Assembly (NCBI RefSeq): GCF_003573915.1
Contig: NZ_AP014608.1
Coordinates: 124,001 to 188,000, forward strand
Reading direction: 5' to 3'
Source: Blattabacterium cuenoti STAT
GTDB taxonomy: Bacteria; Bacteroidota; Bacteroidia; Flavobacteriales; Blattabacteriaceae
Length of the DNA stretch: 64,000 nucleotides
This document shows, one piece after another, positions 1 through 64,000 of this stretch (positions are counted from its first letter, which is position 1; each line of letters opens with the position of its first letter). The notes under the pieces are model-generated. The model was not told the origin of the DNA. It made no database searches and worked only from the letters and a program-made list of their open reading frames with translations. A program made the position numbers and the translations under genes.

Positions 1-258
1 AAAGATAACTTGCGAATTTCTGTACTTTTCTTTTTGAACTCTTTTTTCTAAATTATTAATAATTTTTATAGTAGTTTTTGTTCCTATATCTGCAGACAAT
101 AATATTTCTTCTATGTAATCAAGAAGGTGAATATCAATTTTTGATTTTTTTAAAAAAAGATTTTTGATTTTTTCAAAAAAAAATCCTCCAGTTTTTTTTA
201 ATTTATGATTGAATACTTTATTTTTTTCTTTATTATTTTTATTGGAAAGAAACATCAT
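1..258 (-). CDS. ftsY: FtsY, signal recognition particle receptor (N-terminal part, cut by window edge)
   Basis: FtsY is the membrane-associated SRP receptor GTPase that docks ribosome-nascent chain complexes at the translocon. Only the first 86 codons lie in the window. They show a lysine-rich start followed by the helical N domain, with motifs like KSKIDIHLLDYIEEILLSAD and GTKTTIKIINNLEKR, typical of the start of the FtsY NG domain. The GTPase motifs lie outside the window. The ATG at 258-256 overlaps the TGA of the upstream DUF4295 gene as ATGA, which suggests translational coupling. The order rpmB-rpmG-DUF4295-ftsY is, as I recall, conserved in Flavobacteriia and supports the call. The long acidic N-terminal extension of proteobacterial FtsY is absent. 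Confidence 0.85.
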   Translation of the reverse strand, partial: MMFLSNKNNKEKNKVFNHKLKKTGGFFFEKIKNLFLKKSKIDIHLLDYIEEILLSADIGTKTTIKIINNLEKRVQKEKYRNSQVIF

Positions 259-437
259 GATTCATTTTTTTTTTTAAAAAAAGTTTCTATTTCTTCATTA
301 GAAATCATTTTGTTTTCAAAGGTATAATAACCTGATTTTTTAGATTTAACTACTTTTATGGCTAAAGTCATTTTTTTAGAAATCTTTTTTTTTTTATTCT
401 CTTCTTTTTTTTTATTTTCTCCTCCTTTTTTATACAT
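255..437 (-). CDS. DUF4295 family small protein
   Basis: This is a 60-residue basic protein. After a lysine-rich lead of about 22 residues comes the conserved core, roughly residues 23-57 (MTLAIKVVKSKKSGYYTF, then an NEEIETFFKKK end), which matches the short DUF4295 family found beside rpmG in Bacteroidota. The family's function is unknown; the constant link with ribosomal protein genes and the positive charge suggest ribosome association, which is inference. The gene lies 18 bases after rpmG and overlaps the ftsY start by four bases (ATGA), so all four genes are probably one transcript. The N-terminal lead is longer and more lysine-rich than I remember for the family, and translation could instead begin at the internal Met23. 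Confidence 0.8.
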   Translation of the reverse strand: MYKKGGENKKKEENKKKKISKKMTLAIKVVKSKKSGYYTFENKMISNEEIETFFKKKNES

Positions 438-455
438 TTATTTATTGTGTAATTT

Positions 456-641
456 TTATTGTTTGATTTCCTTATGAATTGTATATTTTTTTAATATTGG
501 ATTATATTTTTTTAATTCAATTCTATTCGGAGTATTTTTCTTATTTTTCGTTGTCACATATCTAGAACAACCAGCGATTCCTGTTTTTCTTTGTTCAGTA
601 CATTCTAATATAACTTGTATTCTATTTCCTTTTCTTCCCAT
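456..641 (-). CDS. rpmG: 50S ribosomal protein bL33
   Basis: This 61-residue large-subunit protein sits near the E-site side of the 50S subunit. It has the family signature [12 protein letters not shown] at residues 5-16 and the conserved middle and end [19 protein letters not shown] and HKEIK. Length is normal for the Flavobacteriia form. It keeps only two cysteines (residues 14 and 25) and lacks paired CxxC motifs, so it is a zinc-free type. It lies 7 bases downstream of the rpmB stop and 18 bases upstream of the DUF4295 gene on the same strand, as expected for one operon. Confidence 0.95.
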
Positions 642-648
642 TATTTTT

Positions 649-876
649 TTAATATTTATACTTAAAACGTTTTAAAACTTTTTCTATTCCTATTTTATTA
701 ATAAGTTTCACAGTAGAAGCACAAATTTTTAAAGTAATCCACTTTTTTTTTTGTATTAAAAAAAAACGTTTTTTACATAAATTAATATTAAATCTCCGTT
801 TTTTTTTATTATTTGCATGAGATACTCTATTTCCTATCATTACTCTTTTTCCTGTCAATTCACAAATTTTTGACAT
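649..876 (-). CDS. rpmB: 50S ribosomal protein bL28
   Basis: This large-subunit ribosomal protein of about 75 residues begins [11 protein letters not shown], the standard bL28 start, followed by [16 protein letters not shown] and a C-terminal segment with [11 protein letters not shown] chose the ATG at 876-874, because it matches the conserved N-terminus; the frame stays open only two codons further, to a TTG at 882. It is the first gene of the rpmB-rpmG-DUF4295-ftsY run and is transcribed divergently from yebC, leaving a 73-base promoter region (877-949). There is no Shine-Dalgarno sequence upstream, which is usual in this phylum. Confidence 0.95.
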
Positions 877-949
877 ATACAATTTTTTTTAATAAATTAA
901 TAAAATGACAATATAATACATTTATCAAAAAAAAATATAAAAACATTTC

Positions 950-1672
950 ATGTCAGGACACAGCAAATGGGCAAATATACAACATAGAAAATCGAATCAA
1001 GATTTCAAAAAATCTAAAAAATTTTCTAAAGTTATTAAAGAAATATCTACAGCCGTAAAAAAATCAGGAACAAAAAATTTTCATTTTAGAAATGCTATTT
1101 CAAACGCAAAATCAATAAATATTCCTAAAAATACTATAGAAAAAGCTATAAAAAAAGCTTTACAAATCAAAACAGATAATTATAAAAATTTAATTTTGGA
1201 AGGATTGATTTATGGAGTTAGTATAATTGTAGAATGTATGACAGATAACAATATTCGAACAATTTCCAATATTAGAACATTATTTAACAAAAATGGAGGA
1301 AGACTATGTCATAATGGTGAATTAATTCATTTTTTTAAAAAAATGGGTGTTTTTTATATAAAAAAAAAAGATGTTCACTTTTCAATAGAAGATTTTGAAC
1401 TTATGATAATAGATTTTGGAGCTAAAGATTTAAAAATAGATCAAGACATGATCTATTTATACATAGATTTTAAAAATTTTAGACCTATAAAAAAAAATTT
1501 TGAAAAATTTAAAATACTTTATGAATACAAAATTCAATATATTCCAAAACAAATTATTAAATTTCTTTCAGAAGAAAAAAAAACAGGAATTTTGAATTTA
1601 GTTAATCGTCTTAATATGAATGATGATGTAAAAAATATTTATTCTAATTCATTATATGAAAATAAAAAGTAA
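950..1672 (+). CDS. yebC: YebC/PmpR (TACO1) family protein
   Basis: This 240-residue protein starts with the hallmark MSGHSKWANIQHRKSNQD of the YebC family. Members act either as DNA-binding regulators or as factors that help ribosomes through difficult motifs. The family order is visible: a small N-terminal helical domain (1-75), then two alpha/beta domains, with the conserved GLIYGVSIIVECMTDNNIRT around residues 84-103. Length equals the bacterial norm. The gene contains an A10 tract at about 1360-1369 that could slip. Its stop codon lies inside the predicted P1 helix of the downstream RNase P RNA gene, so the two are almost certainly co-transcribed or overlap physically. Confidence 0.92.
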   Translation: MSGHSKWANIQHRKSNQDFKKSKKFSKVIKEISTAVKKSGTKNFHFRNAISNAKSINIPKNTIEKAIKKALQIKTDNYKNLILEGLIYGVSIIVECMTDNNIRTISNIRTLFNKNGGRLCHNGELIHFFKKMGVFYIKKKDVHFSIEDFELMIIDFGAKDLKIDQDMIYLYIDFKNFRPIKKNFEKFKILYEYKIQYIPKQIIKFLSEEKKTGILNLVNRLNMNDDVKNIYSNSLYENKK

Positions 1673-1965
1673 AATGTCCCATCGCGTTTTTTTAAATGAG
1701 GAAAGTCCGGACACCGTAGAGCAACACAATGGGTAACACCCATCCATCGTAAGATGAGGAATAGTGCAACAGAAAGAATGTACAGATATAGAACTATATT
1801 TCTGTAGTGAAATCATGTAAACTCTGTGTGGTGAAATGCCATGTATACCGGAAAACTAGCTCGGTCGAAACCGGGGGGTAGGCAGATTGAGGTCATGGGT
1901 AACCTAGATCCTAGATAAATGATAGGGATAAAAACAGAATCCGGCTTATTATTTTACTTTTTTTA
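1664..1965 (+). ncRNA. rnpB: RNase P RNA (bacterial class A)
   Basis: This is the catalytic RNA that cuts the 5' leader from pre-tRNAs. Two universal blocks are present: GAGGAAAGTCCGG at 1698-1710 and ACAGAATCCGGCTTA at 1934-1948, which together form P4 and its surroundings. The J11/12-like AGAGCAACAC and the GGTAGGC region lie between them. The ends are set by a perfect 12-bp P1-type pairing of 1664-1675 with 1951-1962. The 5' strand of this pairing runs through the yebC stop codon (1670-1672). The 3' end touches tRNA-Ser, which starts at 1966. Exact ends are inferred from pairing; if P1 is shorter, the gene begins nearer 1674. The protein partner rnpA is at 13489-13863. Confidence 0.93.
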
Positions 1966-2049
1966 GGAGAGATGGCCGAGAGGATTAAGGCGCACGCTTG
2001 GAAAGCGTGTTCACAAAAAGTGTCAAGGGTTCGAATCCCTTTCTCTCCG
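1966..2049 (+). tRNA. tRNA-Ser (anticodon GGA)
   Basis: This is a class II tRNA with a long variable arm. The acceptor GGAGAGA (1966-1972) pairs with TCTCTCC (2042-2048), with discriminator G2049. The anticodon stem is CACGC/GCGTG and the loop carries GGA at 2000-2002, reading UCC/UCU. The variable arm and a T arm with GGTTCGAATCC follow. CCA is not encoded. It begins directly at the predicted 3' end of rnpB, which suggests one primary transcript. Confidence 0.97.
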
Positions 2050-2063
2050 CTATTTATTCTTTT

Positions 2064-3230
2064 TTATAAATTTTCTATATCTTTTAATTTTTTATTTATT
2101 AAATTATTCCTAACACCTAATAATTGATCTATATCTTTAGAAGCCCCTTCTAATTTATTTTGAGCTTGATGAAGTAAAAATTCAAATTTTGTAAATTCCT
2201 GTTTAACTGTCTCTAAAATTTTCCAAACTTCAGAAGTCCTTTTTTGAATAGCTAAAGTTCGGAATCCAATTTGTAAACTATTTAATACGGCAGCTAATGT
2301 AGATGGACCGGTTATCACTGTTTTATATTTCCTTAATAATTCTTCTAATAAACCGGAATTCTTTGTAACTTCAGCATATATTCCTTCAAAAGGTAAAAAA
2401 AGAATTGCAAAATCTGTTGTGTATGGAGGATCAATATATTTATATTGAATATCTTTTGACATTTTTTTTAAAACAGATTCCATATTTTTTACAGCTATAT
2501 CTATATTTTTTTTTTCTCCATTACGATAAGCTTTTTGTACTTTTTCATAAGTTTCTTTTGGAAACTTAACATCAATAGGTAGCCATATTACATTTCCATC
2601 TCCAAGTCCTGGAAGTTTAATGGCAAATTCTACTACAAAATTTGTACTAGATTTAGTTATAACATTAGAAGAATATTGTTCTGGAGATAAGATTTGTTGT
2701 AAAAGCATTGAAAGTTGCATTTCGCTAAAACTTCCGCATATTTTTACATGATTTAAAGTTCTTTTTAAAGAACTTACATCTTTTGCTAAAACTTTCATTT
2801 CTCCTAATCCTTCTTGTAAAAAAAATAATTGATTTCCAATAATTTCAAATGATTTTCCCAAATGTGTATTTAAAGAAGTCTGAAGTTTATTATTAACATT
2901 TTCCTTTATTTCTTCAAGTTTTTTTCCAAAAATTTGAAGAAATTTCTCCTGTGATCTGTAACTAGAATCTAGTTTCTTATCTTGGTTTTCAATATAAAAT
3001 TGAATTTTTTTATCAATAGAATCCTGAAAAATTTTTATAGTTTGTATTATTCCATTTCTCATTTCAATGGAAGAATCATTGATGTCGATTCGATTGCATT
3101 TATAATTTTTTTGAATTTCGTTCTGTTGATTTTTAAATTCTTTTCTAAAAAAAAGTTCCATTCTTCTAAAAGAATAGATATATATAAATATAAAAAAAAT
3201 TAAAAATAATAATATAAATGAATAAAACAT
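2064..3230 (-). CDS. rmuC: RmuC-family protein
   Basis: RmuC proteins limit inversion at short inverted repeats, probably through nuclease action on DNA structures. This 388-residue protein has an N-terminal membrane anchor (residues 1-20, all hydrophobic), a predicted coiled coil (about 25-155), then the RmuC domain. In that domain LPIDVKFPKETY is at 217-228 and TDFAILFLPFEGIYAEV lies around 265-285, followed by GPSTLAAVLNSL and the QIGFRTLAIQKRTSEVWK helix. Length is normal for the family. It is convergent with tRNA-Ser (14-base gap) and is preceded on its own strand by tRNA-fMet. Its retention in a reduced genome fits a need to stabilise an AT-rich, repeat-prone chromosome, which is inference. 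Confidence 0.9.
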   Translation of the reverse strand: MFYSFILLFLIFFIFIYIYSFRRMELFFRKEFKNQQNEIQKNYKCNRIDINDSSIEMRNGIIQTIKIFQDSIDKKIQFYIENQDKKLDSSYRSQEKFLQIFGKKLEEIKENVNNKLQTSLNTHLGKSFEIIGNQLFFLQEGLGEMKVLAKDVSSLKRTLNHVKICGSFSEMQLSMLLQQILSPEQYSSNVITKSSTNFVVEFAIKLPGLGDGNVIWLPIDVKFPKETYEKVQKAYRNGEKKNIDIAVKNMESVLKKMSKDIQYKYIDPPYTTDFAILFLPFEGIYAEVTKNSGLLEELLRKYKTVITGPSTLAAVLNSLQIGFRTLAIQKRTSEVWKILETVKQEFTKFEFLLHQAQNKLEGASKDIDQLLGVRNNLINKKLKDIENL

Positions 3231-3255
3231 TCAAAAAATTATGAAGAAAAAAAAA

Positions 3256-3328
<73 letters not shown>

Positions 3329-3380
3329 ATGTGTATAATATAATATTTTTCATTTACAAAATCAAATTTAATTTGATTTA

Positions 3381-4949
3381 TCATCCATTCATAGATATTA
3401 AAAAATCTTCATTATTTTGAGTTCTAGACATTCTAGATTTTAAAAATTCCATGGCTTCTACTGGATTCATATCAGAAAGATATTTTCTTAAAATCCACAT
3501 TCTTTGCAATGTATTTGGATTAAGTAAAAGATTATCTTTTCTTGTACTAGAAGAAACAAGATCAATAGCCGGATAGATACGTCTATTAGCTATTTTTCTA
3601 TCTAATTGAAGCTCTTTATTTCCTGTTCCTTTAAATTCTTCAAAAATAACCTCATCCATCTTTGATCCTGTATCAATCATAGCTGTTGCTATTATAGATA
3701 AAGATCCACCATTTTCTATATTTCTAGCAGCTCCAAAAAATCTTTTTGGTCTGTGTAATGCGTTTGCGTCCACTCCTCCTGATAATACCTTTCCAGATGC
3801 AGGAGCAACTGTATTATAGGCGCGAGCTAAACGTGTAATAGAATCTAATAGTATGACAACGTCATGAGAACATTCTACCATTCTTTTGGCTTTTTGTAAA
3901 ACAATATTAGCAACTTTAACATGTCTATCTGCTGGTTCATCAAAAGTAGAGGCAATTACTTCTCCCTTTACGTTTCTTTGCATATCTGTAACTTCTTCGG
4001 GACGTTCATCAATTAATAATATAATTAAATATACTTCAGGATGATTTGCTGCAATAGCATTTGCTATTTCTTTTAATAAAGTAGTTTTTCCTGTTTTAGG
4101 AGGTGCAACAATCATTCCTCTTTGTCCTTTCCCTATAGGAGTAAATAGATCTACAATTCTTGTAGAAAGAGTCGCATTTTTTTCAGCTAACTTGAATTTT
4201 TCGTTTGGAAATAATGGGGTTAGATGTTCAAAAGAATCTCTATTTCTAACAAAAGAAGGAGATCTTCCATTAATCTCAAGAATTTTAATTAAAGGAAAGT
4301 ATTTTTCACCATCTTTAGGTGGACGGACTTCTCCTCTTATTGTATCTCCTGTTTTCATTCCAAAAAGTCTAATTTGAGATTGAGATACATAAATATCATC
4401 AGGAGATGATAAATAATTGAAATCAGAAGATCTTAAAAAACCATAATTTTCTGGCATAATTTCCAATACTCCTTCACTTATTATAATTCCTTCAAATTCA
4501 TATTCAGGAGTACGATATTTATTGGAAGAAATTTTTTGTAATCCACTTTCTATTCCGTGAGATGATGATATGTTTTGAGTTTCGATTTTATCATTTTTTT
4601 TCCAACTATAAAAATTCTGATGTTTTTTTTGATTTTTTTTAGATTCATCTAAAAATTTAGAATTAGAAATTTTTAAATGTTCTTGAAAAGTTGATTTTTT
4701 TTTATCATTTATGCTTTTGTTTTCTGAAAATGAATTTTTAGAATCATTATTTTTTTTCATTTTAAATCCTTTTTTTAAAGAATTTTCTCTTTTTGAATGT
4801 TCAGAAGTCTTTTTTTTATTAGAAATGGAAATGATTTTTTCTATAAGTTCGTGTTTTCGTAATTGTGTACATTTTTTCAAACCTGATGAACGAGCAATCT
4901 CCTGTAATTCAAAAAGTTTTTTACTTTTTAATTCAGTAATATCAAACAT
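3381..4949 (-). CDS. rho: Transcription termination factor Rho
   Basis: Rho is a hexameric RNA-dependent ATPase that ends transcription. The 522 residues comprise a Rho_N helical domain (1-42, [18 protein letters not shown]), a lysine/serine/asparagine-rich low-complexity insert (about 45-145), a cold-shock RNA-binding domain (about 152-230, with [16 protein letters not shown]), and the ATPase core with P-loop APPKTGKTT at 282-290, [12 protein letters not shown] at 311-322 and Walker [18 protein letters not shown]. coli Rho has 419 residues; the extra length is the disordered insert, which is common in Bacteroidota. It is transcribed divergently from the DUF4293 gene. As window genes almost lack hairpin terminators, Rho may carry an unusual load here. 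Confidence 0.97.
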
Positions 4950-5142
4950 AAAGTGATTTGGTTTTTTTTATATATGTATATACTTGGTAAGTAATATATT
5001 TTATAGTATACTAACTTAGTAAATAAAAAAATAACTTAGAAACGATAAATACAATTATACAAAAAATTAATTTGAACTTTGAACTTAATAAATAAAATAA
5101 CAAAATAAAATTATAAAATAACTTAATTTAATATTATTTATT
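4950..5142. other. AT-rich divergent intergenic region between rho and the DUF4293 gene
   Basis: This 193-base spacer must hold the promoters for rho (minus strand) and the DUF4293 gene (plus strand). It is nearly pure A/T and has short imperfect repeats of the AATAAAATAAC type around 5085-5125. I saw no hairpin terminator, no convincing TAnnTTTG promoter element of the Bacteroidota type and no RNA gene. Confidence 0.5.
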
Positions 5143-5553
5143 ATGTTATATAGAATACAAACATTATATTTACTTATTTCTATCTTTATTTATTCTATTT
5201 TTATCTATTTTTTATGTTTTTTAAACAATAAAAATATAAATATAATAGATTTCTCCAAATGGATTTTTCCTTTAAAAAAAACAATTTTAATTTTTTTAAT
5301 TATATGTTTATTTCTATCTGTTTTGAGTTTTTCTCTTTTTCATAAAAAAAGATTACAAATAATTTTTAATAAAATTAATATATTTATTAATGCTATTCAT
5401 AAAATAATTCTTTTTTTTTCATATTCTCAATGGAATAAATACATATTAATTATGTTTCTTTTTTTTGTATTATCTATAACTATTCTATATCTAACAAATA
5501 AAACTATAAAAAAAGATATAGAATTAATAGATTCTATCAATCGAATTCGATGA
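5143..5553 (+). CDS. DUF4293 family membrane protein
   Basis: This 136-residue integral membrane protein has four hydrophobic segments (about 6-26, 45-66, 74-94 and 99-118) and the family's conserved ends: an N-terminal MLYRIQTLYLL and a C-terminal NKTIKKDIELIDSINRIR. The DUF4293 family is restricted to Bacteroidota, where I recall it next to rho. No function is known. It is the first gene after the rho promoter region and lies 56 bases upstream of prfA on the same strand, so they may be co-transcribed. Sequence outside the two end motifs is very AT-driven (Ile, Phe, Asn, Lys), as expected in a symbiont. Confidence 0.8.
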   Translation: MLYRIQTLYLLISIFIYSIFIYFLCFLNNKNINIIDFSKWIFPLKKTILIFLIICLFLSVLSFSLFHKKRLQIIFNKINIFINAIHKIILFFSYSQWNKYILIMFLFFVLSITILYLTNKTIKKDIELIDSINRIR

Positions 5554-5609
5554 ATATAAATCAGTATTATTGATTTTTAAGAAAAAATTTTAAAAAAATT
5601 CAAAAAAAA

Positions 5610-6692
5610 ATGAAAAAAACTTCATTAATTCAAAAGTTAGAAATTTCTAACAAGGAATTTCATGAAATTTCAAAATCAATTATACAACCTAATATTATAT
5701 CGAATCAGAAAAAATACAAAATATTATTAGAAAAATATGTAAGATTAGAAAAAATAGTCCTCCTTTATAAGAAATATAAAAAAAAATTATCTTCACTTAA
5801 AGAAGTGAACTTCATTTTGAAAAACGATTCAGATATGGAAATGAAGGAATTAGCTAAAACCGAAAAAGAAAAAATATTAGAAAATTTATCTTCTATTGAA
5901 AAAAAATACTATAATATTTTTTCTTCTTCGAAAAAAGAAGAAGAGGAAACAGAAGATTATAGAAATTCTGTTATCGTAGAACTCCGTTCTGGAACAGGAG
6001 GTGATGAAGCGTGTCTTTTTGTTGAAGATATATTAAGAATGTATACAATGTATTTTAAAAAAATAGGTTGGAAATATAAAATTATACATGCGCAAAAAGG
6101 AGGAGTCAAAGGATTTAAAGAGATTATTTTAGATATCAATGGAGAAAAAGGAGTTTATGGAAATTTAAAATTCGAATCTGGAGTACATAGAGTACAAAGG
6201 GTTCCAAAAACAGAATCTCAAGGAAGAGTACATACTTCTGCTATAACCGTGGCAGTGCTTCCTAAAGTAAAAGATATAGAAGTCAACATTAATTTATCTG
6301 ATATAAAAAAGGATACTTTTAGATCTAGTGGATCTGGTGGGCAACATGTAAATAAAACAGAGTCTGCCGTACGATTAACTCATATTCCCAGTAAAATTAC
6401 AGTAGAATGTCAAGAAGAGCGTTCTCAACATAAGAATTTTGAAAAAGCGATTAGTGTTTTACGATCAAAGATTTATCAAACCGAAAAAGAAAAAAGATTA
6501 AAAAAAATATCCACAAAAAGAAAATCTTTAGTTTCTACAGGAGATCGTTCTATAAAAATTAGGACTTATAATTATCCTAAAAATAGAGTTACAGATCATA
6601 GAATTCATAAATCTATTTATAATCTTTCAGGATTTATGGATGGAAATATCCAAGAAATGATTAATATTTTAAAATCCTTTGAAAAAAAATAA
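5610..6692 (+). CDS. prfA: Peptide chain release factor 1
   Basis: RF1 recognises UAA and UAG and releases the finished protein. The 360-residue length is normal. The stop-codon reading PxT motif is P199-K200-T201 inside VQRVPKTESQGRVHTSA, and the catalytic GGQ is at 243-245 in SGSGGQHVNKTESAVRL. The N-terminal coiled domain (1-110) is lysine-rich. RF2 is PVxSPF-like at the recognition site, so this is RF1, not RF2. Its stop is followed by 50 bases before the convergent accC end, and no hairpin is visible there. Confidence 0.97.
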   Translation: MKKTSLIQKLEISNKEFHEISKSIIQPNIISNQKKYKILLEKYVRLEKIVLLYKKYKKKLSSLKEVNFILKNDSDMEMKELAKTEKEKILENLSSIEKKYYNIFSSSKKEEEETEDYRNSVIVELRSGTGGDEACLFVEDILRMYTMYFKKIGWKYKIIHAQKGGVKGFKEIILDINGEKGVYGNLKFESGVHRVQRVPKTESQGRVHTSAITVAVLPKVKDIEVNINLSDIKKDTFRSSGSGGQHVNKTESAVRLTHIPSKITVECQEERSQHKNFEKAISVLRSKIYQTEKEKRLKKISTKRKSLVSTGDRSIKIRTYNYPKNRVTDHRIHKSIYNLSGFMDGNIQEMINILKSFEKK

Positions 6693-6742
6693 CGTTTTCA
6701 TATCCTATATTTAATTTTTATTTCATATTATTAATTTGAATT

Positions 6743-8095
6743 TTATAATTTAAAATCCGAATCTAAATTATCTAAAAAATTTGTATTATAATTTCCTTCT
6801 AAAAAATCATTATTTTGCATAAGTTTTTTTACTAAAGGAATAGTGGTCTTTATTCCTTCTATAACAAATTCATCTAAAGAACGGCGCATTTTTTCAATAG
6901 TTTCTTTTCTACTTTTTGCCGTGGTAATAACTTTAGCAATCATAGAATCGTAGTAATGTGGAACGCGATATCCTGCATAGATATGTGTATCGATACGCAC
7001 TCCTTTTCCTCCAGGTAAATGCATCTGAGTTATTTTTCCAGGAACTGGACGAAAATTTTTATCCGGTTCTTCTGCATTAATTCTACATTCTAAAGAATAC
7101 ATTTTAGGATAAAAGTTTTTTTTTATAGAAAGTTTTTTTCCATAAGCTAAAAATATTTGTTCTTGAATTAAATCTAACCCTGTTATTTCTTCGGTTATAG
7201 CATGTTCTACTTGTATTCTTGGATTCATTTCCATGAAATAAAAATTTTTATTTTGATCTACCAAAAATTCTATAGTTCCTATTCCTTCATAATGAAGAAA
7301 TTCAGCTGCTTTTATCGCTTCTTTTCCCATTTTTTTTCTAAGAAACGGAGTTAAAAATGGAGAAGGCGCTTCTTCTACTAATTTTTGATTTTTTCTTTGA
7401 ATAGAACAATCTCTTTCTGAGAGATGAAATATTTTTCCATATTTATCTCCAATAATTTGAATTTCTATGTGTCTTGGATTCAAAATTAATTTTTCTATAT
7501 ACATATTTTTGTTTCTAAAACAAGCCCAAGCCTCTTTTCTAGCTTCTTCCCAAGAATTTTTTAAATCATTTTTATCTAAAACAGATCGTATTCCTTTTCC
7601 TCCACCTCCAAAAACAGATTTTATAATAATAGGATATCCTATTTTATCTGAAATTTTTTCCACTTCTTGATAAGAAGATTCAAAAAAACATTCAAATCCA
7701 GGCAAACAAGAAATTCCAATTTTTTTCATAGTTTTTTTAGCCAGAATTTTATTTCCTATTTGAATCATATGATTTGGTTTAGCTCCAATAAATTTTATTC
7801 CATGTTTTCGGCACATAGAAGAAAAATATGCATTTTCAGACAAAAATCCATATCCAGGATGAATTGCATCTGCATTTGTTATTTCTGCAGCAGAAATTAA
7901 ATTTGGAATATTTAAATAAGATTGAGATGGAGAAGGAGGACCGATACATACAGCTTCATCCGCAAAATAAACATGAAGACTGTGTTTATCTGCTGTAGAA
8001 TAAACAGCTACAGTTTTAATTCCCATTTCTTTGGATGTTCGTATAATTCGTAAAGCAATCTCTCCACGATTAGCTATTAATATTTTTTTAAACAT
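6743..8095 (-). CDS. accC: Biotin carboxylase subunit of acetyl-CoA carboxylase
   Basis: AccC uses ATP and bicarbonate to carboxylate the biotin on AccB, the first half-reaction of fatty-acid synthesis. The 450 residues show the N-terminal fold starting MFKKILIANRGEIALRI, the HPGYGFLSEN motif (79-88), the glycine-rich ATP-grasp loop GGGGKG at 163-168, ERDCSIQRKNQKLVEEAPSP around 227-246, and the catalytic MEMNPRIQVEH at 288-298. Length matches E. coli (449). It lies 9 bases after accB in an rpmF-accB-accC operon. The carboxyltransferase beta subunit accD is at 54.5 kb; accA is not in the window. Confidence 0.97.
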   Translation of the reverse strand: MFKKILIANRGEIALRIIRTSKEMGIKTVAVYSTADKHSLHVYFADEAVCIGPPSPSQSYLNIPNLISAAEITNADAIHPGYGFLSENAYFSSMCRKHGIKFIGAKPNHMIQIGNKILAKKTMKKIGISCLPGFECFFESSYQEVEKISDKIGYPIIIKSVFGGGGKGIRSVLDKNDLKNSWEEARKEAWACFRNKNMYIEKLILNPRHIEIQIIGDKYGKIFHLSERDCSIQRKNQKLVEEAPSPFLTPFLRKKMGKEAIKAAEFLHYEGIGTIEFLVDQNKNFYFMEMNPRIQVEHAITEEITGLDLIQEQIFLAYGKKLSIKKNFYPKMYSLECRINAEEPDKNFRPVPGKITQMHLPGGKGVRIDTHIYAGYRVPHYYDSMIAKVITTAKSRKETIEKMRRSLDEFVIEGIKTTIPLVKKLMQNNDFLEGNYNTNFLDNLDSDFKL

Positions 8096-8104
8096 GAATA
8101 AAAT

Positions 8105-8602
8105 TTAATAGTTAGGATCTAAAAGAAATAAAGGTTGATCATAATCTACAGGAGTAGCGTCTTCTACTAGAACTTTAATTAATTTTCCATTTATTTCAGA
8201 TTCAATATCATTAAATAATTTCATTGCTTCTATTACACAAACTTTCGTACCTATTTTTACTTTATCTCCTATTTTTATAAAAGGATTTTGATCTGGATGG
8301 GGTTTTCTATAAAATGTTCCTATCATAGGAGATTTTATAGTTAAATATTGATTTTTTTTTTCTTTTTCTGTATTAGAACAAAACCTATCAGTAGAGAAAT
8401 CGGAAATGGAATCAGAAATGGAAGAAGATGATGATAAAGACATTTTAGTGGGAGAAAAATTAGAATTCCATGAATATTTTTCTTTTTTAATTAATTCTTT
8501 ATTTTTCATATAAATTTCAGTATTTTCTATTTTTATCCTTATCTCATCAATATTAGAGTCAGAAATAAATTGAATCAGGGATTTTATTTTTTTGAAATCC
8601 AT
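8105..8602 (-). CDS. accB: Biotin carboxyl carrier protein of acetyl-CoA carboxylase
   Basis: AccB carries the biotin that shuttles carboxylate between AccC and the AccA/AccD transferase. The 165 residues have an N-terminal dimerisation-like part (1-40), a serine-rich flexible linker (about 50-80) and a biotinyl/lipoyl domain (about 88-163). The attachment motif is EAMKLFN at 125-131 with Lys128 as the biotin site; the usual motif is EAMKLMN. The gene lies 14 bases after rpmF. In many bacteria plsX and fabH stand between rpmF and the acc genes; they are missing here, so either the genes moved or the segment was deleted. Confidence 0.95.
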   Translation of the reverse strand: MDFKKIKSLIQFISDSNIDEIRIKIENTEIYMKNKELIKKEKYSWNSNFSPTKMSLSSSSSISDSISDFSTDRFCSNTEKEKKNQYLTIKSPMIGTFYRKPHPDQNPFIKIGDKVKIGTKVCVIEAMKLFNDIESEINGKLIKVLVEDATPVDYDQPLFLLDPNY

Positions 8603-8616
8603 AATTTTTATGTTTT

Positions 8617-8820
8617 TTATAAAGATTTTTTCTCATTTTCATTACGATACATAACAATATTTCCTCTATAATAAAGTTTATTTTCATACCAATATGCATG
8701 ATGATATAAATGTTTTTGATTTGTTAAGGGACATTTTTTTAATAATGGTTTTTTGATTTTTAAATGACTTCTTCTATTATTTCTTCTAGATTTAGATTGT
8801 CTTCTTTTAGGATGTGCCAT
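8617..8820 (-). CDS. rpmF: 50S ribosomal protein bL32
   Basis: This 67-residue large-subunit protein begins MAHPKRRQSKSRRNNRRSH, the standard bL32 start. It continues with KCPLTNQKHLYHHAYWYENK, the Flavobacteriia variant in which the four zinc-binding cysteines are reduced to one. It is the first gene of rpmF-accB-accC, linking translation with fatty-acid synthesis. It is divergent from proS with a 79-base spacer (8821-8899) that should hold both promoters. Confidence 0.96.
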   Translation of the reverse strand: MAHPKRRQSKSRRNNRRSHLKIKKPLLKKCPLTNQKHLYHHAYWYENKLYYRGNIVMYRNENEKKSL

Positions 8821-8899
8821 ACATAAATAATATTTATTAAATTACTAATTTAGAAATAAAATTAAATGTCTTGAATTATTTTTATAATATAATTATTAT

Positions 8900-10375
8900 A
8901 TGAGTCCATTATTAACTAAACGGAACCAAAATTATTCGAAATGGTACAATGAAATTGTTATTAAATCCGGTTTAGCAGAGTATTCCGGAATACGTGGTTT
9001 TATGATCATAAAACCATATGGATACTCTTTGTGGGATAGATTGAAAACAATATTAGATAAAATGTTAAAAATTACGGGACATCAAAATGTTTATTTTCCT
9101 TTACTTATTCCAAAATCTATTTTTTCAAAAGAAAAAAAACATATTAAAATTTTTTCCGAAGGATGTGCTATCGTGACTCATTCTAGATTAATAAAAAATA
9201 ATCGAGATGGAGAAAAATTAATTATTGATTCTAAATCTGAATTAGAAGAAGAACTAGTCATTAGACCTACTTCAGAAAGTATAATATGGAATACTTACAA
9301 ACGTTGGATTCAATCTTATAGAGATTTGCCTATTTTATCTAATCAATGGGGAAATGCATTAAGATGGGAGATGCGAACTCGTTTATTTCTTAGAACTACT
9401 GAATTTCTATGGCAAGAAGGACATACAGCCCATTCCACAAAAAAAGAAGCAATAGAAGAGGCTATAAAAATATTGAACATTTATACAAATTTTTCAGAAA
9501 AATTCATGGCAATTCCTGTATTAAAAGGAATAAAACCATTTATGGATAAATTTTATGGTTCAGATAAAACATATTGTATTGAAGCGCTTATGCAAGATGG
9601 AAAAGCTTTGCAGATGGGGACCTCACATTTTTTAGGACAAAATTTTTCGAAAGCTTTTAATGTAAAATTTACTAATTTTAACGGAAAAAGAGAATATGTA
9701 TGGGGGACTTCTTGGGGTGTATCTACCAGACTAATAGGTGGATTAATTATGTCTCATTCTGATGACAAAGGGTTAATTTTACCTCCAAAAATAGCTCCTA
9801 TACAAGTTGTCATAATTCCAATATGTTATAAAAAAAACATTGTTAATGTTCATGAAACATCTATAAAGATTTTAAATATTTTGGAAAAAGAAGGAATAAG
9901 AGTAAAATATGATGATAGAATTATACTGACTCCTGGATGGAAATTTCATGAATATGAAATGAAAGGAATTCCTATTCGAATCAATATCGGAAAAAATGAA
10001 ATAGAAAATGAAAAAGTAGAAATTTTTAGAAGAGATACATATGAAAAAATATATATACCTTGGATAAAATTAAAAAATTTAATTCCAAAATTATTAGATG
10101 AAATACAAGAAAATATTTATAAAAAAGCACTCCAAAGAACTCAAAAATTAATTATAAAATTAGATCATTATAATGATTTTAAACATCAAATAAATCATTC
10201 AGGAGGATTTATTTTTTCTCATTGGGATGGAACGAAAAATACAGGTAAGAAAATTCAAGAAGAAACAGAAGCAACTATACGTTGTATTCCCATATCTAAT
10301 GAAAAAGAAGAAGGAAAATGCATTTTTTCCGGAAAACCTTCTTCACAAAGAGTAGTTTTTTCCAAATCTTATTGA
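8900..10375 (+). CDS. proS: Prolyl-tRNA synthetase (eukaryote/archaeal type)
   Basis: This class II aminoacyl-tRNA synthetase charges tRNA-Pro. The 491 residues fit the short type without an editing insertion, the form shared by archaea, eukaryotes and Bacteroidota. Motif 2 is seen as FLRTTEFLWQEGHT (163-176), with RPTSES at 122-127 and motif 3 GGLIMSHSDDKGLILPP around 285-301. The anticodon-binding and C-terminal domains follow, with SGGFIFSHWDGT near 434. E. coli ProRS is about 570 residues with the editing domain; its absence here is normal for this type. The 3' end overlaps convergent pyrD by 7 bases. Confidence 0.95.
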   Translation: MSPLLTKRNQNYSKWYNEIVIKSGLAEYSGIRGFMIIKPYGYSLWDRLKTILDKMLKITGHQNVYFPLLIPKSIFSKEKKHIKIFSEGCAIVTHSRLIKNNRDGEKLIIDSKSELEEELVIRPTSESIIWNTYKRWIQSYRDLPILSNQWGNALRWEMRTRLFLRTTEFLWQEGHTAHSTKKEAIEEAIKILNIYTNFSEKFMAIPVLKGIKPFMDKFYGSDKTYCIEALMQDGKALQMGTSHFLGQNFSKAFNVKFTNFNGKREYVWGTSWGVSTRLIGGLIMSHSDDKGLILPPKIAPIQVVIIPICYKKNIVNVHETSIKILNILEKEGIRVKYDDRIILTPGWKFHEYEMKGIPIRINIGKNEIENEKVEIFRRDTYEKIYIPWIKLKNLIPKLLDEIQENIYKKALQRTQKLIIKLDHYNDFKHQINHSGGFIFSHWDGTKNTGKKIQEETEATIRCIPISNEKEEGKCIFSGKPSSQRVVFSKSY

Positions 10376-11316
10376 AGATTTTTTAATTTTCCTTTAAAAT
10401 TATTTAAAGATGAATAATTCTTTTTTTCTAAAATCAAAATTAACTCTTTCTTCAATCTTTCAAATACTGAAACTCCCTCCTTCATAAATTGTGTTCCAAT
10501 TTGAACTGCAGAAGCTCCACATAATATGTGTTCAAAAATATCTTTTCCAGAAGAAATTCCTCCACATCCTATTATAGAAATATCTTTTCTAAGATAAGTA
10601 TAAAACTTACGAATATTAGCTAATGCAAATGGTTTTATAATAGGACCTCCTATTCCCCCAAATCCTTTTTTAGGACATATTACAACTGATTCTTTATTTG
10701 CATCAATAAAGAGACCATTAGGTAAACTATTAATACAAGTAACAAAAAAAATAGGAAATTGATTTAAAATTGATGCTATATTTTTAATATGTGCATCTTG
10801 AAAATAAGGAGGAAGTTTAATTCCTAAAGGTTTTTTATTAAATTTGAATATTTTTTCTATAAAATTTGATATTTTATCAAAATTATAACCAAATACATTT
10901 TCTTTTCCAATAAGATTTGGACAAGATAAATTTAATTCTATAGCAGTGACTTTTGAAGATTGATTTGCTTTTTGAATAAGATAATAATTTTCTTCCGTAG
11001 ATAATCCGGATATAGAAAGAAAAATAGGTTTATTTATTTTCTTTTCCTCTAAAAAACCTAGATAAAAATGAATGCCAAAATTAGGTAACCCCATAGAATT
11101 TATACTTCCCATATTCCATTCGAAATATCTAGGTAAAATATTTCCTTTTCTTGGTTGAGATGTACAACTTTTTGTAACAACTCCACCAGAATGACTATCC
11201 AATAAATTAGATAGTTCCTGATCTGTAGAACAAAGAACTCCCGAAGCATTCATGATGCATAATGGAAGTTGAATTCCATTTATATTAGCAGTAATATCTA
11301 TTTTTTTCATAATCAT
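10369..11316 (-). CDS. pyrD: Dihydroorotate dehydrogenase, class 1A type
   Basis: This FMN enzyme oxidises dihydroorotate to orotate, the fourth step of UMP synthesis. The 315 residues resemble the soluble, fumarate-linked class 1A enzymes: the catalytic cysteine is in NLSCPN (C132), and the FMN-side motifs INSLPNGLFID and PKKGFGGIGGPIIKP are clear, followed by GCGGISSGKD. Class 2 enzymes have serine as the base and an N-terminal membrane helix; neither is seen. Start: MIMKKIDI has two in-frame ATGs, and the second (11310) may be the real one. Orotate made here is the substrate of the PyrEF fusion encoded divergently 78 bases away. Confidence 0.93.
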   Translation of the reverse strand: MIMKKIDITANINGIQLPLCIMNASGVLCSTDQELSNLLDSHSGGVVTKSCTSQPRKGNILPRYFEWNMGSINSMGLPNFGIHFYLGFLEEKKINKPIFLSISGLSTEENYYLIQKANQSSKVTAIELNLSCPNLIGKENVFGYNFDKISNFIEKIFKFNKKPLGIKLPPYFQDAHIKNIASILNQFPIFFVTCINSLPNGLFIDANKESVVICPKKGFGGIGGPIIKPFALANIRKFYTYLRKDISIIGCGGISSGKDIFEHILCGASAVQIGTQFMKEGVSVFERLKKELILILEKKNYSSLNNFKGKLKNLQ

Positions 11317-11394
11317 ATCAACTAATTATAGTTTATAGTATAATAATATCCAAGTATAAAATTTTTTTAACTTTACTAAAACAGTTTTTATTTT

Positions 11395-12759
11395 ATGGAA
11401 AAAAAAGAAAAATTCTTCTTAGAAATTTATAATTTAGGAATTATAAAATTTGGAAATTTTACACTAAAAAGTGGAATGAACACCCCTATATATATAGATT
11501 TTCGTCCAATAGCTTCTAGACCAAATTTATTAATTAAGTTATCGGATTTACTCATTCATAATGTTCCATCTTATGATTTTGAACTAATTTGTGGAGTTCC
11601 ATATGCCGCTTTGCCTATAGCAACTACTTTATCTTTAAGATCCAAAATACCGCTAATTATTAAGAGAAAAGAAAATAAAGGATATGGAACGAAACGAATG
11701 ATTGAAGGAATATATAAAGCAGGACAAAATTGCCTGATTATAGAAGATGTTATTACAAGTGGAGATAGTTTGCTAAAAACCATAATAGACCTTGAAAAAG
11801 AAGGATTAATAATTAAAAATATTATGTCAATTCTTGATAGAGAACAAGGAGGAATAGAAAACATAAAAAAAAAAGGATATAATATTCGAACTTTATTTCG
11901 AATAAAAGAAGTTTTTAAAATATTAAAAAATAAATCTTTTTTAAAAAAAAAAGAAATACATATGATTCAATTTTTTTTAAAAAAAAATAATACAAAAAAT
12001 ATTCAAAATAAACGGATTTCTTATGAAGAAAAAAAAGAAAAAATTTCTCATCCTATAGGAAAAAAACTTATAGATATTACATTAAAAAAAAAAACAAATT
12101 TAATAGTTTCAGCCGATTTAATTGATACTAAAAATATTTTAAAATTAGTCAATTTAATTGGAGATAGAATTTGTGGATTAAAACTTCATGTAGATATTAT
12201 AAATGATTTTTCATATTCATTTATAAATTATCTTAAAAAAATTTCTGAAGAAAAAAATTTTTTATTATTAGAAGATAGAAAATTAGGTGACGTTAGTTCT
12301 ACAAATAGTCTTCAATTACATTACGGAATACACAAAATTTCTTCCTGGGCAGATATCGTTACTGTTCATCTACTTGCTGGAAGTATGAGTATTCAAAACT
12401 TGAATATTCCTTCTAATATGGGGTTAATTACAATATCTGAAATGTCTTCTTATGGAAAATTATCTAATGATAATTACATCAGAAAAGTACTAAATATTTC
12501 TTTAAAAAACCCAGAAGTAATTGGAACTGTAGCTCAAAGAAAAGTAGATGATCGATTGCTATTGTTTACTCCTGGTATTCATTTTTATAAAAAAGAAAAT
12601 AATGTAGGAAATAGATATATTCACCCAATTCAAGCCTTTAAAGAAAAAGGAAGTGATTTTATTATTGTAGGAAAAGCTATTTTTTTATCTGAAAATCCAA
12701 AAATGATGGCAGAAGAATATAGAAATGCAGGATGGAAAGCTTATGAAAATGAACTTTAA
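11395..12759 (+). CDS. pyrEF: Bifunctional orotate phosphoribosyltransferase / OMP decarboxylase (UMP synthase fusion)
   Basis: The last two UMP steps are fused in one 454-residue chain. Residues 1-180 are PyrE, with PRPP loop CLIIEDVITSGDSLL (113-127). A lysine-rich linker runs about 180-215. Residues 216-454 are PyrF, with KLHVDI (263-268) and catalytic EDRKLGDV (293-300), giving the Lys-Asp-Lys-Asp set, then FTPGIHF and GSDFIIVGKAI. The order PyrE-PyrF, the HP..KKL...K.TNL..SAD entry into the PyrF domain and the EDRK motif resemble animal UMP synthase as I recall it, more than free-standing bacterial PyrF. Three A10-A11 tracts fall in and around the linker (11865-12094). Its neighbour pyrD is divergent. 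Confidence 0.95.
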   Translation: MEKKEKFFLEIYNLGIIKFGNFTLKSGMNTPIYIDFRPIASRPNLLIKLSDLLIHNVPSYDFELICGVPYAALPIATTLSLRSKIPLIIKRKENKGYGTKRMIEGIYKAGQNCLIIEDVITSGDSLLKTIIDLEKEGLIIKNIMSILDREQGGIENIKKKGYNIRTLFRIKEVFKILKNKSFLKKKEIHMIQFFLKKNNTKNIQNKRISYEEKKEKISHPIGKKLIDITLKKKTNLIVSADLIDTKNILKLVNLIGDRICGLKLHVDIINDFSYSFINYLKKISEEKNFLLLEDRKLGDVSSTNSLQLHYGIHKISSWADIVTVHLLAGSMSIQNLNIPSNMGLITISEMSSYGKLSNDNYIRKVLNISLKNPEVIGTVAQRKVDDRLLLFTPGIHFYKKENNVGNRYIHPIQAFKEKGSDFIIVGKAIFLSENPKMMAEEYRNAGWKAYENEL

Positions 12760-12922
12760 TAAGTTATTTTATTCTATTGATTGATAGGATTAAAAGTTTT
12801 TTTTCAAAATTAATGATACTGATCATATTTTTATTTAATTTGTATACTAATAAATATAGTAGAAAACATTTTTTCATAAAAAATTGAAACGAAATAAAAA
12901 ATTTTTTGAATAAATTTTTAAT

Positions 12923-13495
12923 ATGGAATGGATCAATTCATTAATTAGTTGTTTCATGATACTTTTTAGTATTATAGATATATTAGGTAATGCTCCCATA
13001 ATTATGGGTTTTAAATCAAAAGGGAATATTATAGAAACTAAAAAAATTATAATTTCTTCTCTTGTAATATTTTTATCTTTTCTTTTTTTAGGACAACCTA
13101 TGCTTAAGCTCATTGGAGTTGATATACATTCCTTTTCTGTAGCGGGATCTATAGTATTATTTTTAATTGGTTTAGAAATGATATTGGGAATAGATATTCA
13201 CAAAATTACAGAAAATGCTCAAACTTCTATTGTACCAATTTCCTTTCCACTTATAGCTGGGCCTGGATCTTTAACAACTTTAATTTCATTAAGAACAACT
13301 TACGACATAAACATTATTCTTTTATCTCTTATTTTGAATATGATAGTTGTCTATTTTGTAATAGATAGATGTGATTTTATAGCAAAAAAAATAGGATCTA
13401 ATGGATTAGATATTTTAAAGAAAATATTTGGAATTGTTTTATTAGCTTTTGCGGTAAAAATTTTTGGAGCTAATGCTACTCAATTATTTCAGTAA
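12923..13495 (+). CDS. MarC family integral membrane protein
   Basis: This 190-residue protein has about six membrane segments and the MarC/YhgN family layout: an N-terminal FMILFSIIDILGNAPIIMGF, a central hydrophobic FSVAGSIVLFLIGLEMILG and the conserved PISFPLIAGPGSLTTLISL around residues 108-126. The family is widespread with no firm function; an early role in multiple antibiotic resistance was withdrawn. It is preceded by a 163-base AT-rich spacer (12760-12922) and its end overlaps the convergent rnpA by 7 bases. Confidence 0.88.
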   Translation: MEWINSLISCFMILFSIIDILGNAPIIMGFKSKGNIIETKKIIISSLVIFLSFLFLGQPMLKLIGVDIHSFSVAGSIVLFLIGLEMILGIDIHKITENAQTSIVPISFPLIAGPGSLTTLISLRTTYDINIILLSLILNMIVVYFVIDRCDFIAKKIGSNGLDILKKIFGIVLLAFAVKIFGANATQLFQ

Positions 13496-13863
13496 TAATT
13501 TTTTGTTATTTTATTGAAAGTTTTTATAACAGATTTATTTATATTATTAAATTCAGGTAAATAAAAAGCCTTATAAATAAAAATTATATAAAATTTTTGA
13601 TTTTTAATATAATTTTCAATAATTGACTTATTCAAAAAAAAAGACGCTTTTAATAAACGTCTTATTCTATTTCTATGAACTGATTTTTTAAAAAAAATCT
13701 TTTTTACTAAAATTCCAATTAAATTTGGGGATAAATTTTTTTCATTATCTATTTTTTTTAATAAAAAAATAGATAAAATAGGATATTCAAACAAATATTT
13801 TCCATTTTTTATTAATTCTTCAAAAATTTTTTTTTTTTGAATTAAATTTTCAATCATATTCAC
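13489..13863 (-). CDS. rnpA: Ribonuclease P protein component
   Basis: This small basic protein binds RNase P RNA and helps bind the pre-tRNA leader. At 124 residues it is of normal length, and it carries the RNR signature [14 protein letters not shown] (62-75), with the rest typical of a diverged symbiont copy. It does not sit next to rpmH as in most bacteria but follows fbp, whose last codons it overlaps by 14 bases, implying coupled translation. Its RNA partner rnpB is about 12 kb upstream. Two in-frame ATGs (MNMIENL) are possible starts; the first lies inside fbp. Confidence 0.9.
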
Positions 13864-14854
13864 AATACATAAACTCTTCTAATTTGGAAACCATTCCTAT
13901 AGGACCACAAACAAATGGAGTTCTTTGATGTAATTTAGTGGGTTCTATATCTAAGATTCGTTGTTTTCCATCAGAAGCTTTTCCTCCAGCTTGTTCAGAT
14001 AAAAAAGCCATAGGATTACATTCATAAAGAAGTCTTAATTTTCCTTTTGGAGAAGAATCCGTTTTGGGATAAATATATATACCTCCTTGTATCAGATTTC
14101 TATGAAAATCACCAACTAAAGAACCAATATATCTTGCAGTATAAGGGCGGTTCTCCTTTTTTTCTTTACAAAATTTAATATATTTTCTGATTCCATTAGG
14201 AAATTTTTCAGAATTTCCTTCATTAATAGAATAAATTTTTCCCATTTTAGGAAAGATAATATTAGAATGAGATAAATAAAACGTTCCAAATGAAGGATCC
14301 AAAGTAAAACCGTGTACTCCGTTTCCGGAACTATAGACCAATATAGTAGAAGATCCATACATAATATATCCTGCAAGGACTTGTTGATTCCCTTTTTGTA
14401 AAAAATCTTCTATTGTCAAATTCATTTTAATAGAAGATTTCCTCATGTATACAGAAAATATAGTTCCAATCGATATATTTACATCTATATTAGAAGACCC
14501 ATCTAATGGATCTATTAAAACAATATATTGATTTTTTAAAATATTTTCTTTTTTTTCTTTTATTATTATAAAATTTTTTCTTTCTTCAGAAGCTATTCCA
14601 CAAACAACATTTCTATTTTTAAAAGCTTTTATAAAAGCTTTATGAGCGAATTCATCCAATTTTTTTTGATTTTCTCCTTGAATATTAGTAATACCAGAAT
14701 CCCCCATTTTTTCTGTTAAACCCGCTTTATTTACTTCTTTATGTATTGCTTTAGCAGCTAATTTTATAGAGCTAAATAATCGTAGTAATGTTTCGGTTGA
14801 AGATGAAAAGCAATATCTATTTTTTTTTATAATAAATTCTCCTAATGTATACAT
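13850..14854 (-). CDS. fbp: Fructose-1,6-bisphosphatase, class I
   Basis: This enzyme removes the 1-phosphate from fructose 1,6-bisphosphate, the committed step of gluconeogenesis. The 334 residues include the metal-binding signature [10 protein letters not shown] (115-124), the ASEER site (89-93) and the C-terminal [13 protein letters not shown] region. Length equals the class I norm. With class II aldolase (fbaA, 55.4 kb) it implies sugar synthesis from amino acids or other small carbon sources, as expected in this symbiont. It overlaps the downstream rnpA by 14 bases. Upstream lies a 104-base spacer and then a hairpin terminator that belongs to the preceding lipoprotein gene. Confidence 0.96.
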
Positions 14855-14958
14855 GTTTTTTCAAGAAAATTTGAATATATTTTTTAATAAAAAATTAAAA
14901 ACATGATTAATACAAGTCTTGTATAAAAAGCCTACAACTAATTTTTCATCTTTAAATG

Positions 14959-14990
14959 AAAAAAAGCACGATACAATTCATGCTTTTTTT
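14959..14990 (-). terminator. Intrinsic terminator after the lipoprotein gene
   Basis: There is a perfect 10-bp inverted repeat, AAAAAAAGCA (14959-14968) and TGCTTTTTTT (14981-14990), with a 12-base loop. Read on the minus strand, it begins 9 bases after the stop of the lipoprotein gene and ends in a U run. It is the only clear hairpin-plus-U terminator I found between protein genes in the window. It would work in both directions, but only the minus strand has a gene ending here. Confidence 0.75.
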
Positions 14991-14998
14991 TCTTTTTT

Positions 14999-15277
14999 TC
15001 ACATTCTTCTTGAATAATGAGTATTAGTTTTAGTTTTTCTATGTTTATACTTTCTTTCCATATTGATAGAATCATAAATTCCCCTCAAATTAGGATTTTT
15101 ACGCAATTCTTCCTCAATATCAAATTTTACTTCCTTAGTATATTTATCACCTTTTTGAGCTTTATTATATTCTTCAATATCTGATTCATCAACAATTCCA
15201 TATAAACCACTATCATTACATGATGAAAAAAATATGGTCAAAAATAAAAGAAAAATGAAAACAAATATTTTTTTCAT
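14999..15277 (-). CDS. Small predicted lipoprotein, unknown function
   Basis: I do not recognise this 92-residue protein. It has a clear lipoprotein signal: a two-lysine start, a hydrophobic segment MKKIFVFIFLLFLTIFFSSC and a probable lipidated Cys20. The mature part is highly charged, with acidic residues at 27-60 (DESDIEEYNKAQKGDKYTKE, then EEELRKNPNLRG) and basic ones in the last 20 (RKYKHRKTKTNTHYSRR). It has no obvious fold motif. It stands alone between fbp and dut with its own terminator, so it is a single-gene transcript. In a genome that has lost most envelope genes, a kept outer- or inner-membrane lipoprotein is likely to matter. It may be a lineage-specific family. Confidence 0.75.
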   Translation of the reverse strand: MKKIFVFIFLLFLTIFFSSCNDSGLYGIVDESDIEEYNKAQKGDKYTKEVKFDIEEELRKNPNLRGIYDSINMERKYKHRKTKTNTHYSRRM

Positions 15278-15356
15278 TTTTTATATTTTAATAGATTTTT
15301 ATCTTGCATTATTAATATAAGTTTTTTTTTTAAAATTTTACAATAAAAATTATTTT

Positions 15357-15746
15357 ATGTGTATTATTATAAAAATAGTAAATATTTCATCTAATCCTTT
15401 GCCTAATTATGGAACAAAAGGTTCTTCTGGTATGGATTTAAGAGCATTTTTAAAAAATGATATTACAATTTATTCTATGGAAAAAAAAATTATAAAAACA
15501 GGTTTATTTATTGAAATTCCTATAGGTTACGAAGGACAAATTCGCTCTAGAAGTGGGTTAGCTTTAAATCATGGAATTACCGTATTAAATGATCCAGGAA
15601 CCATAGATTCAGATTACAGAGGAGAAATAAAAATTTTATTATTGAATTTATCTAAAAACCCATTTCTTATAAAAAATGGGAATAGAATTGCTCAAATTAT
15701 ATTTTCTAAACATGAAGAAATAAAATGGAATTCTAATTTGAATTAA
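15357..15746 (+). CDS. dut: dUTP diphosphatase lacking motif V
   Basis: dUTPase turns dUTP into dUMP, protecting DNA from uracil and feeding ThyA. Four of the five trimeric dUTPase motifs are seen: I SGMDLRA (24-30), II RSRSGLA (63-69), III GTIDSDYRGE (81-90) and IV GNRIAQ (108-113). The protein stops at residue 129, just after HEEIKWNSNLN, whereas family members are usually about 140-150 residues and end in glycine-rich motif V (GxGGFGSTG). I looked in the bases after the TAA in all plus-strand frames and saw no motif V remnant, so this is a truncation, not a simple frameshift. Activity may be reduced. The 3' end is 9 bases from a convergent gene. Confidence 0.92.
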   Translation: MCIIIKIVNISSNPLPNYGTKGSSGMDLRAFLKNDITIYSMEKKIIKTGLFIEIPIGYEGQIRSRSGLALNHGITVLNDPGTIDSDYRGEIKILLLNLSKNPFLIKNGNRIAQIIFSKHEEIKWNSNLN

Positions 15747-15755
15747 TTGTAAATT

Positions 15756-16253
15756 CTATTTTTCTATTTTGATTAACATGAAAATACTATAATTTAATAT
15801 ATCTATATAATTATCATAAATTTTTTCATAAGAATTGTTTATATCTTGTAAATTTTTTTCCATATTTTGAATCCTAAACAATTTTTGAAAAATTATATCT
15901 TTTATAGAAGAAAAATCCATAATTTTCCAAGCTTCTTTATAATCAAAATTTTTTTTGATCATTAAAAGCTTTGCCTTTTTTGTATATATATCATAATAAT
16001 TATGAATATCAATATTATTCTTTCTGAGAAAGAATATTTCCATATTTATAATATTTTTTTTATAAAAAATAATAGCTATAATAGATAAATTTATAACATC
16101 TATCCATTTATTGTTTTTAATCTTCAAAAAAAGAATATTATTTATATCTTTTTTTTGAAGGTTTTCAATTAATTTTTTTTTTAAAAAAGTTCTACATTTC
16201 CTTAAAATCGCATCATATTGAATAGAAGTATCAATATTATTTTTAATATTCAT
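15756..16253 (-). CDS. DUF1599 domain protein
   Basis: This 165-residue protein has the start TSIQYDAILRKCRTFLKKK (9-27) and the C-terminal block YKEAWKIMDFSSIKDIIFQK, then RIQNMEKN, and finally YIDILNYSIFMLIKIE. This matches the DUF1599 family (nucleotide-modification-associated domain) as I recall it from Bacteroidota. Its fold is thought to be MazG-like all-alpha, which would fit a nucleotide pyrophosphatase role, but no activity is known to me. Its ATG overlaps the upstream VRR-NUC stop by one base (TAATG), and that gene overlaps or abuts nrdB, so the three form one operon linked to DNA precursors. Confidence 0.75.
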   Translation of the reverse strand: MNIKNNIDTSIQYDAILRKCRTFLKKKLIENLQKKDINNILFLKIKNNKWIDVINLSIIAIIFYKKNIINMEIFFLRKNNIDIHNYYDIYTKKAKLLMIKKNFDYKEAWKIMDFSSIKDIIFQKLFRIQNMEKNLQDINNSYEKIYDNYIDILNYSIFMLIKIEK

Positions 16254-16636
16254 TAATTTTTCAAATATTGATCTATATAAATTTTTGCTTGATCAAAAGA
16301 ATAACAAATATTTACATTCCAATTATATGAGTTTAATATATTCATAATTTTGATTTGATTTCTAGTTAATTTATTTGGTTTTATTTTGAATTCTAAAGCC
16401 ATCCCCGTTATTCCTTTTTTAAAATTAGGCATAGGAACTAATAAATCAGGCATTCCTGGTCTTAATCTCATTACTTTAATAAGAAATCTTTCATAAAAAC
16501 TCCTTTTAGATTCATTATGTGGATGAAAATAAAATATATGAGGATATTTATAATCCAAGTAATCACAAACAGAACTATGTAACAATTGTTCTTTTCCTAA
16601 AAAATTTTTATACCAATTTTTCATCTTAAGATTCAC
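16253..16636 (-). CDS. VRR-NUC domain nuclease-like protein
   Basis: This 127-residue protein has the VRR-NUC variant of the PD-(D/E)xK fold. The visible site is PGMPDLLVP (D64 in GMPD), followed by MALEFKIKPNKLTRNQ (E82 and K84 of the ExK), with HPHNESKRS upstream (E42). These are all the residues expected for metal-dependent cutting. Stand-alone VRR-NUC proteins are common in phages and a few are structure-specific nucleases. Two starts are possible: 16636, overlapping the end of nrdB by 11 bases, or the ATG at 16624, which follows the nrdB stop by one base and is equally likely. A phage-type nuclease kept in a tiny symbiont genome is unexpected. Confidence 0.85.
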   Translation of the reverse strand: MNLKMKNWYKNFLGKEQLLHSSVCDYLDYKYPHIFYFHPHNESKRSFYERFLIKVMRLRPGMPDLLVPMPNFKKGITGMALEFKIKPNKLTRNQIKIMNILNSYNWNVNICYSFDQAKIYIDQYLKN

Positions 16637-17717
16637 AAGAAATACATTCGGATCCTCCCAAATTTTCCTTTTTATTCTCTAATAAAATTTTTAATATTTT
16701 ATCTTCTGATTTCTTTTTCTTATCAGAAATATCTTTTAAATTAGAAGAAATAAAAAGATCATCATTCCAATCTTCATTGGGTTTACTATATCCTGTTTCA
16801 CGATTATCAAAAAAATCAGTTTGTTGTTCTCCAGATATCGTTATATAAAACCAATCCATATTAGATAACATATTTTTATTAATAGGATATGAATCATTCA
16901 ACCCTAATTCTCTCAATTTCATATTTGCTCTATCTTTCATAAAATTTTTAAGATCTTCTCTTTTAATAGTAGAAAGATCCCCTTTTCCAAATATTTGATC
17001 AATAAAAATAAATTCATTTTTCAATGCTAAATCTATTCCTTGATAAACAAGTTTTTCAACTGATTTCTTTAATCCTTTATTTTCTTCACAAAGAGTCCGA
17101 AAAATTTTACATCCTGCTTCCGAATGTAAAGACTCATCTCTAACAGAAAAAATAATTTGTTGACCTATTCCTTTTAAACGATTTGATTTTCTAAAAGAAA
17201 GTAAAACTGCAAAAGAAGAAAATAATTGTATTCCTTCTGCAGCTGCAGAAAACAAAGCGATACTTCTTGCAATTTCTTTTTCATCATATTGACCATGAGG
17301 ACTTTTTCTAATATCCATTAAAATTTTCAATTTATTCATTGTAGCTTCATCTTTTAAAAAAGCATGAAAATCATCCAAACCCAAAATATCATTCAGATAA
17401 GAATAAGCTACAGCATGAATTGTTTCAAATGATCCAAAAGTTTGTCCCATCATTTTTATTTCAGGAATAGGAAACCATCTAGGAATCATCTCTGACCAAT
17501 AATTTCCTACTTCTGTTTCCGTTTGAGTAAATCCTTTTAAGATATCTCCAATTACATTTTTTTCCTGAAAAGATAAATTTTCATTCCAATCATGAATATC
17601 CGATTGCATATTAATCTCTGTATGTAACCAATGTGCATTTTGTTGTTTAAACCAATAATCATATGCCCACTGATATTCAAATGGTTTAAAATTTAAACGA
17701 TCTTTCGTAATACTCAT
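16626..17717 (-). CDS. nrdB: Ribonucleotide reductase beta subunit (class I)
   Basis: NrdB carries the di-iron centre and tyrosyl radical that start ribonucleotide reduction in NrdA. In 363 residues the metal ligands are all present with R2 spacing: E67 (QTETEVGNYW), E98 and H101 (FETIHAVAY), E161 (AAAEG), and E195 and H198 (RDESLH). Tyr105 is the radical residue. This makes it a conventional tyrosyl-radical enzyme. The partner nrdA is not adjacent or elsewhere in the window. It is the promoter-proximal gene of an operon with the VRR-NUC and DUF1599 genes. Upstream is a 290-base divergent spacer shared with plsC. Confidence 0.96.
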   Translation of the reverse strand: MSITKDRLNFKPFEYQWAYDYWFKQQNAHWLHTEINMQSDIHDWNENLSFQEKNVIGDILKGFTQTETEVGNYWSEMIPRWFPIPEIKMMGQTFGSFETIHAVAYSYLNDILGLDDFHAFLKDEATMNKLKILMDIRKSPHGQYDEKEIARSIALFSAAAEGIQLFSSFAVLLSFRKSNRLKGIGQQIIFSVRDESLHSEAGCKIFRTLCEENKGLKKSVEKLVYQGIDLALKNEFIFIDQIFGKGDLSTIKREDLKNFMKDRANMKLRELGLNDSYPINKNMLSNMDWFYITISGEQQTDFFDNRETGYSKPNEDWNDDLFISSNLKDISDKKKKSEDKILKILLENKKENLGGSECISCES

Positions 17718-18007
17718 TTTTATTCATTTTTTCATATAAATAAATGTACTAAAATTTATATAAAATATAAATAGAAAAAAATTTTTATTACAGAAAACAA
17801 GTTCTGTAGTTTTTATATATTTCGTGTGAAATATAATCTATACCATATGTATATAACAATTAATGATATGTTTTATTATAACATAAAAATAACACCAAAT
17901 AAATAAATTTGATGATTTTCTTTTATTCGAAAAAATTTATTTAAGAAAATTATGATATAAAATATTATGAATTTTATATATTATAATTATACATTAAATA
18001 TTAATTA
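17718..18007. other. Longest AT-rich intergenic region (nrdB / plsC divergent spacer)
   Basis: This 290-base spacer separates divergent nrdB and plsC. It is almost wholly A/T. I see a TAAATTTG (17904-17911) that fits the Bacteroidota -7 box on the plus strand, but no matching -33 TTG, so it may be chance. No tRNA, small RNA with a stable fold, NrdR-box-like repeat or reading frame above 30 codons was recognised. It may contain eroded sequence of a lost gene. Confidence 0.4.
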
Positions 18008-18760
18008 ATGAAAATTATACGAATATCATTAATATTGTTATGGCGTACATGGTTTTTTTTTATCAATATATTTTTAATCCCTTTATGGGCAGGTGCATCT
18101 ATTCCATTTTTATTTAAAAAAAAACATTATCCTATTGCATATTGGTTTCACCAAATGTGGGCTAGAAGTAATCTTTTCCTTATGGGTTTTTGGTATGTTT
18201 TAGAGAAGGAAAAAGAGATTATAGATAAAAATCAACAATATATAATTATAAGCAATCATAGTTCCATTATGGATATTATGTTAATTTACTCTTTGATGAA
18301 AAATCATCCTTTCGTTTTTGTAGGAAAAGCAGAATTAGCTAAACTTCCTTTCTTTGGATTTGTTTATAAAAAAAGCAATATTCTTATTGATAGGAAAAAC
18401 TTATCAAGTTGTATACAAGTATTTAAAAAAATAGAAGATAAAGTAGATTCTGGAAAAAGTGTTTGTATTTTTCCAGAAGGTGGTGTTCCCAACTCATATA
18501 TTTTTTTGGATCATTTTAAGAGTGGAGCTTTTTTTACCGCTATCTTCAAAAAAATCCCTATTCTCCCTTTTACAATCGCTGATATAAAAACAAAATTTCC
18601 TAGTTTTTCTACTATAAAAGGAAGCCCCGGTAAAATAAGGATTAAACAACATCATTCTATCTCAACTAAAAATTTATCATTAAAAGATAAGAATTCTTTA
18701 AAAGAAAAATGTTTTAATTTAATCAAATGTCAACTAGAAAAATTTGAACGTGAAAAATAA
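18008..18760 (+). CDS. plsC: 1-acyl-sn-glycerol-3-phosphate acyltransferase
   Basis: PlsC adds the second acyl chain to lysophosphatidate to make phosphatidic acid. The 250 residues have an N-terminal membrane region (about 5-35), the catalytic HX4D as NHSSIMD (H84, D89), the substrate-binding FVFVGKAELAKLPFFG (102-117) and FPEGG (155-159). Length is typical. It is divergent from nrdB and 21 bases upstream of rnhA. plsX and plsY were not seen in the window. Confidence 0.93.
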   Translation: MKIIRISLILLWRTWFFFINIFLIPLWAGASIPFLFKKKHYPIAYWFHQMWARSNLFLMGFWYVLEKEKEIIDKNQQYIIISNHSSIMDIMLIYSLMKNHPFVFVGKAELAKLPFFGFVYKKSNILIDRKNLSSCIQVFKKIEDKVDSGKSVCIFPEGGVPNSYIFLDHFKSGAFFTAIFKKIPILPFTIADIKTKFPSFSTIKGSPGKIRIKQHHSISTKNLSLKDKNSLKEKCFNLIKCQLEKFEREK

Positions 18761-18781
18761 AATAATTAATATGAATTGTTC

Positions 18782-19255
18782 GTGAATAAAAAAATTCATA
18801 TTTATACTGACGGTTCTTCAAAAGGAAATCCTGGACCAGGAGGATATGGAGTTTTTATAGAAACATTTTTTGGAAATTTTTATAACAGAAAAATAATTTC
18901 TGAAGGATTTCGTTATACAACGAATAACAGAATGGAATTACTATCAGTGATAGTAGGGTTAGAAAAAATAAAAAATAAAAAACAAAATATTGTTGTTTTT
19001 ACTGATTCTAAATACATAATAAATACTGTACAAAATAAATGGATCGATAAATGGAAAAAAAATAATTTTCAAAATAAAAAAAATGTAGATTTATGGAAAA
19101 GATTTTTAAATTTATTTTACAAACATTCTGTAATATTTCATTGGATAAAAAGTCATAATTATCATTATATAAACGACTATTGTGATCGATTATCTGCAAT
19201 TGCGTCTAAAAATGAAAAATTAAAAATAGATTATATTTATGAAAAATATAGATAG
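18782..19255 (+). CDS. rnhA: Ribonuclease HI
   Basis: RNase HI cuts RNA in RNA-DNA hybrids, removing primers and R-loops. I chose the GTG at 18782, giving 157 residues that begin near KKIHIYTDGSSKGNPGPGGYG; a TTG two codons earlier (18776) is the alternative. With this start the catalytic residues are D10 (YTDGS), E52 (NNRMELL), D75 (FTDSKY) and D135 (NDYCDRLS), matching E. coli D10/E48/D70/D134. The conserved WIKSHNYHYINDYCD segment before the last Asp is present. The 3' end is 8 bases from the convergent methyltransferase gene. No ATG is available at the conserved start. Confidence 0.93.
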   Translation: MNKKIHIYTDGSSKGNPGPGGYGVFIETFFGNFYNRKIISEGFRYTTNNRMELLSVIVGLEKIKNKKQNIVVFTDSKYIINTVQNKWIDKWKKNNFQNKKNVDLWKRFLNLFYKHSVIFHWIKSHNYHYINDYCDRLSAIASKNEKLKIDYIYEKYR

Positions 19256-19263
19256 GAATTATA

Positions 19264-20067
19264 TTATATAGTATAATTTCTTTGTCTAATCATTTCATAT
19301 ATGATTATAGACATTGCATTACTGACATTTAACGAGTCTATATTTCCAAACATAGGAATAGTTATAATCTCATTAGCTTTTTCTAACCATAGATTAGATA
19401 CACCCTTACTTTCAGAACCAAAAACAATAGCTGTATTATTATGAGAAAATTGAGTATGATATAAATCTATAGCTTTCTTATGTTTTTTAAATCCTGTTGT
19501 AATAATTTTTATTCTGTTTTTTTGTAACCAATAGATAATTGATTCGATTTTTTCCATGAAAATTTTTCTTGTAAAAAGACTCCCTAAACTACATCTAATA
19601 ATATTAGAATTATATACATAAGTTTTTATGTTACATAATATTATCATGTTAATATTTGCCGCATCAGCTATTCTTAACATAGCGCCTATATTTCCAGGTT
19701 TTTCTATTCCGTCTAAAATAAGTATTAAGGAAGAATTTTTATCATAAACTTTGATGTTTTTTAATTGATTTAGATATTTTTTTTCTTTAAATAAAGCAAT
19801 AATTCCACCTGAATTTTCTCTATACGCTAATTTTTTAAAAATTTTTGTACTAATAATAAAAGTAATGGAATAAAATAACTGAATTATATCATAATTATGA
19901 AATATTTTTTCGCATATAAATATTTTTTTGGGTAAAAAATTTCCTTTTACAGCCATTTCAAATTCTTTTATTCCTTCAACAAAAAAAATATTCATACAAT
20001 TTTTTTTGTTGTAAATTTTTATCAAATCTTTAATTTTTGTATTTTGAATATTGTATATTTTTTTCAT
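19264..20067 (-). CDS. SpoU/TrmH family RNA 2'-O-methyltransferase
   Basis: This 267-residue SPOUT enzyme is predicted to methylate a ribose 2'-OH in rRNA or tRNA using AdoMet. The three SpoU motifs are clear in the C-terminal half: EKPGNIGAMLRIADAANIN (motif 1), IVFGSESKGVSNLWLEK (motif 2) and IPMFGNIDSLNVSNAMSI (motif 3, the trefoil-knot AdoMet site). The N-terminal half (1-105) is the substrate-binding domain found in RlmB/TsnR-like members, much diverged. The exact target base cannot be read from sequence. The start is 12 bases from the divergent dCMP deaminase start, leaving almost no promoter space. Confidence 0.88.
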   Translation of the reverse strand: MKKIYNIQNTKIKDLIKIYNKKNCMNIFFVEGIKEFEMAVKGNFLPKKIFICEKIFHNYDIIQLFYSITFIISTKIFKKLAYRENSGGIIALFKEKKYLNQLKNIKVYDKNSSLILILDGIEKPGNIGAMLRIADAANINMIILCNIKTYVYNSNIIRCSLGSLFTRKIFMEKIESIIYWLQKNRIKIITTGFKKHKKAIDLYHTQFSHNNTAIVFGSESKGVSNLWLEKANEIITIPMFGNIDSLNVSNAMSIIIYEMIRQRNYTI

Positions 20068-20079
20068 ATTTATTTTATT

Positions 20080-20507
20080 ATGATGATTTTTTATAAAAAA
20101 TACGATGATGATATAGTGTATATGAATATAGCGATTGAATATTCAAAATTATCTTTTTGTAAAAAAAAAAAGTAGGAGCTGTTATAGTCAATAATAATCG
20201 AATCATATCTAACGGATACAACCGGACTCCAAATGGATTTGATAATCTTTGTGAAGATTATAATGGAAATACCAAATGGTATGTTCTTCATGCAGAAGCA
20301 AATGCAATATTAAAAATGTCTTCTTCTTTTTTATCTTGTAAAGGAGCGTCCATCTATATTACTCATTTTCCATGTAAAGAATGTTGTAAACTAATTTATT
20401 TATCTAATCTAAAAAGAGTTATTTATTTGTATGAAAAAAATGATGAAGAATTTTATTTTTTAAAAAAATTAAAAATTGAAATAAAAAAACTAATTAAAAT
20501 TTCATAA
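20080..20507 (+). pseudogene. dCMP deaminase-like gene, frameshifted at an A11 tract (possibly rescued by slippage)
   Basis: The region encodes a ComEB-type deoxycytidylate deaminase in two frames. Frame one, from ATG 20080, gives about 31 codons ending SKLSFCKKKK and then TAG at 20173. The second frame continues without a gap: VGAVIVNNNRIISNGYNRTP, then CEDYNGNTKWYVLHAEANAI and ITHFPCKECCKL to the stop at 20507. All zinc and catalytic residues are intact: HAE at 20289-20297 and PCKEC at 20370-20384. The break lies in eleven A bases (20161-20171). Twelve A would give one open frame of about 142 codons, the usual size. Either it is a young pseudogene, or RNA polymerase slippage restores the frame in part of the transcripts. 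dCMP deaminase would supply dUMP for ThyA. Confidence 0.8.
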
Positions 20508-20510
20508 AAA

Positions 20511-20594
20511 ACCCAGGTGGCGAAATTGGTAGACGCGTTGGACTCAAAATCCAGTGATTTTTATATCATGCGGGTTCGAATCCCGCTCTGGGTA
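20511..20594 (+). tRNA. tRNA-Leu (anticodon CAA)
   Basis: This is a class II tRNA of 84 bases. The acceptor ACCCAGG (20511-20517) pairs with TCTGGGT (20587-20593), discriminator A20594. The anticodon stem is TTGGA/TCCAG with loop CTCAAAA, placing CAA at 20545-20547, which reads UUG. A long variable arm follows, then the T arm GCGGG-TTCGAAT-CCCGC. CCA is not encoded. It lies 3 bases after the deaminase frame and 6 bases before the convergent ureC end. Confidence 0.97.
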
Positions 20595-20600
20595 TTTTTT

Positions 20601-22307
<1,707 letters not shown>

Positions 22308-22311
22308 AAAT

Positions 22312-22941
22312 TCATATAGTTGTGTTTTCTTTTCCTGAAAATCCATAAATTTTTTTATTTCCTCCAATTTCTACTAAAATGACTTCTTTTGTTTCTCCTG
22401 GTTCAAAACGAATAGACCTTCCAGAAGGAATATCAAGTTTATATTTTTTAGTTCCTTTTCTATCGAAAAGAAGAGCAGAATTAGTTTCATAAAAATGAAA
22501 ATGAGATCCTACTTGAATTGGACGAGTTCCCGTATTAGAAACGATTCTTTTTATACGAGATCTTCCAGGAAAAAAAACAATTTCTTCTTTTAAAAGATCA
22601 TATTGTCCCGGAATCAAATTAGAATTTTTTTTTCTATTTTTTTTTATGGGATGATGTACAGTAACTAGTTTTGTTCCATCAGGAAATGTAGCTTCCACTT
22701 GAACACTGTTTAGTAATTCGTACACTCCATCCATAACTTGTTCATCATTCAGAATATTTCCTGCTTCATACATGAGGTCTTTTACTGTTTTACCATCACG
22801 AGCCCCTTCCATTACGTAATGAGTGATTAAAGCCAAAGATTCAGGATAATTCAATTTTAATCCTCTTTTTAAACGTTTTTTTGCTAATTCTCCAGCCATG
22901 TGTAGGAGAATTTTTTCCTTTTCATAATAAGTTAAATGCAT
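22312..22941 (-). CDS. ureAB: Urease gamma-beta fusion subunit
   Basis: The two small urease subunits are one 209-residue chain. Residues 1-100 are UreA ([47 protein letters not shown] and [20 protein letters not shown] in sequence), then a short lysine/asparagine-rich joint at about 100-108, then UreB (about 109-209, with PGQYDLL and [18 protein letters not shown]). Gamma-beta fusion is known from Helicobacter and, as I recall, Blattabacterium. The gene is first in the urease transcript, divergent from thrA across 271 bases. Urease lets the symbiont reuse host urea nitrogen. Confidence 0.96.
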
Positions 22942-23101
22942 ATACTTTCTTTAATAATTTAATTTGATTCATTCATAAACAAAAACATAATAATTAATAT
23001 TCATCAATAATAATAAACAACAACTATGAAGTTAAAGTTATAAAATATTATAACAATGATAGATAAACAGAGCTGTTTTTCATTTTTAAAAAAAAGAAAA
23101 A

Positions 23102-23122
23102 TTTTTGATTCAAAATCAAAAA
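23102..23122. repeat. Short inverted repeat upstream of thrA
   Basis: TTTTTGATT (23102-23110) and AATCAAAAA (23114-23122) form a perfect 9-bp stem with a 3-base loop in the 271-base ureAB/thrA spacer, about 90 bases before thrA. It lacks a U run on either side, so it is not a standard terminator. It could be an operator or a leader hairpin, or chance in AT-rich DNA. The rest of the spacer (22942-23212) shows only A/T-rich sequence and one 36-codon frame of doubtful meaning. Confidence 0.35.
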
Positions 23123-23212
23123 AATTTAAAGAGTATATCTACACAAAATTATCATTATTTTTGTGAACATTATTAATAATGGGAAAGTTTTTATAAACAA
23201 ATAATTAAAAAA

Positions 23213-25663
23213 ATGCAAGTTTTAAAATTTGGGGGGAGTTCCGTAGCTCATTCTGATGCAATAAAACGTATTTGTTCTTTGCTAGAACAAAAACCAAAAG
23301 GAAGATATGCAATTGTTGTATCTGCATTAGAAAATATTACGGACCAATTAATACAATGTGGTCAATTAGCTTCTAAAAGAAGAAATATTTATAAAAATAT
23401 ATTAGAAAAAATAGAAATTAGACATCTTAACATCATAAGAGAATTATTTCCTATTACTTATCAAAGCCACTTAATAAGTTGGATTAAAAAAAATATAAAT
23501 GATTTAGAAAATTTATGTGATGGTGTTTTTCAAGTAAAAGAACTTTCAAAACGTTCTCTAGATAAAATTATGAGTTTTGGAGAATTAAGTTCTTCTTTTC
23601 TTATTGCAGAAAAATTGAAAGAATCTGGATTAGATGCATCCTGTAAAGATAGTAGAGATTTAATTATTACAGATTCTCAATTTGGATGTGCACAAGTAGA
23701 TTTTACAACAAGTAATCATCATATTATTCAGTTTTTTCGTAAAAAAACATCAGAATATATCGTTTTACCAGGATTTATAAGTTCTACGTTAAAAAATGAA
23801 ACCACAACACTTGGAAGAGGGGGTTCTGATTATACTGCTTCTATTTTAGCTGCGGCTATATCTGCTAATTTACTGGAAATATGGACGGATGTTAGTGGAT
23901 TGATGACAGCAAATCCAAAAATAGTGAATCAAGCTTTTCCTATAAAAGAAATTTCTTATGAAGAAGCAATGGAATTATCTCATTTTGGAGCAAAAGTTAT
24001 TTATCCTCCTACGATTCATCCCGCTATGAAAAAACATATTCCAATACAAATCAAAAATACTTTTTCGCCTAAAGATCCGGGAACTTTAATTTACATTAAT
24101 AAAAATGTAAATATTAGTCAACCTGTAACTGGAATATCGGGAATTCAGAATATGGCATTACTTACATTAGAAGGAAGCGGTATGGTAGGAATTCCTGGAT
24201 ATTCTAAACGTTTATTTGAAGCATTGTTACGTGAAAAAATAAATGTAATATTTATAACTCAAAGTTCTTCAGAACATTCCATTACCACAGGAATTCATGA
24301 AATGGATGTTATAAAAGCAAAAACTGTAATAGATAACGAATTCTCTAAAGAAATTTATCAGAAGCGTCTTGATCCATTAAGAATAGAAAAAGATCTTTGC
24401 ATTATCGCTGTAGTAGGAGAAAATATGAAAAACCTTCATGGAACCAGTGGAAAAATGTTTTCTGCTTTAGGAAGAAATAGTATTAATGTTAGAGCGATAG
24501 CACAAGGTTCTACTGAAAAAAATATATCAGCTGTTATTAAAAAATATGATTTTAAAAAGGCATTAAATACTTTACATGAAGCTTTTTTTGAAAGTCCACC
24601 AAAACAAATTAACCTTTTTATTTGTGGAGTGGGAAAAGTCGGGAGTAAATTAATGGAACAAATTGATCAACAAAAAAATTACTTACTAGAAGAATTAAAA
24701 CTTCAAGTAAGAGTCATTGGATTAGCAAATAGCAAAAAAATGTATTTTGATAACAATCATGGTATCAATTTAAATGATTGGAAAAAAAATCTAATTCAAA
24801 AAGGAATTAGTATGAATATATTTTCCTTTATGGAAAAAGTATGGAAATTTAATCTTAGAAATAGTTTATTTGTTGATAATACAGCTAGCGAAAAAATGGC
24901 TATGACCTATGATAAATTTTTAAAAAATGGAATAGGTGTTATTACTTGCAATAAAATAGCTTGTTCATCAAATTATGATCATTATAAAAGATTAAAGACG
25001 CTTTCTAGGCATTTTAAAGCTCCATTTCTATTTGAAACTAACGTAGGAGCAAGTCTTCCAGTTATTAGTACACTTAACGATTTAATTAATAGTGGAGATA
25101 AAATTAATAAAATAGAAGCTGTATTATCGGGAAGTTTAAATTTTATATTTAATCATTTTTTAGGAAAAAAATCCTTTTTAGAAGTAGTAAAAGAAGCTCA
25201 ATTAAAAGGATATACAGAACCTGATCCTAGAATCGATTTAAGTGGATTAGATGTTATGAGAAAAATACTAATTTTAGCAAGGGAATGCGGTACTATATTA
25301 GAATTAAGTGATATTCATCAAAAATCTTTTCTTCCAGAAACTTGTTCAATTTCAAATTCTATAGAAGAATTTTATCAAAAATTGCATAAATGTAAAAACT
25401 ATTTTTTTAAAATTAGAAATAAAGCGGAAAAAAATAAAAAACGTTTACGTTTTGTTGCACGTTATGAAAATGGAAAAGCTTCTGTTGGATTAGAATCTGT
25501 AAAACAAATTCATCCATTTTTTCAATTAGAAGGAAAAGATAACATGGTTTTATATAATACATATCGTTATTCTGAACAACCTCTTATTATAAAAGGTGCA
25601 GGTGCTGGAGCGGAAGTTACTGCATCTGGAGTTTTTTCAGATATAATTAAAGCTACTAAATAA
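23213..25663 (+). CDS. thrA: Bifunctional aspartate kinase / homoserine dehydrogenase I
   Basis: ThrA carries out the first and third steps from aspartate to threonine. In 816 residues the aspartate kinase domain (1-300) shows KFGGSS at 5-10 and GRGGSDYTA at 201-209. Two ACT regulatory domains follow (about 310-460, with GSGMVGIPG and the second around NLHGTSGKMFSALGRN). The homoserine dehydrogenase domain begins at about 465, with the NAD(P) loop GVGKVG at 472-477 and ETNVGASLPVIS and GYTEPDPRIDLSGLD further on. Length equals the fusion enzyme norm. The ACT domains suggest that threonine feedback may remain. thrB follows after 4 bases. Confidence 0.97.
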   Translation: MQVLKFGGSSVAHSDAIKRICSLLEQKPKGRYAIVVSALENITDQLIQCGQLASKRRNIYKNILEKIEIRHLNIIRELFPITYQSHLISWIKKNINDLENLCDGVFQVKELSKRSLDKIMSFGELSSSFLIAEKLKESGLDASCKDSRDLIITDSQFGCAQVDFTTSNHHIIQFFRKKTSEYIVLPGFISSTLKNETTTLGRGGSDYTASILAAAISANLLEIWTDVSGLMTANPKIVNQAFPIKEISYEEAMELSHFGAKVIYPPTIHPAMKKHIPIQIKNTFSPKDPGTLIYINKNVNISQPVTGISGIQNMALLTLEGSGMVGIPGYSKRLFEALLREKINVIFITQSSSEHSITTGIHEMDVIKAKTVIDNEFSKEIYQKRLDPLRIEKDLCIIAVVGENMKNLHGTSGKMFSALGRNSINVRAIAQGSTEKNISAVIKKYDFKKALNTLHEAFFESPPKQINLFICGVGKVGSKLMEQIDQQKNYLLEELKLQVRVIGLANSKKMYFDNNHGINLNDWKKNLIQKGISMNIFSFMEKVWKFNLRNSLFVDNTASEKMAMTYDKFLKNGIGVITCNKIACSSNYDHYKRLKTLSRHFKAPFLFETNVGASLPVISTLNDLINSGDKINKIEAVLSGSLNFIFNHFLGKKSFLEVVKEAQLKGYTEPDPRIDLSGLDVMRKILILARECGTILELSDIHQKSFLPETCSISNSIEEFYQKLHKCKNYFFKIRNKAEKNKKRLRFVARYENGKASVGLESVKQIHPFFQLEGKDNMVLYNTYRYSEQPLIIKGAGAGAEVTASGVFSDIIKATK

Positions 25664-25667
25664 AGTC

Positions 25668-26618
25668 ATGAAGGGAATTAAAATATTTTCACCAGCTACT
25701 ATAGCTAATTTGGTTTGTGGATTTGATGTTATTGGTTTAGCTTTAGATTTTCCTAAAGATGAAATTTATTTATATAAAACTAATAATCCAGGAATACATA
25801 TCCATAGAATATATAAATCATCATTACCTAATGATCCAATGAAAAATTCAGCTTTTGCGGCTTTACAAGCATTATTAAAAAAATATCAAAAAATACAAAT
25901 TAATGAAGAAGAAAAAATAGGATTTAAAATTGAATTGATTAAAAATATTCGTCCTGGAAGTGGAATAGGTTCTAGTGCTGCTAGTGCAGCTGGTGTTGTT
26001 TATGGAGCTAACGTTTTATTGGGAAACCCCTTTAATACCATACAATTAATCCGTTTTGCTATGGAAGGAGAACGTATAGCAAGTGGAATAGCTCATGCTG
26101 ATAATGTTGCTCCTGCTATTATGGGAGGAGTTACATTAATTAGAAGTTATAATCCATTGGATATTACTAAATTACATAGTCCTAATCAATTATGGGTGAG
26201 TATTATACATCCACAAATTGAAGTCAAAACATCAGATGCTAGAGAAATTTTAAAACAAAAAATATTGATGACAGATGCCATTAAACAATGGGGAAATGTG
26301 GGTGCATTAGTAGCAGGTTTATACCGAGAAGATTATGAATTAATAAGTAGATCATTGGAAGATGTTATTGTAGAACCTATACGGGCAATATTAATCCCTT
26401 ATTTTTATGAATTACAAATAAAATGCAAAGAAATAGGAGCCTTAGGTGGGGGAATTTCTGGATCAGGGCCCTCTGTTTTCATGCTTAGCAAAGGAAATTA
26501 CACAGCAAAAAAAGTTATTGAAGTCATGAATCAAGTTTATTCTCCATTACAAGTTGATTATAAAACCTATATCTCTCCTATCAACTTACAAGGTATCAAG
26601 TGGAGTGAAATATTTTAA
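25668..26618 (+). CDS. thrB: Homoserine kinase
   Basis: ThrB phosphorylates homoserine. The 316 residues show the GHMP kinase layout: FSPATIANLVCGFDVIGLAL at 7-26, the ATP loop RPGSGIGSSAASAAG (95-109) and the C-terminal LGGGISGSGPSVFML. Length is typical. It begins 4 bases after thrA and 24 bases before thrC, on the same strand, so the three form a thrABC operon. All motifs look intact, which supports a working threonine pathway that supplies the host. Confidence 0.97.
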   Translation: MKGIKIFSPATIANLVCGFDVIGLALDFPKDEIYLYKTNNPGIHIHRIYKSSLPNDPMKNSAFAALQALLKKYQKIQINEEEKIGFKIELIKNIRPGSGIGSSAASAAGVVYGANVLLGNPFNTIQLIRFAMEGERIASGIAHADNVAPAIMGGVTLIRSYNPLDITKLHSPNQLWVSIIHPQIEVKTSDAREILKQKILMTDAIKQWGNVGALVAGLYREDYELISRSLEDVIVEPIRAILIPYFYELQIKCKEIGALGGGISGSGPSVFMLSKGNYTAKKVIEVMNQVYSPLQVDYKTYISPINLQGIKWSEIF

Positions 26619-26642
26619 TTAGTTATAGAAGAAAATATATAT

Positions 26643-27971
26643 ATGTTATATTATAGTTTAAAAAATTATAAAAAATTAGTCTCTTTTGAAGATGCAGTTT
26701 TAACAGGTTTATCACCTGATGGTGGTTTGTATATGCCTCAATATATTCCTAAACTAGGATCAAAATTTTTTCAAGAATTTTTAATTTATGATAATTATAC
26801 GATTTCCATGTTTATTATCAAACCTTATATTGGAAAATATATTCCAAAAAAAATTTTGGATGAGATTATTCATGATACTTTAAGTTTTTCTTTTCCATTG
26901 AAAAATATACATGATAATATTCACGTATTAGAGTTATTTCATGGACCTACTTTAGCTTTTAAAGATGTAGGAGCTAAATTTATGGCAGGATGTTTAAGTT
27001 TTTTTTCTGAAAAAATAGGAAAAAATGTAACGGTTTTAGTTGCCACTTCAGGAGATACTGGAGGTGCTGTAGCTAATGGTTTTTATAAAAAACCTGGAAT
27101 AGAAGTTATTATTTTATATCCACATAATGGAATCAGTTCTATTCAACAGAAACAAATTGCTTCATTGGGAGATAATATTTATGCTTTAGAAATCTATGGG
27201 AATTTTGATGATTGTCAAAATATGGTAAAAAAAGCTTTTTTAGATCAAGAAATAAAAAAGAAATATATGTTAACTTCTGCAAATTCTATCAATATAGGAA
27301 GATGGCTTCCTCAAATGTTTTATTATTTTTTAGCTTACAAGAAAATAATTGTTAATAAAAACCCTATAGAATTAATTTTTTCAGTTCCTAGTGGAAATTT
27401 TGGAAATATTTGTGCAGGAATGATAGCGGAAAAAATGGGATTACCTATAAAATTTTTTATTGCATCTACAAATATAAATGATACTATACCTAGATTTTTA
27501 AAATCTGAAGAGTATAATCCTATTCCAGTAAAAAAAACTATATCGAATGCTATGGATATATCTAATCCTAGTAATTTTTCTAGAATATGGCATTTATATA
27601 AAAAAAATATATTTCAATTAAGAAAAAAACTTTTTTCCTATAAATTTACAGATAAAGAAACCTTAGATATTATAAAAAAAACATGGAAAAAATATAATTA
27701 TATGTTAGATCCACATGGAGCTATTGGTTATTTAGGAATTATAAAATATTTAAAAAAACAAAATAAAATTAATAATATTTCAGAACCATTTATTTTTCTT
27801 GAAACTGCTCATCCTATCAAATTTTTAGATCATATGCCGCTTTGTTTAAAACAAAAAATTGTTCCGGATCAAGAATTAGATTTTTTTTTGAGAAAAAAAA
27901 ACAAAATAAAAAAAATATCTTTATCCAACAATTTTAGTGTTTTTAAAAACTGGTTATTAGAAAGAAAATAA
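26643..27971 (+). CDS. thrC: Threonine synthase
   Basis: ThrC is the PLP enzyme that converts phosphohomoserine to threonine. In 442 residues the PLP lysine is K107 in FHGPTLAFKDVG, followed by VATSGDTGGAVANGF, the phosphate-binding SVPSGNFGNICAGM, and near the end DPHGAIGYLGI and ETAHPIKF. It is the E. coli-like threonine synthase type. Last gene of thrABC; its stop lies 13 bases from the convergent thyA stop with no hairpin between them. Confidence 0.96.
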   Translation: MLYYSLKNYKKLVSFEDAVLTGLSPDGGLYMPQYIPKLGSKFFQEFLIYDNYTISMFIIKPYIGKYIPKKILDEIIHDTLSFSFPLKNIHDNIHVLELFHGPTLAFKDVGAKFMAGCLSFFSEKIGKNVTVLVATSGDTGGAVANGFYKKPGIEVIILYPHNGISSIQQKQIASLGDNIYALEIYGNFDDCQNMVKKAFLDQEIKKKYMLTSANSINIGRWLPQMFYYFLAYKKIIVNKNPIELIFSVPSGNFGNICAGMIAEKMGLPIKFFIASTNINDTIPRFLKSEEYNPIPVKKTISNAMDISNPSNFSRIWHLYKKNIFQLRKKLFSYKFTDKETLDIIKKTWKKYNYMLDPHGAIGYLGIIKYLKKQNKINNISEPFIFLETAHPIKFLDHMPLCLKQKIVPDQELDFFLRKKNKIKKISLSNNFSVFKNWLLERK

Positions 27972-27984
27972 AATAAATAAATCT

Positions 27985-28779
27985 TTAAACAGCGACATCT
28001 CCTTTGATATGAGGAAAAGGATTATAGTTTTTTAACTTAAAATCTTCAAAACGAAATTGAAAAATATTTTTTACATAAGGATTGAGAATCATTTTAGGAA
28101 GTGGTCTAGGTTTTCTTTTCATTTGAAGTCTGACTTGTTGAATATGATTGTTATATATATGAGCATCTCCTATAGTATGAATAAACTCTTTTTCTTTTAA
28201 ATTTAAAACTCTAGCCAACATAGTAAGTAATAAAGCATAAGATGCTATATTAAATGGTAAACCAATAAAAATGTCTGCGCTTCTTTGATATAAGAGTAAC
28301 GATAATTTTTTTTTATGTACATAAAATTGAAATAATAAATGGCAAGGAGGTAACGCCATATTTTGAATCATTCCTACATTCCAAGAAGAAACAATTAAAC
28401 GTCTAGAATTAGGATTAAATTTTATTTCTTTTATGATATTTTTAATTTGATCTATAAAATTTCCATCATATGTTGGCCATTTCCTCCATTGAAACCCATA
28501 TATAGGACCTAATTCTCCATTATCATCTGCCCATTTATTCCAAATATAAACTTTATTTTTTCTTAAAAATTGAATATTTGTATCACCTTTTAAAAACCAT
28601 AATAATTCATAAATAATGGATTGTATATTTAATTTTTTAGTGGTTAAAACAGGAAACCCCTTTTCTAAATCAAATCTCATTTGATATCCAAATAAACTTA
28701 CTGTTCCTACACCAGTACGATCTTTTCTTTTTATTCCTTTTTTTAATACGTTTTTCAATAAATTTAAATATTGTTTCAT
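27985..28779 (-). CDS. thyA: Thymidylate synthase
   Basis: ThyA methylates dUMP to dTMP using methylene-tetrahydrofolate. The 264 residues equal the E. coli length. Catalytic Cys146 lies in [13 protein letters not shown], with [10 protein letters not shown] before it, [20 protein letters not shown] after it and the HIYNNHIQQ site near the end. It needs dUMP, which in this window would come from dUTPase (missing motif V) or dCMP deaminase (frameshifted). It is divergent from prs with 72 bases between. Confidence 0.97.
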
Positions 28780-28851
28780 GATATCTAGTAAATAATAAAT
28801 AATATGCTTTTCTTTTTTAATTTTAAGAGTATTTTTACATAAAAATTAAGT

Positions 28852-29790
28852 ATGAATCAAAAAGTTCTCTTCTTTTCTACAAGAAGTGGGTTAAAATTAT
28901 CAAAAAATATAGCTTTTTTTTATGGAAAATTTCTTGGTAAAGTACGTTTTCTAGAATTTAGTGATGGAGAATATACTCCTTGTTTTGAACAATCAGTTCG
29001 TGGATCTAAAGTATTTTTGATTGGTTCTACTTTTCCTCCAGTAGATAATCTGATGGAATTATTATTAATGTGTGATACAGCTTCTAGAGCTTCAGCTTAT
29101 AATATTACACTTGTAATTCCGTATTTTGGATGGGCTAGACAAGATCATAAAGATAAACCTAGAACTCCTATTGCCGCAAAACTAATAGCGAATCTTATAG
29201 TTGCTTCGGGTGCGACTAGAGTTATGACTATGGATTTACATGCAGATCAAATTCAAGGATTTTTTGACATTCCTGTAGATCATTTATATGCATCTAGAAT
29301 ATTTATTAATTATATTAAAAAATTAAATATAGGTCAATTGACTATTGCTTCTCCAGATATGGGAGGAGCAAAAAGAGCCAGAAGTTATGCAGGTTATTTA
29401 GGAACAGATGTAGTTATCTGTTATAAGGAAAGAAAAAAAGCAAACGAGATAGAATTTATGAATTTAATAGGAAATGTAAAGAATAAAAATATTATACTTA
29501 TAGATGACATGGTAGATACAGCAGGAACTTTAACAGAAGCTGCTAATTTAATAAAAAAACAAGGTGCTAAAAGTATACGTGCTATAGCAACCCATCCTAT
29601 TTTATCTGGTAATTCCTATGAAAAAATACATCAATCTGAAATAGAAGAATTAGTAGTTACAGATACGATTCCTATAAATCAAACGAAACCACATGATAAA
29701 ATTCAAGTTTTGTCTTGTGCTCCACTTTTTGCAGAAGTAATGCAATCAGTACATAAAGACGAATCTATTAGTAATAAATTTATTATATGA
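28852..29790 (+). CDS. prs: Ribose-phosphate pyrophosphokinase (PRPP synthetase)
   Basis: Prs makes PRPP, needed by PurF, PyrE and others encoded in this window. In 312 residues the signature DLHADQIQGFF is at 128-138, YFGWARQDHKDKPRTPI covers the ATP loop, and the ribose-5-phosphate loop is IDDMVDTAGTL (217-227). Length is standard. Its TGA overlaps the rplY ATG by four bases (29787-29790), showing translational coupling; prs-rplY order is conserved in Bacteroidota. Confidence 0.97.
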   Translation: MNQKVLFFSTRSGLKLSKNIAFFYGKFLGKVRFLEFSDGEYTPCFEQSVRGSKVFLIGSTFPPVDNLMELLLMCDTASRASAYNITLVIPYFGWARQDHKDKPRTPIAAKLIANLIVASGATRVMTMDLHADQIQGFFDIPVDHLYASRIFINYIKKLNIGQLTIASPDMGGAKRARSYAGYLGTDVVICYKERKKANEIEFMNLIGNVKNKNIILIDDMVDTAGTLTEAANLIKKQGAKSIRAIATHPILSGNSYEKIHQSEIEELVVTDTIPINQTKPHDKIQVLSCAPLFAEVMQSVHKDESISNKFII

Positions 29791-30395
29791 AATATGTCAA
29801 TATATACGGAAATAAAAGAGAAATTGGAAAAAAAGCATCTCGTCTTATTCGACTTTCTGGAAAAGTTCCATGTATTTTATATGGAAAGAATATAAATATT
29901 CCATTTTCTACTTCATTAGAAAGTTTAAAAAAAATAATATATACTTCAGAAATTTATGTCGTTATTCTTAAAATAGAGGATTTTGATAAAAGCATCAAAA
30001 CCATTCGAAAGGAGATACAATTTGATCCTGTTAATGATAAAATACTACATGTCGATTTTTACGAAATAGATCAATATAAACCTATTTTATTAGAAATACC
30101 TGTAAAGACTGTTGGTAGACCTATTGGAGTCGAAAAAGGTGGAGAATTTTATTCTTTTATTAGAAAATTAAAAATAAAAGCAAATTTATGTGATATTCCA
30201 ATACACATTGAAATTAATATTAGTTCTTTAGATATAGGAGATAGAATTATCGTAGAAAATTTATATAATGATAAATATACTATTTTAGCCCCTCCTCATA
30301 CTTTAATAGCAAGAGTAAAAAATTCCCGTATAGTGAAAAATACTCAAGAAGAAGAAAATAAAAAAGAAAAAGAAAAAGAAGGAAAAGAAAAATAA
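29787..30395 (+). CDS. rplY: 50S ribosomal protein bL25 (CTC family)
   Basis: This 5S-rRNA-binding protein of the long CTC type has 202 residues. The N-terminal L25 domain is marked by GKKASRLIRLSGKVPCILYG (14-33) and the RKEIQFDPVNDKILHVDFYE block near residue 75. The beta-rich C-terminal domain ends with IAPPHTLIARV-like sequence, then a highly charged Glu/Lys tail of about 20 residues. In Flavobacteriia pth often follows rplY; here tadA follows after 14 bases, so pth has moved or was lost from this spot. Confidence 0.93.
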   Translation: MKYVNIYGNKREIGKKASRLIRLSGKVPCILYGKNINIPFSTSLESLKKIIYTSEIYVVILKIEDFDKSIKTIRKEIQFDPVNDKILHVDFYEIDQYKPILLEIPVKTVGRPIGVEKGGEFYSFIRKLKIKANLCDIPIHIEINISSLDIGDRIIVENLYNDKYTILAPPHTLIARVKNSRIVKNTQEEENKKEKEKEGKEK

Positions 30396-30409
30396 AAATA
30401 AAATGGAGA

Positions 30410-30871
30410 ATGTTTTTAGATTTTTATTTTATGAAAATAGCTTTAAAAGAAGCTTTTATCGCTTTTCATAAAAATGAAATACCTATAGGCGCCGTAATTA
30501 CATATCAAAATATGGTTATAGCAAAAGCTCATAATTTAACTGAAACTTTATGTAATATTACTGCACATGCAGAAATATTAGTGCTAAATTTAGCTTCTAA
30601 TTATTTTAAAAAAAAATATATAAAGAAATGTACTTTATATGTAACCTTAGAACCATGTGTTATGTGTGCGGGAGCCTTATTTTGGTCTCAAATAGGACGA
30701 GTTGTTTGTGGAGCTTCTAATTCATCAAAAAGAGGGTTTTTATATTCTGGTATTAAGTTACACCCACAAACAGAATTTGTTTCTGGAATTATGAAAAATC
30801 AATGTAAAAATCTTATACAAGAGTTCTTTTTTTATAAAAGAATCTATAAAAAGAAAAGAAAATTTATATAA
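30410..30871 (+). CDS. tadA: tRNA-specific adenosine(34) deaminase-like protein
   Basis: TadA makes inosine at the wobble base of tRNA-Arg(ACG). The 153 residues carry the zinc deaminase motifs HAE (53-55) and EPCVMCAGAL (81-90), with the N-terminal helix MKIALKEAFIAF and NEIPIGAVI. Length is right for bacterial TadA. A start at Met8 (30431) is also possible and fits the family start better. Without decoding data a guanine-deaminase role cannot be ruled out, but TadA is usually essential and is the likelier call. It overlaps convergent dedA by 8 bases. Confidence 0.88.
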   Translation: MFLDFYFMKIALKEAFIAFHKNEIPIGAVITYQNMVIAKAHNLTETLCNITAHAEILVLNLASNYFKKKYIKKCTLYVTLEPCVMCAGALFWSQIGRVVCGASNSSKRGFLYSGIKLHPQTEFVSGIMKNQCKNLIQEFFFYKRIYKKKRKFI

Positions 30872-31523
30872 GTATTTTTTTCTTTTTATTTTTACTAACT
30901 CTCAGTTTAAAAAAAACTGGTAAAGTTGTCATTAATATAATCAATAAAATAATCCATTCAAGATGATTTTTTAATTCCGGAAATTTTTTATCTAAATAAT
31001 GCCCAGCTAACATGATAGAAAAAGTCCAAGCAAATGCTCCAATGATATTATATATCATAAACTTTTTAAAATCTACGCGAATTGCTCCTGCTACAATAGG
31101 AGCAAAAGATCGAAATATGGGAAGAAAACGACTTATGATAAGAGCAGTTGTTTTATATTTATTATAAAATATTTTTGCCGAAATCAAATATTTTTTTTTA
31201 AAAAAAAAGGAATCTTTTCTATTGTACAATAGTTTTCCAGATTTGTATCCTAGCCAATATCCTTGCATATTTCCAAGAATAGCCACACATGATACAATTA
31301 AAATAATTACAAAAAAAGGAACATTATAAAAATTCTTGCATAAATCTTCTCCAAAAATTCCGGCAGTAAATAATAAAGAATCTCCAGGTAAAAAAAAACC
31401 GATAAAAAATCCTGTTTCCGCAAATACAATAGCTAAAAGAACAAATAACGCTGTATTTCCGAAATATAAAAATATCCATCTAGGATTAAATAAATGTTTA
31501 AAAAAATCCCAAAAATTTGACAT
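30864..31523 (-). CDS. DedA family membrane protein
   Basis: This 219-residue integral membrane protein is of the DedA/VTT group, some members of which move undecaprenyl phosphate or phospholipid across the membrane. Typical elements are AETGFFIGFFLPGDSLLFTA near residues 35-54, GYWLGYKSGKLLYNR in the middle, and the family hallmark ISRFLPIFRSFAPIVAGAI with its Arg and Pro residues. A basic C-terminal tail (KKKKILI) is cytoplasmic by charge. The 3' end overlaps tadA by 8 bases. Confidence 0.9.
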   Translation of the reverse strand: MSNFWDFFKHLFNPRWIFLYFGNTALFVLLAIVFAETGFFIGFFLPGDSLLFTAGIFGEDLCKNFYNVPFFVIILIVSCVAILGNMQGYWLGYKSGKLLYNRKDSFFFKKKYLISAKIFYNKYKTTALIISRFLPIFRSFAPIVAGAIRVDFKKFMIYNIIGAFAWTFSIMLAGHYLDKKFPELKNHLEWIILLIILMTTLPVFFKLRVSKNKKKKILI

Positions 31524-31625
31524 TTTTTAAATTATGATAGATAATAACAGTTAATAAAATTCAATAATTTCCATTTTTTATTTAAAAATTTCATAATTTT
31601 CATATTTAAAAAACTAATATTTTTT

Positions 31626-31745
31626 ATGGAGTATTTATTTAAATTAATTAATATTTTAGGATGGATTCCTAATATACTATTTTTTGTAATAGGTTTTGTT
31701 TTTATTGTTTTTTGGTTATGTAAAATATTTAATTTCATTGATTAA
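31626..31745 (+). CDS. Possible small membrane protein (39 residues)
   Basis: A short open frame with an ATG at 31626 encodes a single hydrophobic span: MEYLFKLINILGWIPNILFF, then a hydrophobic segment and a short KIFNFID end. It fills most of the 265-base gap between dedA and aroB and ends 43 bases before aroB on the same strand. The amphipathic start followed by one transmembrane helix is a plausible small-protein design, and it faintly recalls small Flavobacteriia membrane proteins of the DUF6341 kind. AT-rich DNA often gives hydrophobic frames by chance, so this needs conservation evidence. Confidence 0.35.
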   Translation: MEYLFKLINILGWIPNILFFVIGFVFIVFWLCKIFNFID

Positions 31746-31788
31746 TAAAAAAATTGGTTAATTTTGTTTATTAAACGAGGATAATTTC

Positions 31789-32865
31789 ATGAAAACGAAA
31801 AAAAGGAAAGAATTTGTGTACTTTAATGAAAAAGCTTATGATATTCTTAAAAATTATTTATTTCATAAAGTTGATTCCGTTCAAAACATATTTATTCTCG
31901 TAGATGAAAAAACCAATAAACATTGTCTTCCTATTCTTCTTCAGAAGATAAATTTTTTGAAAAAATCTAATATTATTAAAATTAAATCAGGGGAAAAAGA
32001 AAAAAATATTTATACGTGTATTCAAATATGCAAACATTTAGAAAAATTTAAAGCAACTAGAAAAAGTTTGATCCTAAATTTAGGAGGAGGGGTGATAACA
32101 GATATTGGAGGATTTGTAGCTTCCATATTTAAACGGGGAATTCGTTTTATTAATATTCCTACGACTTTATTAGGAATGGTTGATGCTTCCATAGGATATA
32201 AAACGGGAGTAAATTTGAATTCTATAAAAAATGAAATAGGAACTTTTTCTATTCCAGAATTTTTAATCGTTGATACATATTTTTTAAAAACACTTCCAAA
32301 TTCAGAAATTTTTTCTGGAATGGCAGAAATGTTTAAACATGGATTAATTGCCGATAAAAATTTTTGGAAACAAATGAATCAAGAAATACAAATAGATAAT
32401 ATTATTATTCATAATAATAATAAATGGGAAAAATTAATTCATAAATCTATATTAATTAAAAAAAAAATTGTAGATCAAGATCCTAAAGAAAAAGGATTAA
32501 GAAAAATTCTTAATTTTGGACACACTATTGGACATGCTTTAGAGAGTTATTTTATGAATATAAAAAAAAAAATCCTTCATGGAATTGCGGTAAGTATGGG
32601 AATAATTTATGAATCATGGATTTCATTAAAAATCAATGGATTATCTCTATACGATTATAAAGAAATCAAATCTACACTTACTGCATTATATCCAATACAA
32701 AATAAAATTTCTGATATAGAAATTAAAAAATTATTTCTAATTATGGAACATGATAAAAAAAATGAAAAAAATAAAATTCAATTTTCTTTATTAAAAAAAA
32801 TAGGAAAGTGTTCATATAATTGTATAGTTCCATATTCCTTGATTAGAGATAGTTTTTTTAATTAA
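31789..32865 (+). CDS. aroB: 3-dehydroquinate synthase
   Basis: AroB catalyses the second shikimate-pathway step toward aromatic amino acids. The 358 residues show NAD-binding GGGVITDIGGF (99-109), the strongly conserved PTTLLGMVDASIGYKTGVN (124-142), and zinc ligands in AEMFKHGL, NFGHTIGHALE and LHGIAVSMG. Length is normal. It ends 27 bases before gyrA on the same strand. No other shikimate gene is in the window. Confidence 0.96.
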   Translation: MKTKKRKEFVYFNEKAYDILKNYLFHKVDSVQNIFILVDEKTNKHCLPILLQKINFLKKSNIIKIKSGEKEKNIYTCIQICKHLEKFKATRKSLILNLGGGVITDIGGFVASIFKRGIRFINIPTTLLGMVDASIGYKTGVNLNSIKNEIGTFSIPEFLIVDTYFLKTLPNSEIFSGMAEMFKHGLIADKNFWKQMNQEIQIDNIIIHNNNKWEKLIHKSILIKKKIVDQDPKEKGLRKILNFGHTIGHALESYFMNIKKKILHGIAVSMGIIYESWISLKINGLSLYDYKEIKSTLTALYPIQNKISDIEIKKLFLIMEHDKKNEKNKIQFSLLKKIGKCSYNCIVPYSLIRDSFFN

Positions 32866-32892
32866 CTATTTTTATTAAATATTCTCAAAAAA

Positions 32893-35388
32893 ATGAATGA
32901 AAACGAAGGAGAAAAATTAATATCTATTAATATTGAGGATGAAATGAAATCATCTTATATAGATTATTCTATGTCTGTAATTGTATCCCGAGCTCTTCCA
33001 GATGTTAGAGATGGATTAAAACCTGTACATAGAAGAGTTCTTTATGGAATGTATCAATTAGGAGTTTTCTCTAATAGTTCTTATAAAAAATCTGCTCGTA
33101 TTGTTGGAGAAGTATTGGGAAAATATCATCCTCATGGAGACGTTTCCGTTTATGATACAATGGTTCGTATGACTCAAAAATGGACATTACGTTATCCATT
33201 AATAGATGGACAGGGAAATTTTGGATCATTAGATGCCGATCCTCCGGCAGCCATGCGTTATACAGAAGTAAAAATGAAAAGAATATCTGAAGAAATGTTG
33301 TTAGATATTAAAAAAGAAACTGTGGACATGCAATTAAATTTTGATGATTCTTTAGAAGAGCCAACCGTTTTACCTACCAGAATTCCTAATCTTATAATCA
33401 ACGGATCTTCTGGAATTGCAGTAGGAATGGCAACGAATATTCCCCCTCATAATTTAACAGAAACTATAAACGCTATTTTTGCTTATATAGATCATAATGA
33501 TCTCTCTATAGAAGAGATAATGAAATATCTCAAAGGCCCTGATTTTCCTACAGGAGGTATTATATATGGATACGATGGAGTTAAAAATTCCTTTCATACC
33601 GGAAAAGGACGTATTGTTTTACGTGCAAAAGTACATTTCGAAGATCTTCATGGAAGAGCATGTATAATTGTAGATGAAATCCCTTATCAAGTTAATAAAG
33701 CGGATATGATAGCTAGAACTGTAGAATTAATGAAAGAAGGAAAAATGGAAGGAATTTATCAAATTCGTGACGAATCTGATAGAAATGGATTACGTATTGT
33801 ATACATTTTAAAACAAAATGCAAATCCTAATATATTATTAAATAAATTGTTTCAATTTACTTCTTTACAAACTTATTTTAATGTTAATAATATAGCATTA
33901 GTTAATGGAAAACCTGTTCAGTTAAATATAAAAAGTTTCATTCAACATTTTGTTGATCATAGACATAATGTTATTATTCGACGTACAAAATATGAACATG
34001 AAAAATGTCAAAATCGCATTCATATATTGTTGGGTTTTTTAAAAATATTAGATCATTTAGATCCTATGATTCAATTGATTCAAAAATCCCAGAATCATTC
34101 TGATGCTTGTAATAGATTAATTCAAGAGTTTGGTATATCAAAAAATCAATCTAAATCTATTTTAGATATGAAATTACAAAATCTTACTTCTTTAGAAATA
34201 AAGAAAATTAGAAAAGAATATAACGAACTTGTTCAAAAAATAGAATTTTATAAAAATATTTTAAAAGAACATTCCACAAGAACAAAAATTATTAAAGAAG
34301 AACTCTTAGAAATTCAAAAAAAATACAAAGATAAACGACGTACACAAATCGATTATTCCGGAGATAAAATCAACATAGAAGACCTAATTGAAAACGAACA
34401 GGTTGTTCTTACTATCTCTCATGCAGGTTATATCAAAAGAACATCTTTATCAGAATATAAACGTCAAGGAAGAGGAGGGGTAGGAAATAGAGGAGCTATT
34501 GCTAGAGAATCAGATTTTTTCAAACATTTACTTGTAGCAAGAAATCGTCAATATCTACTTTTTTTTACAGAAAAAGGAAAATGTTTTTGGCTTAGAGTAT
34601 ATGAAATTCCAGAAGGATCTAAAATTTCTAAAGGTAGAGCAATACAAAATATTATTCGTCTTCAACAAGATGATAAAGTCAATGCTTGTATATTAGCAGG
34701 AGATCTTTCCAACAAAAAATATGTAAAAGATTATTATGTCATGATGATTACAAAAAAAGGAATTATCAAAAAAACACCTTTAGAAAATTATTCTCGTCCT
34801 AGAAAAAATGGAATTAATGCAATTGTGATTCGTAAGGAAGATTCTTTAATAGAAGCTATTTTGACTAAGGGAGATAGTCATGTTTTTATTGCTATAAAAA
34901 GTGGAAGGATTATTCGTTTTTCAGAAAAAAAAATTCGTTCAACTGGAAGGGCTTCTTCTGGAGTGATAGGGATTCATATAAGAAATCAAGATATGGTTGT
35001 TGGAATGATATGTGTAGAAGGAAAAGAAAAAGGAAATTTGTTAGTTGTTTCTGAAAAGGGATTTGGAAAACGATCTAATATCAAAAATTATCGAATTACT
35101 AATCGTGGGGGAAAAGGAATTAAAACAATAAATATAACTCAAAAGACAGGAAGTTTAATTTCCATTAAATATGTCACAGATCAAGATGATTTAATGATCA
35201 TCAAAAAATCAGGAATTATTATACGTATACCTATATCAGATATAAGAGTTATGGGAAGAACAACTCAAGGAGTTAGATTAATTAATTTAAAAGAAAACGA
35301 TGCAATAGCTGATGTAGCAAAAGTTTATAAACCTATTATGGATAATTCATTAAAATCTCGTAATATGTTAATACCTTCTGATACATAA
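32893..35388 (+). CDS. gyrA: DNA gyrase subunit A
   Basis: GyrA cuts and rejoins DNA while gyrase adds negative supercoils. The 831 residues have the breakage-reunion core with catalytic Tyr123 ([10 protein letters not shown]), the helix with [13 protein letters not shown] (78-90), and a C-terminal beta-pinwheel carrying a GyrA-box-like [11 protein letters not shown]. That box marks it as GyrA, not ParC. The residue matching E. coli Ser83 is Val84, a quinolone-contact position. The gene's last 64 bases overlap the convergent protease gene, an unusually long shared 3' end. Confidence 0.95.
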
Positions 35389-37445
35389 AAGTCTTTTTTC
35401 AAATTTTTTTTCCATTCTTTTTCTGATTCATTTGAAATAATTTTATAATAGGAAGAAAACGCTTGTAATCCACATGTGTTCAATTTTTTTCTTAATTTTT
35501 TTATAATTTCATTTCTTTTTTTCATTTTTAAATTTTCAGAATAAAACTCTTTCCAATTCAAAGAAATTTTTTTCTTATTAAAAAATTCGTTTTCTAATAA
35601 TTCCAGTTTATTATAAATAGAAGTAAAATTCTTATTTTTTTCTAAACGTTTTATACTTTTATATTTAATATTCTCTATATATGAATTATTATAATAATAA
35701 TGAAGAGAAGGAATAGGTTCCGTATAATCCCATTTCATAGGATTATTTTGATTTTTTTCCATTAATTTTAAAAATTTACTTCTTGTTTTGTTATTTGGAA
35801 TAACTATATCGGAATTTACTCCATTTAATTGAGTAGAACTTCCATTTATACGATAAAATTTATTAACGGTAAATTTTAATGCCCCTAACTCTTCATTAAA
35901 ATGAAAAAATCGATTTAATGAACGAATGGTCTGTATTGTTCCTTTTCCATATGTTTGAGTACTTCCAATAATAATTCCTCTTTTATAATCTTTGATAGCC
36001 GCAGCAAGAATTTCAGAAGCAGAAGCAGATAATTCATTTACAAGAATTACAAGAGGACCTGTCCATAAAATTTTATTTTCATAATTTTTAAGTATCTTTT
36101 TTTTCTTATTAGGCCTTCCTATTTGTAGGATAGGAACTTTTCCTAAAAAAAAACCAACAATTTCTATCACAGCATCTAAAGATCCTCCTCCGTTATTTCT
36201 AATATCTATTAGAATTCCTTTTATGTTTTCTTTTTTAAATTTTTGAATAATTTCTTTTATATCTTTAGCTGCATTTCTTCCATTTTTATTTTCAGGATTA
36301 AAATAAAATTCTGGTAAATAAATTAATCCGTATTTATGTTTATTTTGATCCAAAACTATAACACTTTTTGCAAAAATTTCTTCTTTTTCAATTGTTTCTC
36401 TAGTGAGAATTACTTCTTCTATAGATCCATTTTTTTTCTGAATAGTTAATTTCACTTTACTTCCTTTTTTTCCTCTTATTAAACGAATCGAATTTTCTAA
36501 TAACATTCCTACAATATTTTTGGATTCTGAATTAATGTTTTTTGCGACTTTTATAATTCTATCTCCTATTTCTATTTTTTTATTTTTCCATGCAGGTCCA
36601 CCAGGAATAAGTTTAACAACAGTAGGAAATCCTTTATCATCTTGTAATTCTATCCCAATTCCTTCCGTTTGTCCAGATATGTTTAAATCAAAAATTTCTT
36701 TTTCCTTAGGAGAAAAATAATTTGTATGAGGATCATATTGAGAAGTTATAATATTAACATATATGGAAAACCAATCGTTTTCTTTTTTTATTTTTAGTTT
36801 TCTAAAGTATTCTTGAATATATTCTTTTATTTTTTTTCTAGATTTTTTTTCTTCATCAAAAAATACATTCTTACAAATTTTTTGTTTTGTTCTGGAAGCA
36901 ATTATTTTTTCTTTTTTTAAAGTGATTATTTCTAATAGAGTCATATATTTTAAATATTTTCTCCATCTTTCAATTTTTTCTTTTTGATTTTTTGGATAAG
37001 AAATTTTTTGTTCTCCAAATAAATATGTTTCTTTTTTATTAAAATCGAAAGATTTTTTCAAAACTTGAAAACATATAAATTCTGCTTCTTTTATTCTTTT
37101 TAAAAAACATTCTATAATAATATTAAAAAAAGTAGGATCTCCATGAATCCAAAAATCATCTATTCTTTCTTTATATAAAGAAAGATCTGACAGATCTTTT
37201 TGTAGAAAAAAATGTTTTTCATTATCTAATTTTTCAAAACATTTATTATATACTTTTTTCGAAAAATCATCATCTATAGAAATAGGAATAGGATGTAAAA
37301 AATGAAGTGTTTTGTATATTGTTTTAAGTATTATATGATGTTTTTCTTTTTCTCCTAACGGAGAACAAAAACTTAATGAAAAAATGAAAAAGAAACTAAT
37401 GATTATATATTTAATATCATTTAGTTTTTTTATTTTAAAATTCAC
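35325..37445 (-). CDS. Tail-specific (C-terminal processing) protease, S41 family
   Basis: This periplasmic serine protease of the Prc/CtpA group has about 706 residues from the GTG at 37445. The frame stays open to 37580, but that extension would run into surE and read as its antisense, so I prefer the GTG, which is followed at once by a hydrophobic signal (KYIIISFFFIFSLSFCSPL) with a near-lipobox LSFC. A PDZ domain shows GIGIELQDDKGFPTVVKLIP, and the catalytic Ser-Lys pair is in NELSASASEILAAA and TYGKGTIQ. An N-terminal TSP-like helical region and a C-terminal DUF3340-like part make it the long Prc type. It overlaps gyrA by 64 bases. Confidence 0.88.
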   Translation of the reverse strand: MNFKIKKLNDIKYIIISFFFIFSLSFCSPLGEKEKHHIILKTIYKTLHFLHPIPISIDDDFSKKVYNKCFEKLDNEKHFFLQKDLSDLSLYKERIDDFWIHGDPTFFNIIIECFLKRIKEAEFICFQVLKKSFDFNKKETYLFGEQKISYPKNQKEKIERWRKYLKYMTLLEIITLKKEKIIASRTKQKICKNVFFDEEKKSRKKIKEYIQEYFRKLKIKKENDWFSIYVNIITSQYDPHTNYFSPKEKEIFDLNISGQTEGIGIELQDDKGFPTVVKLIPGGPAWKNKKIEIGDRIIKVAKNINSESKNIVGMLLENSIRLIRGKKGSKVKLTIQKKNGSIEEVILTRETIEKEEIFAKSVIVLDQNKHKYGLIYLPEFYFNPENKNGRNAAKDIKEIIQKFKKENIKGILIDIRNNGGGSLDAVIEIVGFFLGKVPILQIGRPNKKKKILKNYENKILWTGPLVILVNELSASASEILAAAIKDYKRGIIIGSTQTYGKGTIQTIRSLNRFFHFNEELGALKFTVNKFYRINGSSTQLNGVNSDIVIPNNKTRSKFLKLMEKNQNNPMKWDYTEPIPSLHYYYNNSYIENIKYKSIKRLEKNKNFTSIYNKLELLENEFFNKKKISLNWKEFYSENLKMKKRNEIIKKLRKKLNTCGLQAFSSYYKIISNESEKEWKKNLKKDFYVSEGINILRDFNELSIIGL

Positions 37446-37509
37446 AATAATGTTTTGATTGAAAAATTTTAGTAAAATTATACATAAATAGTTTTTATAT
37501 GATAAAAAA

Positions 37510-38319
37510 ATGAAAAAGAAACCAATTATTTTAGTCACAAATGACGATGGAATATTAGCTCCAGGTATTAGAGCTCTCATACATTCTATGAATCTTTTAG
37601 GAGATGTATATGTAGTTGCCCCAAATAAACCACAATCTGGAATAGGACATGCAATAACAATGGATACAATTTTATTCTGTGATTCTGTAAAAATAGATAA
37701 TGGAAATCAAAAAGAATGGGAATGCTCTGGAACTCCTGTAGATTGTGTTAAATTAGCAATTAGTGAAATTCTTCCAAAAAAACCTGATATTTGTGTATCA
37801 GGAATTAATCATGGATCAAACTCTTCTATTAATATTATATATTCTGGTACAATCTCTGCTATTATTGAAGCAAGTATAGAAGGAATACCATCCGTAGGAT
37901 TTTCTCTTTTAGATTTTAATTGGAACGCAAATTTTGAACCATATAAAAAATATATATATCAAATTGTAAAAAAAATTCTATATAATCCTATTCCGGAACA
38001 CATAATCACCTTGAATGTAAATATACCTAAATTAAAAAAAGAAGAAATTAAAGGAATTAAAATATGTAGACAAGCGAATTCTAAATGGAAAGAAAGTTTC
38101 GATAAACGTTATAATCCTAAAGGAAGAACTTATTATTGGTTAGTAGGAGAGTTTTTGAATTTAGATAATAAAAAAATAGATACTGATGAATGGGCATTAA
38201 AAAATGGATATATCTCTATTGTTCCTATTCAATTTGATTTAACCAATTATGCCATATTAAATATTCTAAAATCCTTAAATTTTTTTTGTACTATTTATTT
38301 TTTTTCGGATCTCACATAA
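37510..38319 (+). CDS. surE: 5'-nucleotidase SurE
   Basis: SurE is a metal-dependent nucleoside 5'-monophosphatase involved in stationary-phase survival. The 269 residues begin KKKPIILVTNDDGILAPGI, with the metal pair D12-D13, and include APNKPQSGIGHAIT, CSGTPVDCVKLA and VSGINHGSN. All active-site residues are intact. It is divergent from the protease gene (64-base spacer) and 36 bases upstream of ruvB. In a reduced genome it may act mainly in nucleotide salvage. Confidence 0.95.
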   Translation: MKKKPIILVTNDDGILAPGIRALIHSMNLLGDVYVVAPNKPQSGIGHAITMDTILFCDSVKIDNGNQKEWECSGTPVDCVKLAISEILPKKPDICVSGINHGSNSSINIIYSGTISAIIEASIEGIPSVGFSLLDFNWNANFEPYKKYIYQIVKKILYNPIPEHIITLNVNIPKLKKEEIKGIKICRQANSKWKESFDKRYNPKGRTYYWLVGEFLNLDNKKIDTDEWALKNGYISIVPIQFDLTNYAILNILKSLNFFCTIYFFSDLT

Positions 38320-38355
38320 TTTATTTTGAATTAAAATATTAAAAATTTATATATA

Positions 38356-39315
38356 GTGTCATCTTTTTTAGGCGGATCTTTAACCCCACAAACAATTCAA
38401 GATTTTGTTGGACAACATCATATACTAGAAAATTTGAAAGTTTTTATTCAGGCTGCTAAAAAAAGAAAAGAAGTATTAGATCATATTTTATTTCATGGAC
38501 CTCCAGGATTGGGAAAAACAACATTAGCTCATATCGTAGCTAAAGAATTATGCGTAAATCTTACGGTAACTTCAGGGTCTGTTCTAGATAAACCTGGAGA
38601 TCTAGCCGGACTGCTAATTCATTTAAAAAGAAATGATGTAATTTTTATTGACGAAATTCATCGTCTTTCTCCAATAGTTGAAGAATATTTGTATTCAGCT
38701 ATGGAAAATTACAAAATAGATATTATCATAGATTCCGGATCTAATGCTAGATCAGTACAGATAGATTTATATCCCTTTACTTTAATAGGATCTACAACAA
38801 GGTCCGGGTTACTTACAGCCCCTATGCGTTCTAGATTTGGAATAAATTTTCGTCTTAATTATTATGAAAAACAGTTATTAGATAATATTGTAAATCGTAG
38901 TGCAAAATTACTAAATATTCCAATAACGGAAGAAGCATCTTATGAAATTGCAAATAGAAGCCGTGGAACTCCACGTACAGCTAATGCCTTATTACGTAGA
39001 ATCCGTGATTTTGCGCAAATTAAAGGAAATGGGACGATTGACATTCATATATGTGATTTAGGATTACAATCTCTTAAAGTTGATCAACATGGATTAGATG
39101 AAATGGATAATAAAATTCTTTCATATATCATAGATCATTTCAAAGGAGGACCTGTAGGGATTAATACTATAGCAACAGCTGTTAGTGAAAATTCAAATAC
39201 TATAGAAGAAGTTTACGAACCTTTTCTTATTCAAGAAGGATATTTAATTAGAACCCCTAGAGGAAGAAAAGTTACAAACTTAGCTTATCAGCATATAAAA
39301 AAAAAAATAACTTAA
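38356..39315 (+). CDS. ruvB: Holliday junction branch-migration helicase RuvB
   Basis: RuvB is the AAA+ motor that moves Holliday junctions with RuvA. The GTG start at 38356 gives 319 residues: Walker A GPPGLGKT (48-55), Walker B VIFIDEIHRLSP (about 95-106), sensor 1 LIGSTTRSGLLTAPMRSRFG and the C-terminal winged helix with TPRGRKVTNLAY. It is about 20 residues shorter at the N-terminus than free-living Flavobacteriia RuvB as I recall it, but the Walker region is complete. No ruvA or ruvC is in the window. It is followed by 70 bases and the purine block. Confidence 0.95.
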   Translation: MSSFLGGSLTPQTIQDFVGQHHILENLKVFIQAAKKRKEVLDHILFHGPPGLGKTTLAHIVAKELCVNLTVTSGSVLDKPGDLAGLLIHLKRNDVIFIDEIHRLSPIVEEYLYSAMENYKIDIIIDSGSNARSVQIDLYPFTLIGSTTRSGLLTAPMRSRFGINFRLNYYEKQLLDNIVNRSAKLLNIPITEEASYEIANRSRGTPRTANALLRRIRDFAQIKGNGTIDIHICDLGLQSLKVDQHGLDEMDNKILSYIIDHFKGGPVGINTIATAVSENSNTIEEVYEPFLIQEGYLIRTPRGRKVTNLAYQHIKKKIT

Positions 39316-39344
39316 AATGGTTTTTATTATATGTTTATAAAAAT

Positions 39345-39352
39345 TAACTTTG
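39345..39352 (+). promoter_or_regulatory. Candidate -7 promoter element for the purine block
   Basis: TAACTTTG matches the Bacteroidota sigma-A -7 consensus TAnnTTTG, 34 bases before the purA ATG, in the 70-base spacer after ruvB. A clear -33 TTG is not seen about 20 bases upstream. Because this is the only sizeable gap before an 11-gene same-strand run, a promoter is expected here, but the match could be chance. Confidence 0.3.
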
Positions 39353-39385
39353 TTAAAAGAATCAAGATAAAAAATGTAAATAATT

Positions 39386-40681
39386 ATGCCTTCAAATGTT
39401 ATTGTTGGTCTCCAATGGGGTGACGAGGGTAAAGGAAAAATTACAGATTTATTTTCTAAGAATTCGGATTATGTAATCCGTTATCAAGGAGGAAATAATT
39501 CAGGTCATTCTATTCATATTAAAAATCGTTGCTTTATTCTTCATTTGGTTCCTTCTGGGGTTGTTTATTCAGGAGTAAAATGTATTGTTGGTCCTGGAGC
39601 AGTAATTGATCCTAAATCTTTAATACAAGAAATACAAAATTTGGAATCAATGGGGATTGATACCTCTCAAGTTTTTTTGGCAAAGAGAGCGCATATTACA
39701 ATGCCTTATCATCGTTTATTAGATCAATATCAAGAAGAAGCTTTAGGAAAACAATTAATTGGAACGACACATCAAGGAATTGGACCGACTTATGAAGATA
39801 AAATATCCCGAATAGGAATTCGAGCTTTAGATTTATTAAATTCAAAAGTTTTCTATAAAAAATTAAAGTATAATATTAATCTAAAAAATCAAATTTTTAC
39901 AAAAATTTTTCAAAAAAAACCTATTTCCTTTCATAAAATTTATGAAGAATATATAGAATATGCTAGAATTCTATATAATCGTTTTATAGACGCTATTTAT
40001 GAAATTCATAATGCTTTTCACAACAAAAAAAAAATTCTTTTTGAAGGAGCTCAAGCCATGTTATTAGATATCAATTATGGAACATATCCATATGTAACTA
40101 CTTCTTCTACTTCTACAGGAGGCGTATGTATAGGATCTGGAATTCCTCCTAATTTTTTAAAAAATTTTATAGGAATAACGAAAGCATATTGTACTCGTGT
40201 AGGTTTTGGCCCTTTTCCTTCAGAAATAGAAAACAAAATTGGCGAATTAATACGTGAAAAAGGAAATGAATATGGATCAACGACAAAACGTCCCAGAAGA
40301 TGTGGATGGTTAGATCTAATTGCTCTTAAATATTCTTGTATGATTAATGGAATTAATTATTTAATCATTACAAAATTAGATGTTTTAAGTGATTTAGAAA
40401 TTATTAAAATATGTATAAAATACAAATATAATAAAAAAATTATTCAATACTTTCCAGCAAATTTAAAACAAAATATAAAAGGATTTTATATAGATATGCC
40501 AGGATGGAAACAAGATATATCTCATATTCACGAATATGAAAAATTACCAGAAAATTGTAAAAAATATATTAATTTTATTGAAAAATATCTAAATCTAGAA
40601 ATTTTATTGATTTCTGTAGGTTCTGAAAGAAATCAGAACATAATTAAAAATAAGTCTTTGTTTTTTAAAATTGTCACTTAG
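39386..40681 (+). CDS. purA: Adenylosuccinate synthetase
   Basis: PurA joins IMP and aspartate using GTP, the first step to AMP. In 431 residues the GTP loop GLQWGDEGKGK (8-18), the IMP-site QGGNNSGHS and the TTHQGIGPTYEDK, GTYPYVTTSSTSTGG and TTKRPRRCGWLDL motifs are complete. Length is standard. It opens the 15-kb purine run and is followed after 15 bases by purB, which uses its product. Confidence 0.97.
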   Translation: MPSNVIVGLQWGDEGKGKITDLFSKNSDYVIRYQGGNNSGHSIHIKNRCFILHLVPSGVVYSGVKCIVGPGAVIDPKSLIQEIQNLESMGIDTSQVFLAKRAHITMPYHRLLDQYQEEALGKQLIGTTHQGIGPTYEDKISRIGIRALDLLNSKVFYKKLKYNINLKNQIFTKIFQKKPISFHKIYEEYIEYARILYNRFIDAIYEIHNAFHNKKKILFEGAQAMLLDINYGTYPYVTTSSTSTGGVCIGSGIPPNFLKNFIGITKAYCTRVGFGPFPSEIENKIGELIREKGNEYGSTTKRPRRCGWLDLIALKYSCMINGINYLIITKLDVLSDLEIIKICIKYKYNKKIIQYFPANLKQNIKGFYIDMPGWKQDISHIHEYEKLPENCKKYINFIEKYLNLEILLISVGSERNQNIIKNKSLFFKIVT

Positions 40682-40696
40682 AAAATATTTTTTTGT

Positions 40697-42133
40697 GTGG
40701 AAGAATATAAAAACCCTTTAGTAGAACGATACAGTAGCAAAGAAATGCTATATAATTTTTCTCCAAAAAAAAAGTTTTTAATTTGGAGAAAACTATGGTT
40801 GTATTTAGCAGAAATACAAAAAGAATTGGGATTAAACATTAGTGAAGAACAAATTCATGATTTAAAGAATCATTTATATGATATTGATTGGAATAAAGTT
40901 TCTTTTTATGAAAAAAAATTTCGTCATGACGTAATGGCTCATTTATATGCTTTTGGAGAAAAAGCAACTATAGCCAGGCCTATTATTCATTTGGGTGTTA
41001 CAAGTGCGTTTTTGGGAGATAATACGGATATTATTTTAATCCGTGACGGATTGGATATTTTATTAAAAAAACTAATCAATTTAATTTTTCGCCTTAGAAA
41101 TTTTACATTAGAATATCATCATATTCCTACATTAGCTTTTACTCATTATCAACCAGCACAACTTACCACTGTAGGAAAACGTTCTGCTTTATGGTTACAA
41201 AGCCTTCTTTTAGATTTAGAAGAATTAGAATTTAGGTATAAAAATATTCAATTTAGAGGAATAAAAGGAACTGTAGGTTCAGCAGATACTTTCAAAGAAT
41301 TATTTGATGGAAATTTACAAAAATTAAAAGATTTAGAACAAAAATTATCTAATAAATTCAATTTTCAAAATGTATTTCCTATAACAGGACAAACTTACGA
41401 TAGAAAAGTAGATGCTCAAATATTAAATTTATTATCCAATATATCCCAATCTTCTCATAAGTTTAGTAATGATTTACGATTATTACAAAATTTAAAAGAA
41501 ATGGAAGAACCTTTTGAAAAAGAGCAAATTGGATCTAGCGCTATGGCTTATAAACGAAATCCAATACGGAGTGAACGTATGGCATCTTTAGCTAAATATG
41601 TTATTTCTTTATCTAATAGTTCAGCTTTGGTTGCTGCAACTCAATGGTTAGAACGTACTTTAGATGATTCTGCAAACAGAAGATTGGTTATAGGACAATC
41701 GTTTTTAGCGGTTGATGCCATTTTAATGATTTGGAATAATATATTAGAAGATCTTATTGTATATCCAAAAATGATTGATAAACACATTAAAGAAGAACTT
41801 CCTTTTTTAGTTACTGAACATATTATTATAGAATGTGTAAAAAAAGGAGCAGATAGACAAGATATTCATGAAAGAATACGAATTCATTCTATGAAAGCAA
41901 ATAATAAAATTAAACTAAAAGGGGAAGAAAATGATTTTATTCAACGTATTTTGCATGATAAAAAAATACCTATTCATGAAAAAAAAATAAATCAAATTTT
42001 AAATCCTAAAAAATTAATAGGCTTTTCTTCAAATCAAACTTTAGAATTCCTTGATACAAGAATTAATCCCATATTAAATCGTTTTCATCGTCTAATTGAT
42101 TCTAATCTCACTAATAGAGATATAAAAATCTAA
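40697..42133 (+). CDS. purB: Adenylosuccinate lyase
   Basis: PurB removes fumarate twice in the pathway, from SAICAR and from adenylosuccinate. The GTG at 40697 gives 478 residues beginning EEYKNPLVERYSSKEML. The superfamily signature GSSAMAYKRNPIRSE is present, with TSAFLGDNTD and the catalytic-His region LAFTHYQPAQ before it. It is the longer eukaryote/Bacteroidota type of about 480 residues. It lies 15 bases after purA and 14 before purL. Confidence 0.96.
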   Translation: MEEYKNPLVERYSSKEMLYNFSPKKKFLIWRKLWLYLAEIQKELGLNISEEQIHDLKNHLYDIDWNKVSFYEKKFRHDVMAHLYAFGEKATIARPIIHLGVTSAFLGDNTDIILIRDGLDILLKKLINLIFRLRNFTLEYHHIPTLAFTHYQPAQLTTVGKRSALWLQSLLLDLEELEFRYKNIQFRGIKGTVGSADTFKELFDGNLQKLKDLEQKLSNKFNFQNVFPITGQTYDRKVDAQILNLLSNISQSSHKFSNDLRLLQNLKEMEEPFEKEQIGSSAMAYKRNPIRSERMASLAKYVISLSNSSALVAATQWLERTLDDSANRRLVIGQSFLAVDAILMIWNNILEDLIVYPKMIDKHIKEELPFLVTEHIIIECVKKGADRQDIHERIRIHSMKANNKIKLKGEENDFIQRILHDKKIPIHEKKINQILNPKKLIGFSSNQTLEFLDTRINPILNRFHRLIDSNLTNRDIKI

Positions 42134-42147
42134 ATACATGAATAAAA

Positions 42148-45100
42148 ATGAATTTTAGAATTTATATACAAAAAAAAAGTCCTTTTGATATTGATTCTAG
42201 AAAATTATACAATGAACTAAAAAATATGAATATTTCATTGCATAACATCATTATTTATTATATATATGATATATATAATATCAATAAAAAACTTTTTTTA
42301 GAAAGTTTATCAAAAGTTCTTGTAGATCCTATAACAGATATTTTATATAATAAAAAAATATATTTAAACTATTCTTCATATATAATAGAAGATTTTCCAG
42401 AAAAAGATGATAACCGAGCTCATGCAGCTATGCAATGCATAAAAATGATCACATCCCAACCAATCCAGGTTTCTATAAAAACCGGACGATTAATTGAATT
42501 CATTGGGATGAAAAATAAACAAGATTTTGATAAAATTAAAAAATATTATATCAATAAGTCATGTTTGACTAATGATATAGAAAATAAAGAAAATAATACT
42601 ATAAAAACCATAGATAATTTCATCAATTTTTCTGTTGAAAAAATAAAAAAATTTCATAATAAGGAAAATTTTTCTATGGATGTTGATGATTTACTATTTA
42701 TACAAAAATATTTTTATAAAGAAAAACGAAATCCAACACAATCAGAATTACGTATATTTGATGTTTATTGGTCTGACCATTGTCGTCATAGAACATTTTT
42801 TACTACATTGAAAAATATATCTTTTTATGGATCATTAAAAAAAATATATCAAAATGTTTTTATAAAATATATAAAAGATAGAAAATTAATAGGAAGATCA
42901 AAATATCCCATTAATTTTATGGATTTATCCAATCTTTCTGCTAAGATTCTTCATAAAAAAGGAAAATTAAAAAATTATGTTCCATCATCAAATAACGAAC
43001 ATAATGCATGTATGATAATGATCGATGTAGATTTTAAAGAAAATAAAAAAACAGAAAAATGGTATTTATTATTTAAAAATGAAACTCATAATCATCCTAC
43101 CGAAATCAATCCTTTTGTAGGAGCTTCTACTTGTATAGGAGGTGCAATTCGTGATCCTTTATCGGAAAGAGCATTTGTTTATCAAGGGATCAGATTGAGT
43201 GGAGCTGCTGATCCTACTAATTTAAAAACTATCAACGGAAAAATACCTCAACACAAAATTTGTTTTGAATCAGCTCGTGGTTATAGTTCTTATGGAAATC
43301 AAATAGGATTATCTACAACTCATGTACACGAAATTTATCATGAAGGATATAGAGCAAAAAGAATGGAAATAGGTATGGTTGTTGGAGCTGTTCCTGTTAG
43401 TTTCGTAAAAAAAAATAAACCAAAAAAAGGAGATATAATTTTATTAATTGGTGGTTTTACGAAAAAAGAAGGAATTGGAGGCGCTACAGATTCTTCTAAA
43501 GAACAGGATTCTGATTTCAAAAATTATCCTCAACAAAAAGGAGATCCAATAACGGAAAGAAAAATCCAAAGACTTTTTAGAAAAAAGAAAGTTATTTCTT
43601 TGATCAAGAAATGTAATGATTTTGGAGCAGGAGGAGCTGCTGTTGCTATAGGAGAATTAAGTGATAGTTTAGTGCTTTATTTAGATAATATTCCAATAAA
43701 AAATAAAAAAAATATAGATCCTATAGATATTGTTCTTTCAGAATCTCAAGAAAGAATGGCTGTGATATTAGATCCTAAAGATGTGAAAAAATTTATTTCT
43801 TTTTCTCGTGAAGAAAATATTATATCTGTTCCTATCGGGATAATTACTGAAAATAAACGTATTATTTTTTCTTATAAAAAAAAAGAAATTTTTAATGTAA
43901 AAAGTTCTTTTTTAAATACAAAAGGATCTTGTAAAATTAAATCAGTTTGTGTAAATTCTCCTATTTCTGTTTCTCCTTTTAATAGATCAAAAAAAATTGT
44001 TTTTAGTAAAGAAAAATTTTTAAATACTCTTTCCGAGTTAAATATAGCCTCTCAAAAAAGTTTAGTAGAAATGTTCGATAGCACTGTGGGTTCTACTACA
44101 GTTTTAATGCCTTTTGGAGGAAAATATCAAATGACTCCATCTGAAGGAAGTGTACAAAAAATTCCTGTTTTTGGAGGAAATACAAATACAGTTAGTATAG
44201 TCTCTTGGGGTTTTCATCCTGAAGTTTCAATTTGGAGTCCTTTTCATGGAGGAGCTTATGCTATTGTAGAATGTATTTCTAAAATTGTTTCTATGGGAGG
44301 AAATTATAAAAATACTTATTTTAGTTTTCAAGAATATTATCAAAAATTAGGAAATGATCCAAAAAATTGGGGGAAACCTTTTTCCGCTTTATTAGGAGCT
44401 TATCATGCGCAAATGTCGTTTGAATTAGCTTCTATAGGGGGAAAAGATTCTATGTCGGGAACATATAAAAATTTGCATGTTCCGCCAACATTTATTGTTT
44501 TTGGTGTATCTATAGGATTGTGTTCTAACATTATATCTCCTGAATTTAAAAAAGCAGGAAATAAAATTTATTTGTATTATCATCGTTCATTAAAAAATGA
44601 AATGCCAGATTATGATTCCATAAAAAAAGCCTATGATCAGGTTTATGAAGGAATTTGTTCTGGGAAAATTGTTTCGGTCAAAACAGTAAAAGATGGAGGA
44701 ATTTCCGTTGCTATTGCTAAAATGTCTTTTGGAAATTGTTTAGGAGCAATCATTGATTATAAAGATCACTTGCTTGAAACAAATATAGGGTCCTTAATTA
44801 TAGAATCTTCATCTTCTATCTCAGATAAAAATTTTATTCCAATAGGAGAAATTATTTCTCATAAATATTTAAATTTTAATGGAATATCTATTGATATAAA
44901 TGAATCTATAAAAAATTGGTTAAAAACTTTTCCTCCTATTTTTTCCAATGATTCCAATGATTCCAATGATTCCAATGAAAAAATTAAAAAAATAAAGAAA
45001 TTTAATTCTATAAAATGGAAATGTAAATTTCCAAAAAAAGGAAAACCTCGTGTATTTATTCCTATATTCCCTGGTACAAATAGTGAATTTGAATCAATTC

Positions 45101-45834
45101 GTTCCTTTGAAAAAGAAGGATCTATAGTAACTACTTTAGTTTTTAAAAATATAAGTGATAAAGATATTACGGAATCCATATTATCTTTTAAAAAAAAGAT
45201 AGAATCTGCACAAATATTTATGATATGTGGAGGATTTAGTGCAGGAGATGAACCAGATGGTTCTGCTAAATTTATTGTATCTATATTACATAATCCATAT
45301 ATCAAAGAAGCTATTCAATCTTTTCTCGATCAAGATGGGTTGATTTTAGGAATTTGCAACGGATTTCAAGGATTAATAAAATCCGGATTATTACCTTATG
45401 GTAAAATTTGTTTAAGAAATCATAATTCTCCTACATTTATTCACAATAAAATAGAAAAACATATATCCCAATGTGTTCATATTAAAGTAATTTCTGATCA
45501 CTCTCCCTGGTTAAATGGAATGAAAAATAAAATTTATACTCTTCCCATATCTCATAGTGAAGGTAGATTTTATGCAAACAAAGAAACAATAAATACTTTA
45601 TTGAATAAAAACCAAATTGCTACACAATATGTAGATTTAAAAGGAAATCCTAGTTTAGATAGATTATATAACCCCAATGGGTCTATCGAATCCATTGAGG
45701 GTTTATTAAGTAAAAATGGAAAAATTTATGGAAGAATGACTCATCCGGAACGTTATGATTATGGATTATTGAAAAATATTCCTAATGTTTATGAACATTC
45801 GATTTTTAAAAATGCAGTACGATATTTTTTATAA
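42148..45834 (+). CDS. purL: Phosphoribosylformylglycinamidine synthase, single-chain
   Basis: PurL makes FGAM from FGAR, glutamine and ATP. The 1228-residue chain is the large type with the PurS-like N-terminus, two AIR-synthase-like halves (ETHNHPTEINPFVGA and GGKDSMSGTY seen) and a C-terminal glutaminase. In the latter the nucleophile Cys1070 is in LGICNGFQG, with HSEGRF and the final THPER for the triad. Just before the glutaminase (residues about 932-943) is a run of SND units from a 9-base tandem repeat, which may vary in copy number. Lies 14 bases after purB and 20 before purE. Confidence 0.97.
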   Translation: MNFRIYIQKKSPFDIDSRKLYNELKNMNISLHNIIIYYIYDIYNINKKLFLESLSKVLVDPITDILYNKKIYLNYSSYIIEDFPEKDDNRAHAAMQCIKMITSQPIQVSIKTGRLIEFIGMKNKQDFDKIKKYYINKSCLTNDIENKENNTIKTIDNFINFSVEKIKKFHNKENFSMDVDDLLFIQKYFYKEKRNPTQSELRIFDVYWSDHCRHRTFFTTLKNISFYGSLKKIYQNVFIKYIKDRKLIGRSKYPINFMDLSNLSAKILHKKGKLKNYVPSSNNEHNACMIMIDVDFKENKKTEKWYLLFKNETHNHPTEINPFVGASTCIGGAIRDPLSERAFVYQGIRLSGAADPTNLKTINGKIPQHKICFESARGYSSYGNQIGLSTTHVHEIYHEGYRAKRMEIGMVVGAVPVSFVKKNKPKKGDIILLIGGFTKKEGIGGATDSSKEQDSDFKNYPQQKGDPITERKIQRLFRKKKVISLIKKCNDFGAGGAAVAIGELSDSLVLYLDNIPIKNKKNIDPIDIVLSESQERMAVILDPKDVKKFISFSREENIISVPIGIITENKRIIFSYKKKEIFNVKSSFLNTKGSCKIKSVCVNSPISVSPFNRSKKIVFSKEKFLNTLSELNIASQKSLVEMFDSTVGSTTVLMPFGGKYQMTPSEGSVQKIPVFGGNTNTVSIVSWGFHPEVSIWSPFHGGAYAIVECISKIVSMGGNYKNTYFSFQEYYQKLGNDPKNWGKPFSALLGAYHAQMSFELASIGGKDSMSGTYKNLHVPPTFIVFGVSIGLCSNIISPEFKKAGNKIYLYYHRSLKNEMPDYDSIKKAYDQVYEGICSGKIVSVKTVKDGGISVAIAKMSFGNCLGAIIDYKDHLLETNIGSLIIESSSSISDKNFIPIGEIISHKYLNFNGISIDINESIKNWLKTFPPIFSNDSNDSNDSNEKIKKIKKFNSIKWKCKFPKKGKPRVFIPIFPGTNSEFESIRSFEKEGSIVTTLVFKNISDKDITESILSFKKKIESAQIFMICGGFSAGDEPDGSAKFIVSILHNPYIKEAIQSFLDQDGLILGICNGFQGLIKSGLLPYGKICLRNHNSPTFIHNKIEKHISQCVHIKVISDHSPWLNGMKNKIYTLPISHSEGRFYANKETINTLLNKNQIATQYVDLKGNPSLDRLYNPNGSIESIEGLLSKNGKIYGRMTHPERYDYGLLKNIPNVYEHSIFKNAVRYFL
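44943..44978 (+). repeat. Four exact copies of a 9-base tandem repeat inside purL
   Basis: TTCCAATGA occurs four times without mismatch (44943-44978), in frame, and encodes a Ser-Asn-Asp ladder in the linker between the synthase and glutaminase parts of PurL. Copy-number change would keep the reading frame. It is the only exact short tandem repeat of this size I saw in the window. Confidence 0.9.
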
Positions 45835-45854
45835 TAAAAAATTGACTTTTTTTT

Positions 45855-46349
45855 ATGAAAGTAGCTATATTTTTTGGAAGTATTTCTGATAAATCAATTA
45901 TGAAGATGACAGCGGAAATTTTACGAAAATTTAACATAAGTTATAAATCTTATATAATTTCTGCACATAGATTACCAGATACTTTGTCAAGTATCATAAA
46001 AAAAATAGAGTCTGAAGGAACAGATGTAATTATTGCAGGTGCTGGTTTATCCGCTCATTTACCTGGATTTATTTCTTCTAAAACAATTTTACCTGTTATA
46101 GGAGTTCCAATACATTGCAACAATAATTATGGATCCTTAGGAGGAATGGATTCCCTTCTTTCTATGGTACAAATGCCAAAAGATGTTCCTGTTGCTACAG
46201 TAGGAATAAATAACTCCTATAATGCAGCTTTATTTGCTATTCACATTTTAGCTATAAAATATGAAAATGTAAAAAAATTATTGCTAAAATTCAGAATGGA
46301 AAAAAAAGAAAAATTGATAACTGAAATCAAAAAACATTTATTATCATGA
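45855..46349 (+). CDS. purE: N5-carboxyaminoimidazole ribonucleotide mutase
   Basis: The 164 residues show the PurE fold: FFGSISDKSIMKMTAEIL near the start, ISAHRLPDTL, IIAGAGLSAHLPGF and the VQMPKDVPVATVGIN end. The SAHR and AHLPG motifs point to the class I mutase, which needs N5-CAIR made by PurK. No purK is in the purine block or elsewhere in the window. Either purK lies outside it, or this enzyme uses AIR and bicarbonate directly. Its TGA overlaps the purC ATG by four bases. Confidence 0.93.
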   Translation: MKVAIFFGSISDKSIMKMTAEILRKFNISYKSYIISAHRLPDTLSSIIKKIESEGTDVIIAGAGLSAHLPGFISSKTILPVIGVPIHCNNNYGSLGGMDSLLSMVQMPKDVPVATVGINNSYNAALFAIHILAIKYENVKKLLLKFRMEKKEKLITEIKKHLLS

Positions 46350-47080
46350 GCTGCATAATTAAAAAAAATCTTTTGTTAGAAGGAAAAACAAAAAAAATAT
46401 ACACTACTAATAATTCATTCGAAATACTAATTCATTATAAAGATAATATAACTGCTTTTAATGGATTAAAAACAAATTTTTTACAAGACAAAGGAGTTTT
46501 AAATAATGAAATAACTACATTGATTTTTCAATTTTTGAATTCCTGTAAAATTAAAACTCATTTTATACGAAAAATAAATAACAGAGAACAATTGTGTCAT
46601 AAAGTAAATCAAATACCTTTAGAATTTGTTGTTCGTAATATTGTTTCGGGAAGTATGACTAAACGGTTAGGAGTAAAAGAAGGGATTTATTTATCAAATC
46701 CTATTTTTGAAATATTTTATAAAAACGATAAATTAAAAGATCCTTTAATTAATGATCATCATGCAGTATTTTTGGGAATTCTTTCTTATGAAGAATTAAA
46801 TATTATTTATAGAATGACATCAAAAATTAATTTTTTTCTTAAAAAATATTTTTTAGATAAAAATATTCTACTGGTAGATTTTAAAATAGAATTTGGTAAG
46901 AATTATAAAAACGAAATTATACTTTCCGATGAAATCAGTCCAGATACTTGTCGTTTTTGGGATAAAAAAACAATGAAAAAATTAGATAAAGATTTATTTA
47001 GAATGGGATTCTTAAAAGAAAAAGTATTTGATATTTATATGGAAGTTTTAAAAAGATTAAATGTAAGTTCATCCATTTAA
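46346..47080 (+). CDS. purC: SAICAR synthetase
   Basis: PurC links CAIR with aspartate using ATP. In 244 residues: the start LLLEGKTKKIYTT (with the LYEGKAK-like loop), ITAFNGLKTNFLQDKG, PLEFVVRNIVSGSMTKRLG (the signature region), VDFKIEFG and LSDEISPDTCRFWD. Length is normal. The four-base overlap with purE and six-base gap to purF show a tightly packed operon. Confidence 0.96.
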   Translation: MSCIIKKNLLLEGKTKKIYTTNNSFEILIHYKDNITAFNGLKTNFLQDKGVLNNEITTLIFQFLNSCKIKTHFIRKINNREQLCHKVNQIPLEFVVRNIVSGSMTKRLGVKEGIYLSNPIFEIFYKNDKLKDPLINDHHAVFLGILSYEELNIIYRMTSKINFFLKKYFLDKNILLVDFKIEFGKNYKNEIILSDEISPDTCRFWDKKTMKKLDKDLFRMGFLKEKVFDIYMEVLKRLNVSSSI

Positions 47081-47086
47081 TAAATA

Positions 47087-48508
47087 ATGGAACAAAAAGT
47101 TCTAAAAAATAATTATTTTGATAAGTTTCATGATGAATGTGGTATTTTTGGAATTTATTCTCCTTCTAAAATAGATACATTTTCTTTAATTCAATCTGGA
47201 TTATTCGCTTTACAACATAGAGGACAAGAAGCTTGTGGTTTTTCTGTTTTACAAGATGGATTTATTATATCACATAAAAATGAAGGACTTGTTTTAGATT
47301 TTTTTAGAAAAATTTCTAATTCTGAATGTTATCATGGAAATGCTGTAATTGGACATACACGTTATTCTACAGAAGGAGGACAAAGTAAAAAAAATATTCA
47401 ACCTTTTTTTGGAGAAGATTCTTATGGAAAAAGTATTATATCTATAGTTCACAATGGAAATTTGGTCAATGCTAAAAATATCCGTAAAAAATTGGAATCC
47501 GAAGGAATAAAATTTATATCCGAATATTCAGATTCTGAAGTCATTTTACGTTTAATACAAAAATATTTATTAGAATATGATAAAAATTTAGAAAAAGCTA
47601 TTCAAAAAACAACTATTGATATTCAAGGAGCTTATTCTGTGATTGTACTTATGGATAATAAAATGGTTGCATTTAGAGATCCAAACGGAATACGTCCTTT
47701 GTGTTATGGAATGTTAAATGAATATACTTATATATTTAGTTCTGAAACTTGTGGAATAGACTCTGTTGGAGGATTTTACGTGAGAGATTTATTCCCAGGA
47801 GAAATGATCGTTGTGGATCAAAAAAAATCAATTCAATTTTCTATTCTTAGAGAAAAAAAAAATACAAAGAAAAGAATATGTTCTTTTGAATATATTTATT
47901 TTTCTCGTCCTGATTCTTTAATTGAAAATATAAACGTTTATGAAATCCGTGAAAAAAGCGGAGAAAAACTTTATGAACAACATCCAGTAGAAGCAGATGT
48001 AGTTATTGGGGTTCCAGATTCTGGAGTTCCAGCTTCCATTGGATATTCTAAAGCTTCTGGAATTCCTTTTAAACCAATTTTAGTAAAAAATAAATATATT
48101 GGAAGATCTTTTATTCTTCCTAAACAGGAAATACGTGAAAAAATGGTAAACTTGAAATTAAATCCTATATTAGATGAAATAAAAGGAAAGCGGATTGTGA
48201 TTATTGATGATTCTATAGTTCGTGGAACAACTAGTCGTAGATTAGTTTACATTTTAAGAAAAGCAGGAGCTAAAGAAATTCATTTTAGAAGTGCCTCCCC
48301 TCCTATTATAGGGCCATGTTATTTAGGGGTAAATACTCCTAGTAAAAGAGATCTCATATCATATAATTATGACAAAAAAAATATAGAAAAAATACTGAAT
48401 GTAGATAGTCTAGAATTTTTAAGCATGAAAAATTTGATAGATATCCTTGGAAGTGTTCATTATTGCTTTGGTTGCTTTACCGGAAATTATCCAGTTCAAA
48501 GAAATTAA
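47087..48508 (+). CDS. purF: Amidophosphoribosyltransferase (Fe-S type)
   Basis: PurF commits PRPP to purines. The 473-residue protein resembles the B. subtilis class: a 17-residue leader precedes Cys18 (DECGIFGIY), which would be exposed by leader cleavage as the glutaminase nucleophile. Cysteines at positions typical of the 4Fe-4S ligands are present (ICSFEYIYFSRPDS, GPCYLGV and YCFGCFTG). The PRPP loop is VIIDDSIVRGTTS. Lies 6 bases after purC and 7 before purM. The Fe-S cluster would make the enzyme oxygen-sensitive, as in Bacillus. Confidence 0.96.
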   Translation: MEQKVLKNNYFDKFHDECGIFGIYSPSKIDTFSLIQSGLFALQHRGQEACGFSVLQDGFIISHKNEGLVLDFFRKISNSECYHGNAVIGHTRYSTEGGQSKKNIQPFFGEDSYGKSIISIVHNGNLVNAKNIRKKLESEGIKFISEYSDSEVILRLIQKYLLEYDKNLEKAIQKTTIDIQGAYSVIVLMDNKMVAFRDPNGIRPLCYGMLNEYTYIFSSETCGIDSVGGFYVRDLFPGEMIVVDQKKSIQFSILREKKNTKKRICSFEYIYFSRPDSLIENINVYEIREKSGEKLYEQHPVEADVVIGVPDSGVPASIGYSKASGIPFKPILVKNKYIGRSFILPKQEIREKMVNLKLNPILDEIKGKRIVIIDDSIVRGTTSRRLVYILRKAGAKEIHFRSASPPIIGPCYLGVNTPSKRDLISYNYDKKNIEKILNVDSLEFLSMKNLIDILGSVHYCFGCFTGNYPVQRN

Positions 48509-48515
48509 TATTATT

Positions 48516-49499
48516 ATGAAAAAAAGCAACACGACCATATTAAAAATTAGTCAAATTATAGAAAATACTTATAATAATAAGGTATTAAGTACATTAGACC
48601 ATTTTTCTGGTTTTTATAGAATATATGAATATGGATATAAGGATCCTATTTTAGTATCTGGAGTTGATGGTGTAGGAACAAAATTACGCTTAGCAATTGA
48701 CTGCAAAAAATATGGTGTAATTGGAGAAGATTGTTTTGCTATGTGTGCGAATGATGTTTTATGTCATGGAGCTAGCCCTTTGTTTTTTTTAGATTATTTA
48801 GCTTGTGGAGAACTAGATTTTACTATTATAGAAAAAATTATACAAGGAATAGCTATTTCTTGTAAAAAAACAAATACTTGTTTAATTGGAGGAGAAACTG
48901 CAGAAATGCCTGGAATTTACAAAAAACATGATTATGATATAGCTGGATTTTGTGTTGGAATTGTAGAAAAAAATCATATAGTAGATGGAAAAAAATTAAT
49001 TCAAGAAAAAGATATTTTAATAGGACTTCCTTCATCAGGAATCCATAGTAATGGATTTTCTGTAATTAGAAATATTTTTTCTAAAGAAGATTTTATGAAA
49101 TCTTTTCAAAAAAAACCGTTTTATGAAACCCTTTTAATTCCAACTAGAATTTATCATTTTCCTATTCATACTTTATTAAAAGAATTTTTTATACATGGAT
49201 TAGCTCATATTACTGGAGGAGGAATATCAGATAATCTACATCGAATTCTTCCAGAAAATTTATCAGCTATAGTAGAAAAAAGAAAAATTCCTATTCAACC
49301 TGTTTTCAATTATATTCAAAAAAAAGGAAATCTATCAGATCATAAAATGTGGAACACTTTTAATATGGGTGTAGGAATGATTATCGTTGTATCTTTTCAA
49401 GAAGAAGATTCAATTTTGAATCGCCTTCATATTTTAGGAGAAAAACCCTTTATTTTAGGTTATATTGTAAAAGGAAATAAAAAAGTATTTTTGAAATAA
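48516..49499 (+). CDS. purM: Phosphoribosylformylglycinamidine cyclo-ligase
   Basis: PurM closes the imidazole ring to make AIR. I chose the ATG at 48516, 7 bases after the purF stop, giving 327 residues that begin KKSNTTILKISQIIENTY; the frame is open to 48447, but that overlaps purF out of context. Family motifs are VSGVDGVGTKLRLA, GEDCFAMCANDVLCHGA, GGETAEMPG and HITGGGISDNLHRILP. Length is a little under the common 340 residues but complete. Confidence 0.96.
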   Translation: MKKSNTTILKISQIIENTYNNKVLSTLDHFSGFYRIYEYGYKDPILVSGVDGVGTKLRLAIDCKKYGVIGEDCFAMCANDVLCHGASPLFFLDYLACGELDFTIIEKIIQGIAISCKKTNTCLIGGETAEMPGIYKKHDYDIAGFCVGIVEKNHIVDGKKLIQEKDILIGLPSSGIHSNGFSVIRNIFSKEDFMKSFQKKPFYETLLIPTRIYHFPIHTLLKEFFIHGLAHITGGGISDNLHRILPENLSAIVEKRKIPIQPVFNYIQKKGNLSDHKMWNTFNMGVGMIIVVSFQEEDSILNRLHILGEKPFILGYIVKGNKKVFLK

Positions 49500-49509
49500 A
49501 AATATTTTC

Positions 49510-50082
49510 ATGAAAAAAATAGCGATTTTAGTTTCTGGAAAAGGAACTAATATGCAAAATATTTTACATGCAATTAAAAATGGTATACTTCGTAATTTAA
49601 TAGTCAACTTAGTAATTTCTGATAGATGGTGTAATGCAATTCAATATGCATTGAAGAAAAATATTACAGTATTTTCTTTGATAAATACCAATAAAAAGTC
49701 TCTTTCTAAAGAGATAGATAATATACTTATAAAATACATTCCGGATATTATAGTTCTTTCAGGTTTTCTTTCTATACTTGATGCAAAATTTTGTAAAAAA
49801 TGGATTAATAAAGTTATAAATATTCATCCTTCTCTTTTGCCTAAATATGGTGGTCGAGGAATGTATGGAATAAAAGTGCATCAGAAAGTTATAAAAAATA
49901 AAGAAAAAATATCAGGAGCTACAGTTCATTATGTTACAAAAAATGTGGATTTAGGAAGTATAATTTTAAAAAAAACATGTACAATTGATTCAAAGGAAAC
50001 TCCGACATCTTTATCAAAAAAAGTTTCTATAATAGAAAAAGAAATATTAATTCAATCTATTATTAAACTTATAAAAATTTAA
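49510..50082 (+). CDS. purN: GAR transformylase
   Basis: PurN formylates GAR with 10-formyl-tetrahydrofolate. The 190-residue chain starts KKIAILVSGKGTNMQNI and has the catalytic segment NIHPSLLPKYGGRGMYG (Asn and His) and SGATVHYVTKNVDLGSI with the conserved Asp. Length is typical. It follows purM by 10 bases. After it comes the widest gap of the purine block, 73 bases of A/T sequence, before purH. Confidence 0.95.
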   Translation: MKKIAILVSGKGTNMQNILHAIKNGILRNLIVNLVISDRWCNAIQYALKKNITVFSLINTNKKSLSKEIDNILIKYIPDIIVLSGFLSILDAKFCKKWINKVINIHPSLLPKYGGRGMYGIKVHQKVIKNKEKISGATVHYVTKNVDLGSIILKKTCTIDSKETPTSLSKKVSIIEKEILIQSIIKLIKI

Positions 50083-50155
50083 TATATTTATTACTAGAAA
50101 TTAATCATTTTATTATTTATATATATATACTTATTAAAAAAAGTAATGATTTTTT

Positions 50156-51682
50156 ATGAAAAAAGCTTTGATTAGTGTTTATGAAAAAAATGAAAAATTA
50201 TTTAATTTCGTAAATTTTTTAGATAAAAAAGGATATAAAATAGTTTCTACTGGAGGTACCTACAATTTTTTTATAAAAAAAGGTTTATCAAATATCATAG
50301 AAATATCGGATTTAACTTCTTTTCCTGAAATTTTAGATGGGAGAGTCAAAACTATTCATCCTAATATATATGCAGGAATTTTAGCTAATCGTTCCATTAA
50401 ACGACATATGGAATCAATTCATTCTCGAAATATTCATCTTATTGATATAGTATTAGTAAATTTTTATCCATTTTTTGAAAAAATGAATCAAAAACACATC
50501 GATATTAATTCTATAATAGAATTTATAGATATTGGAGGACCATCTATACTTCGAGCCGCTGCTAAAAATTTTTTACATGTTACTCCTATTATAGATCATA
50601 ATGATTATGAAATTGTTCAATTTGAAATTGAACATTATAAGTCTACTTCATTAAAATTGAGGAAAAAATTAGCAGGAAAAGTGTTTAATTTCACTTCTGC
50701 TTATGATTCTGCTATATCTCAATATCTTTTAAATGATAAATTTCCTATGTATTTACATTCTTCTTATGAAAAAAAAATGAATCTCCGTTATGGAGAAAAT
50801 CCTCATCAAAAAGCAGCTTATTATGTCAATACAATTCATAAAGGATCAATACGAAATTTTCATCAGTTACATGGTAAGAACCTTTCCTTCAATAATTTAA
50901 GAGATATGGATATAGCATGGAAGGTGGTTTCTCAATTTTCTGAACCTGCTTGTTGTACCGTAAAACATGCCACCCCTTGTGGAGTAGCATTAGGAAAAAA
51001 TATTGTTGATGCATTTCAAAAAACTTATTATGCAGATACCATATCCTCTTTTGGAGGAGTAATGGCTGTTAATGTTCCAATTACAAAGGAATTAGCAAGT
51101 AAAATTAATCACATTTTTTTAGAAGTTATTCTTTCTCCTAGTTACGAAACAGATGTTTTAAATATTTTAAAAATAAAAAAAAATATTAGAATTATTAATA
51201 TCAATGATCCTATTTCAGATCAACTAGAATATGTGAAAATAGATGGAGGAATTTTAGTACAAGAATCAGATTTTTTCTTTCCTTTTGAAGGAGATTACAA
51301 AATAGTTACTAAAAAAAAATTTAATGATCAAGAACTTCAATCTTTATTTTTTGCTCAAAAAGTAGTAAAATACGTAAGATCTAATGCTATAGTTATAGCT
51401 AAAGGAACACAAACTTTAGGAATTTCTGGAGGTCAGACTAACAGAATTTGGGCTGCTTGTCAAGCTATAGAAAGAGCTATAAAAAAAAGTAAAACAGGAT
51501 TAGTTCTTGTATCGGATGCTTTTTTTCCTTTTCGAGATGTTGTAGATGAAGTGGCTCGTTCTGGAGGAATTCGTGCAATTCTTCAACCTGGAGGGTCTAT
51601 ACGTGATGAAGAATCTATAAAAGCTTGCGATGATCATGAAATAGCAATGGCTTTTACTGGAAAAAGATACTTTAAACATTAA
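50156..51682 (+). CDS. purH: Bifunctional AICAR transformylase / IMP cyclohydrolase
   Basis: PurH finishes IMP. The 508 residues comprise the cyclohydrolase domain (1-190; KALISVYEKNEKLFNFV and STGGTYNFF at the start, DGRVKTIHPNIYAGIL) and the transformylase domain (about 195-508) with ENPHQKAAYY, the catalytic CTVKHATPCGVALG, and SDAFFPFRDVVDEVARSGG at the end. Both are complete. The usual length is about 510-530. It is 5 bases from purD. Confidence 0.97.
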   Translation: MKKALISVYEKNEKLFNFVNFLDKKGYKIVSTGGTYNFFIKKGLSNIIEISDLTSFPEILDGRVKTIHPNIYAGILANRSIKRHMESIHSRNIHLIDIVLVNFYPFFEKMNQKHIDINSIIEFIDIGGPSILRAAAKNFLHVTPIIDHNDYEIVQFEIEHYKSTSLKLRKKLAGKVFNFTSAYDSAISQYLLNDKFPMYLHSSYEKKMNLRYGENPHQKAAYYVNTIHKGSIRNFHQLHGKNLSFNNLRDMDIAWKVVSQFSEPACCTVKHATPCGVALGKNIVDAFQKTYYADTISSFGGVMAVNVPITKELASKINHIFLEVILSPSYETDVLNILKIKKNIRIININDPISDQLEYVKIDGGILVQESDFFFPFEGDYKIVTKKKFNDQELQSLFFAQKVVKYVRSNAIVIAKGTQTLGISGGQTNRIWAACQAIERAIKKSKTGLVLVSDAFFPFRDVVDEVARSGGIRAILQPGGSIRDEESIKACDDHEIAMAFTGKRYFKH

Positions 51683-51687
51683 AAAAA

Positions 51688-52923
51688 ATGAAAATTTTAA
51701 TTCTTGGAAGCGGAGGACGTGAACATGCTATAGGTAAAAAATTATTAGAAGATAATCATTCTATTCATCTTTATTTTTATCCTGGAAATGGAGGAACAAG
51801 TATAATAGGAAAAAATATCGAAAATTATCATACGGAATTAGATTTAGTTTTTTTTGCGAAAAAAAATAGAATAGATATAACTATTGTAGGATCAGAATTT
51901 TTTTTGTTAAAAGGAATTGTAGATATTTTTCAAAAATTTAGATTAAAAATAGTAGGACCACAATATTTAGCTGCTAAACTTGAAGGAGATAGAATTTTTT
52001 CTAAATCTTTTATGAAAAAATATGGAATTCGTACCCCTAAATATGAGATTTTTTCCTGTTATGAAACAGCTATGAATTTTTTGAAAAAAAATACGAAATC
52101 TATAGCTATTAAAACTAATGGGATAGCTTCAGGAAAAGGTGTTATTTTAGCCCATAATCAGAATGATGCTATAAAGGCTTTAAAAAATATTATGATCAAA
52201 AAAAAGTTTGGAGAAGCTGGAAATCAGATTATTATAGAAGAATTTTTGCAAGGAAAAGAAGCTTCTATCATATTTATTTTCAATGGAAAAAATCTTTTTC
52301 CTTTCTTATCAGCTAAAGACTATAAAAAAATAGGAGAAAATGAAAAAGGATTAAATACAGGAGGAATGGGTGCTATTGTTCCTAATCCATATATGAAAAA
52401 TTCTATTTGGATAGATTTTAAAAAAAACATTTTAGAACCTACTTTAGAAGGATTAATTATGGAAAAATTAACTTTTTATGGATTTTTATATTTTGGATTA
52501 ATGATAACTTATAACAAAGTCTATTTATTAGAATATAATACTCGTATTGGAGATCCTGAAGCTCAAACTTTATTTCCATTAATGAAAAGTAATTTTTTAA
52601 ATATTATCCAATCTTCTTTTCAACATCAATCAATATCTATTGATTGGAAAAAATTATGTTCTTGTTGTGTAGTTTTATCATCTAAAGGTTATCCAGAAAA
52701 ATATGAAAGTGGAAAAATCATAGAAGGATTAAACCTTTTAAAAGAACCTTTTTATATTGCTGGAGCAAAAATAGAAAAAAAAAAGTGGATAACATCAAGT
52801 GGACGGGTTCTCAATATAGTAGGAATCGGAAAAACTCTTCAAGAAGCTAGAAAAAAAGCTTACGAAAAAGTACAAAAAATTAAATTTGAAAACTTATATT
52901 TTAGAAAAGATATTGGTTTATAA
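51688..52923 (+). CDS. purD: Phosphoribosylamine-glycine ligase
   Basis: PurD makes GAR from phosphoribosylamine, glycine and ATP. The 411 residues show KILILGSGGREHAIGKKL, AKLEGDRIFSKSFMKKYGI, the ATP-grasp loop IKTNGIASGKGVILA, KGLNTGGMGAIVP and the signature EYNTRIGDPEAQTLFPL. Length is slightly under the usual 420-430. It is 5 bases after purH and 21 before guaA. Confidence 0.96.
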   Translation: MKILILGSGGREHAIGKKLLEDNHSIHLYFYPGNGGTSIIGKNIENYHTELDLVFFAKKNRIDITIVGSEFFLLKGIVDIFQKFRLKIVGPQYLAAKLEGDRIFSKSFMKKYGIRTPKYEIFSCYETAMNFLKKNTKSIAIKTNGIASGKGVILAHNQNDAIKALKNIMIKKKFGEAGNQIIIEEFLQGKEASIIFIFNGKNLFPFLSAKDYKKIGENEKGLNTGGMGAIVPNPYMKNSIWIDFKKNILEPTLEGLIMEKLTFYGFLYFGLMITYNKVYLLEYNTRIGDPEAQTLFPLMKSNFLNIIQSSFQHQSISIDWKKLCSCCVVLSSKGYPEKYESGKIIEGLNLLKEPFYIAGAKIEKKKWITSSGRVLNIVGIGKTLQEARKKAYEKVQKIKFENLYFRKDIGL

Positions 52924-52944
52924 TAAATAATTAAATATACAAAT

Positions 52945-54507
52945 ATGAAAAAAGATTTTGTGCTCGTATTAGATTTCGGATCTCAATATAGTCATTTAAT
53001 TGCCAGAAGAATTCGAGACATAGGAGTATATACTTTATTATATCATTATAAAGAAATTTCTGTTATATCCCATGTAATTTCTAAAAAAAAACCTAAAGGA
53101 TTAATTCTATCAGGAGGGCCTTTTTCTGTTTATGAAACAGGTTCCCCATTAATATCTAAAGATATCTTCCATCTAAACATCCCCATATTTGGAATTTGCT
53201 ATGGAATGCAGATGATTGCTTTTCTTTTTGGAGGAAAAATAAAAAAATCAAGATATAAAGAGTATGGAAAATCCAATCTAATCATAGATTCTCCTCCTAA
53301 TAATAATCTTTTTTCTGGAATTCCAGATAAATCTATTGTTTGGATGAGTCATTTTGATGAAATAGAAAATCTTCCAAAAGAATTTCAAATAATTGGACAT
53401 ACATCGTCTTGTAATATTGCGGCTTTTAGTCATTTTAGTAAAGATATTTATGCCGTTCAATTTCATCCAGAAGTAAAAAATACAGAATATGGAATTTCCG
53501 TACTAAAAAATTTTATTTTTCACATTTGTAAATGTAGTTTGAATTGGAAACTAAATAATTTTTTGAAAAATTCGATAAATAATATTAAAAAACGCGTAAA
53601 AAATAAGAAAAAAGTTTTACTAGGTTTTTCTGGAGGGGTAGATTCTTTTGTTACTGCTTACATTATTCATAAAGCTATTGGTGATTCTTTAAATTGTATT
53701 TTTGTAGACACTGGATTATTATTAGAAACCGAAAAAAAAAAAATATATTCTTTATGTAAAAAAATGCATTTTTCTATAAAAATAGTAGATGCAAAAAATC
53801 AGTTTTTGTCTAAATTAACTGGAATTGTAGATCCTGAAACAAAAAGAAAAGTTATAGGAAAAGAATTTATTTCTATTTTTCAAAATGAATCAAAAAAGAT
53901 TAAAAATATTGAATTTTTAGCACAAGGTACTATTTATTCCGATATTATTGAGTCCTCTGTTTTTTCAAAAAAACATTCAAGTGATTCTATAAAATCTCAT
54001 CATAATGTAGGAGGGATACCAACAACATTTAAAAAATTAAAACTTATTGAACCATTAAAAAAATTATTTAAAGATGAAGTCAGAAAAATAGGAAAAAAAT
54101 TAGGGATTCCAAAAGAAATTTTATATCAACATCCATTTCCTGGACCTGGATTAGGAATTCGTATTATTGGAGAAATAAATGAAAATAAAATCTCTATTTT
54201 ACAACAAGCAGAAAATATTCTTTTACAAGAATTAATAAATTATGAAATTTATGATTCTGTTAGTCAAGCTTTTATTATTTTATTACCTGTAAAATCTGTA
54301 GGAATAAAAGGGGATAAACGAACATATGAATATGCTGCTATATTACGTGTTATAAACACGGAAGATTTTATGACTGCTACTTTTTCACATCTTTCTTACA
54401 ATTTTTTAGAAAAAGTTTCAAATAGAATTACTAATGAAGTTGATGGAATTAATAGAATAGCATACGATATAACCTCTAAACCTCCATCTACTATTGAATG
54501 GGAATGA
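52945..54507 (+). CDS. guaA: GMP synthase, glutamine-hydrolysing
   Basis: GuaA converts XMP to GMP. In 520 residues the glutaminase (1-195) has C85 in FGICYGMQM and H174/E176 in QFHPEV. The ATP pyrophosphatase P-loop is FSGGVDS (228-234), and the dimer domain includes HPFPGPGLGIRIIG and KSVGIKGDKRTYEY. An A12 tract at 53732-53743 (about codon 263) is in frame, so it is a slippage risk in an intact gene. It is the last gene of the purine run; guaB is not present. The stop lies 5 bases from convergent accD. Confidence 0.97.
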   Translation: MKKDFVLVLDFGSQYSHLIARRIRDIGVYTLLYHYKEISVISHVISKKKPKGLILSGGPFSVYETGSPLISKDIFHLNIPIFGICYGMQMIAFLFGGKIKKSRYKEYGKSNLIIDSPPNNNLFSGIPDKSIVWMSHFDEIENLPKEFQIIGHTSSCNIAAFSHFSKDIYAVQFHPEVKNTEYGISVLKNFIFHICKCSLNWKLNNFLKNSINNIKKRVKNKKKVLLGFSGGVDSFVTAYIIHKAIGDSLNCIFVDTGLLLETEKKKIYSLCKKMHFSIKIVDAKNQFLSKLTGIVDPETKRKVIGKEFISIFQNESKKIKNIEFLAQGTIYSDIIESSVFSKKHSSDSIKSHHNVGGIPTTFKKLKLIEPLKKLFKDEVRKIGKKLGIPKEILYQHPFPGPGLGIRIIGEINENKISILQQAENILLQELINYEIYDSVSQAFIILLPVKSVGIKGDKRTYEYAAILRVINTEDFMTATFSHLSYNFLEKVSNRITNEVDGINRIAYDITSKPPSTIEWE

Positions 54508-54512
54508 TTTTT

Positions 54513-55352
54513 TCACATCATCATAGAAACTAAATTATATATATTTTTTTTTAATTCTGTTCTAGGAGAAATTAAATCTATAAATCCATGATCCATTAAA
54601 AATTCTGCTGTTTGAAATCCTTCTGGAAGATCTTTTCCAATTGTTTCTCTAATCACTCTAGGTCCAGCAAATCCAATAAGAGCACCTGGTTCGGCAATAT
54701 TAATATCTCCAAGTAAAGAATAAGAAGCGGTCACTCCTCCTGTAGTTGGATCAGTTAAAACAGAAACGTAAGGAATTTTAGCATCACGTAATTGCGTTAA
54801 TCTAGCTATAGTTTTAGCCATTTGCATTAATGAAAAAGAAGATTCCATTATTCTTGCACCTCCAGATTTAGAAATTAGTATATATGGATATTTTTTTTCA
54901 ATACAATATTTAATAGCTCTAGATATTTTTTCTCCTACTACGGAACCCATGGATCCTCCTATAAATGAAAAATCCATACAAGAAATTACGACATTTATAG
55001 TTTTAATTTTTCCAATTCCCGTTCTAATAGCATCATATAAATTCGTTTTTTTTCGTGTTTCTTGAATTCTATCTGTATATTTTTTATAATCTTCCCATTC
55101 CATAGGATCTTTACTCATCATTTTTATATTCATTTCTAAAAATTTACCATGATCAAAAAGAATTTCAAAATATTCTTTACTATGAATTCTAACATGATAT
55201 CCATCTTCTGGACTAACATAAGCGTTTTTTTTTAATTCTTCCGTATCTATAATTTTTCCACTAGGTGTTCTATACCAAATACCTTTTGGTAAATCTTTTC
55301 TCTCGTTTATAGATGTTATAATATTTTTCTTTTTTCTTAAAAACCAAGCCAT
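54513..55352 (-). CDS. accD: Acetyl-CoA carboxylase carboxyltransferase beta subunit
   Basis: AccD works with AccA to move the carboxyl group from biotin to acetyl-CoA. The 279 residues start [20 protein letters not shown] and contain [49 protein letters not shown] and [13 protein letters not shown]. The N-terminal zinc-ribbon cysteines of E. coli AccD are absent; as I recall, this is common in Flavobacteriia. It is away from accBC (6.7-8.6 kb) and 7 bases after fbaA, with which it may be co-transcribed. Confidence 0.95.
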
Positions 55353-55359
55353 GGTATTT

Positions 55360-56430
55360 TTACAAAGTATTAATATTATTCATAAATTTAAAATATCTTT
55401 TTAATTCCATTTTAAAATATTTTTCACCTTCTCTTAACCATGTTCTAGGGTCATAATATTTTTTATTAGGAATATGTTTTCCTTTTGGATTTCCTATTTG
55501 TTTTTTTAAATATTCTTTATTTTTATTCATATAATTTCGAGTTCCACAAGTAAAAGCATATTGCAAATCAGTATCTACATTCATTTTTATAACTCCATAA
55601 TTAATAGCTTCTTGTATTTCCTTTTCTGTAGAACCTGATCCACCATGAAAAACTAAAGACACTGGTTTTTTAGTTTGAGTATGAAATTTTTCATGTATGT
55701 ATTCCTGTGTATTTTTCAAAATTTCGGGACGAAGTCTGACATTTCCAGGTCTATAAACTCCATGTACATTTCCAAAAGAAGCCGCTACAATGAAATTATT
55801 ACTGATTTTTATTAATCTTTCGTATGCATAAGCAACCTCTTTTGGTTGAGTATAAAGTTTATTGTTTTCTATATCAGAATTATCTACTCCATCTTCTTCT
55901 CCTCCTGTTACCCCAAGTTCTATTTCAAGAGTCATTTGACTTTTATTCATTCTATCAAAGTACTGTTCACAAATGTGAATATTTTCTTTTAAAGATTCTT
56001 GAGAAAGATCTAACATATGTGAGCTAAATAAAGTTTTTCCAAAACGTTTATAATATTTTTCATTGGCTTCTATTAAACCATCTATCCATGGAAGAATAGA
56101 TTTAGAACAATGATCAGTATGAAGAATAACCGTTGTTTGATAACATGAGGCTAATTCATGAATATGCATAGCAGAGACAATTGAGCCTTGAATTGCTGCT
56201 TTTTGTTTTTTATTATTTAAACCTTTTCCAGCATTAAAAATGGCTCCACCATTAGATAATTGAATAATAACAGGAGAATTTACTTCTGCAGCGGTCTCCA
56301 TAACTGCATTCATAGTATTAGATCCAATAACGTTTACAGCAGGAATAGAAAACCTGTTTTCTTTAGCGTATTCGAATATTTCTTTAACAAGATTACCAGT
56401 AGCTACTCCAAAAGGAAATTTTTTAGACAT
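55360..56430 (-). CDS. fbaA: Class II fructose-bisphosphate aldolase
   Basis: This zinc enzyme joins or splits triose phosphates in glycolysis and gluconeogenesis. The 356 residues are the class IIA (E. coli FbaA) type: [16 protein letters not shown], zinc/catalytic HTDHCS (104-109), [14 protein letters not shown] in the mid part and [14 protein letters not shown]. Together with fbp (13.9 kb) it supports gluconeogenesis. First gene of an fbaA-accD pair; a 122-base spacer separates it from the divergent helicase. Confidence 0.97.
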
Positions 56431-56459
56431 GTATATTAGATTTTATTTAAAAGGATTAA

Positions 56460-56467
56460 CAAATGTA
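56460..56467 (-). promoter_or_regulatory. Candidate -7 promoter element for fbaA
   Basis: On the minus strand TACATTTG (56467-56460) matches the Bacteroidota -7 consensus TAnnTTTG, 29 bases before the fbaA ATG in the fbaA/helicase spacer. No convincing -33 TTG lies at the right distance, so this is a weak call. Confidence 0.25.
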
Positions 56468-56552
56468 AAAAAAAGTATTTTTTATATTATTATAGATATA
56501 TAAAAACTGAAAAATACAAGAAAAAATTTATATTAATTTTATAAAAATCAAT

Positions 56553-59138
56553 ATGCTAGTTTTACCATCTACTTTAAAAATATACAACGCTTCAGCTGGT
56601 TCTGGAAAAACTACTTTTTTAGTCATAAATTATCTTTATGTTTTGTTAAAAAGCCCTTTTCCTGACGAATATAAAAGAGTTTTAGCTTTAACTTTTACTA
56701 AAAAAGCCTCTGAAGAAATGAAAAATCGCATTTTACAGTGCATAAAAGAATTTTCAAATAAAAAAGTTAAAAAAGAATATTGTTTTTTATTTGATTATAT
56801 CACAAAAAAGTTAAAATTAACAAAACATCAATTATATCAACGTTCAGAAAGAATATTATTTTCTATAATACATGATTTTTATTCTTTTTCTAAAAATATA
56901 AGTACGATAGATAAGTTTACTTATAATATTATAAGATCTTTTTTTTCAGAAAAAAAAATAGATTTAGAAATGAATACAGATAGATTTCTATTGAAAATTG
57001 TAGAAAATATCTTATACAGATTAAAAAATTCTGAAAAATGGTCAAATGTTTTAATTCAATCTTCTTTAGAAAATCTAAAAAAAGGAAAAAATTGGGATTT
57101 GAAAAAGGAATTATTTAAAATAGCTCATGTAATCGTTGAAGAGAATAATTTTTTTCCTATAAAAAAAATGAAAAATTATCCTTTAGAACATTTTTTACAA
57201 TTAAAAAATACTGTATTTAAAAGAACTGAAAAATTTGAAAAAAAATGTAAAAAAATAGGAAAAAGTTTTTTTCAAATTTTAGAAAGAAGTTCCATTCAAA
57301 AACATTCATTCATTCATTTAGATTTACCAAGACTTTTTCAAAATTTAAAAAATGGAAATATATTTTCCAATCCATTCCATAAACGAATTGAAGGATATAT
57401 TCAAAAAGGAATATTTTACTCCAAATTTTTTTCTGATAACAATCAAAAAATACTAATAGAAAAAAATAAAAAAATAATATCTCTTTTATATGAAAAAACA
57501 AAATTTATATATAAAAAAAATATATCCAATTATCTTTTGGATAAACTTTTTTTAAAAAACATAAGCATATTATCAATAATACATGAAATTGAAAAAGAAT
57601 TTCACAAGATGAAAAATGAAGAAAATATTATTTTAAATACAGAATTAAATAAAATTCTTTATGAAAGAATTATTGAAGGATCATTTCCAAAAATATATGA
57701 AAAAATAGGAGTACAATATAAACATTATTTCATTGATGAATTTCAAGATATTTCATTTTTACAATGGCAAAATATTAAAATATTAGTTGAAAATGCATTG
57801 TCTGAAAATGGATCAGCCATGATAGTAGGAGATCCAAAACAATCTATATATAGATGGAGGGGGGGGGATTCTAAACAATTTTTAAATTTAATTAATTCTA
57901 AATCAAGTAATTATAAAAAAGATATAAAAATTATAGAAAAAAATTTTCGTAGCTATGAAGAAATTGTAAAATTTAATAATTCACTTTATCAATCTATATC
58001 TAAAATATTTCATTCTACTATTTATCAAAATATATATAAAAATTATAAACAAAAAATATATAAAAAATATGGTGGATATGTAGAAATAAATTTTATTCAT
58101 GATTCTAAAAATTACAAGGAACATATTTATTCAAAAATAAAAAATAGAATAGAAAAATTATTGAAACAAAAATATGCATTATCTGATATTGCAATTTTAG
58201 TTAGAAACAATGAAGAAGGTTATTTTTTGTCTGAAAAATTAGTAGAAAGTGGTTTTGTTGTAAATACTTCTGTTTCCTTATTAATAAAAAATCATTTTGA
58301 AATTCAAATTATCATAAATTTTTTTTACATTATTTCTTCTCCCTATTGTTATCAAAAAAGAGTTCTTTTAATTTTTTTATTATTAAAAAATAAAATTATT
58401 CGAATTAAAAAAGATGATCATGATTTTATTGTGAAAATACTTTTTTTACCTCTAGACTCATTCTTAAAGAAAATTTTTTTGAAAGAAAATTCATTAACAT
58501 TAAAGAAATTATATAACAAATCAATATACAATATATCAGAAAAAATTATTGAATCTTTTGGTTTATTAAATAATCAAAATTCTACATACATTTATTCCTT
58601 TTTAGATTTTATTTATAGATCTATGAAAAAGGTTGGAAATTCTATTCCAGATTTTTTAGATTATTGGGAAACTCAAAAAGAAAAAGAAAGTATTGTAGTT
58701 TCTGATCATATTAACGCCATTCGTATTATGACTATTCATAAGTCTAAAGGATTGCAATTTCCTATAGTACTTATTCCCTTCGCTGATTGGAATATTTTCC
58801 CTAAAAAAAAAGAAAAAGTATGGATCGATGTAAATCCTCATTTATATAATGGATTAAATTCTATTTTTTTAGAAAAAATAGAACCTTATTTTAAATATAT
58901 AAAACATGATAATAATATCCGAAACTTTTATGAAGATTATTTATCAAACATTAAATTTGATAATATTAATTTATTATATGTAGCTACTACTCGTTCCATT
59001 GAACAACTCTTTTTATTTTCAAAATTTGGAAATAATAAATCTGTATCATCTTATATAAAAAATCTTCTATGTGAAAAAAAAATGTGGAATGAAAAAAAAT
59101 GTAAATATCTTTTCGGAAAAGAAGGAAAAAATTCTTAA
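56553..59138 (+). CDS. UvrD/RecB-like helicase, lacking the C-terminal nuclease region
   Basis: This superfamily 1 helicase resembles the AddA/RecB-like proteins of Bacteroidota that process DNA double-strand ends. In 861 residues the motifs are intact: Walker A NASAGSGKTT (12-21), FTKKASEEMKNRI (Ia), Walker B YFIDEFQDIS (about 391-400), GDPKQSIYRWRGGDSKQF (from about 425), TIHKSKGLQFP (about 727-737) and VATTRSIEQL (about 809). It ends about 45 residues after the last helicase motif. Relatives, as I recall, run to about 1050 with a PD-(D/E)xK nuclease, which is missing here. No AddB-like partner is adjacent. A G9 run at 57859-57867 lies inside the RWRGGDS motif. Confidence 0.88.
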   Translation: MLVLPSTLKIYNASAGSGKTTFLVINYLYVLLKSPFPDEYKRVLALTFTKKASEEMKNRILQCIKEFSNKKVKKEYCFLFDYITKKLKLTKHQLYQRSERILFSIIHDFYSFSKNISTIDKFTYNIIRSFFSEKKIDLEMNTDRFLLKIVENILYRLKNSEKWSNVLIQSSLENLKKGKNWDLKKELFKIAHVIVEENNFFPIKKMKNYPLEHFLQLKNTVFKRTEKFEKKCKKIGKSFFQILERSSIQKHSFIHLDLPRLFQNLKNGNIFSNPFHKRIEGYIQKGIFYSKFFSDNNQKILIEKNKKIISLLYEKTKFIYKKNISNYLLDKLFLKNISILSIIHEIEKEFHKMKNEENIILNTELNKILYERIIEGSFPKIYEKIGVQYKHYFIDEFQDISFLQWQNIKILVENALSENGSAMIVGDPKQSIYRWRGGDSKQFLNLINSKSSNYKKDIKIIEKNFRSYEEIVKFNNSLYQSISKIFHSTIYQNIYKNYKQKIYKKYGGYVEINFIHDSKNYKEHIYSKIKNRIEKLLKQKYALSDIAILVRNNEEGYFLSEKLVESGFVVNTSVSLLIKNHFEIQIIINFFYIISSPYCYQKRVLLIFLLLKNKIIRIKKDDHDFIVKILFLPLDSFLKKIFLKENSLTLKKLYNKSIYNISEKIIESFGLLNNQNSTYIYSFLDFIYRSMKKVGNSIPDFLDYWETQKEKESIVVSDHINAIRIMTIHKSKGLQFPIVLIPFADWNIFPKKKEKVWIDVNPHLYNGLNSIFLEKIEPYFKYIKHDNNIRNFYEDYLSNIKFDNINLLYVATTRSIEQLFLFSKFGNNKSVSSYIKNLLCEKKMWNEKKCKYLFGKEGKNS

Positions 59139-59139
59139 T

Positions 59140-59994
59140 TTATTTTACATGTTTTTCCGCATGATAAGAAGATCTAACTAATGGTCCACTTTCTACATAT
59201 TTAAATCCCATTTTTAATCCAATTGTTTTTAATTTTTGAAATTGTTCTGGAACAATAAAAAAACGAACAGGATAATGTTTTAAAGAAGGTTGTAAATATT
59301 GACCCATTGTCATGATATCTACTTTAGATTTTCTAATATCTTTCATCGTTTCTATGATTTCTTCTTCTGTTTCTCCTAATCCCAACATGATTCCTGTTTT
59401 TGTACGTATATTTTTATTTTTTTCTTTTATATATTGTAAAACTTCGAGACTACGATTATATTGAGCTTGAATGCGAATTTTTTTTGTTAATCTAGAAATT
59501 GTTTCCAGGTTATGAGAAACTACTTCTGGTTTAATATCAATTATTTTATCTATTATTTTTTTCTCTCCTTTAAAATCTGGAATTAAAGTTTCTATTGTAA
59601 TGTTTGGATTAAAATATCGTATTTTTTGTATAGTTTGAATCCACATAGAAGCTCCCATATCCCGTAAATCATCTCTGTTTACAGAAGTTAATACTGCATG
59701 TTTTACTTTTAAAATTTTTATAGATTTTGCTACTTTTTCTGGTTCTTTCCAATCTATTTTATTAGGACGTCCTGTTTTTACTCCACAAAATCTACACGAT
59801 CTTGTACAAATATTACCTAATATCATGAAAGTAGCAACCCCTCTATCCCAACATTCTCCTATGTTAGGACAACTTCCACTTTGACAAATAGTATTCAGTT
59901 TATGTACTGAAACTAATTTTTGCAATTCATGATAATTTTTACTCATTGGTAATTTTACTTTTATCCATTTTGGTTTTTTTTGAAAAATATTCAT
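59140..59994 (-). CDS. lipA: Lipoyl synthase
   Basis: LipA inserts sulphur into octanoyl chains to make lipoate on 2-oxoacid dehydrogenases. The 284 residues carry the auxiliary cluster cysteines C37, C42 and C48 (CQSGSCPNIGEC) and the radical-SAM motif C63-xxx-C67-xx-C70 (CTRSCRFC), then the SVNRDDLRDMGA and TKTGIMLGLGETEEEI motifs and the C-terminal VRSSYHAE with the conserved RSSY. The family is usually about 290-320 residues. The stop is one base from the convergent helicase stop. Confidence 0.97.
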   Translation of the reverse strand: MNIFQKKPKWIKVKLPMSKNYHELQKLVSVHKLNTICQSGSCPNIGECWDRGVATFMILGNICTRSCRFCGVKTGRPNKIDWKEPEKVAKSIKILKVKHAVLTSVNRDDLRDMGASMWIQTIQKIRYFNPNITIETLIPDFKGEKKIIDKIIDIKPEVVSHNLETISRLTKKIRIQAQYNRSLEVLQYIKEKNKNIRTKTGIMLGLGETEEEIIETMKDIRKSKVDIMTMGQYLQPSLKHYPVRFFIVPEQFQKLKTIGLKMGFKYVESGPLVRSSYHAEKHVK

Positions 59995-60081
59995 ATTTTT
60001 TGTTTTGAATTTTATTATATATAAAATTTTATAAAAATATAAAAATCAATTTTTTTTTGATAAATTTGTTAAAATATTTAT

Positions 60082-61185
60082 ATGAAAGTGTTTGTTAGAG
60101 ACATAGCTTATATGTTAGAAAATATAGCTCCTCTAGAATATGCAGATTCTTATGACAACGTTGGATTGATAGTAGGATCATTTTATAAAGAAGTAAGAAG
60201 TATATTGATTACTTTAGATCTTACTGAAGAGGTTCTTTATGAATCTATAAAAAAAAAATGTGATTTAATTATTTCTTTTCATCCTGTCATTTTCAAATCT
60301 ATTAAAAATATAACTGGAAAAACATTTTCAGAGAGAGTCGTAATTCATGCATTAAAAAATGATATATCTATTTATGTAATTCATACAAATTTAGATGTAA
60401 TATGGGAAGGATCTTCTTCTTATATATCCAAATTATTACAAATTAACAGAGAAAAAGTTCTTATTCCAAGAAAAAAAACCATAAAAAAATTAATAACATA
60501 TGTCCCAGTTGATTACGCTGAAAAAGTAAGAAATGCTTTATTTGATGCAGGAGCTGGAAACGTTTCTGATTATAGTCATTGTAGTTATAATTTTGATGGG
60601 TATGGAAGTTATATGGGAAATAAAAAAACTAAACCTTTTTTTGGAAAAAAAGAAGTTTTTCATATAGAAAAAGAAACTTGTATTGGTGTTTTATTTCCTG
60701 ATTTTAAATTAGATATAATAAAAAAAGCATTGTTTCAAAATCATCCTTACGAAGAAGTTGCTTACGAAATTTATAATATTGAAAATACTAATTCTCATAT
60801 AGGGATAGGTTTTATAGGAAACCTTGTAGAAAATATGAATGAATATGATTTTCTTTTTTTTATAAAAAAAAGAATGAACATCCCTTGTATTCGGCATTCT
60901 AATTTTATAGAAAAAAGGATTCAAAAAATCGCTATGATTACAGGATCGGGGCGTTTTGGAATTGAATTTGCTATGAAAGAAAAAGCGGATGTTTTTATAT
61001 CCTCTGATTTGAAATACCATGATTTTTTTAAATATGAAAAAAAAATATTAATTGTGGATATAGGGCATTACGAATCTGAAAAATTTATTAAAAAATTACT
61101 GAAATCTTTTTTAGATCAAAATTTTACTTCGATTTCTGTTTTTGAATCGGAAGTTTATACTAATCCAGTTAAATATTTTTATTAA
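60082..61185 (+). CDS. Nif3-like dinuclear metal centre protein
   Basis: This 367-residue protein is of the Nif3/YqfO family, hexameric proteins with a two-metal site. It starts VRDIAYMLENIAPLEYADSY, with YDNVGLIVG, then SFHPVIFKSIKNITG and VIHTNLDV for the metal site. A YqgQ-like middle insert (about 130-235, NHPYEEVAYEIY) marks the long form, and TGSGRFGIEFA and SSDLKYHDFF complete the site. The function is unsettled; database names such as GTP cyclohydrolase type 2 are not well supported. It is 2 bases before the coiled-coil gene, a pairing I recall as common in Bacteroidota. Confidence 0.92.
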   Translation: MKVFVRDIAYMLENIAPLEYADSYDNVGLIVGSFYKEVRSILITLDLTEEVLYESIKKKCDLIISFHPVIFKSIKNITGKTFSERVVIHALKNDISIYVIHTNLDVIWEGSSSYISKLLQINREKVLIPRKKTIKKLITYVPVDYAEKVRNALFDAGAGNVSDYSHCSYNFDGYGSYMGNKKTKPFFGKKEVFHIEKETCIGVLFPDFKLDIIKKALFQNHPYEEVAYEIYNIENTNSHIGIGFIGNLVENMNEYDFLFFIKKRMNIPCIRHSNFIEKRIQKIAMITGSGRFGIEFAMKEKADVFISSDLKYHDFFKYEKKILIVDIGHYESEKFIKKLLKSFLDQNFTSISVFESEVYTNPVKYFY

Positions 61186-61187
61186 TT

Positions 61188-61985
61188 ATGAATAAACATA
61201 ATAAAATACAAGAAACAATTACTGTAGTAGATAAATTGAGAGTATTATATAACCTTCAATTGATAGATTCTCGTATAGATGAAATACAAAAATTCCGTAT
61301 AAATATTCCTGTGGAACTAGAAAGTTTAGAAGAAGAACTGGAAAAAATACAAAAAAAATTAGAATCTTTTCATGAAGAAATTCTTTCTATAAAAGAAGAT
61401 ATAAATAAACAAAACAAAAATATTAAATCGTCAGAAGCGTTGATTAGTAAATATGAAAAACAAAAATATCATATCAAAAATCATAAAGAATTATATTCTT
61501 TAGATAAAGAAGTTGATTATCAAAAATTAGAAATCCAATTATCTAAAAAAAAAATAAAGGAATTGAATATTCAAATCCATAAAAAATATGAAATTATAGA
61601 AAGTAAAAAAGAAATATTAAAAAACAAAAAAGAACACCTTTTTCACAAAAAAAAAGAATTAAATAATATTCTTGTAGAAAATGAAAAAGAAGAAAAAATT
61701 CTATTAAAACAATCTTTATGTTTTTCTAAAAAAGTAGACAATAATTTATTAAAAATTTATCAAAGAATTAGAAATAGAGTAAAAAATGGAATAGCTATTG
61801 CTCCAGTTCAAAGAGGAGCTCCATTAGGTTCTTATCTAGCAATTACTCCTCAAAAATATTCTGAACTAGTACAACGTAATAAATTATTAGTAGATGAACA
61901 TAGTGGAAGAATATTAATAGATGCGGAATTAGCTGAAGAGGAAAAGAAAAAATCTTTTGTTTTTTGTTATAATAAAAAATTATAG
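61188..61985 (+). CDS. Coiled-coil protein of the zinc-ribbon (DUF164) family without zinc cysteines
   Basis: The 265 residues form a long coiled coil (about 45-190), then a short terminal domain with VKNGIAIAPVQRGAPLGSYL, DEHSGRILIDAELAEEE. In most DUF164/CdsZ-like proteins this last domain has two CxxC pairs; here the matching sites read GAPLGS and DEHSG, so zinc binding is lost, as in other Flavobacteriia as I recall. The role of the family is not established. The start is 2 bases after the Nif3-like stop and the end 3 bases before the thioredoxin-like gene, so the three are one operon. Confidence 0.88.
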   Translation: MNKHNKIQETITVVDKLRVLYNLQLIDSRIDEIQKFRINIPVELESLEEELEKIQKKLESFHEEILSIKEDINKQNKNIKSSEALISKYEKQKYHIKNHKELYSLDKEVDYQKLEIQLSKKKIKELNIQIHKKYEIIESKKEILKNKKEHLFHKKKELNNILVENEKEEKILLKQSLCFSKKVDNNLLKIYQRIRNRVKNGIAIAPVQRGAPLGSYLAITPQKYSELVQRNKLLVDEHSGRILIDAELAEEEKKKSFVFCYNKKL

Positions 61986-61988
61986 ATT

Positions 61989-62546
61989 ATGGTACAAACT
62001 TATTCTTCTAATGAAACTAAAATTCAATTTCAAGATTTTGAATTATTAGAAGTTTCTTCGGGAAAAAAGAAATTTTTAAAAGACTTTTTTTCGAATCAAG
62101 CAACTGTAATTATGTTCATTTGTAATCACTGTCCGTATGTTAAGCATATTAATACAGAATTAATTCGTTTAGCTAATGATTTTATTCCAAAAATGATTTC
62201 ATTTTTAGCTATTAATTCTAATGATAAAATAAAATATCCAGAAGATTCTCCAGAAAATATGAAAAAAGTACATAATCAATTAAATTATCCTTTTCCTTAT
62301 TTTTTTGATGAAACACAAGAAGTTGCTAAATATTATAATGCAAAATGTACTCCTGAATTTTTTATCTTTTTCGGGAATGGAAATTTATGTTACCATGGAC
62401 AATTGGATGATTCTAGACCTGGGAATAAGGTTCCTGTTACAGGTTATGATGTGAGAAATATCTTAAACAATATTTTAAAAGGAAAAAAAATGTTATCTCC
62501 AATAGTAAAATCAAGTTACGGATGTAATATTAAATGGAAGATGTAA
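61989..62546 (+). CDS. Thioredoxin-like (AhpC/TSA-redoxin fold) protein
   Basis: This 185-residue cytoplasmic redox protein has no signal peptide. The CxxC is C45-N-H-C48 in FICNHCPYVKH, an atypical pair that is common in the thioredoxin-like group with the CPYVKH extension. Further family traits are LAINSNDKIKYPEDSPENM and the cis-Pro TPEFFIF, with YHGQLDDSRPGN later. The precise partner is unknown. Last gene of the Nif3-like operon, overlapping the convergent phosphoesterase by 17 bases. Confidence 0.9.
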   Translation: MVQTYSSNETKIQFQDFELLEVSSGKKKFLKDFFSNQATVIMFICNHCPYVKHINTELIRLANDFIPKMISFLAINSNDKIKYPEDSPENMKKVHNQLNYPFPYFFDETQEVAKYYNAKCTPEFFIFFGNGNLCYHGQLDDSRPGNKVPVTGYDVRNILNNILKGKKMLSPIVKSSYGCNIKWKM

Positions 62547-63540
62547 GAAGATGAATATAATAATTATGGATAGTTTTCAAAAAATATTTTATAGATTCAG
62601 ATAAACTCCTTTCAGATGTTCCTCCTGCTGCATTTTTATGCCCCCCTCCTCCAAAATGTTTTCTAGCAAACATATTCACATCAAAATTTCCTTTTGAACG
62701 AAAGGAAATTTTGATAGGAAATTTTTTTTTTTCTTCAAAAAATAAAACGGAAAAAACAATATTTTTAATGCCTAATCCATAAGTAATGATACCTTCTGTA
62801 TCTCCTTGTTTATATGAATAAAAATTAATATCCGAGGTTTTTATGCTTGTATAAGCTGTTCTATATTTTTTAATAATTTTCAAATTATTCAAAGCTTTAG
62901 ATAAAAGTATCAATCTATTTTCATTATATTTTTCTTGTAAATGATGATAAATGAAATTTATGTCAATTCCTTTTTCTATTAATTTTCCTGCAATAAAATG
63001 AGTTTCTGAAGTAATAGAAGGAAAACGGAAATAACCTGTATCAGTCATCAATCCTACATATAAACATGTAGCTATGTTTTTATCTATTTTATCTAAATTA
63101 TTCATATCAGAAATGAATCGAAAAACTAAAATACTAGTTGCTGCTACTGTAGGATCTGAAAACATAAAATCAAAATAAAATGGAAAAGGATGATGATCAA
63201 TTAATACTTTTTTTGCTTTCGAATACGAAAAAAGATCGCTTATATTATTAATTCTTGAAAAATTATTAAAATCTATAAAAAAAATATAATCGGCATTTAT
63301 AATTTTTTTCTTTACTAAATATTTGGTCTTTTCAGAAAAAATCAAAATTTTATCAATTCCTGGAAGCCATTGAAAAAACTCAGAATATTCTGTTGGAGAT
63401 ATTAAATCTACATCATGTTTTAACTTTCTAAGATAAAAAAAAAGAGCTAGAGAAGATCCTAAAGCATCTCCATCTGGATTATTATGAGGAAATAATACGA
63501 TTTTTTTTTTATTTTTTCCATTAATATTAGAAAACAACAT
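62530..63540 (-). CDS. DHH/DHHA1 phosphoesterase, NrnA-like
   Basis: Predicted nano-RNase and/or 3'-phosphoadenosine 5'-phosphate phosphatase. In 336 residues the DHH motifs are seen: HNNPDGDALGSSLA (19-32, with D23 and D25), FIDFNN (D90), LIDHHPFPF (DHH at 115-117) and FMTDTGYFR-like LMTDTGYFRF; the DHHA1 end has HFGGGGHKNAAGG. The length fits NrnA. In a genome that may lack Orn it would degrade short RNA oligomers. It lies two bases after the CCA-adding enzyme gene on the same strand. Confidence 0.92.
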   Translation of the reverse strand: MLFSNINGKNKKKIVLFPHNNPDGDALGSSLALFFYLRKLKHDVDLISPTEYSEFFQWLPGIDKILIFSEKTKYLVKKKIINADYIFFIDFNNFSRINNISDLFSYSKAKKVLIDHHPFPFYFDFMFSDPTVAATSILVFRFISDMNNLDKIDKNIATCLYVGLMTDTGYFRFPSITSETHFIAGKLIEKGIDINFIYHHLQEKYNENRLILLSKALNNLKIIKKYRTAYTSIKTSDINFYSYKQGDTEGIITYGLGIKNIVFSVLFFEEKKKFPIKISFRSKGNFDVNMFARKHFGGGGHKNAAGGTSERSLSESIKYFLKTIHNYYIHLLTSSI

Positions 63541-63542
63541 AT

Positions 63543-64000
63543 TTATTTTTTTTTCAATCCTAATTCTTTTCCTTTTTTTAACATAATAAAATAAGCCGAA
63601 CGAAAATTATTTGATATTTTTCCTTCTAAAATAGCGTCTTTAATAAAATCTTTTATGATTCCTATTTTTTTACATGGATCAATTTGAAAAACCTTCATTA
63701 TATCATTTCCTGATATAGGAGATTTCCAATTTTGGATTCTATCTTTTTCTTCTAATTTTCTAATTCTTTCCATCAAAATATAAATATTTTTTTTATATTT
63801 ATTTTTTCTTTCTACATTATTAGTGGTAATATCAGCAATACATAATTTCATTAAATCTTCTAAATCGTTTCCTACATCAAATAACAATCTACGGATAGCA
63901 GAATCATTGGTGTTATTTCCTATTAATGCAATAGGCCTATAGCTAAATTGAATCATTTTTTGGATATATTTCATAGAAGAACTTTTTGGAAGTTTTAAAC
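63543..64000 (-). CDS. CCA-adding tRNA nucleotidyltransferase (C-terminal part, cut by window edge)
   Basis: The frame is open from the window edge to a stop at 63543. The visible 150 or so residues match the C-terminal region of the Bacteroidota CCA tRNA nucleotidyltransferase with HD domain: LKLPKSSSMKYIQK, RPIALIGNNTNDSAIRRLLF, EDLMKLCIADITTNN, EEKDRIQNWKSPISGNDIM and IKDFIKDAILEGKI, then LKKGKELGL at the end. The catalytic N-terminal half lies outside. All three tRNAs here lack an encoded CCA, so this enzyme is required. An internal ATG at 63974 is not the start. Confidence 0.88.
   Translation of the reverse strand, partial: LKLPKSSSMKYIQKMIQFSYRPIALIGNNTNDSAIRRLLFDVGNDLEDLMKLCIADITTNNVERKNKYKKNIYILMERIRKLEEKDRIQNWKSPISGNDIMKVFQIDPCKKIGIIKDFIKDAILEGKISNNFRSAYFIMLKKGKELGLKKK

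Follow-up and report, generated by a model that had tools for sequence, protein, structure and literature searches.

Frameshifts in poly(A) tracts that are rescued by transcriptional slippage have been described in Buchnera and Blochmannia (Tamas 2008; Wernegreen 2010, cited in PMC3017870, PMC5009743, PMC4389277), and a review cites 12-50% corrected transcripts for other endosymbiont genes (PMC5009743). A related system is found in dnaX, where E. coli uses a -1 ribosomal shift at A_AAA_AAG and Thermus uses slippage on a run of nine As (PMC3711429). The function of frame-broken genes in symbionts is contested. Older work reports rescue (as cited in PMC5009743), but a transcriptome-wide study of Buchnera reports no frame restored by transcription error (PMC5574713).

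The window analysed here is a stretch of 64 kb, bases 124001-188000 of the genome of Blattabacterium cuenoti STAT, which consists of a single contig of 631,621 bp. All positions given are those of the window. In it, comEB, the gene of dCMP deaminase, is split into two frames by a run of eleven As and is otherwise whole (Table 1). A check of the sequence confirmed the eleven As, flanked by T at 20160 and G at 20172. The upstream frame has ATG codons at 20080 and 20083 and reads TGT AAA AAA AAA AAG TAG at its end. The part behind the tract encodes 111 aa without an internal stop and matches PF00383 (E 1.2e-19, 70.6 bits, cut-off 25); it carries the catalytic motifs HAE and PCxxC. ComEB was the top NCBIfam family for this fragment, at 65.2 bits and below the cut-off of 219.45, and the in-frame copy of the Bge strain matched deoxycytidylate deaminase 4p9c (7.7e-31). 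A TAA directly ahead of three AAA codons shuts the deaminase frame, so that in this genome the frame can change only within the tract. The base-by-base reading, the two frames and the PF00383 match thus bear out the preliminary description, which had placed comEB out of frame at A11. Among the 24 A/T runs of at least 10 bases in the window, 19 lie within open ORFs of at least 90 aa (one of them, 39297-39307, is 8 bases from the ORF end, and a truncation there is conceivable), four lie outside and one is the comEB tract. The genome has two more PF00383 matches besides comEB, and neither was retained as a backup dCMP deaminase: one is TadA-like, with 108.6 bits, below the cut-off of 150, and the other lies within a 344-aa frame that we take to be RibD.

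Table 1. Features of the comEB and rnpA loci, in window coordinates.
Feature	Position	Strand	Status
comEB zero-frame 5' part: N-terminal region, tract and TAG stop (20173-20175)	20080..20175	+	sequence read; omega 0.15 over the 19 codons before the tract in out-of-frame clades
TAA in the deaminase frame, directly 5' of the tract, shutting that frame upstream	20160..20162	+	
A11 tract, site of the frame change	20161..20171	+	out of frame in 33/49 genomes, A11 exactly in 30
A_AAA_AAG heptamer in the phase of the zero frame; a slippery sequence of the dnaX type at which a -1 ribosomal shift could occur	20166..20172	+	
comEB 3' part in the shifted frame, carrying the HAE and PCxxC motifs	20172..20507	+	open in 49/49 genomes
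rnpA (RNase P protein, PF00825)	13489..13863	-	in frame in this genome; A run interrupted at about 13690-13704

The comEB locus could be read in all 49 Blattabacterium genomes compared, and PF00383 was found in each. Besides the 30 genomes with A11, the out-of-frame group comprises two with A10 (G006 and G046) and one with an odd arrangement (G045). The other 16 are in frame with a tract of 12 bases, which is pure A12 in nine and interrupted, in six patterns, in seven. The frame break is common to many genomes of the genus and is confined to a long uninterrupted A run in 32; G045 was left out of these 32 pure tracts and of the analysis of the upstream part. In G045 (locus L137), matched to the symbiont of Blatta orientalis, comEB has a TAG followed by a T and ten As. 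Because this TAG stands before the tract, slippage within the tract could not restore that copy, which represents either a real loss or sequence errors. Seven genomes were matched to published strains, symbionts of Panesthia, Cryptocercus, Blattella, Mastotermes, Blaberus, Blatta and Nauphoeta; three of them are out of frame (G016 with A11, G046 with A10, and G045), two have A12 and two are interrupted in frame.

In 28 of the 32 pure out-of-frame genomes the zero frame stops one base past the tract, and in 29 of them the deaminase frame extends no more than 3 codons upstream of the Val codon. With both frames closed around the tract, the evident route to the enzyme in most genomes is to change frame within the As. 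An internal start for the 3' part was also considered and rejected: 23 of the 32 genomes have no ATG, GTG or TTG in frame before HAE, while nine have at least one such codon, an ATG in two of these nine. Interruptions were found in 0/32 out-of-frame tracts vs 7/16 in-frame tracts (Fisher 1.6e-4, uncorrected for kinship). However, the purity of Lys codons is by itself a weak test, because neighbour genes have 114 conserved Lys columns, of which 33 are equally free of AAG in all 32 out-of-frame genomes.

Eleven comEB loci were found by protein in named genomes, with two Blattabacterium cuenoti strains as the closest matches. The seven Bacteroidota outgroup loci all have 12 in-frame bases at the site of the tract, and neither of the other two non-Blattabacterium loci, one from an archaeon and one from a Bacillus, has a comparable motif. 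The Bacteroidota outgroups point to an ancestor with a 12-base in-frame tract. On the tree, the frame state of comEB takes 10 changes by parsimony, or 15 losses if change is one-way, and the Mk model gives -30.05 vs -31.20 for one-way loss. Neither parsimony nor the Mk model settles the ancestral frame state or decides between a single and a repeated origin. The frame state carries little phylogenetic signal, and the age of each A11 is therefore not fixed by the tree.

The preliminary description held that selection still acts on the part downstream of the tract. For the estimates of dN/dS, 13 neighbour genes with 4,583 columns in all gave the tree (two of these genes were present in 42 genomes and one in 48), and the codon model was our own script run on this fixed tree. 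Neutral branch lengths were taken from ureC and a trmH-like gene, which double as omega controls (0.034 and 0.11, respectively). Columns with more than 5 gaps were dropped from the comEB alignment, leaving 108 of 144. Behind the tract, omega is 0.110 in clades that are out of frame throughout (25 genomes), 0.114 in seven single out-of-frame tips and 0.104 on the other branches. A single common omega costs 0.3 log units, and an omega of 1 in the out-of-frame clades costs 499. The upstream 19 codons gave 0.151 in the out-of-frame clades, 0.146 in the single tips and 0.222 in the rest, with a cost of 60 for omega 1. In a clade of eight genomes with A11 throughout, over which 32 neutral substitutions per codon are summed, comEB omega is 0.107 and omega 1 costs 406. 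Over the whole tree the neutral substitutions sum to 103 per codon; the synonymous sites are so heavily changed that absolute omega values are rough, and the comparison between classes is the point. Pairwise dN/dS of comEB was 0.15-0.35 in eight out-of-frame pairs save G005/G013, 0.11-0.48 in three in-frame pairs and 0.25-0.50 in six mixed pairs. The exceptional pair has an NG86 dN/dS of 0.85 (3 synonymous and 18 nonsynonymous codons), and a neighbour gene is also raised in it, at 0.53.

Purifying selection on out-of-frame comEB is thus equal to that on its in-frame relatives, and the claim of selection downstream of the tract holds. Stops or neutral divergence behind the tract were sought in the sister strains, where the 3' frame was found open in every genome and omega far below 1. 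In the window, comEB is, as had been proposed, undamaged apart from the tract. If the tracts change slowly, comEB has long been out of frame without decay, which points to a product; if they change fast, A11 is tolerated in 30 constrained lineages because a product is made. The earlier suggestion that a working deaminase is probably made is strongly supported by the open 3' frames and the omega values over 49 genomes.

The RNase P protein, indispensable in model bacteria, is encoded by rnpA. Of the 43 genomes in which this gene could be resolved, 34 have it out of frame at the Lys-rich motif, all with an A run of 9-13, and nine have it in frame. Six further genomes (G005, G009, G023, G037, G038 and G042) were left unresolved by the parser and were treated as compatible with out-of-frame clades in branch labelling. 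An HMM search gave one match per genome in 49/49, most of which begin at about profile position 48, where the break lies. Behind the tract, rnpA omega is 0.127 for out-of-frame clades and 0.143 for the rest, and omega 1 costs 198. The out-of-frame copies show no skew to the class restored by one inserted base, 19 vs 15 needing -1 or +2. Either comEB or rnpA or both are out of frame in 41 of 43 genomes, G045 being counted as out of frame in comEB. In the published account of the Bge genome, rnpA is reported as the only pseudogene, its stop codon is ascribed by the authors to a suggested point mutation, and RNase P RNA is noted to act without the protein in vitro (PMC2768785). In G042, which was matched to Bge, rnpA has an in-frame TAA beside the tract; one slip does not account for this copy.

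The survey of other coding A/T runs in the same 20-kb stretches covered 716 gene-genome pairs, leaving out rnpA and four plasmid-derived genes. Here 279 coding runs of at least 10 bases, 116 of them of at least 11, lie inside single-frame matches. Two frames were seen outside rnpA in 12 pairs: at runs in rnhA of G020, G029 and G047 and perhaps in the trmH-like gene of G028; away from runs in thrB and thrC of G047 and thrA of G014; and in ureC of five genomes, in four only within the first 19 residues. A further 326 pairs in 20 genomes gave 90 runs of at least 10 bases in single-frame genes and nine two-framed pairs, eight of which concern a single gene, close to its start. For all these counts, tblastn matching can miss breaks close to a gene end. 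The names trmH, ureC, rnhA, thrA, thrB, thrC and nrdB are our assumed assignments, whereas comEB, rnpA, thyA and dut were checked by family profile matches.

Some of these loci deserve mention in their own right. The rnhA gene (18776-19255 in the window) has one frame here, while in G020, G029 and G047 it falls into two frames close to runs of A10, A12 or A13. The broken frames of thrB/thrC in G047 (L139), thrA in G014 (L106) and ureC in G026 (L118) perhaps reflect true gene loss. For the gene at 35325-37580, 8 of 20 relatives (L141, L142, L150, L151, L153, L154, L158 and L159) have an additional match to the N-terminal part in a second frame, with no run of at least 10 bases listed nearby. 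The genes dut and three others, one of which we take to be nrdB-like, occupy 15357-17717; they are chromosomal here and in G015 and G016 only. A dUTPase above the cut-off was found in 12 of 49 genomes, three times on the chromosome (the window genome, G015 and G016) and nine times on a small second contig. In other Blattabacterium, nrdB and dut are plasmid genes (PMC6039017), so a plasmid seems to have been integrated in the lineage of the window genome.

Two alternatives had been named at the outset, a very recent pseudogene and an assembly error, and both are disfavoured by the comparison. It is quite improbable that A11 was misassembled for A12, or that the DNA is a length mixture in which A12 copies stand beside an A11 majority among many genome copies. 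Runs this long are indeed hard to sequence, and many of the 49 genomes may share one project. However, the 279 other coding runs in the same stretches sit in single-frame matches with few breaks at runs outside rnpA, and the assemblies do show A12 at comEB in nine genomes. An isolated assembly slip at the comEB A11 is unlikely, to judge from the genomes compared, since other coding runs nearly always keep their frame and the break recurs genus-wide. That comEB lost its function recently and repeatedly is scarcely credible. The frame is broken, and a model of one-way loss is nearly as good a fit to the tree as reversible change, but omega is not raised in the out-of-frame clades, the 3' frame has stayed open throughout the genus, and the same reading would have to hold for rnpA too.

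A programmed or tolerated -1 ribosomal frameshift, in which ribosomes would slip on AAA-AAG before the TAG and go on in the deaminase frame, is unlikely. The window has A_AAA_AAG in the right phase with the stop directly after it, the heptamer is the dnaX slip sequence (PMC3711429), and the direction of a -1 shift fits all 30 A11 genomes. The context of A11 is of the dnaX type as well, which makes this translational explanation a rival for the A11 copies of comEB only. On the other hand, a -1 ribosomal shift would be useless for the two A10 copies of comEB and for the 15 of 34 rnpA copies that need -1 or +2. The consensus RNA structure around the tract, computed from 24 of the 30 A11 sequences with about 67 downstream bases covered, has 0 pairs, and the downstream RNA in the window folds no better than shuffles (z 0.19); the conserved downstream structure of a dnaX-type frameshift was thus not found over this span. 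Further upstream, the As not required for the heptamer are uninterrupted too, which is weak evidence against a ribosomal shift.

From the frame break, its recurrence, the intact flanking frames and the purifying selection we infer slippage at the RNA level and an active product, and consider it likely that comEB is functional, its one-base-short frame being rescued by RNA polymerase slippage, and rnpA likewise in most relatives. RNA polymerase would slip on the A11 of comEB, so that part of the mRNAs would carry A12 (or A9) and specify the complete deaminase, about 142 residues long. Translation of mRNAs made without a slip would end at the TAG just past the tract and yield a stub of about 31 residues. 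Slippage would likewise have retained rnpA in most relatives, and it can serve both genes and both directions. The skew of comEB to the class restored by one inserted base, 30 vs 2, fits the prevalence of single-base insertions in A/T runs that is reported in PMC5574713, while the null result on restored frames in the same paper counts against easy rescue. A more far-reaching possibility, to which we give little credence, is that the short tract itself is selected, comEB and rnpA being held out of frame and slippage fixing a low constant dose of enzyme. If so, the tract would be no tolerated accident but would throttle expression throughout the genus, and would have done so for the entire symbiosis.

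As natural replicates over 49 genomes, the two genes indicate that selection sees a product, and their comparison names the exact tracts for RNA tests. Pseudogene labels on such genes would misjudge the core gene set, the Bge RNase P protein being an example, listed as the sole pseudogene (PMC2768785). Among the papers covered by the literature search, none joins Blattabacterium with dCMP deaminase, and the single listing for Blattabacterium together with rnpA is a preprint about methods for dN/dS. Searches within PMC3287516, PMC9603385 and PMC4567559 gave nothing relevant. Within the reach of the literature searched, the genus, the pair of comEB and rnpA and the breadth of 49 genomes are new, and the kind of case is already known.

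The present locus resembles the Buchnera and Blochmannia cases in belonging to an AT-rich insect endosymbiont, in being broken only at a long A run with the rest intact, and in that some frameshifts are common to several species. It differs from them in belonging to the Bacteroidota and not the Gammaproteobacteria, in the 33 of 49 genomes affected at one tract, in the presence of rnpA as a second gene and in being known from DNA alone. With dnaX it shares the heptamer and a long A run; unlike dnaX, which has two useful products, the short product of comEB would appear useless, and no conserved structure was found. The rnpA 'pseudogene' of Bge is the same gene with a stop in the same Lys-rich stretch (PMC2768785). 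In contrast to the reading given there, rnpA across the genus mostly has its frame broken at a poly(A) run and is under purifying selection.
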